From NCBI GenBank assembly GCA_005881595.1, contig VBBY01000066.1:1-49599 (forward strand): a DNA stretch of 49,599 bases. The letters run 5' to 3'. Position 1 is the first letter of the stretch. Every line of letters begins with the position of its first letter. The DNA is from Betaproteobacteria bacterium (lineage in GTDB: Bacteria > Pseudomonadota > Gammaproteobacteria > Burkholderiales > SG8-39). The translations under genes were made by a program, and so were the position numbers. Shown piece by piece: positions 1-49,599 of this stretch. The notes beneath the pieces were generated by a model. It was not told where the DNA came from. It did not search any database and saw only the letters and a program-made list of their open reading frames with translations.

Positions 1-1630
1 GCGCCTTCCCGGCGGCCAGGCAGATGTCGAGCCCGACGGTGTCGGCGAGCTCGGCCGGGCCCATCGGCATGCCGAAGTCTTCCATCGCGCGGTCGAGCGT
101 CTCCGGCTTCACGCCCTGGTCGAGCATGCGGAACGCGTTGTACATGTAGGGGCCGAGCACGCGGTTGACGAGAAATCCCGGCGCGTCCTTCACCGGCAGC
201 GGCAGCTTGTCGATCTGACGAACGAAAGCCGCGGCTTTTTTTACCAGCTCGGGATTTGTCTTCTCGGCCGAGACGATCTCGACCAGCTGCAATTGAGGAA
301 CCGGGTTGAAAAAATGAATTCCCACCAGCCGGGAAGGGTCCTTCAGCGCGGTGGCGATGTCGGCGAGCTTGAGGCTCGAGGTGTTGGTGGCGAGGATCGC
401 GCCGGGCTTCGCCGCCGCCTCGAGCTGCGCGAACAGAGAGCGCTTCGCTTCCAGGTTCTCGAAGATCGCCTCGATGATCACGTCGGCGCGCGCCGCGCCC
501 GCGCCGCCGACATCGGGAATCAGCCGGTCGAGCGCGTCGCGCACGCGGCGCGGGTCGCGCAGCCGGCGCTGAAAGAGCTGCGCCGCGCGCTTCAGCGCCG
601 GGGCGATGCGCTCGGGCGCGGTGTCCTGCAGCGTGACCGTGAGCCCGCGCATGGCGCAGATCGCCGCGATGTCGCCGCCCATCACGCCGGCGCCGACGAT
701 GTGCACGTAGCGGGGCGCGAAGTCCGCCGCCTTGCCGAGCGACTTCAGGCGCTCCTGCAGGAAGAAGATGCGGATCAGGTTCGCCGTCGTCGGGTGCGCG
801 AACAGGGCCTCGACCGAGGCCGCAGGATCGCCGGCAGCGCGGAACGGGTCGCCGTCGAACCTCTTCCACAGCTCGAGAATCGCGTAAGGCGCCGGATAGT
901 GCTCGCGCTTCGCCTTTCTCGCGACCTGCCTGCGGGCCTGGAAAACAACAAAGGTTCTAAGGGGTCCGGAAAGCAGCATCGTTTTCCAGAAGGAGAGTCT
1001 TTTTCTTTTTGGTGATTCGAGGGTAATGATGCGGGCGGTGTTCTCGAGAATGCGCAGGGGCACGGCCTGGTCGACGAGGCCGATGCGCTGCGCGCGGCGC
1101 GCGTCGACCGATTTTCCCGTCAGCAGCATGTCGAACGCCGCCGCCGGGCCGACCAGCTTCGGCAACCACTGCACGCCGTGCCAGGCCGGCAGGATGCCGA
1201 GCATCACCTCGGGCAGGGCGAAGCGCGTCTTCGGCTCGTCGAGCGCCACGCGGTAGCGGCAGGCGAGCGCCAGCTCGACGCCGCCGCCCATACAGAAGCC
1301 GTTCACCATCGCGGTGGTGGGGAAGGGCAGCTCGTGCAGCGCCTGGAACGCGTCCCAGCCCAGGCGCACGAAGGACATCGCCTCCGCGGGCGATTTGAAG
1401 CGCGTGAACTCCTCGACGTCGGCGCCGGCGATGAAGCCCTCCTTTGCCGAGCGGATGACGAGGCCTTTCGGCTCGGCCCGGCGGATCTCGTCGAGGGCCG
1501 CCTTCAACTGCTCCAGCGCCTCGCGCGAGAACGTGTTCGCCGACTCGCCCTGCTTGTCGAAGGTCAGCCAGGCCAGGCCGTCGCGACCGGTTTCCCAATG
1601 CCAATGCTTCGTGAGCGTCGCGCGATCCAT
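1..1630 (-). CDS. fadJ: 3-hydroxyacyl-CoA dehydrogenase / enoyl-CoA hydratase, FadB/FadJ type (partial, C-terminus outside window)
   Basis: Bifunctional beta-oxidation enzyme: the N-terminal crotonase half hydrates trans-2-enoyl-CoA and the C-terminal half oxidises 3-hydroxyacyl-CoA with NAD+. The frame is open from an ATG at 1630 to the window edge, giving 543 residues of a family that usually has about 700. Visible are the GGG oxyanion region at 115-117 followed by the two catalytic glutamates (119 and 141), a Rossmann motif GAGVMG at 313-318, the catalytic His439 in VGIHFFNP, and NRVLGPY near 489-495. It starts 11 bp after the fadI stop and is the fourth gene of tetR-fadE-fadI-fadJ. The linker at about residues 200-235 is encoded by an AT-richer patch with rare codons. 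FadJ rather than FadB is chosen because the partner thiolase is FadI-like; the distinction is not certain. Confidence 0.93.
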   Translation of the reverse strand, partial: MDRATLTKHWHWETGRDGLAWLTFDKQGESANTFSREALEQLKAALDEIRRAEPKGLVIRSAKEGFIAGADVEEFTRFKSPAEAMSFVRLGWDAFQALHELPFPTTAMVNGFCMGGGVELALACRYRVALDEPKTRFALPEVMLGILPAWHGVQWLPKLVGPAAAFDMLLTGKSVDARRAQRIGLVDQAVPLRILENTARIITLESPKRKRLSFWKTMLLSGPLRTFVVFQARRQVARKAKREHYPAPYAILELWKRFDGDPFRAAGDPAASVEALFAHPTTANLIRIFFLQERLKSLGKAADFAPRYVHIVGAGVMGGDIAAICAMRGLTVTLQDTAPERIAPALKRAAQLFQRRLRDPRRVRDALDRLIPDVGGAGAARADVIIEAIFENLEAKRSLFAQLEAAAKPGAILATNTSSLKLADIATALKDPSRLVGIHFFNPVPQLQLVEIVSAEKTNPELVKKAAAFVRQIDKLPLPVKDAPGFLVNRVLGPYMYNAFRMLDQGVKPETLDRAMEDFGMPMGPAELADTVGLDICLAAGKA

Positions 1631-1641
1631 GTCCTCTCCCC

Positions 1642-2940
1642 CTACAGCGCTTCGACCAGCATCGCCCCGCCGAGGCCGCCGCCGATGCAGATGGATGCCA
1701 TGCCTCTCTTCGCCCCCGTGCGTCTGAGCGTTTTCAGCAGATGCAAGACGATTCTTGCACCGGAGGCTCCCACCGGGTGGCCGAGGGCGATGGCGCCGCC
1801 GTCGACGTTCAGCCGCTCGAGGTCCAGCTCGCCCATGGCGCCGTCGAGGCCGAGCTCCTCGCGGCAGTACTTGTCGTCCTTCCAGGCCGCAAGGCAGCCG
1901 AGCACCTGCGCGGCGAAGGCCTCGTTGATCTCCCAGTAATCGAGGTCGTTCAACCCGAGCCCTTGGCGCTGCAGGATCGGTGTCGCCGCATGCACCGGCC
2001 CGAGACCCATCTGCGCGGGGTCGAGCCCCGCCCACTCGGAGTCGACGATGCGGCCGAGCGGCGCGAGGCCGTGGCGCCGCACCGCTTCCTCGGAAGCGAG
2101 GATCATCCAGGCGGCGCCATCGGTGATCTGCGAGCTGTTGCCGGGGGTCACGTTGCCGTACTTGCGGTCGAAGAACGGCTTCAGCTTCGCCAGGTTCTCC
2201 ATCGACGAGTCGCGCCGCACGCCGTCGTCGAGCGGGAAGGTCGCGCCGTCGGCGCCGTACAGCGCCTCGACTTCGCCGCCGCCGGGCGCAAGCCGTCCTT
2301 CTTCCTGCGCCCGCGCCGCCCGCGAGTGGCTACGCACGGAAAATGCGTCCATTTGCTCGCGCGTGATGCCGAAGCGCTGCGCGACGTTCTCCGCGGTCTG
2401 GCCCATCAGCAGCCCGACCATCGGGTCGGTGAGTCCTTTCATGATGCCGATGACTGGAGCCAGCAGGGCCTTGACGGGAAGTTTCGCGAACAAAGCTGTT
2501 TTCTGAAAAGCAGTTTTTGAAACGGCCATTTCCGAAAACCATAGCACCATCTTGTCAGCGTAAAGCAGCGGTGCGCGCGACAGCGCGTCGACCCCGCCGG
2601 CAAGAACCAGCTCGGAGCGTCCCGCGAGGATGTTGCTGATGCCCGAGTCGACGGCCTGCATGCCCGAGGCGCAGTTGCGCATCACCGTCCAGCCCGGCAC
2701 CTGCTGGCCGCAGCCCATGCGCAGCGCCGCGACGCGGCCGATGTTGACCTCGTCCACCGACGGCGCGGCGCAGCCGAGGATCACCTCGTCGAGCTCGTCG
2801 GGCGCGAACTTCTGGCGCGCGAGCAGCGTGCGGCCCGCCTGCGTGGCGAGGTCGCTGGCCGCGAACGGACCGGGGCGGTTTTTCGACTTGAGGAACGGCG
2901 TGCGCGCGCCGTCCACGACGTAAACGGGTCTTGGATACAA
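1642..2940 (-). CDS. fadI: acetyl-CoA C-acyltransferase (3-ketoacyl-CoA thiolase), FadI type
   Basis: Thiolase that cleaves 3-ketoacyl-CoA with CoA to acetyl-CoA and a shortened acyl-CoA, the last step of each beta-oxidation round. The 432 residues carry the nucleophile Cys90 in RNCASGMQA, NEAFAAQ, His388 in GHPVGASGAR and Cys418 in CIGGG, so all active-site elements are present. The start is a TTG at 2940, the first possible start after the in-frame fadE stop 6 bp upstream; no good ribosome-binding site is seen, which suggests translational coupling to fadE. A stretch around 2490-2550 (LWFSEMAVSKTAFQKTALF) has AT-rich codons unlike the rest. The length, longer than simple biosynthetic thiolases, and the neighbours favour FadI. 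Confidence 0.93.
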   Translation of the reverse strand: MYPRPVYVVDGARTPFLKSKNRPGPFAASDLATQAGRTLLARQKFAPDELDEVILGCAAPSVDEVNIGRVAALRMGCGQQVPGWTVMRNCASGMQAVDSGISNILAGRSELVLAGGVDALSRAPLLYADKMVLWFSEMAVSKTAFQKTALFAKLPVKALLAPVIGIMKGLTDPMVGLLMGQTAENVAQRFGITREQMDAFSVRSHSRAARAQEEGRLAPGGGEVEALYGADGATFPLDDGVRRDSSMENLAKLKPFFDRKYGNVTPGNSSQITDGAAWMILASEEAVRRHGLAPLGRIVDSEWAGLDPAQMGLGPVHAATPILQRQGLGLNDLDYWEINEAFAAQVLGCLAAWKDDKYCREELGLDGAMGELDLERLNVDGGAIALGHPVGASGARIVLHLLKTLRRTGAKRGMASICIGGGLGGAMLVEAL

Positions 2941-2946
2941 GGTGAG

Positions 2947-5256
2947 CTAGGCCGCTTTCGCCTTTACCGCCTGCTTTTCGAGCTTCTCGACGATCTCGGC
3001 CCTGCCGAAGTCCTGCGGGAAGTCGTCGACCCTGATCACGCTCTTGCGCAGCGCTTCCTTGCGCTGCCATTGCGCGTGCTCTTCGGGCGTCAGCACCGCC
3101 TGTGGATCCTTGAGCCCCTGCTTCTGCGCTTCGCGCAGTTTCTTCTCGATCGCCTCGCACGCGACAGTTGCGACGAAGGCGCTTTCCAGGATGCCGGTGG
3201 CGTCGGCCTCGCCCCTGGGCAGGTACATGCCGGCGGTGAGGCGGTCGCGCGCGGACCCGGGCTCGAGCGCGATGCGCGCGCATTCGTGGTTGCGCGAGTC
3301 GAGCGGCGGCCTGAACGGCATGCCGCGCGGGAAGAGCGCCATGCGCAACAGCGTGGCGAGCGTCTTGCTCGGGAAGTTGGAGAGGATCTGGTCGAACGCG
3401 AGCTGGGCGCGATAAAGCGCGTCGCGCACCGACCAGCGCACCAGCGGCAGGTCGTCGCGCAGGCGGCCCTGGTCCTCGTAGCGCTTCAGCGTCGCCGACA
3501 CGAGGTACATCATCGACAGGATGTCGCCGAGGCGGCCGGAGATCTTCTCCTTGCGCTTCAGCGCCCCGCCCATGGCCATCATCGAGATGTCGGCGAGGAA
3601 CGCAAAGGCCGCTGAGAGCCGCGAAACGTGGCGGTAGTAATGAGCCGTTTCACGCGCAGCTCTCGATGGGGCGGAGACAATGCCTGGAACAAGGCCAAAG
3701 ACGAAGGCGCGCATGCCGTTGGAGAGCACGTGCCCGATGTGCGAGGTAAACGCGGCGTCGAACTCGCGCGACGCCTCGGCGCCCTGCATCTCTTTTGCCG
3801 CGCGCATCTCGCGCAGCACGTACGGATGGCAGCGGATCGCGCCCTGGCCGAAGATGATGAGGGTCCTGGTCAGGATGTTTGCGCCTTCCACGGTGATGGC
3901 GATCGGCGTCATCTGGTAGCCGCGGCCGATCCAGTTGTTCGGCCCGAGGCAGATGCCCTTGCCGCCATGGATATCCATGGCATCGTTCACGCACAGGCGC
4001 GCCCGCTCGGTCAGGTGGTACTTGGCGATCGCCGAGATCACCGCCGGCTTCTCGCCGGCGTCGACCGAGCCGGCCGTCATCACGCGCGTCGCATCCATCA
4101 TGTAGCAATGCGCCGCGATGCGGCCGAGCGCTTCTTCCACGCCCTCGAGCCTGCCGATCGGCGTCTTGAACTGGCTGCGCACGCGCGCGTAGGCGCCGGT
4201 GAAGCGCGTCAGCGCCTTTGCCCCGCCCACCGACGAGGTCGGCAGCGAGATCGAGCGGCCGGCGGCGAGGCAGGCCATCAGCATCATCCAGCCCTTGCCG
4301 GCGTATTCTGGGCCGCCGATGATCCAGTCGAGCGGCATGAACACCTCCTTGCCGGAGTTCGGCCCGTTCTGGAACACCGCGTTGAGCGGCAGGTGGCGCC
4401 TGCCGATGTTGACCCCGGGCGTGTGAGTCGGCACCAGGGCGCAGGTGATGCCCAGATCTTCTTTTTCGGATATTAGCTTTTCAGGATCGTAGAGCCGGAA
4501 AGCAAGCCCCAGCAGCGTCGCGACCGGGCCGAGCGTGATGTAGCGCTTGTCCCAGGTGACGCGCATGCCGAGCATTTCCTTGCCCTGCCACGTCCCCTTG
4601 CACACGATGCCGTAGTCGGGGATCGAGGCGGCGTCGGAGCCCGCTTCGGGGTTGGTGAGCGCGAAGCAAGGTACCTCGAGGCCTTTTGCCAGCCGCGGCA
4701 GGTAATGGTTCTTCTGCTCGTCGGTGCCGTAATGCAGCAGCAGCTCGGCCGGCCCGAGCGAGTTGGGCACCATCACCGAGATCGCCGCCGCGCTCGAGCG
4801 CGTCGAGAGCTTCATCACCACGGCGGAGTGGGCGAGCGCCGAGAACCCGAGCCCGCCGTATTTCTTGGGAATGATCATTCCCAAGAATCCCTTGTCCTTG
4901 ATGAACTGCCAGACGTGCGCCGGGAGGTCCTGCAGCTCGTGCGTGATCTCCCAGTCGTTGCACATCGCGCAGAGCTCCTCGACCGGGCCGTCGAGGAAGG
5001 CCTGCTCCTCCGCGCTCAGGCGCGGCTCGGGCACGGCGAGGAGCTTGTCGAAGTCAGGCCTGCCGGAGAACAGATCGCCGTCCCACCACACCGTGCCGGC
5101 GTCGATCGCCTCCTTCTCGGTTTGCGACATGTCAGGCAGGATGCGGCGGTAGAGCGCAAGCACGCGGTCGGTCACCAGTTTTCGCCGAATGAACGGGATG
5201 TATGCTGCCGCCGCAAGCGCCAGCACTACGGCGAGGATCGATGCCAGGGTCAGCAT
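2947..5256 (-). CDS. fadE: acyl-CoA dehydrogenase FadE
   Basis: Membrane-associated FAD enzyme that makes the trans-2 double bond in acyl-CoA, the first step of beta-oxidation. At 769 residues it matches the long FadE class (acyl-CoA dehydrogenase core plus a C-terminal FadE-specific region) rather than the roughly 380-residue soluble enzymes. It begins with a hydrophobic segment (about residues 2-23), as in FadE proteins, followed by the dehydrogenase core with KKYGGLGFS, TNPEAGSDA and the FAD-region DIHGGKGICLGPNNW. The ATG at 5256 follows the tetR stop by 10 bp. The gene is between the regulator and fadI in one operon. A short AT-rich patch encodes EKLISEKEDL near 4455-4490. Confidence 0.95.
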   Translation of the reverse strand: MLTLASILAVVLALAAAAYIPFIRRKLVTDRVLALYRRILPDMSQTEKEAIDAGTVWWDGDLFSGRPDFDKLLAVPEPRLSAEEQAFLDGPVEELCAMCNDWEITHELQDLPAHVWQFIKDKGFLGMIIPKKYGGLGFSALAHSAVVMKLSTRSSAAAISVMVPNSLGPAELLLHYGTDEQKNHYLPRLAKGLEVPCFALTNPEAGSDAASIPDYGIVCKGTWQGKEMLGMRVTWDKRYITLGPVATLLGLAFRLYDPEKLISEKEDLGITCALVPTHTPGVNIGRRHLPLNAVFQNGPNSGKEVFMPLDWIIGGPEYAGKGWMMLMACLAAGRSISLPTSSVGGAKALTRFTGAYARVRSQFKTPIGRLEGVEEALGRIAAHCYMMDATRVMTAGSVDAGEKPAVISAIAKYHLTERARLCVNDAMDIHGGKGICLGPNNWIGRGYQMTPIAITVEGANILTRTLIIFGQGAIRCHPYVLREMRAAKEMQGAEASREFDAAFTSHIGHVLSNGMRAFVFGLVPGIVSAPSRAARETAHYYRHVSRLSAAFAFLADISMMAMGGALKRKEKISGRLGDILSMMYLVSATLKRYEDQGRLRDDLPLVRWSVRDALYRAQLAFDQILSNFPSKTLATLLRMALFPRGMPFRPPLDSRNHECARIALEPGSARDRLTAGMYLPRGEADATGILESAFVATVACEAIEKKLREAQKQGLKDPQAVLTPEEHAQWQRKEALRKSVIRVDDFPQDFGRAEIVEKLEKQAVKAKAA

Positions 5257-5266
5257 GGCGGACTCC

Positions 5267-5944
5267 CTACGCGGCCTTCCTGATCGTGCTCTTCAAGGGA
5301 GCATTCAATCCTGCGGTGAGGAACGCGGCGAGGCGCTCCTCGAGCAGGCGCGCGTCGTAGCGGTCCTCGGGCTTGCAGCCGGCGATCAGCTGCACCGTGT
5401 CGGTCGCCGCCAGGGTGTAGGCGAGCGTGCCGAACATGAAGTAAATGCGCCATACCAGCTCCTCGCGCGGCATCTGCGGCAGCGCGCGCTCGAACGCCGC
5501 CTTGTAGCGCTCCATGGCCGGGGCGTACAGGTGGCCGATCAGGGCGCGGATCGATTTCGCCGGCTCGGTATAGGTGCGCCCGAGGAGGCGAATGAAATTG
5601 CGCCCGCCCCCCTTGGCGTCCTCGATCATGCGCAGCCCCGGGCCGATGAAGGCGCGAATGATGCTCTCCGGAGCTAGTACTCGGCCCGGCGCATCGACCT
5701 CCAGCCGGTCTAGCGCCGCAATGCGCGCCACGTTCATCGGGTCCAGGCGCCGGCGGAATACCGCCTCGATCAGCGCGTGCTTGGAGCCGAAGTGGTAGTT
5801 GACCGCGGCGAGGTTGACGCCCGCCTTGGCAGTGAGCATGCGCATCGAGGCGCCTTCGAAGCCGTGCTGCATGAACAGCTCCTCGGCGGCGTCGAGGATC
5901 CGGGTGCGGGTTTCGTGCTGGGGCTTGACGGCGCGCAGGGACAT
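5267..5944 (-). CDS. TetR-family regulator of the fad operon (PsrA/FadR-like role)
   Basis: A 225-residue TetR repressor. Residues about 10-57 form the helix-turn-helix (TRTRILDAAEELFMQHGF followed by VNLAAVNYHFGSKHALI); the C-terminal two thirds form the variable ligand domain. It is the first gene of the fadE-fadI-fadJ operon, separated from fadE by only 10 bp, and a 20-bp palindrome matching the CAAAC-N4-GTTTG pattern of PsrA-type fatty-acid regulators lies 13 bp upstream of its ATG. The inference is an autoregulated repressor that responds to long-chain acyl ligands and controls beta-oxidation. The ligand cannot be read from sequence. Confidence 0.88.
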   Translation of the reverse strand: MSLRAVKPQHETRTRILDAAEELFMQHGFEGASMRMLTAKAGVNLAAVNYHFGSKHALIEAVFRRRLDPMNVARIAALDRLEVDAPGRVLAPESIIRAFIGPGLRMIEDAKGGGRNFIRLLGRTYTEPAKSIRALIGHLYAPAMERYKAAFERALPQMPREELVWRIYFMFGTLAYTLAATDTVQLIAGCKPEDRYDARLLEERLAAFLTAGLNAPLKSTIRKAA

Positions 5945-5957
5945 GGTGGTCTATGCA

Positions 5958-5977
5958 ATTCAAACGAACGTTTGAAT
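5958..5977. promoter_or_regulatory. operator palindrome of the fad operon
   Basis: A perfect inverted repeat with 8-bp arms and a 4-bp spacer: ATTCAAAC-GAAC-GTTTGAAT. It fits the published consensus of Pseudomonas PsrA and related TetR regulators of fatty-acid degradation (G/CAAAC-N2-4-GTTTG/C). It overlaps the last two bases of the minus-strand -10 box and covers the expected transcription start, a standard position for repression. Confidence 0.85.
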
Positions 5978-6005
5978 AGTAGCCGCACCGCCCGGCGTGC
6001 GTCAA
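5976..6005 (-). promoter_or_regulatory. sigma70-type promoter of tetR-fadE-fadI-fadJ
   Basis: On the minus strand a -35 box TTGACG (6005-6000) is followed after 18 bp by a -10 box TACTAT (5981-5976). The predicted start near 5968 lies inside the operator. The ABC exporter at 6036 is divergent, so the operator could also influence it, but no convincing plus-strand promoter was found. Confidence 0.7.
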
Positions 6006-6035
6006 GCTTCCCAGCGTTCGGACGATAATCGGTGC

Positions 6036-7859
6036 ATGGCCACGCAAGCACACCACCGCGCCGCGCCGACCGAGCGGCTGAAGGGCAATGAATGGCGCGC
6101 CGTGCGCATCCTCTTGCCCTATCTGCTGGAATACAAGTGGCGAGTGGCGGCGGCGCTCGCCTGCCTGATCGCCGCCAAGCTGGCGAACGTGGCCGTGCCC
6201 CTCATCATGAAGGAGGTCGTGGACGGGCTCGACCCGAGGACCGCGATCGTCGCGGTGCCGGTCGCGCTGCTCGCCATCTACGGCAGCCTGCGCTTCTCGA
6301 CCACGCTGTTCGCCGAGCTGCGCGACGTGGTGTTCGTCCGCGTCACGCAGCGCGCCATCCGGCGCGTGGCGCTCGGCGTGTTCCGCCACCTGCACAGCCT
6401 GTCGCTGCGCTTCCACCTCGAGCGCCAGACCGGCGGGATGACGCGCGACATCGAGCGCGGCACGCGAGGGATCTCGACCTTATTGTCCTATTTATTATTC
6501 TCCATAATTCCAGTCATCCTCGAGTTCGCGCTTGTCGCGGCGGTGCTGATCCACAAGTTCGACTGGCGCTTTGCCGCCATCACCTTCGGCGCGGTCGCCG
6601 TCTACATCGGGTTCACGGTGCTGGTCACCGAGTGGCGCATGGAGATCCGCCGGCGCGCCAACGAGCTCGACTCGAGGGCCAACACGCGCGCCATCGACAG
6701 CCTGCTGAATTACGAGACGGTGAAGTACTTCGGCAACGAGGAGTTCGAGGCGCGGCGCTACGACGAGAACCTGCAGGGCTACGAAGCGGCGGCGGTGAAG
6801 AACGAGGCTTCGCTCGGCCTGCTCAACATCGGCCAGAGCTTCATCATCGCCATCGCGGTGACGGCGCTCATGCTGCTGGTGGCCGAAGGCGTGGCGGCGC
6901 AGAGCTTCACCCTCGGCGACCTGGTGCTGGTGAACGGCCTGCTGATCCAGCTCTACATCCCGCTCAACTTCCTCGGCATGGTGTACCGCGAGATCAAGCA
7001 GGCGCTGCTTGACATGGACCGCATGTTTCGCCTCCTGGGCGAGCACCGCGAGGTCGAGGACCGCCCGGGCGCGCCCGAGCTCCCGCCCGGGCCGGCGAGC
7101 GTCGAATTCAGGAATGTGAGCTTTTCCTATGAGCGCGAAAGGCAGATCCTGTTCGACGTCAGCTTCACCATCCCTGCTGGCCACCGTGTCGCCGTGGTCG
7201 GACATTCCGGCGCCGGCAAGTCGACCCTCGCGCGGCTGCTGTATCGGTTCTATGATATTTCTTCGGGTTCACTCGTAATCAACGGGAAGGACACACGAGA
7301 AGTAAAGCAGGCGAGCCTGCGCGCGGCGATCGGCATCGTGCCGCAGGACACGGTGCTCTTCAACGACAGCATCCTGTACAACATCCGCTACGGGCGGCCC
7401 GAAGCAAGCGACGCGGAGGTGATCGAGGCGGCGCGCGCGGCGCATATCCACGACTTCATCGAATCTCTTCCGAGGAGATACGAAACCATGGTGGGCGAGC
7501 GCGGCCTGAAGCTCTCCGGCGGCGAGAAGCAGCGCGTGGCGATCGCGCGCGCCCTGCTGAAGAGTCCCCGCATCCTGATCTTCGACGAAGCCACCTCGGC
7601 GCTCGACTCGCGCGCGGAGAAAGCGATCCAGGCGGAGCTCGAGCGGATCTCGCAGGGGCGAACGACGCTAGTGATCGCTCACCGCCTCTCCACGGTGATG
7701 GATGCGGATCAGATCCTGGTGCTCAGCCACGGCCGCGTCAGCGAGCGCGGGACGCATCGCCAGCTGCTTGAAGGAAAAGGTGAGTACGCCCGCATGTGGG
7801 CGCTCCAGCAGCAGAAGGCGCAAGCCGAGGCTGTTCTCGCGCAGGCCGAAGCATCATAG
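6036..7859 (+). CDS. Atm1/HMT1-type ABC exporter (fused permease and ATPase)
   Basis: Half-transporter of 607 residues with an N-terminal six-helix membrane domain and a C-terminal ATPase. The ATPase has Walker A GHSGAGKST at 389-397, signature LSGGEKQ near 493, Walker B with DEATSALD near 517 and the H-loop in IAHRLSTV. The membrane domain contains NYETVKYFGNEEFE and the following RRYDENLQGYEAAAVKNEASL, typical of the Atm1/ABCB7 group that exports glutathione-linked sulfur or metal conjugates. The ATG at 6036 (MATQAHH) is preferred to an in-frame GTG at 5997. In a transmembrane helix (6480-6512) eleven codons include three TTA and one ATA, strikingly AT-rich for this gene. The exact substrate is not determined. 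Confidence 0.9.
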   Translation: MATQAHHRAAPTERLKGNEWRAVRILLPYLLEYKWRVAAALACLIAAKLANVAVPLIMKEVVDGLDPRTAIVAVPVALLAIYGSLRFSTTLFAELRDVVFVRVTQRAIRRVALGVFRHLHSLSLRFHLERQTGGMTRDIERGTRGISTLLSYLLFSIIPVILEFALVAAVLIHKFDWRFAAITFGAVAVYIGFTVLVTEWRMEIRRRANELDSRANTRAIDSLLNYETVKYFGNEEFEARRYDENLQGYEAAAVKNEASLGLLNIGQSFIIAIAVTALMLLVAEGVAAQSFTLGDLVLVNGLLIQLYIPLNFLGMVYREIKQALLDMDRMFRLLGEHREVEDRPGAPELPPGPASVEFRNVSFSYERERQILFDVSFTIPAGHRVAVVGHSGAGKSTLARLLYRFYDISSGSLVINGKDTREVKQASLRAAIGIVPQDTVLFNDSILYNIRYGRPEASDAEVIEAARAAHIHDFIESLPRRYETMVGERGLKLSGGEKQRVAIARALLKSPRILIFDEATSALDSRAEKAIQAELERISQGRTTLVIAHRLSTVMDADQILVLSHGRVSERGTHRQLLEGKGEYARMWALQQQKAQAEAVLAQAEAS

Positions 7860-7963
7860 CTTCAACCTGACACCGGAGATCTTTCACGGGGTTTCGAGGA
7901 ATTAGTTCCTACCACATGAATTTACTTGCGATTTTCTCATGGGGCAGGGTATATTTCACCATC

Positions 7964-8833
7964 ATGCAAAGAAGACTGCATCCCCTCGAGGGGATCGTCG
8001 CCCTGTTCGCGCTTTTCCTCGTGCTCGCTCTCACCGTGGGATTCGCGCAAGCCGGGGAGGTCGGCGCTGCGCCGCGCGCGCAAAAGGTCGTTCTGCTGAG
8101 ATCTTCGGCGGTGCTGGTGCAGGACGCCGACACCGGCGAGGTGGTGATCAACAAGAACAGCGAAGCGGTGGTGCCGATCGCCTCGATCACCAAGCTGATG
8201 ACGGCGATGGTGCTCCTCGACAGCGGCGTCGACCTGAGCATGCGCGTGGTGCTCGCGCGTGAAGATGTCGACAGGTACAAGGGATCGCGCTCGCGCCTGC
8301 GCACCGGCAGCGTGCTGACGCGCGACGAGCTCCTCCTGCTCGCGCTGATGGCCTCGGAGAACCGCGCCGGCGCCGCGCTCGGGCGCACCTATCCCGGCGG
8401 CACGCAGGCCCTGGTCGAGGCGATGAACGAGAAGGCCGCCGAGCTCGAAATGACCGACAGCCACTTCGTCGATGCCACCGGGCTGTCGAAAGGCAACGTG
8501 TCGAGCGCGCGCGACCTGGCCAAGCTGGTGCGCGCGGCGCACGGCTATCCGCTGATCCGCGAATACTCCACGCGCGACCGCGCCACCGTGACCGCATTCG
8601 GCCGGCCGCTCTCGTTCCGCAACACCAACGGCCTGGTGCGCAGCTCGCACTGGGAAATCGGGCTGTCCAAGACCGGCTACATCAGCGAGGCGGGCCGCTG
8701 CCTCGTGATGCGCGTGCGCCTCGCCTCCAAGGACCTGATCGTGGTATTGCTTGACTCATGGGGCAAGCATTCCCGGGTCGGCGACGCCAACCGCATCAAG
8801 AAGTGGCTCGAGAGCCACGCGGCCAGCAGCTAA
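7964..8833 (+). CDS. pbpG: D-alanyl-D-alanine endopeptidase PbpG (penicillin-binding protein 7 type)
   Basis: Periplasmic serine peptidase of family S11 that cuts D-Ala cross-links in peptidoglycan. From the ATG at 7964 it has 289 residues: a signal peptide (MQRRLHP, hydrophobic 11-27, cleavage after AQA30), the SxxK motif SITK at 74-77, SEN at 131-133 and KTG at 236-238. An upstream in-frame ATG at 7916 would add 16 residues in front of the signal peptide; it is less likely, and a weak TTGCGA/TATATT promoter pair (7926-7955) lies inside that extension. The gene end overlaps egtD. Confidence 0.9.
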   Translation: MQRRLHPLEGIVALFALFLVLALTVGFAQAGEVGAAPRAQKVVLLRSSAVLVQDADTGEVVINKNSEAVVPIASITKLMTAMVLLDSGVDLSMRVVLAREDVDRYKGSRSRLRTGSVLTRDELLLLALMASENRAGAALGRTYPGGTQALVEAMNEKAAELEMTDSHFVDATGLSKGNVSSARDLAKLVRAAHGYPLIREYSTRDRATVTAFGRPLSFRNTNGLVRSSHWEIGLSKTGYISEAGRCLVMRVRLASKDLIVVLLDSWGKHSRVGDANRIKKWLESHAASS

Positions 8834-9738
8834 GCGGCTTTCGCGAAGACGTCATCGCGGGGCTCTCGCTGCCCCGCAAGAGCCTTCCCCCCAAGTACTT
8901 CTACGACGCGGCGGGCAGCCGGCTGTTCGAGCGCATCTGCCGGCTGCGCGAGTATTACCTGACGCGCGCCGAGCTTGCGCTGACCCGCGCGCATATCGCC
9001 GCCATCGCGCGCTTTGCCGGGAGCCGAGGCACTCTCATCGAGTACGGCAGCGGCGCAAGCATGAAGTCGCGCCTGCTGATCCGCGCGCTGCGTCCCGCGA
9101 CCTACATCGCGGTCGACATCTCGCGTGACGCGCTGCAAGCCGCGGCGCGGCGTCTCGCGCGCGAATTCCCGCGGCTCGATATCGTGCCGGTGGCAGGCGA
9201 TTTTTCGCGGCCCCTGACGCTTCCCGTGAAGGGGAGGCGAGGCGGCTGCGCGGTGTATTTCCCCGGCTCGACCATCGGCAATCTCACGCCCGAGGAGGCG
9301 CAGGCCTTCCTCGCCATGACGCGCGGGCAGGCCGGCCGGATGCTGGTGGGCGTGGACCTGAAGAAGGACGCCAACGTGCTGCATGCCGCCTACAACGACG
9401 CGCAGGGCGTCACCGCGGCCTTCAACCTGAACCTGCTCCGGCGCATCAATCGCGAGCTGGGCGGAGACTTCGACCTGCGGCGCTTCGCGCACTATGCCTT
9501 CTACAACCCCGGACCGGGCCGCATCGAGATGCACCTGGTATCGCGCGCCCGGCAGACGGTGGACGTCGGCGCGCACCGCTTCGCCTTCGACGCCGGCGAA
9601 TCGATCCACACCGAGAACTCGTACAAATACTCGATCGCCGAGTTCCGGGGTCTGGCGGCGAAGGCGGGATTCAAGGGCACGAAAGTCTGGACCGACCGCC
9701 GCGGTTTGTTCTCGCTGCACGGCTTGGTTGCTGTTTAA
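8803..9738 (+). CDS. egtD: L-histidine N-alpha-methyltransferase, EgtD-like
   Basis: SAM-dependent enzyme that trimethylates histidine to hercynine, the first step of ergothioneine synthesis in known members. Landmarks of the family are present: FREDVIAGL, KSLPPKYFYDAAGSRLFE, the SAM-binding LIEYGSGASMK, FPGSTIGNLTPEEA, YNDAQGVTAAFN and the substrate-site TENSYKYS. The start is uncertain: a GTG at 8803 gives 311 residues and lies just before the conserved N-terminus, while an ATG at 8758 would give 326. Either start overlaps pbpG. No EgtB-type sulfoxide synthase is adjacent. The 3-prime end overlaps the convergent iclR gene by 4 nt. Confidence 0.85.
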   Translation: MAREPRGQQLSGFREDVIAGLSLPRKSLPPKYFYDAAGSRLFERICRLREYYLTRAELALTRAHIAAIARFAGSRGTLIEYGSGASMKSRLLIRALRPATYIAVDISRDALQAAARRLAREFPRLDIVPVAGDFSRPLTLPVKGRRGGCAVYFPGSTIGNLTPEEAQAFLAMTRGQAGRMLVGVDLKKDANVLHAAYNDAQGVTAAFNLNLLRRINRELGGDFDLRRFAHYAFYNPGPGRIEMHLVSRARQTVDVGAHRFAFDAGESIHTENSYKYSIAEFRGLAAKAGFKGTKVWTDRRGLFSLHGLVAV

Positions 9739-10526
9739 GCGACGCCGATGCGGGAGGTCGGCCGATGGCCGATGGCGCGCGAGATCTGGTCGGCGGTTTC
9801 CTTGATCAGCGGGCCCCACTGCAGCTTCATGCGGTCGGCGGGCGTGGAGAGCGAGAGCGCCGCCACCAGCGAGCCGCCGTCATCGCGCACGCCGGCGGCG
9901 ACGCAGCGCACGCCGATCTCCGCTTCCTCGGCGTCGACCGCCCAGCCCTGGCCCTGGATGCGCTCGAGGTCGCGCTCGAGCAGCGTGAGGCTGGTCATCG
10001 TGTTCTTGGTGTGCGGCGCGAGGCCGGTGCGCTTGGCGTAATCGCGCAGCCGCGCGAAGCCTTCCTCGAGCAGGAAGAGCTTCCCCGCCGCGGTCACGTG
10101 CAGCGGCGCGCGCGCGCCGATCACGTGCACGACCCGCATCGCCGAGCGCCCCGAGGAGCTGCGCTCGACGTACACGATCTCGTCGCCGTGGCGCACGGAA
10201 AGGTTGACCGTCTCGCCGGTCTGCGCATGCAGCTCGCGCATCACCGGCAGGGCGAGCTCGCGCACGCTGATGCGCGACTTGACGAGATTGCCGAGCTCGA
10301 GCAGCCGCATGCCGAGCCGGTAGCTTCCAGGCTCGACGCGGTCCACCAGCCGGTCGCCCGACATCGCAGCGAGGATGCGGTGGGCGGTCGACGGATGCAG
10401 GCCCGTGTACTGCGAGATCTGCTTCAGCCCGAGCGGCTCGGGATGCTGCGCCAGCACATCGAGCAGGCGCATCATGCGCTCGATCACCTGGATCGGGTTC
10501 TTCTGCTCGTCCCTGGCGGCAGCCAT
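9735..10526 (-). CDS. IclR-family transcriptional regulator
   Basis: A 263-residue regulator with an N-terminal winged helix (about 13-75: VIERMMRLLDVLAQH, then LKQISQYTGLHPSTAHRILA) and a C-terminal GAF-like effector domain (about 90-255, including HVTAAGKLFL and the RCVAAGVRD segment). It is divergent from lldD with only 29 bp between the start codons, so it very likely controls that gene and its own. The effector may be a 2-hydroxy acid, which is inference from the neighbour. Confidence 0.9.
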   Translation of the reverse strand: MAAARDEQKNPIQVIERMMRLLDVLAQHPEPLGLKQISQYTGLHPSTAHRILAAMSGDRLVDRVEPGSYRLGMRLLELGNLVKSRISVRELALPVMRELHAQTGETVNLSVRHGDEIVYVERSSSGRSAMRVVHVIGARAPLHVTAAGKLFLLEEGFARLRDYAKRTGLAPHTKNTMTSLTLLERDLERIQGQGWAVDAEEAEIGVRCVAAGVRDDGGSLVAALSLSTPADRMKLQWGPLIKETADQISRAIGHRPTSRIGVA

Positions 10527-10555
10527 GATTCGCGTGCATTGTAGAATGCCGCGCC

Positions 10556-11692
10556 ATGCCGGTGGTGACCAACGTCGAGGACCTGCGCCAGCTCGCGAAA
10601 AAGCGCGTCGCGAAGGCGATCTTCGACTACGTCGACCGCGGCTCCTACGACGAGGCGACGCTGCGCGCCAACCGCGCCGACCTCGAGCTGCTGACGCTGC
10701 GCCAGCGCGTGGCGATCGACGTCGACCGGCGCTCGCTGCGCACCACCCTGGTGGGCCATGACGCTACGATGCCGGTGGCGATCGCGCCCACCGGCCTCAC
10801 CGGGCTCAACTGGGCCGACGGCGAGATGCTCGGGGCGCGCGCCGCCGAGCGCTTCGGCGTGCCGTTCACGCTCTCGACGATGTCGATCTGCTCGATCGAG
10901 GACGTCGCGAGCGCCGTCGCGAAGCCGTTCTGGTTCCAGCTCTACGTGATGCGCGATCGCGGCTTCGCCGCCTCGCTCATCGAGCGCGCCAGGGCGGCGA
11001 AGTGCTCCGCGCTGGTGCTCACGCTCGACCTGCAGGTCCAGGGCCAGCGCCACCAGGACCTGAAGAACGGCCTGGCGGTTCCTCCGCGTCTGACGCTTGG
11101 AACTTTTCTGGACGTGCTTGGAAAACCATCCTGGGCGTTGAACGTGCTGAGGGGAAAACGCAAATCGTTCGGCAACCTCGAAGGCCGCATCCCGAACGCG
11201 GGCAGCCTGAGCACGCTTTCGCAGTGGATCGCCGGCCAGTTCGACCCGACGCTCAGCTGGAAGGACGTCGAGTGGGTGAAGAATCTCTGGGGCGGCAAGC
11301 TGATCCTGAAAGGCATCCTCGACGCCGAAGACGCGAAGATCGCCGCCTCGAGCGGCGCCGATGCGATCGTGGTCTCCAACCACGGCGGCCGCCAGCTCGA
11401 CGGCACCGCGTCGTCGATCCGCGCGCTGCCCGAAGTGGTCAGCGCGGTGGGCGGCCGCATCGAGGTGCTGTTCGACGGCGGCGTCCGCTCGGGCCAGGAC
11501 GTGCTCAAGGCGCTCGCGCTCGGCGCGCGCGGCGCCCTGATCGGCCGCGCTTTTCTCTACGGCCTGGGCGCGATGGGGGAAAAGGGCGTCACCCGCGTGC
11601 TGGAAATCATCCGCAGCGAGCTCGACGTGACGATGGCGCTGTGCGGATTGCGCGACGTCAAGGACGCGAGTCCGGCCATCCTGCGGCGCTGA
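10556..11692 (+). CDS. lldD: FMN-dependent alpha-hydroxy acid dehydrogenase (L-lactate dehydrogenase family)
   Basis: Oxidises an L-2-hydroxy acid such as L-lactate to the keto acid and passes electrons to the respiratory chain. The 378-residue chain covers the whole family: PVAIAPTGLTGL and TLSTMSICSIEDVA near the FMN, WFQLYVMRD, the catalytic His276 in SNHGGRQLDGT, and the phosphate-binding DGGVRSGQDVLKALALGA. Substrate specificity (lactate, mandelate, glycolate) cannot be settled from sequence. It is divergent from the IclR gene. The 3-prime end overlaps the convergent GGDEF gene by 35 bp. Codons around 11090-11165 are AT-richer than the rest. Confidence 0.9.
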   Translation: MPVVTNVEDLRQLAKKRVAKAIFDYVDRGSYDEATLRANRADLELLTLRQRVAIDVDRRSLRTTLVGHDATMPVAIAPTGLTGLNWADGEMLGARAAERFGVPFTLSTMSICSIEDVASAVAKPFWFQLYVMRDRGFAASLIERARAAKCSALVLTLDLQVQGQRHQDLKNGLAVPPRLTLGTFLDVLGKPSWALNVLRGKRKSFGNLEGRIPNAGSLSTLSQWIAGQFDPTLSWKDVEWVKNLWGGKLILKGILDAEDAKIAASSGADAIVVSNHGGRQLDGTASSIRALPEVVSAVGGRIEVLFDGGVRSGQDVLKALALGARGALIGRAFLYGLGAMGEKGVTRVLEIIRSELDVTMALCGLRDVKDASPAILRR

Positions 11693-12965
11693 AGAGCGAG
11701 AAGCAGTTGCGGCCGGCTTCCTTCGAGCGGTACATCGCCGCATCGGCGTTCTTCAGCAGCGTTTCCTGGTCGATGCTGTCGTTCGGGTACAGCGCAGCGC
11801 CGATGCTGAGGGTGGAAAGCAGGGAGTGGCCTTCGACCTGGAAAGGGGCCTGGAACGCGGCGATGATCTTCTGCCCTACCACTGCGGCGTCCTCGGGCGC
11901 GGAAAGATTGTTGAGCACGACGGCAAACTCGTCGCCGCCGAGCCGCGCTACCGTGTCGGAGGTGCGCACCGACTTCGAAAGCCGCTCTGCCACCTGCCGC
12001 AGCAGCTTGTCGCCGACGGCATGCCCCAGCGTATCGTTGACGGTCTTGAAGCGATCGAGGTCGACCAGCATCACGCCGACCGTCCAGTGGTTGCGCTTCG
12101 CCAGCGCGAGGGTGTGCTGCATGCGGTCATAGAAAAGCGCGCGGTTCGGCAGGCTGGTCAGCGCGTCGTGATGCGCCAGCTGGCGGAAGCGCTCTTCGCT
12201 CTCGCGCAGCGCCGCCTCGGCATTCTTGCGGCTGGTGATGTCGTCGAAAAACGCGATCTCGTACTGCGGCTCGCCGGCGGCGTTGCGCTCCACCACCATG
12301 GTGAACGCCACCCAGATCACCGAGCCGTCCTTGCGCAGGTAGCGCTTCTCGACGCGCACTGCGTCGATCTCCCCGGCATACAGGCTGGGGCGCTGCGCGT
12401 TGATCACGTCAACGTCCTCGGGGTGCGAGATCTGCCTGCCCGTGAGGCGCAGCAGCTCGTCCTCGGAATAGCCCGTCATTTCGCACAAGCGCCGGTTCAC
12501 CCGGATGAAGCGACGGTCCATCCCGATGTGCGCGACCCCCGACCCCGCCAGCTCGAAAGTGCGGCGGAACCGCTCCTCGCTCTCGCGCAGTGCAGCCGTG
12601 GCGCGCTTCGCCTCGGAGATGTCCTGCACCATCGAGATGAAGTAGCGCGGCTCGCCGCTCTTGCCGCGCACGAGCGAGGTCGCGATCGCCACCCAGACGC
12701 GCGAGCCATCCTTGCGCAGCAGCTCCTGCTCGCGCGCTTCGTGCCCGGGGATTTCGCCGGCGTCGCGCGGGCCCATCGAGAGCAGCTCGTCGCGCGAGTA
12801 GCCGACGATTTCGCAGAACTTGTCGTTGACCCGCAGGTAGCGCAGGTCGAGCGAGACGAGCGTCATTCCCACCGCGGCCTGGTCGAACGTGGCACGCAAC
12901 ATCTCGTCGCGGTCGACCCCGCCGACCCTCGTTTTTCTCTTTGCCGTCCTCGGCTTACGGCCCAT
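11658..12965 (-). CDS. PAS-PAS-GGDEF diguanylate cyclase
   Basis: Predicted soluble sensor that makes cyclic di-GMP. The 435 residues hold two PAS domains (about 20-130 and 131-255) and a GGDEF domain (about 260-425) with the intact active-site RLGGDEF (GGDEF at 343-347). RTSD at 334-337, five residues before it, matches the product-inhibition I-site. There is no membrane segment. The first PAS is compact: the stretch between GYSRDELL and RKDGS is 17 residues shorter than in the second PAS. The ATG at 12965 is preceded by a strong ribosome-binding site (GGGGAGG), so an upstream extension overlapping mnmC is rejected. It follows mnmC by 22 bp. Confidence 0.92.
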   Translation of the reverse strand: MGRKPRTAKRKTRVGGVDRDEMLRATFDQAAVGMTLVSLDLRYLRVNDKFCEIVGYSRDELLSMGPRDAGEIPGHEAREQELLRKDGSRVWVAIATSLVRGKSGEPRYFISMVQDISEAKRATAALRESEERFRRTFELAGSGVAHIGMDRRFIRVNRRLCEMTGYSEDELLRLTGRQISHPEDVDVINAQRPSLYAGEIDAVRVEKRYLRKDGSVIWVAFTMVVERNAAGEPQYEIAFFDDITSRKNAEAALRESEERFRQLAHHDALTSLPNRALFYDRMQHTLALAKRNHWTVGVMLVDLDRFKTVNDTLGHAVGDKLLRQVAERLSKSVRTSDTVARLGGDEFAVVLNNLSAPEDAAVVGQKIIAAFQAPFQVEGHSLLSTLSIGAALYPNDSIDQETLLKNADAAMYRSKEAGRNCFSLFSAAGWPDSRP

Positions 12966-12987
12966 TCCTGCCTCCCCAAGCAGCGGG

Positions 12988-14766
12988 TCACACTTTATCA
13001 GATTGTCCGATCCTGCGCCTCGCGCGCTGTGCGAACCGGCCGGGATCGAGCGCGTCGAGGAGCGTTCCTTCCACGGGCATCGGGTCACCTTCCAGCTCGC
13101 TGGCGAGCACCTCCGCCGCAAGGGCCGACCATAGAAGGCCTCTAGAGCCGTATGCCAGGGCGCCGTAAACGCCTTCTGCCAGTTTACCGACCAGCGGCAG
13201 CCGGTCCGGCGCCACGGTGCGGAACGCGACACGGCCTTCCAGCGACCGCGGTCGCGTCTTCACCGCAATGATCCGTTCCAGGCGCTCGAGATTGCCGGCG
13301 TGGCTCGAAGCGCGCGGCGCCGGGTCCGCATCGTCCAGGTCGAAGCTTGCGCCGACCACGCACAGGCCGTCCACGGGCGGCAGCACCATGCCGCCGCGCA
13401 GAACGACCGCGTGCGGCGGCTCGATCGCCGCGGCGGGAATGTAGGTGAGCTGGCCGCGCACGCGGCGCAGCCGCGCATGCGGAACCGGCGAGAGCGCGTC
13501 GTCCGCGGTGGCCAGGATGACCAATGGGTCTTCAATCGAATGTATTTCCCTGCCGAAAATACGTTCCAGCCTCGTCCCGCAAGCTTCGAGCTGCGCGTTC
13601 ACCAGCGACTGCGGCCGGATCCACCCCGCCTCGGGAAACCACAAGCCCGCTGCCTTCACCGGCACGCCGGCGTGCGCGCTCGCCTCCTCGCGCGTCACGT
13701 ATTGCGCGTACTCGGCGGGCAAGGCGAGCGCGGCGATCGATGCGCGCTGCGAGGCCTCGTCCTTCGCGTCGCGCGCCAGCTGGAGGACGCCGCAGCGGTC
13801 CCAGCGAACGCTTTCGAGTTTTCTCCAACGCGACAACCCATACAGAAAACCGCATCTCGTCAGGCGCGCGAAAACGCTGTCGTCGGGCGTAACGAGCGGA
13901 TGGAAGCTACCGGCATGGTTGCCCGAGGCTTCCTGCGCTGGTATTGCGTGGCGCTCCATGAGCCGCACCTGCCAGCCGCGCGCGCACAGCCGCTCGCAGA
14001 TCGCGGCGCCCGCCAGGCCCGCGCCGATGACGACTGCATTTCTCCTCCTGGAGGTTGAAACCGGATTTGCTTTCCGGACGTACCGCGCGAGGAGCATTTC
14101 CTTCTTATTGCCGAAGCCGACGGCTTTCTCCACTGCGAAGCCGGCGGATTCGAGCGCCGCGCGCACGGGCGCGGCGACGCTCCACGTGGCCGCCGTGGCG
14201 CCTGGACCAGCGAGGCGCGAGACCGCGCGCAGCAGCGCGTGCGACCACATGTCGGGATTCCTGGCCGGGGAGAAGCCGTCCAGGTAGATCGCATCGGCCG
14301 CGAGGCGCAGCTCGCGCAGCAGCTTGATGTCCGAGAAGAACAGGGTCAGCACGACCCGGCCGGCGTCGAGCTCGAGGCGATGCGCGCCCGGCACCAGCAT
14401 CGGCCAGCAGGCGTGAAGTTGCGCTGCCTCGTTCTCGAATTCGGGATAACGAGAATGTAAAACCCCGAGGCTGGAAAGCGTGAAAGGGTGCTTTTCCAAC
14501 GAGACGAAATGCAGCCTGCCGCAGCGCGCCGGGTCGCGCCGCCAGGCCTGCCAGGTGGCGAGGAAATTGAGGCCGAAGCCGAAGCCGGTCTCGAGGATCA
14601 CGAAGCGCTCGCGGCCGGCCCAGCGCTCCGGCAGGCGATTGCCGGCGAGGAACACGTGCCGGGCCTGCGCCGGCCCCCCGGCGGCGCTGTGATACACGTC
14701 GCCGAACTCCTCCGACCAGGGCGTGCCGTCGGCGGCGAACTCCAGGCGTGCCGGAATCAGCGGCAT
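12988..14766 (-). CDS. mnmC: bifunctional tRNA wobble-uridine modification enzyme MnmC
   Basis: Completes mnm5s2U34 in tRNA. The N-terminal half (about 1-235) is the SAM-dependent MnmD methyltransferase (ILETGFGFGLNFLATW, LDGFSPARNPDMW, TWSVAAPVR); the C-terminal half is the FAD-dependent MnmC oxidoreductase with the dinucleotide motif VVIGAGLAGAAICERL and the closing TVAPDRLPLVGKL and GALAYGSRGLLWSALAAE. At 592 residues it is slightly shorter than the E. coli protein. It is divergent from mmsA with 36 bp between the start codons, and the GGDEF gene follows on the same strand. Confidence 0.93.
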   Translation of the reverse strand: MPLIPARLEFAADGTPWSEEFGDVYHSAAGGPAQARHVFLAGNRLPERWAGRERFVILETGFGFGLNFLATWQAWRRDPARCGRLHFVSLEKHPFTLSSLGVLHSRYPEFENEAAQLHACWPMLVPGAHRLELDAGRVVLTLFFSDIKLLRELRLAADAIYLDGFSPARNPDMWSHALLRAVSRLAGPGATAATWSVAAPVRAALESAGFAVEKAVGFGNKKEMLLARYVRKANPVSTSRRRNAVVIGAGLAGAAICERLCARGWQVRLMERHAIPAQEASGNHAGSFHPLVTPDDSVFARLTRCGFLYGLSRWRKLESVRWDRCGVLQLARDAKDEASQRASIAALALPAEYAQYVTREEASAHAGVPVKAAGLWFPEAGWIRPQSLVNAQLEACGTRLERIFGREIHSIEDPLVILATADDALSPVPHARLRRVRGQLTYIPAAAIEPPHAVVLRGGMVLPPVDGLCVVGASFDLDDADPAPRASSHAGNLERLERIIAVKTRPRSLEGRVAFRTVAPDRLPLVGKLAEGVYGALAYGSRGLLWSALAAEVLASELEGDPMPVEGTLLDALDPGRFAQRARRRIGQSDKV

Positions 14767-14802
14767 TGGATTACATTATGCAGTCGCACGCCGGAGCCGC
14801 CG

Positions 14803-16293
<1,491 letters not shown>

Positions 16294-16312
16294 CCATGCC
16301 GGCGTTCGTCGA

Positions 16313-17188
16313 ATGAGCGCGGCGATCCTGACCCTGATCCTGGGCACCGCGACCCCGGGCGGCGGCTTTCCGCTCTACGGCGAGGCCTTCGCCGAGATGG
16401 TGAACGCGCAGGAGCCGCTGCTGCGCGTCGAGCCGCGCAACACCAAGGGCAGCACCGAGAACGTGCCGCTGCTCGAGGCGGGCCGCCTCGACATCGCGCT
16501 GGTGGCGGGGGAGATCGCGACAGCCGCGCTCGCCAGGCCCGGCACGCCGCTGCGCGTCGTCGCGGCGATGTACTCCTCGCCCGGCCTGTTCATCGTGCGC
16601 GGCGACAGTCCCTACCGCGGCATCGCCGACCTGAAGGGCCAGCCGGTGGTGCTCGGTACCCAGGCTTCCGGCATCACGGCCCTCGGTAAAACGGTTCTGG
16701 AGAGTTTGGAAATCAAAGTCCAACCCATCTATCTGGAAAAGGCCGCGGACGGCCCGGCCATGCTGATCGACGGCCGCGCGGCCGCGCTGTGGGGCGCGGG
16801 CGTCGGCTGGCCGGCGTTCACGGCGCTCGCAAAATCGGGCGGGCGCTTCATCGCGCCGAGCGCCGGCGAAGTCGAGCGCATTCTCGCGCGGCAGCCGGCC
16901 CTGCAGGCGGTGACGCTACCGGCGCGCAGCTACCCGGGGCAGGACGCCGCGCTGCATTCCGTCGGCTCGTGGAGCTACGTCCTCGCCCGGCCCGGCTTGC
17001 CGGAAAAAACCGCCTACCTGCTGGCGCGGGCGATCCACCGGGCTGAAGCGCCGCTCGCGGCGCGCCTGCCGCAGGCGAGCGAGACGACGATGGCGAACAC
17101 TTTCAAGGCCGCGCCCAGCGCCGAGCTCATCCACCCCGGCGTGCTGAAATATCTGCTCGAAGCCGGGATTGCAGCCGCGCGGCAATAA
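16313..17188 (+). CDS. TAXI-family TRAP transporter solute-binding protein (orphan)
   Basis: A 291-residue protein of the TAXI group of periplasmic receptors for TRAP transporters. It shows the N-terminal GTATPGGGFPLYGEAFAEMVN, TKGSTENVPLLEAGRLDIALV, LFIVRGDSPYRGIADLKGQPVVLG and the aromatic C-terminal region. No TRAP membrane component is nearby. The N-terminal hydrophobic stretch (MSAAILTLILG) is short and is a poor signal peptide, so export is uncertain. It lies 19 bp after mmsA, and its stop overlaps the start of the next gene by 1 nt (TAATG), so the two are likely co-translated. The ligand is unknown. Confidence 0.8.
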   Translation: MSAAILTLILGTATPGGGFPLYGEAFAEMVNAQEPLLRVEPRNTKGSTENVPLLEAGRLDIALVAGEIATAALARPGTPLRVVAAMYSSPGLFIVRGDSPYRGIADLKGQPVVLGTQASGITALGKTVLESLEIKVQPIYLEKAADGPAMLIDGRAAALWGAGVGWPAFTALAKSGGRFIAPSAGEVERILARQPALQAVTLPARSYPGQDAALHSVGSWSYVLARPGLPEKTAYLLARAIHRAEAPLAARLPQASETTMANTFKAAPSAELIHPGVLKYLLEAGIAAARQ

Positions 17189-17961
17189 TGCCCGAGGGGC
17201 ACGCGGCTTTCGCCGGCAGGCGCATCTGGTATCGCGATAGCGGCGGCAACGGGGTGCCGGTGGTTTTCCTGCACGCCGGCACTGGAAGCAGCCTGATGTG
17301 GGAGCTCCAGATTCCCGTTTTCACCGCGGTCGGCCACCGCTTCATCGCCTACGACCGGCTCGGGCACGGCCGCTCGGTGCTGGAGCCGGGCGCGCAGCCC
17401 GGCACCGCTGCCGACGACCTGGAGGGACTGGCGCGGCACCTGCAGCTCGATCGCTTCCACCTGGTCGGCACTGCGGCGGGCGGCATCGTGGCGCTCGACT
17501 ACGCGCTTTCTTTTGCGCGGCGTCTGCGCAGCCTCGTCGTCGCCAACAGCATCGGCGGCGTCGAGGACCAGGACTACCAGGGGCTGCAGGGCCGGCTGCG
17601 CCCGCCGCAGTTCGCGGCGCTGCCGCCGCAGCTGCGCGAGCTGGGGCCTGCGTACCGCGCCGCGAACCCGCAGGGCGAGGCGCGCTGGATCGAGCTCGAG
17701 CGTCTGAGCAACGCAACGCGATTGCCCGCGCAGGCGACTCGCAATCGCCTGAGCTTCTCGCTCCTTGAGACGATCCGGGTGCCGACCCTCCTCCTGACCG
17801 GCGATGCCGACCTTTACACGCCGCCGCCAGTTCTAGAGCTCTTCGCTGCGCGCATCCGCGATTCCGTGTCGCGAGTGCTGCACGGCGCCGGCCACTCGGC
17901 GTACTGGGAGCAGCCCGAGGTCTTCAACCGGGAGGTGCTCGCTTTCCTCGGCAAGTACTAA
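17188..17961 (+). CDS. alpha/beta-hydrolase-fold protein lacking the serine nucleophile
   Basis: A 257-residue alpha/beta-hydrolase fold protein. Strand and loop landmarks are present (VVFLHAGTGSS oxyanion region, YDRLGHGRS, acid in LLTGDADLYTPP, histidine in GAGHSAYWEQPE), but the nucleophile elbow reads LVGTAAGG, so Ala96 stands where the GxSxG serine should be. The codon is GCG, one base from TCG. Either the protein no longer hydrolyses, acts by another chemistry, or binds a ligand. It is coupled by 1 nt to the TAXI receptor gene. It ends 10 bp before a bidirectional hairpin. Confidence 0.85.
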   Translation: MPEGHAAFAGRRIWYRDSGGNGVPVVFLHAGTGSSLMWELQIPVFTAVGHRFIAYDRLGHGRSVLEPGAQPGTAADDLEGLARHLQLDRFHLVGTAAGGIVALDYALSFARRLRSLVVANSIGGVEDQDYQGLQGRLRPPQFAALPPQLRELGPAYRAANPQGEARWIELERLSNATRLPAQATRNRLSFSLLETIRVPTLLLTGDADLYTPPPVLELFAARIRDSVSRVLHGAGHSAYWEQPEVFNREVLAFLGKY

Positions 17962-17971
17962 ATGGAGCACT

Positions 17972-17992
17972 AAATGGGGACAGACCCCATTT
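17972..17992. repeat. palindromic repeat, terminator-like, between convergent genes
   Basis: Perfect hairpin AAATGGGG-ACAGA-CCCCATTT followed by two further T. It fills the gap between two convergent genes and directly touches the stop codon of the minus-strand gene at 17993. With A-run on one side and T-run on the other it could stop transcription both ways. It is one of at least six copies of this exact arm sequence in the window. Confidence 0.85.
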
Positions 17993-18967
17993 TTAATGTA
18001 AGTGTGGTTTCTTCAGGAACTCGCTGCGGTCGGCTGATTTGACGCGCACTTCGGAGATCGTCAGGTTGCGCACGACCTTCAGCTGCACTTCGGCGCCCGC
18101 CGGGCCGGCGCGCCAGACCCGGCGCCAGAGGTCGGCGAGGCTCGCCGGCCTGCCGTTGGCAACCTCCACCACCACGTCGCCGATCTTCATGCCGGCGCGC
18201 TCGGCCGGGCCGCCGGGCGCGAGGCCTGCCACGACCAGCTTCTTGCCGGCCTCGGTGGTGTACATGCCGAGCCAGGGATGCGAAGGACGGGGGGCGCGCC
18301 CGGTTTTCACCATGTCCTCGAGGATCGGCTCGAGCAGGTCGATCGGCACCACCATGTTGCCCTGCAGGGTCCCGCTGTCGACCTTTTCCTGCACCAGGAG
18401 CGAGCCGATGCCGAGCAGCTTGCCGTCGGAGCCGATCAGCGCCGCGCCGCCCCATTGAGGATGCGCCGGCGCCGTGAAGAGCGCCTCGTCGAGCACGTAT
18501 TCCCAGTAGCCGGCGAACTCGCGCTTGGCGAACACCGCGGCCTTCAGCGCGTGTGCGCGGCCGCCGTGCCCGGCGACCACCACGTTCTCGCCGATGCGGC
18601 AGGACGCCGACGTGCCGCGCTCGAGGGCGCGCGCGCCCAGGCGGCCGAGCGGCTGCACCAGCCCGAAGCCCGTCGCCTGGTCGTAGGCGAGCGGATAGCC
18701 GCCCGCCACCACGCCCTGGTTGCTGGTGAGCCAGATGGTGCTCGCCTCGGTGATCAGGTAGCCGATGGTGAGCACCAGGCTGTCCTCGCGGATCACGATG
18801 CCGTTGCCGGCGCGCTCGGTGCCGAGGATCGGCGCGGTGAACGCGTCCTCGGGGATCTCCGCGCGCAGCTGCACCACCGAGTCGAGCGCCGCGTCGAGAT
18901 CGAAGCGCCAGTCCTCGGGCCGCGGCCGCATCTCGAGCGGGAAGGCCCAGTCCGCCTGCTCTGCCAT
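17993..18967 (-). CDS. HtrA-like trypsin-fold/PDZ protein with a destroyed catalytic triad
   Basis: A 324-residue protein with a trypsin-like fold (about 25-215) and one PDZ domain (about 232-305: HPWLGMYTTEAGKKLVVAGL, GPAERAGMKIGDVVVEV). It resembles HtrA/Deg proteases, but the histidine segment reads VLTIGYLITEA instead of LTNxHVV, and the serine segment reads HPQWGGAAL instead of GNSGGPL; only Asp96 in YDQATG remains. No signal peptide is seen. It is probably a non-proteolytic binding protein. It starts 3 bp after the ABC-transporter ATPase gene, at the end of that operon, so a role with the importer is possible but unproven. Confidence 0.8.
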   Translation of the reverse strand: MAEQADWAFPLEMRPRPEDWRFDLDAALDSVVQLRAEIPEDAFTAPILGTERAGNGIVIREDSLVLTIGYLITEASTIWLTSNQGVVAGGYPLAYDQATGFGLVQPLGRLGARALERGTSASCRIGENVVVAGHGGRAHALKAAVFAKREFAGYWEYVLDEALFTAPAHPQWGGAALIGSDGKLLGIGSLLVQEKVDSGTLQGNMVVPIDLLEPILEDMVKTGRAPRPSHPWLGMYTTEAGKKLVVAGLAPGGPAERAGMKIGDVVVEVANGRPASLADLWRRVWRAGPAGAEVQLKVVRNLTISEVRVKSADRSEFLKKPHLH

Positions 18968-18970
18968 CGG

Positions 18971-20016
<1,046 letters not shown>

Positions 20017-20017
<1 letters not shown>

Positions 20018-20853
20018 CAGGCCTTCACCGCGCCGGCGGTGAGCCCGCCGACCATGTAGCGCCGGAAGGCGTAGTAGATCGCCGCCGGGGGAAGCGCGTA
20101 CACCAGTCCGGTCGCCATGAGCAGCTCCCAGGGCGAGTCGTCGGCCGAGATGAAGTGGCCGAGCGCCACCGCGAGCGTGATGGTTTGCTCGTGCGAGAGC
20201 AGGAGGTAGGCGTACAGGTATTCGTTCCACGCGAGCAGGAGCGCATAAGTGCCGATCGCCACGAGCGAGGGGGTCATCAGGGGCAGGTACACCAGGCGGA
20301 ACAGCTGCAGCGGGGTCGCACCGTCCATCCGCGCCGCCTCGTCGAGCTCGTAGGGCAGCTTGTCGGAGGCCTGCTTCAGCACCCAGATCGCATACGGCGC
20401 TGCGAGCGTCACCATCGCGAGCACCAGCGACCAGCGGCTGTTGAGCAGCTCGTAGGCGCCCATCGCCTTGTACATCGGAATCGCGAGGAAGGCGGCCGGA
20501 ATGAAATAGGTGAACAGCGCGAGGTTCATCACCGTGCGTCCGCCCCTGACCTTGAGCCGGCTGATGGCGAACGCGGCGCAGGTCGCTATCGCGAGCGTCA
20601 GCGCGCCGGCCGCCACCGCGATCCAGAGCGAGTTCCAGATCTGCACCCAGAAGTGGTGCAGGTAGAAGTGCTCCTCGCGCACGATGGTGCCGAAGTTCCT
20701 GAGCGTCGGCTTGTCGGGCCACAGCGCGCCCGAGAACGCCGAGTCCTTCGACGAGATCGAGAAGAGAAAAATGTGATAGATCGGCAGCAGAGTCCAAAGG
20801 AGGATCGGAATGGCCAATAACCACAACCCTGCCTCCCGGGTAAAACGCCTCAC
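20017..20853 (-). CDS. carbohydrate ABC transporter permease (MalG/UgpE type)
   Basis: Inner-membrane subunit of 278 residues with about six helices. The EAA loop, which contacts the ATPase, reads ELDEAARMDGATPLQLFRLVYLPL. It starts with a GTG at 20853 that overlaps the stop of the first permease gene (GTGA, 4 nt), and its stop overlaps the ATPase start by 1 nt, so the order permease-permease-ATPase is fully coupled. The longer frame to 21462 is antisense-like read-through and was rejected. Confidence 0.9.
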
Positions 20854-21725
20854 TGGCGGTCTCCCCGCGAGAGATTCTTCATCATGAACCACATCAGCGG
20901 CAGCACCAGCGGCATGGCGCAGACGATGGTGGCCATCGCCAGGTCGACCTGGTCGAGGCGGATGTAGCGGATGCCGAGCGTCGCGAGCACGTGCGTCAGG
21001 TCCGCCGGGCCGCCGCCCGTCAGAAGGTAGACGCTGTTGAAGTCGCCGAGCGTCCAGATCATGGAGAGGATGGTCGAAGTGAGGTACAGCGTGCGCAGCG
21101 ACGGCCAGCTGACGTAGCGGAACTTCTGCCATGCCGAGGCGCCGTCGACGCTCGCCGCCTCGTACTGCTCGCGCGGGATCGCGAGCCGGCCGGCGATCAG
21201 GATCAGGGTCCAGAACGGCAGCGATTTCCAGATGTGGGTGAGCATCGCCAGGCCGAGGCCGATGCGCGGATCGTTGAGCCAGTTCGGGCCGTCGTGCGCA
21301 GTGAGCCTGAAGATGACCGAGTTGATCACGCCCCATTCCGGATTGAACATGAAGCGGATCGAGAAAATGGTCGGGATCGAGGGGACCGCCCAGGGCAGCA
21401 GGAACACTATCGACAGCCAGCGGATCCAGATGCGCTCGTGCACGAAGAACCCGGAAAGCCACAGCGCGAGCAGGAACTTCAGGTTAACTGCAATCAATAA
21501 AAAAACTACTGTGTTGACGACGGTGCGGGCGAAGATCGGGTCGGCGAAGAGGCGCGCGTAGCTCGCCGGGTCGCGCGCGAGCCACAGGCCGTAGCTCACG
21601 GGATAGAGCACGAACGCGAGGAACACCAGCAGGTAGGGCGCGATCATGATCGCGCCCCATGTCTGCCACGAAGATTTGAAGGCGAACCGGGAGCGCGGCA
21701 GCGCGATTCCCGGCACTGCGATCAT
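20850..21725 (-). CDS. carbohydrate ABC transporter permease (MalF/UgpA type)
   Basis: Inner-membrane subunit of 291 residues with about six helices; the EAA loop reads EQYEAASVDGASAWQKFRYVSWP, and the family motif NDPRIGLGLAMLTHIWKSLPF is present. The ATG at 21725 lies 2 bp after the stop of the binding-protein gene. In one helix (about 21480-21515) the codons GTA GTT TTT TTA TTG ATT GCA GTT make a sharp AT-rich patch. It works with the second permease and the ATPase as one importer. Confidence 0.9.
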   Translation of the reverse strand: MIAVPGIALPRSRFAFKSSWQTWGAIMIAPYLLVFLAFVLYPVSYGLWLARDPASYARLFADPIFARTVVNTVVFLLIAVNLKFLLALWLSGFFVHERIWIRWLSIVFLLPWAVPSIPTIFSIRFMFNPEWGVINSVIFRLTAHDGPNWLNDPRIGLGLAMLTHIWKSLPFWTLILIAGRLAIPREQYEAASVDGASAWQKFRYVSWPSLRTLYLTSTILSMIWTLGDFNSVYLLTGGGPADLTHVLATLGIRYIRLDQVDLAMATIVCAMPLVLPLMWFMMKNLSRGDRQ

Positions 21726-21727
21726 GT

Positions 21728-23092
21728 CTAGCCGGCGACCTGCTTGATGCGGGCGATCATCTCGTCGACCGCTTTCTCCACCGGCCACTTGTCGGTGACG
21801 ACGCGGTTCATCGCCTTGGCCCACACGTTCTCGTTGTTGAGGATGGTGAACTTGTAGTTCCTGGTGAACTCGAAGGTCACCGTCCCGGCCGAGAACTGGT
21901 CGTGAACCACCTTGCGGTGCGGGTCCTCGGTCCAGTACTTGCGCGCGGCGGCCGCTTTGGTCACCGGGTACCAGCGCCCGAGCGCGCCCTCGACGTACGG
22001 CGTCAGGTTCTCGTCGCGCATCAGGAAGGCGACGAACTCCTTGCCGCGCTTCTTGTTGCGCGCGCTGTCGAAGATCACCCCCACCTTGACCGCGGCGCGG
22101 TACTGCATCGGCTTGCCGTCGGGCTTGTTCGGAAAGCCGGCGGTGGCGATCAGCTCGTAGTAGTTCTTCTTCGCCTGCTCGCGCTCCTCCGGCTTGAGCT
22201 TGTCGTTGTTCGAGTCGTCGAGCCACTTCGAGGCGATCGAGATGGTCGCGTTGTGCGTCATCATGATCGTCTTGTTGTGGAAGTTGACGTTGTTGTCCGG
22301 GTCCTTCCAGTTGATGGCGGAGGGCGGCGTGCAGCCCTTGCCGATGGTCTCGGTGTAGTCGCCTAGCGCTCCGACCAGCCCCTTCCTCACTTCGGGACGA
22401 TCGACGAGCAGCTTGCCGTCGTCGTCGACCAGCTTGACGTTGTACGCGTCCATGTAGGTCAGGAACGAGTAGAACGAGTCGCTCGAGTCGACGCCCATCG
22501 GGCTGCCGACCGAGTAGACGCGCTTGCCGGTTTTCTTGCGGTAGCCGCTCTGCGCCTTGTCGCACCAGAAGGCAAAGTAGCCTTTCCAGTCCTTCGGGAT
22601 GTCGGATTCCCTGAAGCCCGCCTCCTGCAGCATGTCCTTCCAGTACTGGATGTGCATCGTCTGCCGCTTCACCGGGAACGCGTAGTAGGCGCGCTTCTTC
22701 GCCTTGTCGTTCCACATGTAGGTGGTCTCGAGCGTGTTGGGCAGGAACTGGCTTTTCATCGGCAGCAGGATGTCAGACAGGTCCTCGAGCCGGCCCTCGT
22801 ACGCCCACTTGCCGGCGACCTGGAAGTCGAACACGTCGCCGTAGACGACGTCGGGCGGAGTGCCCGAGTCGAGCGCCGCGACTGTCTTCGGGATCATCTC
22901 CTGCGGAGCGTAGCGCGACAGCTCCACCTTCACGCCGGTCTTCTTCTGGAACTTGTCGACCACCTCGTCGAGCGCCTTGTCTTCCGCCGGGTAGAACCCC
23001 TTGGCGAAGTACACGACCAGCGTTTCCTGCGCGGCCGCGGGCCAGGCAAACGCGGCGGACAGCAAAGCGGCTGTCAGCAATCTGAAAGGCAT
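21728..23092 (-). CDS. extracellular solute-binding protein, family 1 (sugar-type ABC importer)
   Basis: Periplasmic receptor of 454 residues. A classical signal peptide (MPFRLLTAALLSAAFAWPAAA, cleaved near AAAQ) is followed by a mature domain starting ETLVVYFAKGFYPAEDKALDEVV, and includes GTPPDVVYGD and the family-1 C-terminal lobe. The ATG at 23092 has a good ribosome-binding site (AGGAGG), so the longer frame that reads back through two hairpin repeats is not used. It is the first gene of the importer operon. The family binds sugars, polyols or related molecules; the ligand is not identifiable here. Confidence 0.9.
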   Translation of the reverse strand: MPFRLLTAALLSAAFAWPAAAQETLVVYFAKGFYPAEDKALDEVVDKFQKKTGVKVELSRYAPQEMIPKTVAALDSGTPPDVVYGDVFDFQVAGKWAYEGRLEDLSDILLPMKSQFLPNTLETTYMWNDKAKKRAYYAFPVKRQTMHIQYWKDMLQEAGFRESDIPKDWKGYFAFWCDKAQSGYRKKTGKRVYSVGSPMGVDSSDSFYSFLTYMDAYNVKLVDDDGKLLVDRPEVRKGLVGALGDYTETIGKGCTPPSAINWKDPDNNVNFHNKTIMMTHNATISIASKWLDDSNNDKLKPEEREQAKKNYYELIATAGFPNKPDGKPMQYRAAVKVGVIFDSARNKKRGKEFVAFLMRDENLTPYVEGALGRWYPVTKAAAARKYWTEDPHRKVVHDQFSAGTVTFEFTRNYKFTILNNENVWAKAMNRVVTDKWPVEKAVDEMIARIKQVAG

Positions 23093-23134
23093 TGCGGGCT
23101 CCTCCTCTAAGTAGCCGCTTTCATGATAACCAAT

Positions 23135-23181
23135 AAATGGGGACAGACCCCATTTTAAATAAATGGGGTCTGTCCCCATTT
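23135..23181. repeat. inverted pair of palindromic repeats
   Basis: Two copies of the 21-bp hairpin in opposite orientation: AAATGGGG-ACAGA-CCCCATTT at 23135-23155 and AAATGGGG-TCTGT-CCCCATTT at 23161-23181, separated by 5 bp of A/T. The pair as a whole is also self-complementary. It touches the stop codon of the RraA-like gene at 23182 and lies 43 bp upstream of the binding-protein start, so it may end the upstream transcript. The arrangement recalls BIME-type REP pairs. Confidence 0.85.
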
Positions 23182-23889
23182 TCATTTTGCTTTCTTCTTC
23201 CACGCTTCGAACTCGGCCCGCGTTTTTTCATCCGGCGGGTAGAGCCCGAAGATCGAGCGTCCTTCCTTCACCTTGGCTTCGACCCAGTCCTCGAACTCGG
23301 TCTGCTTGGCGGCTTCGGCGGCCACCTCGTCGGCGATCTTCGCCGGGATCACCACCACGCCCTCGGCGTCGCCGACCACCACGTCGCCCGGATAGACCGG
23401 CACGCCGCCGCAGCCGATCGGGACCTGGCTGTCGATCGCGTGGTGGCGCACCAGGTTGAGCGGCGCCGAGCGCGCGCCGCAGTAGACCGGGAAGTCGAGC
23501 TTCTCGATGGTCGGCGTGTCGCGCAGCCCGCCGTCGGTGACGATGCCCGCGGCGCCGCGCACCATGAGGCGCGTGATCAGGATGTCGCCGCCGGTGGCCG
23601 CGGTCGCGTCGCGCCGCGCGTCCATCACCAGCACTTGCCCGGGCGGGCAGGCCTCGATCGCCTCGCGCTGCGGATGGCCGCGGCCCTCGAAGGCGCCGAG
23701 CTGGTCGAGGTCCTCGCGCGCCGGGATGTAGCGCAGCGTGTAGGCCTCGCCGACCATGCGCGGAGCTTCCTTGTTCAGAAGAAAGACGTTCTGGATAAAC
23801 GCGTTGCGAAAGCCGCGCTTGAACAGCACCGTGGTGAGCGTGGCGGCGGAAACCTTCTTCAGCGCCTCCCGGCTATGAGATGAGAGCAT
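23182..23889 (-). CDS. RraA-family protein (HMG/CHA aldolase-like)
   Basis: A 235-residue member of the RraA/4-hydroxy-4-methyl-2-oxoglutarate aldolase family. It has LVMDARRDATAATGGDILITRL, the conserved GAAGIVTDGGLRDTPTI with the substrate-binding Arg and metal-binding Asp, and VPVYPGDVVVGDAEGVVVIP. Members either cleave 4-hydroxy-2-oxo acids to pyruvate or bind RNase E; the extended C-terminus and operon context favour a metabolic enzyme. The ATG at 23889 has GGAG at about -10. A long inverted repeat separates it from the M14 peptidase gene, and a hairpin pair lies at its end. Confidence 0.85.
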   Translation of the reverse strand: MLSSHSREALKKVSAATLTTVLFKRGFRNAFIQNVFLLNKEAPRMVGEAYTLRYIPAREDLDQLGAFEGRGHPQREAIEACPPGQVLVMDARRDATAATGGDILITRLMVRGAAGIVTDGGLRDTPTIEKLDFPVYCGARSAPLNLVRHHAIDSQVPIGCGGVPVYPGDVVVGDAEGVVVIPAKIADEVAAEAAKQTEFEDWVEAKVKEGRSIFGLYPPDEKTRAEFEAWKKKAK

Positions 23890-23901
23890 GAGTAGTCTCC
23901 A

Positions 23902-23928
23902 CTAGGATTCGACCGCGATCTCCTTGAG
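23902..23928 (-). other. relic copy of the M14 peptidase gene end
   Basis: Read on the minus strand this stretch encodes LKEIAVES followed by a TAG stop, nearly the same as the end of the adjacent M14 peptidase gene (VKEIAVEA and TAA). A perfect 14-bp direct repeat (ACCGCGATCTCCTT on the plus strand) occurs at 23912-23925 and 24003-24016. It looks like the original gene end, displaced when the 66-bp palindrome between the two copies arrived. Confidence 0.7.
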
Positions 23929-23992
23929 AATTCGGGGACGGAGCCCTAACTCCGAAGCTGCGCGTAGGTGGAGTTAGGGCTCCGTCCCCGAA

Positions 23993-23994
<2 letters not shown>
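23929..23994. repeat. 66-bp long inverted repeat (mobile-element-like)
   Basis: Perfect 25-bp arms (beginning AATTCGGGGACGGAGCCC) flank a 16-bp loop. It is bordered by 14-bp direct repeats that duplicate the end of the M14 peptidase gene, the arrangement expected after insertion with target duplication. The M14 stop codon at 23993-23995 overlaps the right arm. As RNA it would form a very stable hairpin that may terminate the transcript or protect its end. Its core GGGGACGGAGCCC is related to the shorter hairpins in this window. Confidence 0.9.
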
Positions 23995-25665
<1,671 letters not shown>

Positions 25666-25669
<4 letters not shown>

Positions 25670-27432
25670 TCGCGCGCGAGCGAAGCGAGGCCGATGATGC
25701 CGAGCGTGAGGAAGGCGAGCGCCTCGCCGGCGATCAGGCCGCCGCCGATCAGCGACATGCTGTCCATGTCCGCCGGCGCGCGTGTGTCCTTGCGTTTCAT
25801 GGTGGAATTCCAAAGCGAGGAGAAAATGCCGCCGACGCCGTACCAGAGCGCGGTAGGAAACTCGACGAAGCCGCCGAGGCTGGAAGCGTAGGGACCCGGC
25901 AGGAGGACGGTGTCGATCACGAAGTCGGCGGTCTTGGTCGCCGCGCTGCGATCCTTCCACACTTGGTAGGCCGCGCTGCGCTTCAGCGCGAGGCGCACAA
26001 GCTGGATGACCAGCCCGATTGCGATGCCGAGGCCCATGAGCTTGAGCGTCGTGGTCTCGGACGAAGCGAGCCCGCGAAGCACGCCAGCGAACTTGTAGGT
26101 CATCGCGCTTTGCCAGTTGCCGGTCTTGAGCTCGGGATGAATGAACGTGTCGGTCCTGAGCACCGGATAGGCGGCGAGAAAGAGCTTGGTGATCACCACG
26201 GCGAACACCGCGCCCATCAAGATGCCGATCACCTGGTAGCGGAACTGGATAGTGCGGTTCGTGCCAAGGCGCCAGCCGGTCGAGCGGTCCTGCTGCATGT
26301 CGCCGCCGACCACCGTGCTGATCAGGAGGATGGAGCCGGCGATGAGGCCGACGAGCGGATCGGTGAGCCCCGCGAGGGCCATCACCGTCACGCCGACGAC
26401 GAACGCCGAGGAGATGGGATTGGAGTCCGAGATGCCGACGCTGATGCCGTTCACCAGCACGAAGACAGAAGCGAGCAGCACGCCAAGCACGGCATAACCG
26501 GCCGGCACGCCGAGGCTTGCCGACACGATGACCACTGCAATGCCCCAGAACACCACCCATGCCAGGAGCTTTCGCGTGTCGACGCGCTTCCACTCTTCAG
26601 TCGCGGCGGGCTCTGCGGGCGCGCTCGAGCGATGGCGCGCCAGCGCCTCGCGCACGACCAGCGTGATGTCGACGATCGCAGCGCCGAGGATCGTGCCGAG
26701 CGAGATCAGGAAGCCTACCTTGCGCCACGGATCGTGCGGCCCGAGCAGGCCAGCCTCGCGCAGCCACGGCGTGAGCGCGAGGCCGATCAGGCCGACGACG
26801 ATCGCCGGCACGCCGATGCGAGCGCCGACGATCATCCCGGCGCCGAAGGTCGAGGCGGAAAACGAGATGGCGCCGAGCAAGGCGACGCCGGCCTTCTCGG
26901 CGGCGAGCGTGAGACCCGCGCCGAGGCCGAGGCCGCTGCCGAGCTGCGCGATCGAGCGGCGCAGCACCGCCGGGTCGGAAAGCGCGCGCAGGATGTTGGC
27001 GACCGCGAGCCCCGACGGGTACTTGAGCTGCATGCGGTCGACGACGAGCGGCGTGTAGAGCATGCCCAGCCCGACGCCGAGCATGCCGATGCACAGGAAG
27101 TAGGCGATGAGCTGCCAGGTCGGCGGCTCGGCCAGGCCGAGCCAGATCATCGTCTGGATAAGCACGCCCATCGCGGCCATGCCGGCGACCGAAGCCGCCA
27201 TCGACTGCATGTAGTTCGCGCCGTGCTTTCCGTCGGCGCCGTAGCCGAAGGTCACCACACTGCCGAGGATGCCGGCGAGCACCTGGCCGCCGACGAAAAA
27301 GCCGAGCGAGAAGTTCATGTACGCGGCTGCGATCCCGCCGAGCGGCCCGAGGATGAAAATGGCGACGACGCCGAGCAGGAGGTAGTAGCCGCGCGAGTCG
27401 ATCGGCGGCAGCAAGCGCAATCTCTCGGCCAT
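25666..27432 (-). CDS. OPT-family oligopeptide/metal-chelate transporter
   Basis: Inner-membrane protein of 588 residues with about 14 hydrophobic segments. Motifs of the OPT/YSL family include NYMQSMAASVAGMAAMG, YPSGLAVANILRAL, GGDMQQDRSTGWRLGTN and FVEFPTALWYGVGGIFSSLWN. Family members move oligopeptides or metal-chelate peptides by proton symport. The ATG at 27432 lies 5 bp after the aldolase stop; the longer frame to 27687 is antisense read-through. Coupling to the M14 peptidase suggests uptake and breakdown of peptides. Confidence 0.9.
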
Positions 27433-27437
27433 GTTTC

Positions 27438-28223
27438 CTACGCCTCGCCGGCCGCCTTGCGCAGGAAGCCCGCGCGCTCCTTCGCCGCGGCCATCAGCAG
27501 CGACAGGTCCGATCCGCCCAGGATGAAGCGCATGCCCATGCGGACATACTTTTCCATGTGGGGCGGATCGTACACGCCGCCCATGCCGGGATGCTTGCCG
27601 TGCCGGCGGCAGGCGTCGATGACGCGGCGGTAGGCGGCCTCGACGCGCGCGTCGCCGACCTGGCCGAGGATGCCGATCTCGGCGCACAGGTCGCTCGTGC
27701 CGATGAGCAGCACGTCCACGCCCGGCACCGCGGCGATCTCCTCGGCGTTGTCGATCGCGCGCGGCGACTCGAGCATGACCACCACCAGGATCTGCTCGTT
27801 CACCAGCCGCGTCGCCTCGGCCGGCGCGATCGGCTTGAACGCGAGCTGCGGCTGGGCGCCGGGAATCGAGCGCTTGCCGAGCGGCGGATACAGGCAGGCC
27901 TCGGCGATGCGCCGCGCCTGGGCCGCGTCGTCGACGTGAGGGGCGACGATGCCCTGCGCGCCGTTGTCGAGCAGCCGCGTCGCGTGGTAGTGCTCGTGGC
28001 CCGGCACCCGGACGATGGGCGTGACGCCCATGGCGGGCGCCGCCGCGGCGATCTGCGCCGCGGCATCGACGCTCATCGCGTTGTGCTCCATGTCGATGAA
28101 CAGCCAGTCGAAGCCGCAGGTCGCGGCGGCCGACGCGATGTCCACGGTGCGCGCCTGGCGCAGGCCGAGGCCGAGCGCGAGGCGGCCTTCCTTCAGCCGC
28201 TGCTTGGCGAGGTTGGGGTGCAT
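27438..28223 (-). CDS. HpcH/HpaI-family class II aldolase
   Basis: A 261-residue pyruvate-dependent aldolase. It has GFDWLFIDMEHNAMS, the metal-binding acidic residues in VVVMLESPRAIDNAEEIAAVPGVDVLLIGTSDL split over the barrel, catalytic Arg in the VRVPGH segment and HGKHPGMGGVYDP near the end. Such enzymes cleave 2-keto-4-hydroxy acids (for example 2,4-dihydroxyhept-2-ene-1,7-dioate). It is the first gene of the minus-strand series leading to the OPT transporter and M14 peptidase. A GATAAT -10-like box lies about 25 bp upstream of the ATG. The true substrate is unknown. Confidence 0.88.
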   Translation of the reverse strand: MHPNLAKQRLKEGRLALGLGLRQARTVDIASAAATCGFDWLFIDMEHNAMSVDAAAQIAAAAPAMGVTPIVRVPGHEHYHATRLLDNGAQGIVAPHVDDAAQARRIAEACLYPPLGKRSIPGAQPQLAFKPIAPAEATRLVNEQILVVVMLESPRAIDNAEEIAAVPGVDVLLIGTSDLCAEIGILGQVGDARVEAAYRRVIDACRRHGKHPGMGGVYDPPHMEKYVRMGMRFILGGSDLSLLMAAAKERAGFLRKAAGEA

Positions 28224-28251
28224 GGCGCGCAGCCTATGAAATTATCATGAC

Positions 28252-28280
28252 TTGCGCTATAACGGGTTCCGTTATATAAC
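28252..28280 (+). promoter_or_regulatory. sigma70-type promoter of higA-parE
   Basis: TTGCGC (28252-28257), 17-bp spacer, TATAAC (28275-28280). The -10 box is inside the tandem operator at 28258-28293, so a bound repressor would block the polymerase. The predicted start is about 10 bp upstream of the higA ATG, giving a very short leader. Confidence 0.6.
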
Positions 28281-28293
28281 GGGCTGCGTTATA
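28258..28293. promoter_or_regulatory. tandem operator upstream of higA
   Basis: Two 19-bp palindromes with a 17-bp period: TATAACGG-GTT-CCGTTATA at 28258-28276 (perfect) and TATAACGG-GCT-GCGTTATA at 28275-28293 (one mismatch). They share the central TA. The second ends 3 bp before the ATG at 28297. This is the expected layout for autoregulation by a HigA-type Xre repressor. The site also lies between the divergent higA and aldolase genes and could affect both. Confidence 0.85.
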
Positions 28294-28296
28294 AGA

Positions 28297-28551
28297 ATGA
28301 AAAGAAACCACAGCCAGCTCCACCCGGGCATCGTTCTCCTCGAGCAGTTCCTGAAGCCGAGCGGCTTGAGCCAGAACGCGCTGGCGCGCGATATCGGCGT
28401 GCCGCCGCGGCGCATCAACGAGATCATTCTCGGCAAGCGCGGCATCACCGCCGACACGGCGCTGCGGCTTGCCAAGCGCTTCGGCAACCCGGCGCGCTAC
28501 TGGATGGGCCTGCAGGCCGACTTCGACCTCGAGGAAGCAAAGCAGAGCTAA
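28297..28551 (+). CDS. higA: HigA-type antitoxin / Xre-family repressor, without toxin
   Basis: An 84-residue helix-turn-helix protein typical of HigA antitoxins: HPGIVLLEQFLKP, the recognition region LSQNALARDIGVPPRRINEIILGKRGITADTALRLAKRFGNPARYWMGLQ (about 24-73). HigA normally neutralises the HigB RNase whose gene lies directly upstream, but here only 73 bp separate it from a divergent aldolase gene and no HigB-like frame exists. The ATG at 28297 follows tandem palindromes; an upstream frame from 28252 would translate the operator and is rejected. The stop overlaps the parE start by 1 nt (TAATG), so parE is translated from the same message. Confidence 0.9.
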   Translation: MKRNHSQLHPGIVLLEQFLKPSGLSQNALARDIGVPPRRINEIILGKRGITADTALRLAKRFGNPARYWMGLQADFDLEEAKQS

Positions 28552-30515
28552 TGGCCAAGCAGCAGGTCTACGACGCATCGGCGATCCAGGCGCTGAAGGG
28601 CCTCGAGCCCGTGCGCCGCATGCCGGGGATGTACACGCACACCGTGCATCCCCTGCACGTGGTGCAGGAGGCGATCGACAACGCGGTCGACGAGGCGCTC
28701 GCCGGCTTCGGCAGGAAGATCCGCGTTCGCGTCAACAAGGACGGCTCGATCGAGGTCGAGGACGAGGGCCGCGGCATCCCGGTCGACATGCACCCGGTGG
28801 AGAAGCTGCCGGCGGTCCAGGTCGCCTTCACCATGCTGCACGCCGGGGGCAAGTTCTCGCGCTCGGGCGACGGCGTGTACCACATCTCGGGCGGCCTGCA
28901 CGGGGTCGGGGTGGCGGTTTCCAACGCGCTGTCGAAGCGCTGCGAAGTTGTGGTTTTTAGAAATAATGAAAAATATTCGATTGTCTTCGAGGGCGGCGAG
29001 CTAAAAACCAAATTACGCTCGGAAAAAATAAAGGAGAAGCGCACCGGGACGGTAGTCAAGCTCTGGCCGGACCCGAAGTACTTCGACTCGCCCAACATCC
29101 CGCTCGCGGAGCTCGAGCACCTGGTGCGCTCCAAGGCCTACCTGCTCCCCGGCCTGACGATGGTTCTCGAGATCGAAGGCAAGGAGAAGAAGACCTGGAC
29201 GTACGAGCGCGGCATGGCGCAGTACTTCGAGTTCGTGCTGCAGGGGCGGGAATTGATCGCTCCCCTGTTCACCGGCGAGCGCTTCTTCGAGGAATCCAGC
29301 ATTCCCGAGATCGAGCCGGGCGAAGGCGCGAGCTGGGCCATCGGCTGGGTCGCCGACGGCGACACCTTCGCCGACAGCCACGTCAACCTGATCCCGACGC
29401 GCTCCGGCGGCACGCACGAGGCGGGCTTCCGCGCCGGGATCTTCGAGGCCCTCGCCGCGTTCATGGACACGCGCGGCCTCGCGCCCAAGGGCGTGAAGCT
29501 GATCCCGGACGACCTGTGGCAGCGCGCCTGCTTCACGCTCTCGGCGCGCATCGTGCGCACGCAGTTCCACGGCCAGACGAAGGAAAAGCTGACCACGCGC
29601 CACGCGGCCAAGCTGCTCGAGATGTGCGTGCGCGACGCCTTCGAGCTGTGGCTCGGCGAGCACCCGGAGGAGGGCGCGAAGATCGTCGAGCTGGCGATCG
29701 AGCAGGCGCTGGCGCGGCTCTCCAAGGGCAAGAAGGTCGAGAGGAAAAAATCCTCCGGCATCGCCACGCTGCCGGGAAAGCTCGTCGATTGCGCTTCAGG
29801 CGATGTCACGCGGAACGAGCTGTTCCTGGTGGAAGGCGATTCGGCCGGCGGCTCGGCGAAGGAGGCGCGCGACAAGGAGACGCAGGCGGTGCTGCCGCTG
29901 CGCGGCAAGGTGCTGAACACCATGTCCAAGGACAGCCGCACCGTGCTGGCCAACAAGGAACTGCAGGCGATCGCCACGGCGATCGGAGTCGATCCGCACT
30001 CGGTTGAGGTTGAAGTTGACTTGTCAGGACTGAGATACGGCAAGGTGATCGTCATGACCGACGCCGACGTCGACGGCGGGCACATCCAGGCGCTGCTGCT
30101 CACCTTCTTCTTCATGCACGCGCCGCGGCTGGTCGAGCGCGGCCACCTGTACGTCGCGCAGCCGCCGCTCTACAAGGTCGAAGTCCCGGCGCAGGGCAAG
30201 GGCAGGCCCGCCCGGCGCCTCTACTGCCTCGACGACGACGAGCTGGAGGAGGCGCTCGGCGCGCTGAAGAAGGAGAAGGTGAAGGAAGGCGCGTGGGAGA
30301 TCTCGCGCTTCAAGGGCCTGGGCGAGATGAGCCCCGAGCAGCTGTGGGAGACGACGATGAACCCCGACTCGCGGCGCCTGGTCAGGATGGTTTTCGACCC
30401 GAAGGAGATCAAGAAAGCGCGCGAGACCTTCGAGCTGCTGATGGACTCGGGCGAGGCCGAAGGCAGGAGGAACTGGATGAAGCAGCACTGGAAGACGGTG
30501 GAGGCCGATATCTAA
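28551..30515 (+). CDS. parE: DNA topoisomerase IV subunit B
   Basis: ATPase subunit of topoisomerase IV, which decatenates daughter chromosomes. The 654 residues show the GHKL ATPase (IDNAVDEALAGF, DEGRGIPVDMH, GGLHGVGVAVSNALS), transducer, and TOPRIM domain with EGDSAGG at 428-434 and the metal aspartates in DADVDGG at 504-510, ending with RFKGLGEMSPEQLWETTM. The length and absence of a GyrB insertion, plus parC downstream, support ParE. It is coupled to higA by a 1-nt overlap. Codons at 28945-29040 are much more AT-rich than the rest. Confidence 0.95.
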   Translation: MAKQQVYDASAIQALKGLEPVRRMPGMYTHTVHPLHVVQEAIDNAVDEALAGFGRKIRVRVNKDGSIEVEDEGRGIPVDMHPVEKLPAVQVAFTMLHAGGKFSRSGDGVYHISGGLHGVGVAVSNALSKRCEVVVFRNNEKYSIVFEGGELKTKLRSEKIKEKRTGTVVKLWPDPKYFDSPNIPLAELEHLVRSKAYLLPGLTMVLEIEGKEKKTWTYERGMAQYFEFVLQGRELIAPLFTGERFFEESSIPEIEPGEGASWAIGWVADGDTFADSHVNLIPTRSGGTHEAGFRAGIFEALAAFMDTRGLAPKGVKLIPDDLWQRACFTLSARIVRTQFHGQTKEKLTTRHAAKLLEMCVRDAFELWLGEHPEEGAKIVELAIEQALARLSKGKKVERKKSSGIATLPGKLVDCASGDVTRNELFLVEGDSAGGSAKEARDKETQAVLPLRGKVLNTMSKDSRTVLANKELQAIATAIGVDPHSVEVEVDLSGLRYGKVIVMTDADVDGGHIQALLLTFFFMHAPRLVERGHLYVAQPPLYKVEVPAQGKGRPARRLYCLDDDELEEALGALKKEKVKEGAWEISRFKGLGEMSPEQLWETTMNPDSRRLVRMVFDPKEIKKARETFELLMDSGEAEGRRNWMKQHWKTVEADI

Positions 30516-30534
30516 TCAGGGACAGACCACGTTT
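30514..30534. repeat. degenerate palindromic repeat after parE
   Basis: AATCAGGGACAGACCACGTTT, the GGGACAGACCACG variant of the window-wide repeat family. It overlaps the last bases of parE and occupies most of the gap before the next gene. Two other copies of this variant lie at 38266-38287 and 45150-45171. Confidence 0.7.
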
Positions 30535-30548
30535 TCCCGGAGACAACA

Positions 30549-30779
30549 ATGGCGACGAGAAAAAGGACCAGGCGAAAGCCGGCGTGGGAACGGGCGTACA
30601 GGGGCCACGTGCTGTGGCTCGGCAAAGCGAAGCTCGGCAGAGTCACGCTCGCGGACAGGGGACGCTATACGTGGGAGGCGGCGGGCCGCACCGGCGCTGT
30701 CGACGATCTCGCCAAGGCCAAGCAGGCCGTTGAAATCGCGGTCGCGACGGCCGACAAGCAGCTGGATCTTTTCAGGTAG
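30549..30779 (+). CDS. conserved-looking hypothetical protein between parE and parC
   Basis: A 76-residue basic protein (begins MATRKRTRRKPAWERAYRGH, ends KQLDLFR) with no recognised domain, signal peptide or membrane segment. The ATG follows GGAG by about 8 bp, and its TAG stop is immediately followed by the parC ATG, so it is in the parE-parC operon. The pattern G-x-V-T-L and the basic N-terminus would fit a small nucleic-acid binding protein, but that is only a guess. Codon use is like its neighbours, which supports it being real. Confidence 0.75.
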   Translation: MATRKRTRRKPAWERAYRGHVLWLGKAKLGRVTLADRGRYTWEAAGRTGAVDDLAKAKQAVEIAVATADKQLDLFR

Positions 30780-33089
30780 ATGACCATGGAAGACACCAAG
30801 ACCCCGGATCTTTTCGCCCCGGACGGCGGCGACGAGGCCGCGCCGATCGAGGAGCACGCCTCGCACGCCTACCTCGGCTACGCCGTGTCGACGGTCAAGT
30901 CGAGGGCGCTGCCCGAGGTCGCCGACGGGCTCAAGCCCGTCCAGAGAAGGATCCTGTACGCGATGGGCGAGGCGAGCGCGGCCGGCTTCGCGAAATGCGC
31001 CCGCTATGTCGGCGAAGTGCTGGGCAAGTACCACCCGCACGGCGACTCCTCGACCTACGAGGCGCTGGTCCACCTCGCGCAGCCGTTCTCGATGCGCTAT
31101 CCGCTGATCGACGGGCAAGGCAACTTCGGCTCGAGGGACGGGGACGCCCCGGCCGCTTACCGGTACACCGAGGCCAGGCTGTCGGGATACGCCGGGCTGA
31201 TGCTTGCCGAGATCGGGGAGGGCACCGTCGATTTCGTCAAGAACTACGACGGAAAATTCGAAGAGCCGTTGCTGCTCCCCGCCCGTCTGCCATTCGGCTT
31301 GCTGAACGGATCGTTCGGCATTCCGGTCGGCTTCTCCACCCGCATCCCCTCGCACAACCTGAAGGAAGTCGCCGCCGCCGCGGCGCACGTCATCCGGCAT
31401 CCGCGCGCGAAGCTGGAGGACGTGCTCGAGCGCATGCCCGGGCCCGATTTCCCGGGCGGCGGGCAGATCATCTCGCCGCCGGAGGAGATCCGGCAGGCCT
31501 ACGAGACAGGCCGGGGTTCCCTGGTCTTGAAATGCAAGTGGGAGCGCGAGCAGCTCGCGCGCGGGCAATGGCGGATCGTGATTTCCGAGCTCCCGCACGG
31601 CGTCTCCGTGAAGCAGGTGTCGGAGGAGATCGAAGCGCTTGCGAATCCCAAGCCGGGGCTCGGAAAGAAGGAAGTCAGCCAGGAGCAGAAGAGGATGAAG
31701 CAGTTCATCCTCGATCAGATCGACCAGGGAGGCGTGCGCGACGAAAGCGATCGCAAGTCCAGATTGCGCCTGGTGATCGAGCCCCGCTCTTCGCGCCAGA
31801 ATCCGGAGGAGCTGATGGCGGCGCTGCTCGTGCACACCGCGCTCGAGACGCGCTACGCGGTCAACCTCACCTGGCTGGGGCTCGACGGCCTGCCCGAGAC
31901 CAAGGGCATCGTCGAAGTGCTGCGCGAGTGGGGCGAGTTCCGCGTCGCCACCGTGCGCCGCCGCACCCAGTTCCGCCTCGACAGGTGCGAGGAGCGGCTG
32001 CACATCGTCGAGGGCCGGCTCAAGGCCTACGCGAAGATCGACGAGATCATCAAGCTGATCCGCTCGAGCGAGGACCAGGCGGAAGCAAAGCACAAGCTGC
32101 GGGAAAAATTCAGGTTCACCGAGCGCCAGGCCGAGGACATCGTCAACCTGCGCCTCGGGCAGCTCACCCGGCTGGACGGGGCGAAGCTGAACGAGGAGCG
32201 CAAGGCCCTCGAGGCCGAGAGAAAAGGGCTGAAGCTCCTCCTCGGTGACGAAAAGGAATTGAAGAAACTGGTGGTTTCCGAGCTGCAGGAGGATGCGAAG
32301 AAGTACGGCGACGAGCGCAGGACCCTGATCAAGACCGCGGAGCGCGCGCAGCTCGAGGTCTCGGTGCTCGAGGAGCCGGTCACGGTGATCCTGTCGCAGA
32401 AGGGCTGGATCCGCGCCCGCAGCGGCCACGGCGTCGATCTCTCCACGCTCACCTTCAAGGACGGCGACGCGCTGCTGCAGACGCTCGAGTGCAAGACCAC
32501 CGACCCGGTGATCGTGCTCGCCGCCTCGGGCAAGACCTTCACCGTCGATGCCGCCGCCATCCCCTCGGGCCGCGGCGACGGCGCGCCGGTCAACACGCTG
32601 GTCAACTCCTCCTCCGACGACATCGTCTGGATGGCCTCGGGCGCGCCCGCGCAGCCGCTCCTCGTGAGCAGCTCGGCGGGCCTGGGCTTCGTCTGCAAGC
32701 TCGGCGACCTCGTCACCAAGACGCGGCAGGGGAAGGACTTCATGAAAGTGGACGAGGGCGCGCAGGCACGCCCGCCGGTGAAATTCTCGGAGGGAAAATT
32801 CGTTGCCGCGCTTTCCTCCGATTCGCGGCTGCTCGTATTTCCGCTCGACGAGGTCCCGGAGCGGCCGAACGGCGGGGTGGGTGTCCAGCTCCTGTCTCTA
32901 CCCGAGGGTATTTCGTTGGCTTCGCTGGCAGTCACCGATGGCAAATCGCTGGTCGTGTCGGGAATCAAGCGGAAAAACCGCGCCGCGGCGACCCTCGACG
33001 CAAAGCAGCTAGCCGAGCACATCGGCAGGCGCGCGCAGCGCGGCAGGCTCGCCGACGTCGGCTTCAGACCGGACAAGCTCGGTGAATAA
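30780..33089 (+). CDS. parC: DNA topoisomerase IV subunit A
   Basis: Breakage-reunion subunit of topoisomerase IV. The 769 residues include the winged-helix region with [15 protein letters not shown], the active-site Tyr129 in AYRYTEARL, the tower and coiled-coil, and a C-terminal beta-pinwheel (from about 520). Ser90 and Glu94 occupy the positions of E. coli ParC Ser80 and Glu84, the unmutated quinolone-sensitive state. An ATG at 30786 is an alternative start. The stop overlaps the GTG start of the next gene by 8 nt. Confidence 0.95.
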
Positions 33090-34554
33090 ATTCATTGCCG
33101 TTTTCTTCCTGGTCCTCGCCGGATGCGCAACAGCGCCTGCGGGCGGGCTGGAAAGAATAGAGACCATCGTGGTCATCTACGCCGAGAACCGCAGCTTCGA
33201 CCACCTGTACGGCCTGTTCCCCGGCGCCAACGGCATCGCGGAGGCCACCGACGAGCAGAAGACGCAGCTCGATCACGACGGCACCGCCCTTCCTCATCTC
33301 CCCCCGGTCTTCACCCCTGAGGGAAAGCCCGATGAACGCTTTCCTGAGCAGTTGCCGAACGGCCCGTTCCGCATCGACGCGCCGCCGCTCAACCGCCGCT
33401 GGGACGAGCTGCTGCCGAGCCCGGTCCACGCCTACTACCAGAACCGCGCGCAGATCAACGGCGGCAGGAACAACCTGTTCGTCGCCATCACGAACGTCGG
33501 CGGCTGGGTGATGGGCTACTTCGACGGCTCGCGCATGAAGCTGTGGAAGTGGGCGCAGGACTACACCCTCGCGGATCACTTCTTCATGGCCGCCTTCGGC
33601 GGTTCCTATCTCAACCACCAGTGGCTGATCTGCGCCTGTACGCCGCGTTTTCCGGACGCGCCGCCGATCATGCGGGCGCGCCTGGACGAGAAAGGGAATC
33701 TGGCGAAGGCGCAAGGCTCGCCGAGCGCGGTGCTGAAAGGCCCGGCGCAGCCGCTCGACGACGCGGTCTCGCCCGACGGCTACACCGTCAACACCGTGCA
33801 GCCGCCCTACCAGCCGAGCGGCATCCCGCCCGCGCCGGGCGGCAGCCTCGATTTTGCCGACCCGTCGCGCTATCCGCTGCCGCCGCAGAAGGGGAAAACC
33901 ATCGGCGACACGCTCAGCGCGAAGGGCGTGTCGTGGGCCTGGTACGCCGGCGGCTGGAACGCCGCCACCGCCGACGGCCGGCGCGATCCTAAAGAGAAGC
34001 GCGCCGTGATCTACGCGCGCGAGGGCAGCTTCAGGTTCCAGCCGCACCACCAGCCGTTCAACTACTTCGAGCGCTTCGCGCCCGGCACGGCCGAGCGCGC
34101 GCGGCACCTGAAGGACTACGAGGACCTGGTCGCCGACATCGACAAGGGGACGCTGCCGCAGGTGGTGTTCTACAAGCCGACCGGCCGGCTCAACCAGCAC
34201 CCGAGCTATACCGACCTCGCGCAAGGCGACGCGCACCTCGACGATCTGCTGCATCGCCTGAAGAGCAGCCGGCAGTGGCCGAAGATGGCGGTGATCGTCA
34301 CCTACGACGAGAACGGCGGCTACTGGGACCACGCGCCGCCGCCCTCGGGCCCGGGCTGGAGCGACCGCTGGGGCCCGGGCACGCGCGTCCCGGCGCTAAT
34401 CGTGTCGCCGTTCGCGAAGCGCGGCTTCGTCGACAAGTCTATCTACGACACCACCTCGGTGCTGAAGCTCGTCCAGCGGCGCTTCGGCCTCGAGCCGCTG
34501 CCCGGCGTGCGGGCCAACGTGGGGGACCTCACCAACGCCTTCGCTTTCCAATAG
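33082..34554 (+). CDS. AcpA/phospholipase C-type phosphoesterase, predicted lipoprotein
   Basis: A 490-residue phosphoesterase of the family that holds acid phosphatase AcpA and bacterial phospholipase C. The N-terminus is a lipoprotein signal with lipobox LAGC (Cys15). The family metal/catalytic motifs [21 protein letters not shown], and [14 protein letters not shown] are present. It probably acts in the periplasm or at the outer membrane on phosphate esters. The GTG start overlaps the parC stop; the 3-prime end overlaps the convergent Nudix gene by 26 bp. Specificity (phosphatase or phospholipase) cannot be decided. Confidence 0.87.
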
Positions 34555-34966
34555 CGAGCTGGCGGCGTGCCCAGTCGAGAACGACCCCGAGGCGCGGCGG
34601 CAGCAGCTCCTCCGCCTCGTCGAAGCTGACCCAGCGCCACTCGTGTTGCTCGGGGCGGCCGAGCTCGGCCGACACCGGCAGCTCGATGACGCCCTTGTCA
34701 GTCTCGGCGAGGAAGTAGCGCGCCACCTTGCCGCCGGAATAGGCGAGGGTGTCCTGATGCTCGTCGCCGAAAGGAAACTCGAGGTCGGCGAGGCCGGTCT
34801 CTTCGGCGGTCTCGCGCTTCGCGGCGTCGAGCTCGGACTCGCCGGGCTCGATCATGCCCTTGGGGAAATCCCAGTTCTTGTACGCGCGCAGCACGAGCAG
34901 GCGCGGGCCGCGCTCGGTGCGGCGGAACACGACGGCGCCGGCAGATCGGCGGGCGGCGGCATTCAT
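34529..34966 (-). CDS. Nudix hydrolase
   Basis: A 145-residue Nudix hydrolase; the box GMIEPGESELDAAKRETAEETGL fits GX5EX7REUXEEXGU (residues 37-59, split here over 23 positions with Glu42, Arg51, Glu52, Glu55 and Glu56 in place). Substrates in the family include diadenosine polyphosphates and modified nucleotides; the N-terminal SAGAVVFRR resembles the Ap4A-hydrolase-like group. Its ATG shares bases with the ATG of the divergent GGDEF gene (CATG at 34964-34967), and no alternative start is near. Confidence 0.9.
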   Translation of the reverse strand: MNAAARRSAGAVVFRRTERGPRLLVLRAYKNWDFPKGMIEPGESELDAAKRETAEETGLADLEFPFGDEHQDTLAYSGGKVARYFLAETDKGVIELPVSAELGRPEQHEWRWVSFDEAEELLPPRLGVVLDWARRQLAIGKRRRW

Positions 34967-36170
34967 GCGTGAATTTTATTCCGCGCTGCGCCCCGCCTGG
35001 GTGCCGGTGGCGATCATCGCGGCCACGGCGCCCGCCGCGGCGCTGCTGTCGCCGCTGCCGGCTTCGCTCGCCGGCCTGAGCACGGCCGGGCCCTACGCCG
35101 TCCTCGCCACCGGCACGCTGCTCGCATGGTGGTACAACCGCGGCCGCTCGTTCGTGATCCTCGCGTCGCTGCTCGCCGCTTTTGCCGCCTACCAGCTCTC
35201 CCCGACGAAAGCCGTGTACACCGCGCTGGTGGTGATCGTGCCGTTCAATGCGCTGATGGCGATGATCCGGCCCGAGCGCGGCGCCCGCTACCGCATGGCG
35301 TACCGCTGGCTGGTGCTGCTCGCGGGCGAAGCGCTGCTCGTGGCGTGGATCGCCGCGGCGGGCAGGAGCCCGGTCTCCGGCACCTGGTGGAACACGGTGC
35401 TCGACTGGTGGCTGTTCCGCTCGCCGCCGACGCCGCTCGTCGGGCGGCTCGCGTTCGCCGCCGCCTTCATCGCCGCGGTAACGCGCGCCTGGCCGGACCA
35501 CACGCCGCTGCAGGTCGGCAACTGCGGCGCGCTCGCCGCCTTCTTCATCGCCGCCGAAAACGCCGGCGCGCCGAGCTCCTACACCGCCTTCATGACCGCG
35601 GCCGGTATCATCCTGATCGCCGCGCTGCTGCAGGAATCGCACCAGCTCGCCTTCGGCGACTCGCTGACCGGGCTGCCCGGCCGGCGCGCTCTCGAGGAGC
35701 GCCTGCGCAGCCTCGGCGAGCGCTACGCCATCGCCATGATCGACGTCGACCACTTCAAGCAGTTCAACGACGCCCACGGCCACGACATCGGCGACCAGGT
35801 GCTCAAGCTCGTCGGCGCGCGCCTGGCGCAGGTGGGCGGCGGCGGCACCGCCTACCGCTACGGCGGCGAGGAATTCAGCGTGGTGTTTCCCGAGCGCTGC
35901 CTCGCCGAGGCGCTGCCGGAGCTCGAGGCGCTGCGCGGCGCGATCGAGCGCTACCGGATGGCGGTCCGCGGCGAGGACCGGCCGAAGAAGGCCGCCGAGG
36001 GCAGCAAGCGCCGCGGCGCCGGGACGAGAGAGAAGATGCTGTCGGTCACGGTGTCGATCGGTGCCGCGGGGCCTTCCGAAAGCGCGCCCACGCCGCACCA
36101 CGTGATCAAGGCGGCCGACGAGGCGCTTTACCGCGCGAAGAAAGCCGGCCGCAACCGGGTGAGCCAATGA
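34965..36170 (+). CDS. membrane-anchored GGDEF diguanylate cyclase
   Basis: A 401-residue protein with about seven membrane helices (residues 10-220) and a C-terminal GGDEF domain (about 230-400) with active-site YRYGGEEF (300-304) and DVDHFKQFNDAHGHDIGD. The I-site RxxD is absent at the usual place. A lysine/arginine-rich insertion (RPKKAAEGSKRRGAGTREK) lies between two strands of the domain. The ATG at 34965 overlaps the divergent Nudix start. The stop overlaps the next gene by 4 nt (ATGA). Confidence 0.9.
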   Translation: MREFYSALRPAWVPVAIIAATAPAAALLSPLPASLAGLSTAGPYAVLATGTLLAWWYNRGRSFVILASLLAAFAAYQLSPTKAVYTALVVIVPFNALMAMIRPERGARYRMAYRWLVLLAGEALLVAWIAAAGRSPVSGTWWNTVLDWWLFRSPPTPLVGRLAFAAAFIAAVTRAWPDHTPLQVGNCGALAAFFIAAENAGAPSSYTAFMTAAGIILIAALLQESHQLAFGDSLTGLPGRRALEERLRSLGERYAIAMIDVDHFKQFNDAHGHDIGDQVLKLVGARLAQVGGGGTAYRYGGEEFSVVFPERCLAEALPELEALRGAIERYRMAVRGEDRPKKAAEGSKRRGAGTREKMLSVTVSIGAAGPSESAPTPHHVIKAADEALYRAKKAGRNRVSQ

Positions 36171-38266
36171 CGGCCGCGGTGATCGCGACGCTTGCGCTGT
36201 TCCTCGTTGCCGCGGCCTGGATCTACAACCGCCTGGTCGCCGAGCGCAACCAGGCGCGCCAGGGCTTCGCCGACATCGACGTGCAGCTCAAGCGCCGCGC
36301 CGACCTGGTGCCGCAGCTCGTCGAGGCCGTGCGCGGCTACGCCGCCTACGAAAAGGCGCTGCTCACGAGCGTGACCGAGCTGCGCGCGAGCGCCGCCGGC
36401 GCCGGAGCGCTCGCCGAGCGCTTCGGCCACGAGCGCGCGCTCGGCGAGAGCCTGAAGAAGCTGCTGCTCTTGCAGGAGAGCTACCCGCAGCTCAAGGCCG
36501 ACGCGAATTTCCGCAAGCTTTCGGACGAGCTGGTCGAGGTCGAGGACCACCTGCAGTACGCGCGCCGCTTCTACAACGGCGCAGCCGGTACGGGTTTCGT
36601 TTTGAAGCTTCTACTATTCCTTGCATTGGCCTTTCCCGTTCATGCGGCAGAAAGAATCCTTGACTTCCACAGCAGCATCCGCATCGACAGGGATGGGACT
36701 CTGACGGTCACCGAGAGGATCGAAGTGCAGGCCGAGGGCAGCCAGATCCGCCGCGGCATCCTGCGCGACTTCCCGACCGGCTACAGCGGCGCGCTCGGCG
36801 CGAGAGCGCGCGTGCCTTTCCGCGTGATCGGCGTGACGCGCGACGGCCGGAGCGAGCACTACGCCGTGGAGCGCCTCGCGAACGGCGAGCGCATCCGCAT
36901 CGGCAGCGCCGACGCGATGCTCTCTCCCGGCCGGCACGTCTACGAGATCACCTATCGCACTTCGCGCCAGCTCGGCTTCTTCAGCGACCACGACGAGCTG
37001 TACTGGAACGTGAACGGCAACGGCTGGACGTTTGCCTTCGACCGGCTCTCGGCCGAGGTCCGGCTGCCGGCGCCGGTGCCGGCGGGCGCGCTCAGGCTCG
37101 CGGCGTACACCGGGCTGCAGGGCTCGCGCGGCTCGAGCTACGAGGTGTTCGCGCGCGAGGGCGGCGCCGCGTTCCGCGCCACGCGCGCGTTCGCCCCGCG
37201 CGAGGGGATGACGATCGTGGTGGGCTTCCCGAAAGGCGTCGTCGCGCAGCCCTCGCTTGCCGCGCGCGCCGGCTGGTGGCTCTCGGCCAACGCCGGCGCC
37301 GTCGCCGCGCTTCTCGGCTTCGCGCTCCTCTTCGCCTTTCTTTATTGGCGCTGGTGGCTGGTCGGCGTCGATCCGCAGCCCGGGCCGAGATTCCCGCGCT
37401 ACGAGCCGCCGCCGGGCCTGGGGCCGGGCGCAGTGCGCTACCTCGACCGGATGGGCTTCGACAACAAGTGCTTCGCCGCGGCGCTGCTCGACCTGGGCGC
37501 GCGCGGCTTCCTGAAGATCCGCGAGCACGGCGGGGTGTACGACATCGAGCGCACGGGGAGAGAGGTCGAGTGGCTCCCGGGCGAGAAGCCGATCTCCGAC
37601 ATGCTGCTCGCGCCCGGCCACCCGGTCACCATCGGCAAGGAGTACAGCCCGGGCGTGCAGAGAACGCGCGAGCTGTGCGAGCGCATGCTGGCGCTGCACT
37701 TCGGCGAGAAGTTCTTCAGCCGCAACCTCGGCTCGTTCATCACCGGCGCGGTCATCGCGGTGGCTTTCTGCGTGCTGGGACTCGTCCTCGAGGCGCCGGC
37801 AGCGGTGCTGGTCGTCGTCGTGGGGGCCATGGCGCTGACGCTGCTCCTTTTCTGGCGGCTGCTGCCGGCCTACTCGGTGCCGGGAAGAAAGCTGCAGGAC
37901 GAGATCGACGGCCTGCGCCAGTACCTCAGCGTCGCCGAGGCCGACACGCTCAGGCGCATGAAGGCGCCGCCGCAGACGGCCAGCGAATTCGCCCGGTTCC
38001 TGCCGTACGCGGTCGCCCTCGGCGTGGAAAAGACCTGGGCCGAGCGCTTCTCGGCGACCCTCGGCAGCGCGGCCGTGGCCGCGGCGGTCTCCTACTATTA
38101 CCAGTCGGATTCCTTCGGCGGCGGGAGCAGCTTCTCAGGCTTCGGCGATTCGTTCTCCGATCTGAGCAACACCGTCGCCTCGGCCTCCACCGCGCCCGGC
38201 AGCAGCTCGGCCGGCGGCGGCTCCTCGGGCGGCGGCGGCGGCGGAGGCGGCGGCAGCGGCTGGTAA
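36167..38266 (+). CDS. LemA-DUF2207 fusion protein
   Basis: A single 699-residue frame joining two families usually encoded by neighbouring genes. Residues 1-138 are LemA-like (N-terminal helix 4-20, NQARQGFADIDVQLKRRADLVPQLVEAV, LQYARRFYNGA) but stop where LemA would continue with about 40 more residues. Residues 146-160 (LKLLLFLALAFPVHA) look like the signal peptide of a DUF2207 protein, whose conserved N-terminal domain follows (ERILDFHSSIRIDRDGTLTVTERIEV), then membrane helices and a Gly/Ser-rich tail. A TTG at 36602 could start DUF2207 separately, but it has no visible ribosome-binding site. The junction is AT-rich. Confidence 0.85.
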   Translation: MTAAVIATLALFLVAAAWIYNRLVAERNQARQGFADIDVQLKRRADLVPQLVEAVRGYAAYEKALLTSVTELRASAAGAGALAERFGHERALGESLKKLLLLQESYPQLKADANFRKLSDELVEVEDHLQYARRFYNGAAGTGFVLKLLLFLALAFPVHAAERILDFHSSIRIDRDGTLTVTERIEVQAEGSQIRRGILRDFPTGYSGALGARARVPFRVIGVTRDGRSEHYAVERLANGERIRIGSADAMLSPGRHVYEITYRTSRQLGFFSDHDELYWNVNGNGWTFAFDRLSAEVRLPAPVPAGALRLAAYTGLQGSRGSSYEVFAREGGAAFRATRAFAPREGMTIVVGFPKGVVAQPSLAARAGWWLSANAGAVAALLGFALLFAFLYWRWWLVGVDPQPGPRFPRYEPPPGLGPGAVRYLDRMGFDNKCFAAALLDLGARGFLKIREHGGVYDIERTGREVEWLPGEKPISDMLLAPGHPVTIGKEYSPGVQRTRELCERMLALHFGEKFFSRNLGSFITGAVIAVAFCVLGLVLEAPAAVLVVVVGAMALTLLLFWRLLPAYSVPGRKLQDEIDGLRQYLSVAEADTLRRMKAPPQTASEFARFLPYAVALGVEKTWAERFSATLGSAAVAAAVSYYYQSDSFGGGSSFSGFGDSFSDLSNTVASASTAPGSSSAGGGSSGGGGGGGGGSGW

Positions 38267-38310
38267 AATCAGGGACAGACCACGATTAAATCGGGGTCAG
38301 AGCCCGGTTT
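38266..38310. repeat. two adjacent palindromic repeats of different type
   Basis: A GGGACAGACCACG-type copy (38266-38287) directly joined to a degenerate GGGGTCAGA-type copy (38288-38310, right arm GCCCGGTTT). They begin within the stop codon of the LemA-DUF2207 gene and end 23 bp before arfB. Two members of the family side by side suggest insertion of one into or beside another. Confidence 0.7.
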
Positions 38311-38333
38311 CTCAGCATGTACACTGGTCGCTG

Positions 38334-38735
38334 ATGAACCGCATCCACATCCAGGAGAGCGAGATCCAGCTCAGCGCGGTGCGCGCGCAGGGCGCGGGCG
38401 GCCAGAACGTCAACAAGGTCGCCAACGCGGTGCACCTGCGCTTCGATATCCGCGCCTCGTCGCTGCCCGGGGAAGTGAAGGAGCGGCTGCTGCGCCGCGG
38501 CGACTCGCGCATCACGCGCACCGGCGTCGTCGTCATCAAGGCCCAGCAGCACCGCAGCCTCGAGATGAACCGCGCCGAGGCGCTCGAGCGCCTGCACGCC
38601 CTCGTCGAGGCCGCGGCGGCGGTGCCCAAGCGCCGAAAACCCACGCGCCCCACGCGCGGCTCGCAGGAAAGAAGGATCCAGTCCAAGCTCCATCACTCGC
38701 GCCTGAAGGCCCTCCGGGGGAGGATTCTTGATTAA
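38334..38735 (+). CDS. arfB: alternative ribosome-rescue factor ArfB (peptidyl-tRNA hydrolase)
   Basis: Releases stalled ribosomes by hydrolysing peptidyl-tRNA without a stop codon. The 133 residues have the release-factor GGQ motif (22-24 in [13 protein letters not shown]) and the basic C-terminal tail that enters the empty mRNA channel ([20 protein letters not shown] and on). The length matches YaeJ/ArfB. The end overlaps the TTG start of queC by 8 nt. Confidence 0.93.
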
Positions 38736-39337
38736 GGCCGTGGTCCTCCTGAGCGGCGGCCTGGATTCGGCGACGGCGCTCGCGATCGCCCGGCACGAAG
38801 GCTACGAGCTCTGCGCGCTCAGCTTCCGCTACGGCCAGCGCCACGTCTACGAGCTCGCTTGCGCGCAACGCATCGCCCGGGCGATGGGCGTCGCGCGGCA
38901 CGAGATCGTGGAATTCGACCTGCGCCAGTTCGGCGCGCAACACGATCTTCCTCGGCTTCGCGCTCGCCTGGGCGGAGACGCTGCAGGCGAACGATGTCTT
39001 CGTCGGCGTGAACGTGCTCGACTACAGCGGCTACCCGGACTGCCGGCCGGAGTATCTCGCGGCCTTCGAGAAGATGGCGCAGCTCGCGACCAGGGCCGGC
39101 GTCGAGGGCGCGCGGCTGCAGATCCACGCCCCGCTCATCAAGCTCACCAAGGCCGGCATCCTGCGCCGCGGCATCGAGCTCGGCGTCGACTACTCGCTCA
39201 CCAGCAGCTGCTACGACCCCGGGAAGGATGGCGCGCCGTGCTGGCGCTGCGACTCGTGCCTGCTGCGCGCCAAGGGGTTCGAGGAGCTCGGGGTCGCCGA
39301 TCCCCTGCTTTCGAAATATGCGGCTGCCGCTCGCTGA
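38728..39337 (+). pseudogene. queC: queC (7-cyano-7-deazaguanine synthase), broken by internal deletion and frameshift
   Basis: QueC makes preQ0 for queuosine tRNA modification. The first part (TTG start at 38728 behind GGGGGAGG) has the PP-loop SGGLDSAT (9-16) and [12 protein letters not shown] to FDLRQFG. The homology then jumps frame at about 38935: the +1-shifted frame continues [40 protein letters not shown] in pieces and reaches the zinc-cysteine cluster [17 protein letters not shown] before a TGA at 39337. About 30 residues expected between (in relatives containing a VTYVPA segment before RNT) are missing, so this is a deletion of roughly 90 nt that is not a multiple of three, not a single-base error. 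The enzyme is predicted inactive. Confidence 0.85.
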
Positions 39338-41072
39338 AGTCATCGCCATCGTCGAGGCGGAGGGCGCGCGCCTGCGCGCCGAGTTCTACCTGGCGCGCGG
39401 CCCGCGCGGCGAGCGCGGCAGCGCGCCGATCGACCGCGAGATCGAGGAGCGCCTGCGCGCGAAGCTGCAGGCCCTGGTGCCGTGCACGTTCTGCGGGGAG
39501 GAATGCGAGACGGTGACCGGCGCGCAGGAGGGCTGGACCTGGCTCGTCGACCCGCACGACGGCACCTTCGAGTACACGCAGGGACGACGGGGGTCGGCGA
39601 TCTCGGTGGCGCTGCTGCGCGGCAACGCTCCCGTGCTCGGCGTGGTGCACAGCCCCGACTCGCCCGACCGCGGCCTGGATACCATCGCCTGGGCCGAAGG
39701 CGGGCCGATCCAGCGCAACGGTCGGCCCGTCGCGAACGATCTCTTCCGGCAGCGCCTCGAGGCGGGCAGCTTCGTGCTCGCCACCGCGTCCTCCGCGCTT
39801 CGCCCCGAGACCTGGTCGCGCGCCGTGTTTCCCGCGCGCTACGCCGCGCTGCCGAGCGTCGCCTACCGCCTGGCGCGCGTCGCGGCGGGCGACGCCGTCG
39901 CCACGCTCTCGATCCACCCCCTGGCCGAGTACGACATCGCCGCCGGCCTCGCGCTCATCAAGGCTGCGGGCGGCGTGGTGCTCGACGCCGAAGGCCGCGA
40001 AGTGGCGCTCGCCGGCAATTCCACGGCGCGCGTCTCGGGCTGCTTCGCCGGCGCGCCGCATGCCGCGCAGCACCTGTCGTGGTTCGACTGGAAGAAGCTG
40101 GAGGACGAGCCGCGCCGCGCGGTGCGCGTCGCGCTCGGCTTTCCGCGCAACTTCCTCGACCCTGTGTCCCGCGCGCAGGGATGTCTCCTCGGCCAGGTGA
40201 TCGGCGACAGCCTCGGCTCGCGCGTCGAGGGCAAGAGCGCCGCCGAGATCACGCTGCTCTACCCCGACGCCGTGCGCGAGCTGGCGGACGGCGGGCCCTA
40301 TCACCTGCTCGCCGGCCAGCCGACCGACGACAGCGAGATGGCTCTCATCCTCGCGCGCAGCATCCTGCGCGAGCGCAGGTACCACCGCGACAAGGTGCTG
40401 GATGCCTACCGCGACTGGCTCACCACGCGCCCGGTCGACGTCGGCCGCACCACCGAGCAGGGGCTGCTCGGCCTGCTCACCACCGGGAGCGAGTCGAACG
40501 GCTCGCTGATGCGCGTCTCGCCGCTGGGCATCTGGGCCGCGGGCGACCCCGCGCTCGCCGCGCGCACCGCGCGCGACGACTCCACGCTCACCCACCCGAA
40601 CGAGGTCTGCGTCGAGGCCTGCGCCGGCTTTGCCGCCGCCATCGCCGTCGGCATCGCCGGCGCGAGCCGCAAGGAGATGGCGCAAACTGCGCTGGCGCAT
40701 GCCAAGGGGCCGGCGCGCGAGGCGATCGAGCGCGGCGCCGGCGGCGAGCCGCCCGCGGACTTCCTCACCCACCCGGGCTGGGTGCTGATCGCGCTGCAGA
40801 ACGCTTTTTTCCGGCTGCTCAACCCGAGCCTGCAGGTGGCGCTCGTCCAGACCGTGGGCGCGGGCGGCGACACCGACACCAACGCCGCCATCGCCGGCGC
40901 GCTCCTCGGCGCCACCGGCGGCCGCGAGGCGATCCCGCCGCGCTGGCTGATGACCGTGCTCGCCTGCCGCGCGCTGCCCGAGGCCGGGGCGCTGCGCCCG
41001 CGGCCGATCGAGTGCTGGCCAGACGACGCGCTCGAGGTGGCCGAGGCGCTGCTGATGGCGCGCTCGAGCTAG
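39318..41072 (+). CDS. inositol-monophosphatase-like / ADP-ribosylglycohydrolase fusion
   Basis: A 584-residue two-domain enzyme. Residues 1-250 are IMPase/CysQ-like with metal ligands in GEE (60-62), DPHDGT (78-83) and EYDIAAG (Asp206), preceded by a substrate loop. Residues 285-584 are an ADP-ribosylglycohydrolase (DraG/ARH) domain with the dinuclear-metal motifs QPTDDSEM (TDDSE at 336-340) and [10 protein letters not shown] (GGDTDT at 516-521). Both active sites look intact. It may remove a phosphate and an ADP-ribose from the same or successive substrates; that is inference. The ATG at 39318 overlaps the queC remnant by 20 nt; the stop overlaps the convergent cyclase stop (CTAG). Confidence 0.9.
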
Positions 41073-41950
41073 GCGCAGGAGTACTCGACCGCCTCGCCGC
41101 CCTCGGCGCGCGGGTGGCCGAGCGAGATCCAGCCGCTCCGGCGCAGCATCATCTCCTCTCGCTGCAGCATGATCTCGGCGTCGCCCTCGATCGTGACGAA
41201 GGTGCCGTTGCTGCTGTGGTCCTTCAGCACCCACTTGTCCTGCCGCCGCTCGATCGTGCAGTGCCGCCGCGAGGCGAGGTGGTCGGCGACCGTCAGCCCG
41301 CAGCCCGACTCGCGCCCGAGCGTGATCGACTCGCCCTCGCGCCGGCGCACGGTCTCCTGGCCGAGGTACTTCAGGCGCAGCACCCCGGAGGTGCGCACCC
41401 GCGGCCGGAAGCCGTCGAACGCGGTGCGCTCGCCGCTCGCGAACCACAATACCTCGCACAGCGCGACGCCTTCGGTCTTGCCCTTCAGCTGGATCGAGTA
41501 GAGCTTGCGCGTGAACATGCGGTACACCGGGTTGAGGAGCTGCGCCGTCTCCTCGGTGGTGATGATCTGGCCCTTGATCGCCTGCTCGGCCAGGCGCGAG
41601 GCGAGGTTCACGGTGTCGCCGAACACGTCCTCGCCGCGCTGGATCACCGCCCCGGCCTGCAGGCCGACGCGCAGCCCGAGCTTGCTGCCGCCGACCGCCG
41701 GCAGCGCGTCGACCGCGCCGAGCATCGTCGCGGCCGCGGCCACCGCCGCGTCCGCGCTCGGGAAAAGCGCCATCACCTCGTCGCCGATGGTCTTCACCAC
41801 CCGCCCGCGCGCCCCCTCCACGGCCTTGCGCATCAGCTCCAGGCAGCCCGAGATCGCGCCGTGCGCTGTCGTGTCGCCGGCCACCTGGTAAAGCTGGGTG
41901 CTGCCGCTGACGTCGGCGAAAAGAACCGTGCTCTGCCGCGAGTCTTCCAT
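41069..41950 (-). CDS. class III nucleotide cyclase with C-terminal FHA domain
   Basis: A 293-residue predicted adenylate cyclase joined to a phosphothreonine-binding FHA domain. In the cyclase (about 7-170) the metal aspartates are Asp13 (LFADVSGS) and Asp57 (KTIGDEVM), adenine-contacting Lys53 and Asp108, and transition-state Asn115 and Arg119 (GDTVNLASRL). The FHA domain (about 205-285) has LGRESGC, SRRHC and DHSSNGTFV. No membrane segment. The ATG at 41950 (MEDSRQ) matches the paralogue at 47334-48221; a TTG at 41974 would add eight residues. Convergent with the fusion gene, sharing stop-codon bases; divergent from the hydrolase-LuxR gene. Confidence 0.9.
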   Translation of the reverse strand: MEDSRQSTVLFADVSGSTQLYQVAGDTTAHGAISGCLELMRKAVEGARGRVVKTIGDEVMALFPSADAAVAAAATMLGAVDALPAVGGSKLGLRVGLQAGAVIQRGEDVFGDTVNLASRLAEQAIKGQIITTEETAQLLNPVYRMFTRKLYSIQLKGKTEGVALCEVLWFASGERTAFDGFRPRVRTSGVLRLKYLGQETVRRREGESITLGRESGCGLTVADHLASRRHCTIERRQDKWVLKDHSSNGTFVTIEGDAEIMLQREEMMLRRSGWISLGHPRAEGGEAVEYSCA

Positions 41951-41979
41951 CCCCTGCCGGATTGTAGGAGACAATCAAT

Positions 41980-42000
41980 AAATGGGGACAGACCCCATTT
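41980..42000. repeat. palindromic repeat between divergent genes
   Basis: Perfect AAATGGGG-ACAGA-CCCCATTT hairpin in the 56-bp gap between the divergent cyclase-FHA and hydrolase-LuxR genes. It ends 6 bp before the GTG start at 42007, so it would form a hairpin in the leader of one or both messages or lie within their promoters. Confidence 0.85.
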
Positions 42001-42006
42001 AAGGCC

Positions 42007-43068
42007 GTGGAGCAGCACATCCGCTTCTGCACCGCCCCGGACGGGGTGCGGCTCGCGTATGCCACCTCCGGCAAGGGGCCGGCGCTGGTGCGGGCGCCGC
42101 ACTGGCTGACGCACCTCGAGTTCGACTGGCGCAGTCCGGTGCACCGGCCGTGGCTCGAGGCACTGAACCGCGACCATCTCCTCGTGCGCTTCGATCCGCG
42201 CGGCTGCGGGCTGTCGGAGCGCGACGTCGCCGACGTGTCGTTCCAGACCTGGGTGCAGGACCTCGAGGCGGTGGTCGACGCCGCGGGCCTCGAGCGCTTC
42301 ATCCTCTTCGGCGCCTCGCAGGGCGGCCCGATCGCGGTCGACTACGCGGTGCGCCATCCCGGGCGCGTGGAGAAGCTCGTGCTGCACGGCGCCTACGCGC
42401 GCGGGCGCCTGGTGCGCGCCTCGAGCCCGCGCGACGAGGAGGAAGCCGAGACGTTCCTGCATCTCGCGCGCGTCGGCTGGGGCACCGACAACGCGGCGTT
42501 CCGGCGCGTGTTCGCGATGCTCTTTCTCCCCGAGGCGACGACCGAGCAGGCGCGCTGGTTCGATGATCTCTCGCGCGTGTCGACCGACGGCGACATGGTG
42601 GCGCGCATGCTCGCGATGCTGCACCGGATCGACGTGCGGCCCCTGGCGCCGCGCGTAAGCACGCCGACGCTGGTGACGCACGCGCGCGGCGACTCGCGCA
42701 TCCCGTTCGAGGAAGGGCGCCTCCTCGCGAGCCTGATCCCCAACGCGCAGTTCGTGCCGCTCGAGACGAGAAACCACATCCTGCTTCCCTCCGACCCGGC
42801 GTTCGCCGCGTTCTTCACCGCGCTGCGCGAGTTCCTGGGCGGAGGATTGCCTCGGGCGATGCCGGTGGGGGGAGAGCTCACCGGGCGCGAGCGCGAGATC
42901 CTCGAGCTGATCGCGCAGGGCCTCGCCAACGCACGCATCTCGGAGCGCCTCGGCATCAGCCCCAACACGCTGCGAAACCACATCACCAGCATCTTCGGCA
43001 AGCTCGGCGCCGGCACGCGCGCCGAGGCGATCGTCAGGGCGCGCGACGGCGGCTTCGGGCGCGGCTGA
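42007..43068 (+). CDS. alpha/beta-hydrolase fused to a LuxR-type DNA-binding domain
   Basis: A 353-residue fusion. Residues 1-280 are an alpha/beta-hydrolase with intact nucleophile Ser104 in FGASQGG, an acid in THARGDSRIPF and His in ETRNHILLPS. Residues about 290-350 form a LuxR/GerE helix-turn-helix (ELTGREREILELIAQGLANARISERLGISPNTLRNHI). It may sense or cleave a small ester or lactone and control transcription directly. The start is a GTG at 42007. Related hydrolase domains occur fused to class III cyclases (for example Rv1900c of M. tuberculosis); here the cyclase is the divergent neighbour. Confidence 0.9.
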   Translation: MEQHIRFCTAPDGVRLAYATSGKGPALVRAPHWLTHLEFDWRSPVHRPWLEALNRDHLLVRFDPRGCGLSERDVADVSFQTWVQDLEAVVDAAGLERFILFGASQGGPIAVDYAVRHPGRVEKLVLHGAYARGRLVRASSPRDEEEAETFLHLARVGWGTDNAAFRRVFAMLFLPEATTEQARWFDDLSRVSTDGDMVARMLAMLHRIDVRPLAPRVSTPTLVTHARGDSRIPFEEGRLLASLIPNAQFVPLETRNHILLPSDPAFAAFFTALREFLGGGLPRAMPVGGELTGREREILELIAQGLANARISERLGISPNTLRNHITSIFGKLGAGTRAEAIVRARDGGFGRG

Positions 43069-43084
43069 TGGGAGCGTGCTCCCA
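43069..43084. promoter_or_regulatory. 16-bp perfect palindrome after the hydrolase-LuxR gene
   Basis: TGGGAGC-GT-GCTCCCA starts at the base after the LuxR-fusion stop codon. It could be a LuxR-type operator for the DUF1059-mtoX-SCO operon that starts about 90 bp downstream, or the stem of a terminator, although no T-run follows. Confidence 0.45.
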
Positions 43085-43174
43085 GGGTCCCCGCTCCGCG
43101 TAGGAGGGCGCTCTCATGCGGGGGCGCGCGTGCAGGTCCAGGATTCTCCCGCCATCAACCAAAAGGAGAACCTC

Positions 43175-43369
43175 ATGGCGCGCAAGCACATCGACTGCCG
43201 GGAATTTCCAAGCGACACCAACTGCACGCTCGCGATGTCGGCCGATTCGGAGAAGGAGCTGCTCGAGGCGGCGGTGCAGCACGGGGTGAAGTCGCACGGC
43301 CACCAGGACACGCCGCAGTTCCGCGACATGCTGAAGAAGATCCTGCGCGACGGCGAGGTGAGGTCGTGA
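43175..43369 (+). CDS. DUF1059 family small protein
   Basis: A 64-residue protein of the DUF1059 family, with MARKHIDCREFPSD, the second Cys in NCTLAMSADSEKELL and HGHQDTPQFRDMLKKI. The function is unknown. The ATG at 43175 has a strong ribosome-binding site (AAGGAG, 8 bp upstream). Its stop overlaps the GTG start of the selenium-binding-protein gene by 4 nt (GTGA), so it is the first gene of a three-gene coupled operon. The two cysteines may bind metal, but that is a guess. Confidence 0.88.
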   Translation: MARKHIDCREFPSDTNCTLAMSADSEKELLEAAVQHGVKSHGHQDTPQFRDMLKKILRDGEVRS

Positions 43370-44559
43370 ACCGCGGCCTGCTTGCCGGCCTCATCGCAGG
43401 AATCTTTTCTGCGAATCTCAATGCAGAGACCTGCCTTTCGCCCTACATCAAGCAGAAGACCGGCCCCGAGAAAGTGATGTACCTGTGGACGCTGCCCGCG
43501 GGGGCGGGCAGCGACTACCTGAGCGTGATCGACGTCAACCTCGCCTCGGCGACCTACGGCAAGATCCTGAAGCGCATCGAGGTCGGCTCGGCCGGCAACG
43601 AAGCCCATCACATGGGCTTTACCGACGACCGCGGCCGCATCTGGGCGGCCTCGCTCAACACCAGCCGCTTCTTCATCTTCGACGTCAGGACCGATCCGCT
43701 CAACCCGCGGCTCGAGCGCACCATCGAGAACGTGCCGAAGCTGACCGGCCTCACCGGTCCGCATACGCCGTACGCCCTCCCCGGGCGAATGCTCGTCACC
43801 ATGGCCTCGGGCCCCGAGGGCACCGGCCCGGGTGGTGTGGTCGAGTTCACGAACGAAGGCGAGTACGTGGCGAGCCACAAGACGCCCAACCACGCCTACG
43901 AGATCGTGGTGAAGCCCGAGTTCAACCGCATGCTGGTGTCGAGCTGGGTGCCGCAGAAGATGTTCATGAGCCCGATGAGCGAGTGGGACCCGAAGCAGTT
44001 CTCCGACTCGGTGACGGTGTGGGACCTGAAGGCGCGCAAGATCGTGCAGGAGCTGAAGGGCGACCCGGTGCCGCTCGCGACGCGCTGGGCGCTGAAGTCC
44101 AACGCGAGCTACGGCTACAGCATCAACCACGCCGGCAACTCGATCTGGATGTTTCGCCGCGGCAAAGATGGTGTTTTCTCTTATGCAAAAGCGGCCGATC
44201 TGAGCCCTGGCTGCCTGCCGGGAGACCTGCGCCTGTCCGCAGACGACCGCTACATGTACGTGAGCTGCATCGGCGGCGGCGAAGTGCAGGCCTGGGATAT
44301 CTCGAAGCCCGAGAAGATCCGCCTGCACGACACGGTGCAGGGCCTGGTGCAGGCGAACATGATGCACCTCACGCTCGACGGCAAGCGGCTCTACGTCACC
44401 AACTCGGCGATCAGCTCGATCGACTTCTCGCCGCGCTACGCGCTGCGCCTGATCCACGTCGGTCCCGACGGGAAGATGAAGCAGGACCCGTTCTTCGCGA
44501 TCGACTTCTCGCAGGCGCCGAACGGCCCGGCGCGGCCGCACGACATGCTGCTGAACTGA
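43366..44559 (+). CDS. selenium-binding protein family (methanethiol oxidase-like), exported
   Basis: A 397-residue protein of the SBP56/SELENBP1 family. Members studied in methylotrophs (MtoX) oxidise methanethiol to formaldehyde, hydrogen sulfide and hydrogen peroxide with copper. It has a signal peptide (MNRGLLAGLIAGIFSANLNA), then CLSPYIKQKTGPEKVMYLWTL in pieces, DYLSVIDVNLASATYGKI, the histidine pair NEAHHMGF and LPGDLRLSADDRYMYVSC. It is shorter than the 430-470 typical. The downstream SCO1 gene, coupled by 1 nt, also accompanies mtoX in Hyphomicrobium and fits copper loading. Methanethiol as substrate is inferred. Confidence 0.83.
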   Translation: MNRGLLAGLIAGIFSANLNAETCLSPYIKQKTGPEKVMYLWTLPAGAGSDYLSVIDVNLASATYGKILKRIEVGSAGNEAHHMGFTDDRGRIWAASLNTSRFFIFDVRTDPLNPRLERTIENVPKLTGLTGPHTPYALPGRMLVTMASGPEGTGPGGVVEFTNEGEYVASHKTPNHAYEIVVKPEFNRMLVSSWVPQKMFMSPMSEWDPKQFSDSVTVWDLKARKIVQELKGDPVPLATRWALKSNASYGYSINHAGNSIWMFRRGKDGVFSYAKAADLSPGCLPGDLRLSADDRYMYVSCIGGGEVQAWDISKPEKIRLHDTVQGLVQANMMHLTLDGKRLYVTNSAISSIDFSPRYALRLIHVGPDGKMKQDPFFAIDFSQAPNGPARPHDMLLN

Positions 44560-45155
44560 TGCCTGTTCACGGGAAAAGGGTTGCGTTACTCCTCGGCGCA
44601 ACCCTCTTTCTTTTTTGTTTGCCCGCGAACGGCCACGAGGAGCGGCCCGTGGGCGCTTCGCCGCTCACGAAGAACGCGCCGATGCCGGCGATCCGCATGG
44701 CGCCGGATTTCGCGCTCGACGGGGTGAGGCTTTCCGGGCTGCGCGGCCGGCCGGTGCTGATCGCGTTCATCTACACGAGCTGCACTCGCGCCTGCCCCTT
44801 GCTTTCGGCTCGCATGGCGCGGCTGCAGAAGAAGCTCATCGCCGCGCGGCTTCCCGCGGTCCTCCTTTCCGTGACGGTCGACCCGCAGCGCGACGACGCG
44901 AAGAAGCTCGCGCTCTTCGCCAAGGGCTTCGGCGCGCGGCCGGGATGGCATTTCCTGCGCGACGAGCCCGCGCGCCTCGCGCCAGTACTGGCCGCCTACG
45001 ACGAATGGACGCAGGTCCTGCCTTCGGGCGAGCTCGACCACCCGGCGCGGCTCCACCTCATCGACGGCGCCGGCCGCGTGCGCGAGATCTACAGCCTCGC
45101 CTTCTTCGACGAGGAGCAGGCCTTCCTCGACATCGTCGCGCTCGAAGGAAAATAG
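44559..45155 (+). CDS. SCO1/SenC/PrrC family copper chaperone
   Basis: A 198-residue exported thioredoxin-fold copper-binding protein. An N-terminal signal or anchor (about 7-25) is followed by FALDGVRLSGLRGRPVLIAF, the copper motif CTRAC (Cys75, Cys79) and the third ligand His161 in GELDHPARLHLID. SCO proteins load CuA of cytochrome oxidase or other copper enzymes. Here it overlaps the stop of the selenium-binding-protein gene by 1 nt (TGATG), which suggests it matures that enzyme. No cytochrome oxidase gene is nearby. Confidence 0.9.
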   Translation: MPVHGKRVALLLGATLFLFCLPANGHEERPVGASPLTKNAPMPAIRMAPDFALDGVRLSGLRGRPVLIAFIYTSCTRACPLLSARMARLQKKLIAARLPAVLLSVTVDPQRDDAKKLALFAKGFGARPGWHFLRDEPARLAPVLAAYDEWTQVLPSGELDHPARLHLIDGAGRVREIYSLAFFDEEQAFLDIVALEGK

Positions 45156-45171
45156 GGACAGACCACGATTT
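45150..45171. repeat. GGGACAGACCACG-type repeat
   Basis: AAATAGGGACAGACC-ACGATTT. It contains the SCO1 stop codon (TAG) and ends 1 bp before the surviving part of a HigA-like gene, so it marks the breakpoint of that gene. Confidence 0.75.
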
Positions 45172-45172
45172 C

Positions 45173-45331
45173 AACGGCCGCGCGGCCATCAGCGCCGAGA
45201 TGGCGCTCCGCCTGTCTGCCGCGCTGGGCGGATCGGCCGAGTCGTGGCTGCGGATGCAGGCTGCGTACGATCTTTGGCGGGCGAGCCGCAAGCGACGCCC
45301 GACGATTGCGCCGCTCAAGCCCGCCGCTTAG
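45173..45331 (+). pseudogene. 3-prime remnant of a HigA antitoxin gene
   Basis: The frame reads NGRAAISAEMALRLSAALGGSAESWLRMQAAYDLW in pieces and ends PLKPAA, which matches the second half of HigA antitoxins (compare KRGITADTALRLAKRFG in the intact higA at 28297). The helix-turn-helix half is missing; its place is taken by the repeat at 45150-45171 and the SCO1 gene. There is no start codon with a ribosome-binding site. No HigB is seen. It is a decayed antitoxin, most likely cut by rearrangement at the repeat. Confidence 0.8.
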
Positions 45332-45370
45332 TCGAGGTCCAGCTCGCCAAGCCATAGCACCGAATCGCGG

Positions 45371-45395
45371 AAAAATGGGGTCTGTCCCCATTTTT
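45371..45395. repeat. palindromic repeat, terminator-like
   Basis: Hairpin AAAAATGGGG-TCTGT-CCCCATTTTT, the longest copy of this repeat, with 10-bp arms and a T-run on the plus strand. It lies in the 152-bp gap between the HigA remnant and the next gene and could end transcription of the mtoX-SCO operon. Confidence 0.85.
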
Positions 45396-45418
45396 CTATT
45401 TCGATTCTTCATGAGTTT

Positions 45419-45439
45419 CATTCTTGTTTTTCAAGAATG
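45419..45439. promoter_or_regulatory. inverted repeat upstream of the metallo-beta-lactamase-fold gene
   Basis: CATTCTTG-TTTTT-CAAGAATG, perfect 8-bp arms, centred 55 bp before the ATG at 45484. It could be an operator or a hairpin in the leader. Its base composition is AT-rich in contrast to the surroundings. Confidence 0.5.
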
Positions 45440-45448
45440 GCGCCGGAG

Positions 45449-45477
45449 CTCCTCTTTAGACTGAAAAGAGGGAGGGG
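45449..45477 (+). promoter_or_regulatory. ribosome-binding site within a possible hairpin
   Basis: CTCCTCTTT (45449-45457) can pair with AAAAGAGGGAG (45464-45474), which includes the start of the strong ribosome-binding site GGAGGGG (71-77 of that line) 7 bp before the ATG at 45484. If the stem forms, it would limit translation of the next gene. The stem has two single-base bulges, so its strength is uncertain. Confidence 0.4.
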
Positions 45478-45483
45478 ATCACC

Positions 45484-46935
45484 ATGAACTGCCCGCGACT
45501 GCTTGCCGCGCTTTTGTCTGCGCTGTGCCTGGTTTCTTTGCCCGCCGCCGCCCGGGAGCGGGACGACGACGATCGGTTCGACAAAGACGATCGAAAAGCC
45601 GACCCCGCGCTTGTTGCTGCCCGGCAGAAGTTCTTCGGCATCGAGAACGTCGATGAAAGGGGGAGGGTGGACAAGGACAAGGTCATCTTCTCCTGGGCGA
45701 CGAACACCACCTACGCCGTCTCGGTGCAGGGACGCATCATCCTGCTCGACAGCTACATCAATCGTCCCGAGCTGCCGACCACGCCCCTCGATACGCGCCG
45801 CACTCCGATCCTGCCGCAGGATTTCGTCGCGTTGCGTCCTGAAGCGATCTTCCTCGGGCACGGCCATGGCGACCACGCGGACAATGCCGCCTACGTTTCG
45901 AAGTGGACGGGCGCAACGATCTACGCATCGGCGGAAACCTGCGACGTGATGCAGGCCGATACGACCAGGATGTGGAACGACCCGAACCTGGTCAACGGCG
46001 GGGTCAGGATCGTTCCGGACGGCGACCCGGTCAAGTGCGTGGCGGTCGTGCCGCGCAACTCTCCGCCGGGAGAGTACACCGGCACGCTCGCCAATCCGGC
46101 GGGCGGCACGACGACGGTGAGAAGGATCACGCAGTTCGATCCCAACATCTGCATCCTCACGTTCAAGCACGTCCACTCGGGAACCGCGCCGGTCGATCCG
46201 TCCTTCAATCACTCGCCGCTCTCCAACTTCGGCGATCCGCGCTACTCGGGACGCGTCATCACCACTCCGCCGCCAGCCGTGACCTACCCGGCGATGTACC
46301 CGGCCGGCACGTCCCTGAATCCTTCCAGCCCCCCGGTGCCCGGGCAGATGGATCTGCGCACCACCGGCTTCGGCGGCAGCGCCGGGATCATCGAGATGTG
46401 GTATCACTTCGTGGTGCGCGGCTCGGGCCGCGACTTCACCTTCGCCTTCGTCAATTCGGCGGGTCCCGTGAAGGAAGGCATCGGCAGCGGCTCGCCAGGC
46501 CTGATCTCGCTCGCGCAATACAACGATCCGGTCAACAACGGCCCCGCGATCGCGCTCGCCGCCGAAATCGGCAAGGGCCTGTTCGGCATCATGAGCAGCC
46601 TGCCGCACACCGACGTGCTGATGGGCTCGATCGTCAGCCTCGGCTCGGGCAACAACCAGCAGCGCGACATCATCCAGTACATCCAGCACCTGAGGCCCAA
46701 GGTCTACTACCCGGGCCACCTGACCGATGTCGCGCAGGCCGGCTCCGCGCTCTATCACAAGATCAACTGGCGCGAGACCGCGCTCGCCATGGGCTTCCCT
46801 CAAAGCGACTGGCCGGAATTCCGCCTGCTCGTAGACCCGAACGACTTCATGGTGCCGCAGGTCTTCAATGTGAACGACGAACGCTGGGAGAAGTCGCGCG
46901 AGGCGGAGGAGCGCGTGCGCTCGCAATGCCGCTGA
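45484..46935 (+). CDS. secreted metallo-beta-lactamase-fold hydrolase
   Basis: A 483-residue exported protein: signal peptide MNCPRLLAALLSALCLVSLPAAA, a very charged linker (RERDDDDRFDKDDRKAD), then an MBL-fold domain with the metal motif HGHGDH (His126, His128, Asp130, His131) and later metal candidates in FKHVHSG, SLPHTDVL and YYPGHLTD. A large insertion rich in Pro/Gly (about 190-290) separates the motifs. The substrate is unknown; the family includes lactonases, sulfatases and phosphodiesterases. A strong GGGAGGGG ribosome-binding site supports the ATG at 45484. It seems monocistronic, bordered by hairpins. Confidence 0.83.
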   Translation: MNCPRLLAALLSALCLVSLPAAARERDDDDRFDKDDRKADPALVAARQKFFGIENVDERGRVDKDKVIFSWATNTTYAVSVQGRIILLDSYINRPELPTTPLDTRRTPILPQDFVALRPEAIFLGHGHGDHADNAAYVSKWTGATIYASAETCDVMQADTTRMWNDPNLVNGGVRIVPDGDPVKCVAVVPRNSPPGEYTGTLANPAGGTTTVRRITQFDPNICILTFKHVHSGTAPVDPSFNHSPLSNFGDPRYSGRVITTPPPAVTYPAMYPAGTSLNPSSPPVPGQMDLRTTGFGGSAGIIEMWYHFVVRGSGRDFTFAFVNSAGPVKEGIGSGSPGLISLAQYNDPVNNGPAIALAAEIGKGLFGIMSSLPHTDVLMGSIVSLGSGNNQQRDIIQYIQHLRPKVYYPGHLTDVAQAGSALYHKINWRETALAMGFPQSDWPEFRLLVDPNDFMVPQVFNVNDERWEKSREAEERVRSQCR

Positions 46936-46938
46936 GCT

Positions 46939-46982
46939 AAATTGGGGTCAGACCCCGATGAAAATGGGGTCTGTCCCCATTT
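46939..46982. repeat. two different palindromic repeats side by side
   Basis: AAATTGGGGTCAGACCCCGAT (46939-46959, GGGGTCAGACCCC type) and AAATGGGG-TCTGT-CCCCATTT (46962-46982), separated by 2 bp. They occupy the whole gap between the MBL-fold gene and the ATG at 46983. The first may terminate the upstream gene; the second lies exactly where the ribosome-binding site of the next gene should be. Confidence 0.85.
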
Positions 46983-47309
46983 ATGCCGCGCAAGCACCAC
47001 CACAACGTCTACGTGATCGAGCTCGATCCCGCGATCTTCAACATCGCGCGCTTTCGCAACGCCAACCCCGACCGCGACCTCCTCAAGCCCGCGGTCTACG
47101 TCGGCATGACCGGCCTCACCCCCGAGGAGCGCTTCGCGAAGCACAAGGCCGGCATCCGCGCCAACCGCTACGTGCAGCGCTTCGGCCTGCGCCTGCTCCC
47201 CCAGCTCTACGCCTACGCCAACCCGATGCCCTACCAGGCCGCGCGCGACATGGAGGTCGAGCTCGCCATCGCCCTGCGCGAGCAGGGCTACGCCGTCTGG
47301 CAGGCCTGA
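46983..47309 (+). CDS. small GIY-YIG-like protein (hypothetical)
   Basis: A 108-residue protein. VYVIEL (9-14), VYVGMTG (38-44) with Arg50 and His54 after it, and a glutamate in ARDMEVELA resemble the order of the GIY-YIG nuclease motifs, but the similarity is weak and the spacing between the first two (about 27 residues) is longer than usual. It could be a small nuclease or an unrelated family. The ATG directly follows a palindromic repeat and has no recognisable ribosome-binding site. Another repeat follows the stop at once. Confidence 0.65.
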   Translation: MPRKHHHNVYVIELDPAIFNIARFRNANPDRDLLKPAVYVGMTGLTPEERFAKHKAGIRANRYVQRFGLRLLPQLYAYANPMPYQAARDMEVELAIALREQGYAVWQA

Positions 47310-47330
47310 AAATCGGGGTCAGACCCCAAC
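47309..47330. repeat. GGGGTCAGACCCC-type repeat between convergent genes
   Basis: AAAATCGGGGTCAGACCCCAAC, with the 13-bp core palindrome at 47315-47327. It fills the gap between the convergent GIY-YIG-like and cyclase-FHA genes, starting at the last base of the first and ending 3 bp before the stop of the second. Confidence 0.8.
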
Positions 47331-47333
47331 GCC

Positions 47334-48221
47334 TCAGTCGATGGAGTACGCGACGACTTCCGCGGTGTCGGCGCGCGGCTCGCCGAGCGCGAGCCAGCCG
47401 TGCGTGCGCAGCGGCATGTCCTCGCCCTGCAGCAGGATCTCGGCGTCGCCGTCGACGGTGACGAAAGTGCCGTTGGTGCTGTGGTCCCTGAGCACGAACC
47501 TGTCGTCGCGCCGCGCGATCGAGCAGTGCAGGCGCGAGACGTTCTGGCCGGCGATCACCAGCCCGCAGCTCGCATCGCGGCCGATGACGACCAGGTCGTT
47601 CTGGCGCCGGCGCACGAGCTGAAGGTCGCGGTAGCTGAGGCGCAGCGCGGCCGCGGCGGAGCGCGCCTCGGGGCGCGGGCCGGGGTCGTTGGTGGCCTCG
47701 CTCACCGGGCGCCACTCGATCTCGCAAAGCTCGCCCCGGTCGGCCTTGCCCTTGATCGTGATCGAGTACAGGCTGCGCGAGGTCGCGCGCAGCGCCGGCG
47801 AGAGCTGCTGCACGGTCTCGCGCGAGGTGACGATCTGCCCCTTCTGCGCCTGGTCGACGAGGCGCGCGGCGAGGTTCACCGTGTCGCCGAATACGTCGTT
47901 GTCGCGCTGGATGACGGGGCCGCAGTGAAAGCCGATGCGCACGCCGAGCTTGGTGCCGTTGACCGGCGGCAGCGTGGCCACGGCGGCGTGCATCTCGGAG
48001 GCCCCGTTCGCCGCCGCGTCCGGCGTGGGAAAGAGCACCATCACCTCGTCGCCCATGGTCTTCAGCACCCGCCCGCCGGTCGACTCGGCGGCCTGCGAGA
48101 GCCGCCCGATGCACAGCCCGATGGCGTCGAGCGCCGCGGCGTCGCCTTCGGTCTCGTAGAGGCTGGTGCTGCCGCTCACGTCGGCGAACAGCACCGTGGT
48201 CTGCCTACTTCGTTCTTCCAT
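47334..48221 (-). CDS. class III nucleotide cyclase with C-terminal FHA domain (paralogue)
   Basis: A 295-residue paralogue of the protein at 41069-41950 with the same domain order. The cyclase has Asp14 in LFADVSGST, KTMGDEVM, and DVFGDTVNLAARL, so metal, adenine and transition-state residues are conserved; the FHA domain has VIGRDASC, SRLHC and DHSTNGTFV. It is soluble. The start MEERSRQ at 48221 aligns with the other copy. Two such cyclases 6 kb apart suggest parallel cAMP (or cGMP) signals sensed through different phosphoproteins. Specificity for ATP is inferred from the Lys/Asp pair. Confidence 0.9.
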   Translation of the reverse strand: MEERSRQTTVLFADVSGSTSLYETEGDAAALDAIGLCIGRLSQAAESTGGRVLKTMGDEVMVLFPTPDAAANGASEMHAAVATLPPVNGTKLGVRIGFHCGPVIQRDNDVFGDTVNLAARLVDQAQKGQIVTSRETVQQLSPALRATSRSLYSITIKGKADRGELCEIEWRPVSEATNDPGPRPEARSAAAALRLSYRDLQLVRRRQNDLVVIGRDASCGLVIAGQNVSRLHCSIARRDDRFVLRDHSTNGTFVTVDGDAEILLQGEDMPLRTHGWLALGEPRADTAEVVAYSID

Positions 48222-48318
48222 GCCTGGACTGCCACGCTAGCGCGGAATCGGCGCGCGCGCAAATGCGGGGCCTTGGAAATGATCGCGAGCCGGGTGATCC
48301 ACATCCTGTCGCCCACAT

Positions 48319-48340
48319 AAAAAACCCCCTGGCAAGGGGG
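48319..48340 (-). terminator. rho-independent terminator (minus strand)
   Basis: On the minus strand AGGGG-rich sequence forms the stem CCCCCT/AGGGGG with a 4-nt loop, followed by six T. It would stop transcripts coming from the right. The sequence to its right is now an insertion element transcribed on the plus strand, so the gene it served is either beyond the element or was displaced. Confidence 0.7.
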
Positions 48341-48365
48341 TCGCGAGCCAGCGGTACAAACCGGG

Positions 48366-49599
48366 TACATAGGTAACACATGAATCCGGGGACATGGGTA
48401 ACAGGTAGCTTCATGAGCAGGGAGGAGCGCTCATGGGGTGGAGGGAGACCTGTGCCGTGTCGGAACGCATGAGATTGGTGCTGGAAGTGACCCGTGGCGA
48501 GCGCAGCATCGCCGAGGCCTGCCGCCTTGCCGGGATCAGTCGCAAGACCGGCTACAAATGGCTCGAGCGCTACGACGAAGGCGGAGCGCTGGACCTGCTG
48601 GATCGATCGCGCGCGCCGCATACGCACCCCAATGCGGTGGCGCTGCAGACGAAGGCGATGCTGCTTGAGGTGCGCCAGCAGCACCCGAGCTGGGGTGCGG
48701 TGAAGCTGCTGGGCTGGCTCAGTCGCCGCCATCCAACGCACCGATTCCCAGCACCGAGCACCGTTTCGGAGCTGCTCAAGCGAGCGGGCCTGGTCAAGCC
48801 TCGAAGACGTTCTGCGCGCACACCGCCCTACACCCAGCCCTTCATGCAGGCGCTCGAACCCAATGCGCTCTGGAGCGCGGACTTCAAGGGCGAGTTCAGA
48901 ACCGGCGATGGTCGCTACTGCTATCCGCTGACGCTCAGCGATGGCTTTAGCCGCTACCTGCTCGCCTGTCGGGGATTGCTGCGCCCCACCACCGAAGCGG
49001 TGTGGCCGTGGTTTGAGCGGGCGTTTCGCGAGTACGGGCTGCCGCTGGCGATCCGCACCGACAACGGTGCGCCCTTTGCCTCGCGGGGCGTGGCGGGCCT
49101 CTCGGCGCTGTCGGCCTGGTGGGTACGCCTTGGCATCAGACCCGAGCGGATCGCTCCGGGTCACCCCGAGCAGAACGGCCGGCATGAGCGCATGCACCGA
49201 ACGCTCAAGGGCGACGGGCCGCAAACGCCACGGGCGAGCCTCGCAGCTCAGCAACGCGCCTTCGAGCAGTTCCGCGTCGAGTACAACCAGGAGCGGCCCC
49301 ACGAAGCGCTGGGGCAGCGCACACCGGCGGATCTGTACCAGCCCTCGTCGCGCGAGTACCCGACGCGAGCCCCCGAGGTGCATTACCCGCGGGGCTTCAT
49401 CGTGCGGCGGGTGCGCTATGCCGGCACGATCAAATGGAAAGGCGGCTTCGTCTACGTCGGCCAGGTGCTCCGCGGCGAACCGATCGGGTTGTACCAAACT
49501 GACGATGACACTTGGAAGGCGTACTACGGGGCTTTGGAACTGGGCAGGCTCGATGCTCACGCTGCTCGCATCGAGCCTAAAACCGTAAAAAGTGTTACC
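48366..49599 (+). mobile_element. IS481-like insertion sequence (right end at or beyond window end)
   Basis: The left end is marked by two copies of ACATRGGTAACA at 48367-48378 and 48392-48403, 25 bp apart, typical of iterated transposase binding sites. The window closes with AGTGTTACC, whose reverse complement GGTAACACT matches GGTAACACA at 48372-48380, so the right inverted repeat begins right there. One DDE transposase gene fills the element. The outer boundary and target duplication cannot be fixed because the right end is cut. Confidence 0.8.
48433..49599 (+). CDS. IS481-family transposase (stop codon outside window)
   Basis: DDE transposase, 389 codons without a stop. The N-terminus is a helix-turn-helix (AEACRLAGISRKTGYKWLERY, 21 residues including the turn), then LDRSRAPHTHPNAV, and the rve catalytic domain with the first Asp in WSADFKGEF, second in RTDNGAPFAS and Glu in GHPEQNGRHERMHRTLK, followed by NQERPHEALGQRTPADLY and a C-terminal beta domain. 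All catalytic residues are present and there is no frameshift, so the element may be active. The ATG at 48433 follows GGAGG by 9 bp. Confidence 0.92.
   Translation, partial: MGWRETCAVSERMRLVLEVTRGERSIAEACRLAGISRKTGYKWLERYDEGGALDLLDRSRAPHTHPNAVALQTKAMLLEVRQQHPSWGAVKLLGWLSRRHPTHRFPAPSTVSELLKRAGLVKPRRRSARTPPYTQPFMQALEPNALWSADFKGEFRTGDGRYCYPLTLSDGFSRYLLACRGLLRPTTEAVWPWFERAFREYGLPLAIRTDNGAPFASRGVAGLSALSAWWVRLGIRPERIAPGHPEQNGRHERMHRTLKGDGPQTPRASLAAQQRAFEQFRVEYNQERPHEALGQRTPADLYQPSSREYPTRAPEVHYPRGFIVRRVRYAGTIKWKGGFVYVGQVLRGEPIGLYQTDDDTWKAYYGALELGRLDAHAARIEPKTVKSVT

Follow-up and report, generated by a model that had tools for sequence, protein, structure and literature searches.

A REPIN-like palindrome flush with the stop codon of an M14 peptidase gene, and the copied gene end beside it, in a betaproteobacterial genome

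The window, i.e. the whole analysed stretch of 49,599 nucleotides from a Betaproteobacteria bacterium, contains a 66-bp palindrome at the very end of an M14 peptidase gene, with a second copy of that gene end on its far side. The palindrome is likely to be a non-autonomous dimer of the REPIN or TIR kind that was moved by a Y1 HUH transposase encoded in the same genome, the duplicated gene end being a by-product of insertion or repair. The gene of this transposase has copies of the same repeat on both sides, and its product would spread the element. Insertion exactly at the M14 stop would have done little damage, the terminal AA of the element completing the TAA codon. The mRNA would then have a strong hairpin immediately after the M14 stop and ahead of rraA, with a probable effect on termination, decay or ribosome release at this site. 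The additional copy of the final ~23 bases of M14 beyond the element may have originated from staggered ends that were filled in during insertion or break repair.

The palindrome and its repeat family

The element (23929-23994, without strand) consists of two inverted GGGGACGGAGCCC repeats and a 16-nt loop (23954-23969), as defined by arm comparison, folding and its other copies. Each arm (23929-23953 and 23970-23994) has 25 nt, and the two are 100% complementary, which bears out the 66-bp palindrome with perfect 25-bp arms described in the initial annotation. When the element alone is folded as single-stranded DNA, a z of -9.9 is obtained (versus 200 shuffles); RNA folding of the element with its flanks gives z = -6.3. 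A known structured RNA was rejected as its identity, as no Rfam family reached the gathering score in 23000-24500.

Other copies of the element, for which a search had been proposed, are indeed present. The window's own genome (3.79 Mb, 257 contigs) yields 17 matches, among which near-full copies stand at four other places, on contigs C44 (96% identity), C106 (96%), C128 (92%) and C243 (89%). The five full copies have the same inner 20 nt in every arm but different loops. Slight variation is seen in the outer 5 nt of the arms, with AGTTC/ACTTC at C243 and a single end base differing at C106. Exact GGGGACRGASCCC sites number 31 in this genome versus 1 for the reversed control pattern, and can be subdivided into 13 GGGGACGGAGCCC, 17 GGGGACAGACCCC and 1 GGGGACGGACCCC. 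The motif is present in 10 of 11 genomes of the genus, the own genome included.

Some of these repeats have particular surroundings. The C243 copy (C243:25513-25569, locus L005) lies at a new gene junction, where the transporter-like gene on the left is shortened relative to relative G009 (the one genome used for this left-side comparison) and ends at a TAA inside the repeat. In the window, GGGGTCAGACCCC-class repeats are found at 46944-46978 and 47315, and the one at 46944 pairs with a GGGGACAGACCCC repeat.

The M14 gene end and its copy

The M14 zinc carboxypeptidase gene occupies 23993-25669 on the minus strand (Pfam, with the start codon picked by reading). Its assignment as an M14 peptidase, made earlier from the sequence, is confirmed by Pfam PF00246 (E = 2.7e-32). 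The stop codon TAA (23993-23995, minus strand, by sequence reading) is shared with the element: the outermost base of a 25-nt arm (23994) serves as its second base, the first A, and the next arm base (23993) as its last A, so that the two outermost element bases (AA) complete the stop. Downstream of the element lies an RraA-like gene (23182-23889, minus strand, Pfam). The TGA stop of this gene likewise adjoins a repeat pair, namely a second inverted pair of class GGGGACAGACCCC (23139-23177, without strand, from sequence and motif search) that is flush with it.

The two gene-end copies on either side of the palindrome, KEIAVEA-stop and KEIAVES-stop, were correctly recognized in the initial annotation. 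The direct repeat (23903-23925 versus 23994-24016) is identical at 20 of 23 bases, with 3 differences, and its longest perfect stretch is the 14-mer ACCGCGATCTCCTT. By sequence reading, the gene-proximal copy (KEIAVEA-TAA, 23994-24016, minus strand) is the true M14 end, while the distal copy (KEIAVES-TAG, 23903-23925, minus strand) lies between the element and rraA and is presumably non-coding. Both contain one extra codon before the stop (GCC or TCC) that is absent from the four relatives, so that the copy most likely arose within this lineage. The window arms show 0 internal mismatches, and the loop and the duplication about 3 differing positions each, which gives no order of age between duplication and element.

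The same gene was compared in relatives from the genus. M14 has one gene end in G008, without a repeat after it; one in G010, followed by a different hairpin-like sequence (GGGGTCAGGCACC, a candidate repeat); and one in G003, which adjoins the same repeat class as in the window. In G009 the gene end also adjoins this class, and the contig stops inside the repeat, leaving the far side unseen. A second gene end within 300 nt downstream was detected only in the window (score 15.5, versus 6.5 in G003, 7.0 in G010 and 7.0 in G008), with just 26 nt available for scanning in G009. The position of the M14 stop is conserved within about a codon among the relatives; thus, the repeats sit at the native stop. 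At the end of a G003 contig (L037, G003:C318, 10106-10183), a short second M14-like fragment lies past the full gene and may represent a duplication or an assembly effect. An empty site had been suggested as a check on the insertion. The three readable relatives (G003, G008 and G010) do provide the single gene end expected of it, but an empty site with this M14-rraA junction was not encountered, the junction being absent from all relatives examined.

The junction occurs in the window's genome and in none of the other loci examined (4 for M14 and 8 for rraA). As it is new among the genomes examined, a rearrangement may be involved, which counts against the main reading. Ectopic recombination between repeat copies could have joined M14 to rraA, in which case the distal copy would represent the terminus of another M14-like gene. 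In the relatives, rraA indeed has a different gene on its 5' side (resembling enoyl-CoA hydratase or gyrB/parE, named by reading), and the shortened C243 gene points in the same direction. This course of events is nonetheless quite improbable. Each of the 5 genus genomes having any M14 match at E <= 1e-60 has a single one, and six further genus genomes, most of them incomplete, have none at that threshold. The 8 rraA loci likewise lack any M14 match; L033, one of them, extends only about 50 nt upstream of rraA. The search of the genus genomes and the rraA loci gave no second M14 gene from which the distal copy could derive. As for the neighboring genes, no close homologue of the rraA neighbor of G009 was detected in the window's genome (96.6% complete; best match 36% identity). 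Downstream of M14 in G010 lies a Tat-signal gene, which matches the own-genome contigs C100 (70%) and C203 (60%), and a crude motif scan revealed no repeat pair at these two loci.

Whether such duplications are typical of the family can be judged from 33 dimers with both flanks readable (8 in the own genome and 25 in relatives). A flank repeat that scores above all swapped pairings was observed in 2 of the 33, i.e. in the window, where the flank match outscores every swapped flank pairing among these dimers, and at C106:2352. The duplicated AAAATCGGGCTCTGA at C106:2352 resembles part of another repeat class (by reading), and support for a duplication at this site is weak, although it is counted. 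A search for an empty site of the C106 region gave none, its hits being largely to repeats, plus a few short matches in relatives. The family as a whole thus lacks the constant target duplication by which a DDE-type MITE would be recognized. Mobilization of a classical MITE by a DDE transposase, with a long (~23 bp) target duplication as its trace, would explain why the 23-bp duplication closely flanks the element on both sides and why its terminal inverted repeats are perfect. It is highly improbable, however, given the remaining 31 dimers without such a flank repeat and the Y1 transposase gene that is bracketed by the repeat. The element is rather a miniature element of the RAYT/TIRYT kind. 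The proposal of an insertion with target duplication therefore holds in part: the miniature element is dispersed and three relatives have a single gene end, but the duplication is atypical. The latter is real but exceptional, and we infer that it is a by-product of insertion or break repair and not a regular signature of the family. No Y1 mechanism is known to explain it, which counts against the main reading.

Smaller duplications are found at the feet of other repeats. Tandem copies of 9-23 nt of the repeat foot are present at 8 of 122 ends versus 9 of 2,220 control positions, and they are concentrated in the own genome (6/31 ends versus 2/91 elsewhere, Fisher p = 0.003). Tandem copies of 15-16 nt, comprising flank and first repeat bases, can be seen at C32:2528, C106:2352, C106:4921, C110:4917 and C128:25730 (L084, L090, L092, L096 and L100, respectively). 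Nicking and fill-in at the repeats could account for the window duplication and these foot duplications, as could hairpin slippage or problems with the assembly.

Replication slippage or template switching at the hairpin may have duplicated the gene end before or after the insertion and independently of transposition, and is tentatively retained as a possible origin. The tandem foot copies of 12-16 nt at other sites of this genome, and their excess over the controls, fit such a process. The foot copies, however, lie head to tail beside one repeat end, whereas the window element lies between its copies, for which two template jumps would be needed. Moreover, one of the eight foot cases is a stack of whole repeats (L146) and two are short or weak (9/9 at L130 and 11/12 at window 17976).

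The concentration of foot duplications in a single genome would also agree with an assembly chimera, in which a strain haplotype with the element (KEIAVEA) was joined to one without it (KEIAVES). Some of the genus relatives are Betaproteobacteria metagenome assemblies, and the own genome is split over many contigs. A chimera is nevertheless unlikely, as 3 differences in 23 positions is high for strains of one species and the shared perfect stretch of 14 bp is shorter than usual assembly overlaps.

More speculatively, the HUH (Y1) hairpin element might integrate with staggered ends in this lineage, leaving duplications of 15-23 bp; this is rather doubtful. The element would then stand between the duplications (window, perhaps C106) or would have left bare tandem footprints (C32, C106, C110, C128). 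This enzyme class is not known to make target duplications. If true, the staggered ends would imply target duplication by a Y1/HUH enzyme, in addition to insertion flush at stops. More generally, the flank and foot duplications, if real, offer a handle on how such elements integrate.

Repeat ends at stop codons

The position of the M14 element is not an isolated case. Among the 122 distinct repeat ends sampled in the genus, 29 follow the stop of a gene-like frame at a distance of 2-6 nt; such frames were called by length and codon-position G+C and not by annotation. The corresponding control rates are 459/108,025 for intergenic-like positions (0.42%) and 726/372,470 overall (0.19%). Twelve repeat ends are located at exactly 3 nt from the stop, where the stop codon is completed by the outer bases of the repeat. 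Flush ends are distributed over the own genome (6/31), G003 (9/25), G009 (9/34) and G006 (3/16), with 0/13 in G001, G005, G008 and G010 combined and 2/3 in ends without an assigned genome. At 72 of the 122 ends there is no gene-like stop within 60 nt, an observation that counts against the main reading. At another locus (L161, G003:C59, about 984-1019), a dimer fills the entire gap between two convergent gene-like frames and is flush with both stops.

This placement is striking but has precedent. The REPs of E. coli near stop codons were reportedly first studied by Liang et al. According to an excerpt of PMC12306157, these repeats are found no more than 15 nt from stop codons and give rise to hairpins in the mRNA. 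The repeats described here resemble them in lying close behind stops and in their predicted mRNA hairpins; they differ in that many of them directly adjoin the stop and contribute bases to the stop codon itself. GTAG REPs have been reported to supply a TAG stop (excerpt of PMC3733652). The present family provides an example of hairpins that occupy gene ends by completing stop codons.

Y1 transposase genes and related systems

The own genome contains three Y1_Tnp genes, on contigs C96, C110 and C172, and inverted repeats bracket all three, with a different repeat class for each gene. The C96 gene (Pfam Y1_Tnp, 46.5 bits versus a cut-off of 23) is bracketed by the same repeat as the window element: one window-class repeat lies 40 nt before its start, and its 3' end is overlapped by one exact and one variant inverted copy. 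For the C110 gene, GGGGACAGACCCC is found upstream and an inverted near-copy inside the last codons; the two same-orientation repeats near this gene are both upstream. The C172 gene (L011, repeats at about 1405-1430 and 2200-2225) has CAGGGACAGACCACG upstream and its inverse at the gene end. A sequence similar to this CAGGGACAGACCACG is also present in the window at about 38266-38283, adjoining a GGGGTCAGAGCCC repeat.

The HVH motif and the Pfam Y1_Tnp match identify the Y1 HUH catalytic domain in the transposases. In NCBIfam, the REP-associated tyrosine transposase is the sole match for all three proteins, yet each scores below the 80-bit cut-off of this RAYT model (NF047646; 59.4, 71.5 and 61.4), which counts against the main reading. 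No helix-turn-helix family was detected at the C-terminus of any of the three by Pfam at E up to 1, a search whose filters drop most weak matches.

Among the closest known systems are the REPINs that accompany RAYT genes (Bertels and Rainey 2011, PMC3116915, in excerpt). The window family shares with them the two inverted short palindromic repeats with a spacer, which are dispersed in multiple copies and form a hairpin, as well as the Y1 transposase gene bracketed by the repeat, as seen at C96. It differs in its small number of copies (8 own-genome dimers with readable flanks) and in the lack of a GTAG tag; the window copy differs further by its flanking duplication. GTAG is absent from the arms of the five full copies, its one occurrence being in the loop of the window copy, and this absence, too, counts against the main reading. 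Beyond the AATTC end, 0 of seven flank columns are constant.

TIRtrons, whose transposases are termed TIRYTs, are RAYT-like genes flanked by inverted repeats, some of which share GGGGWSAS (Di Nocera et al. 2013, PMC3733652, in excerpt). Their TIR repeats also occur as dispersed dimers and may overlap the 3' end of the gene, as the repeats do here at C96, C110 and C172. The second-class GGGGACAG of C110 fits GGGGWSAS exactly, the window-class GGGGACGG of C96 is off at one base, and the C172 repeat has AGGGACAG. As excerpted, PMC6006769 places 20 of the 26 described in PMC3733652 in its subclass 2.1, its match to RAYT group 1, of which a C-terminal helix-turn-helix is a feature; the transposases of the window's genome differ in having none that is detected by Pfam.

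With the IS200/IS605 family, the system has the Y1 HUH catalytic domain in common, the associated enzyme being of this wider kind. The window element differs in carrying no gene and in its 23-bp duplication, whereas that family makes no larger target duplications according to an excerpt of PMC2817692. Overall, an uncultured Betaproteobacteria genus here contributes new repeat/transposase pairs to a little-studied RAYT branch, with inverted repeats and without GTAG. The kind of element is already known, and what is unusual in comparison is only the copied gene end beside it.
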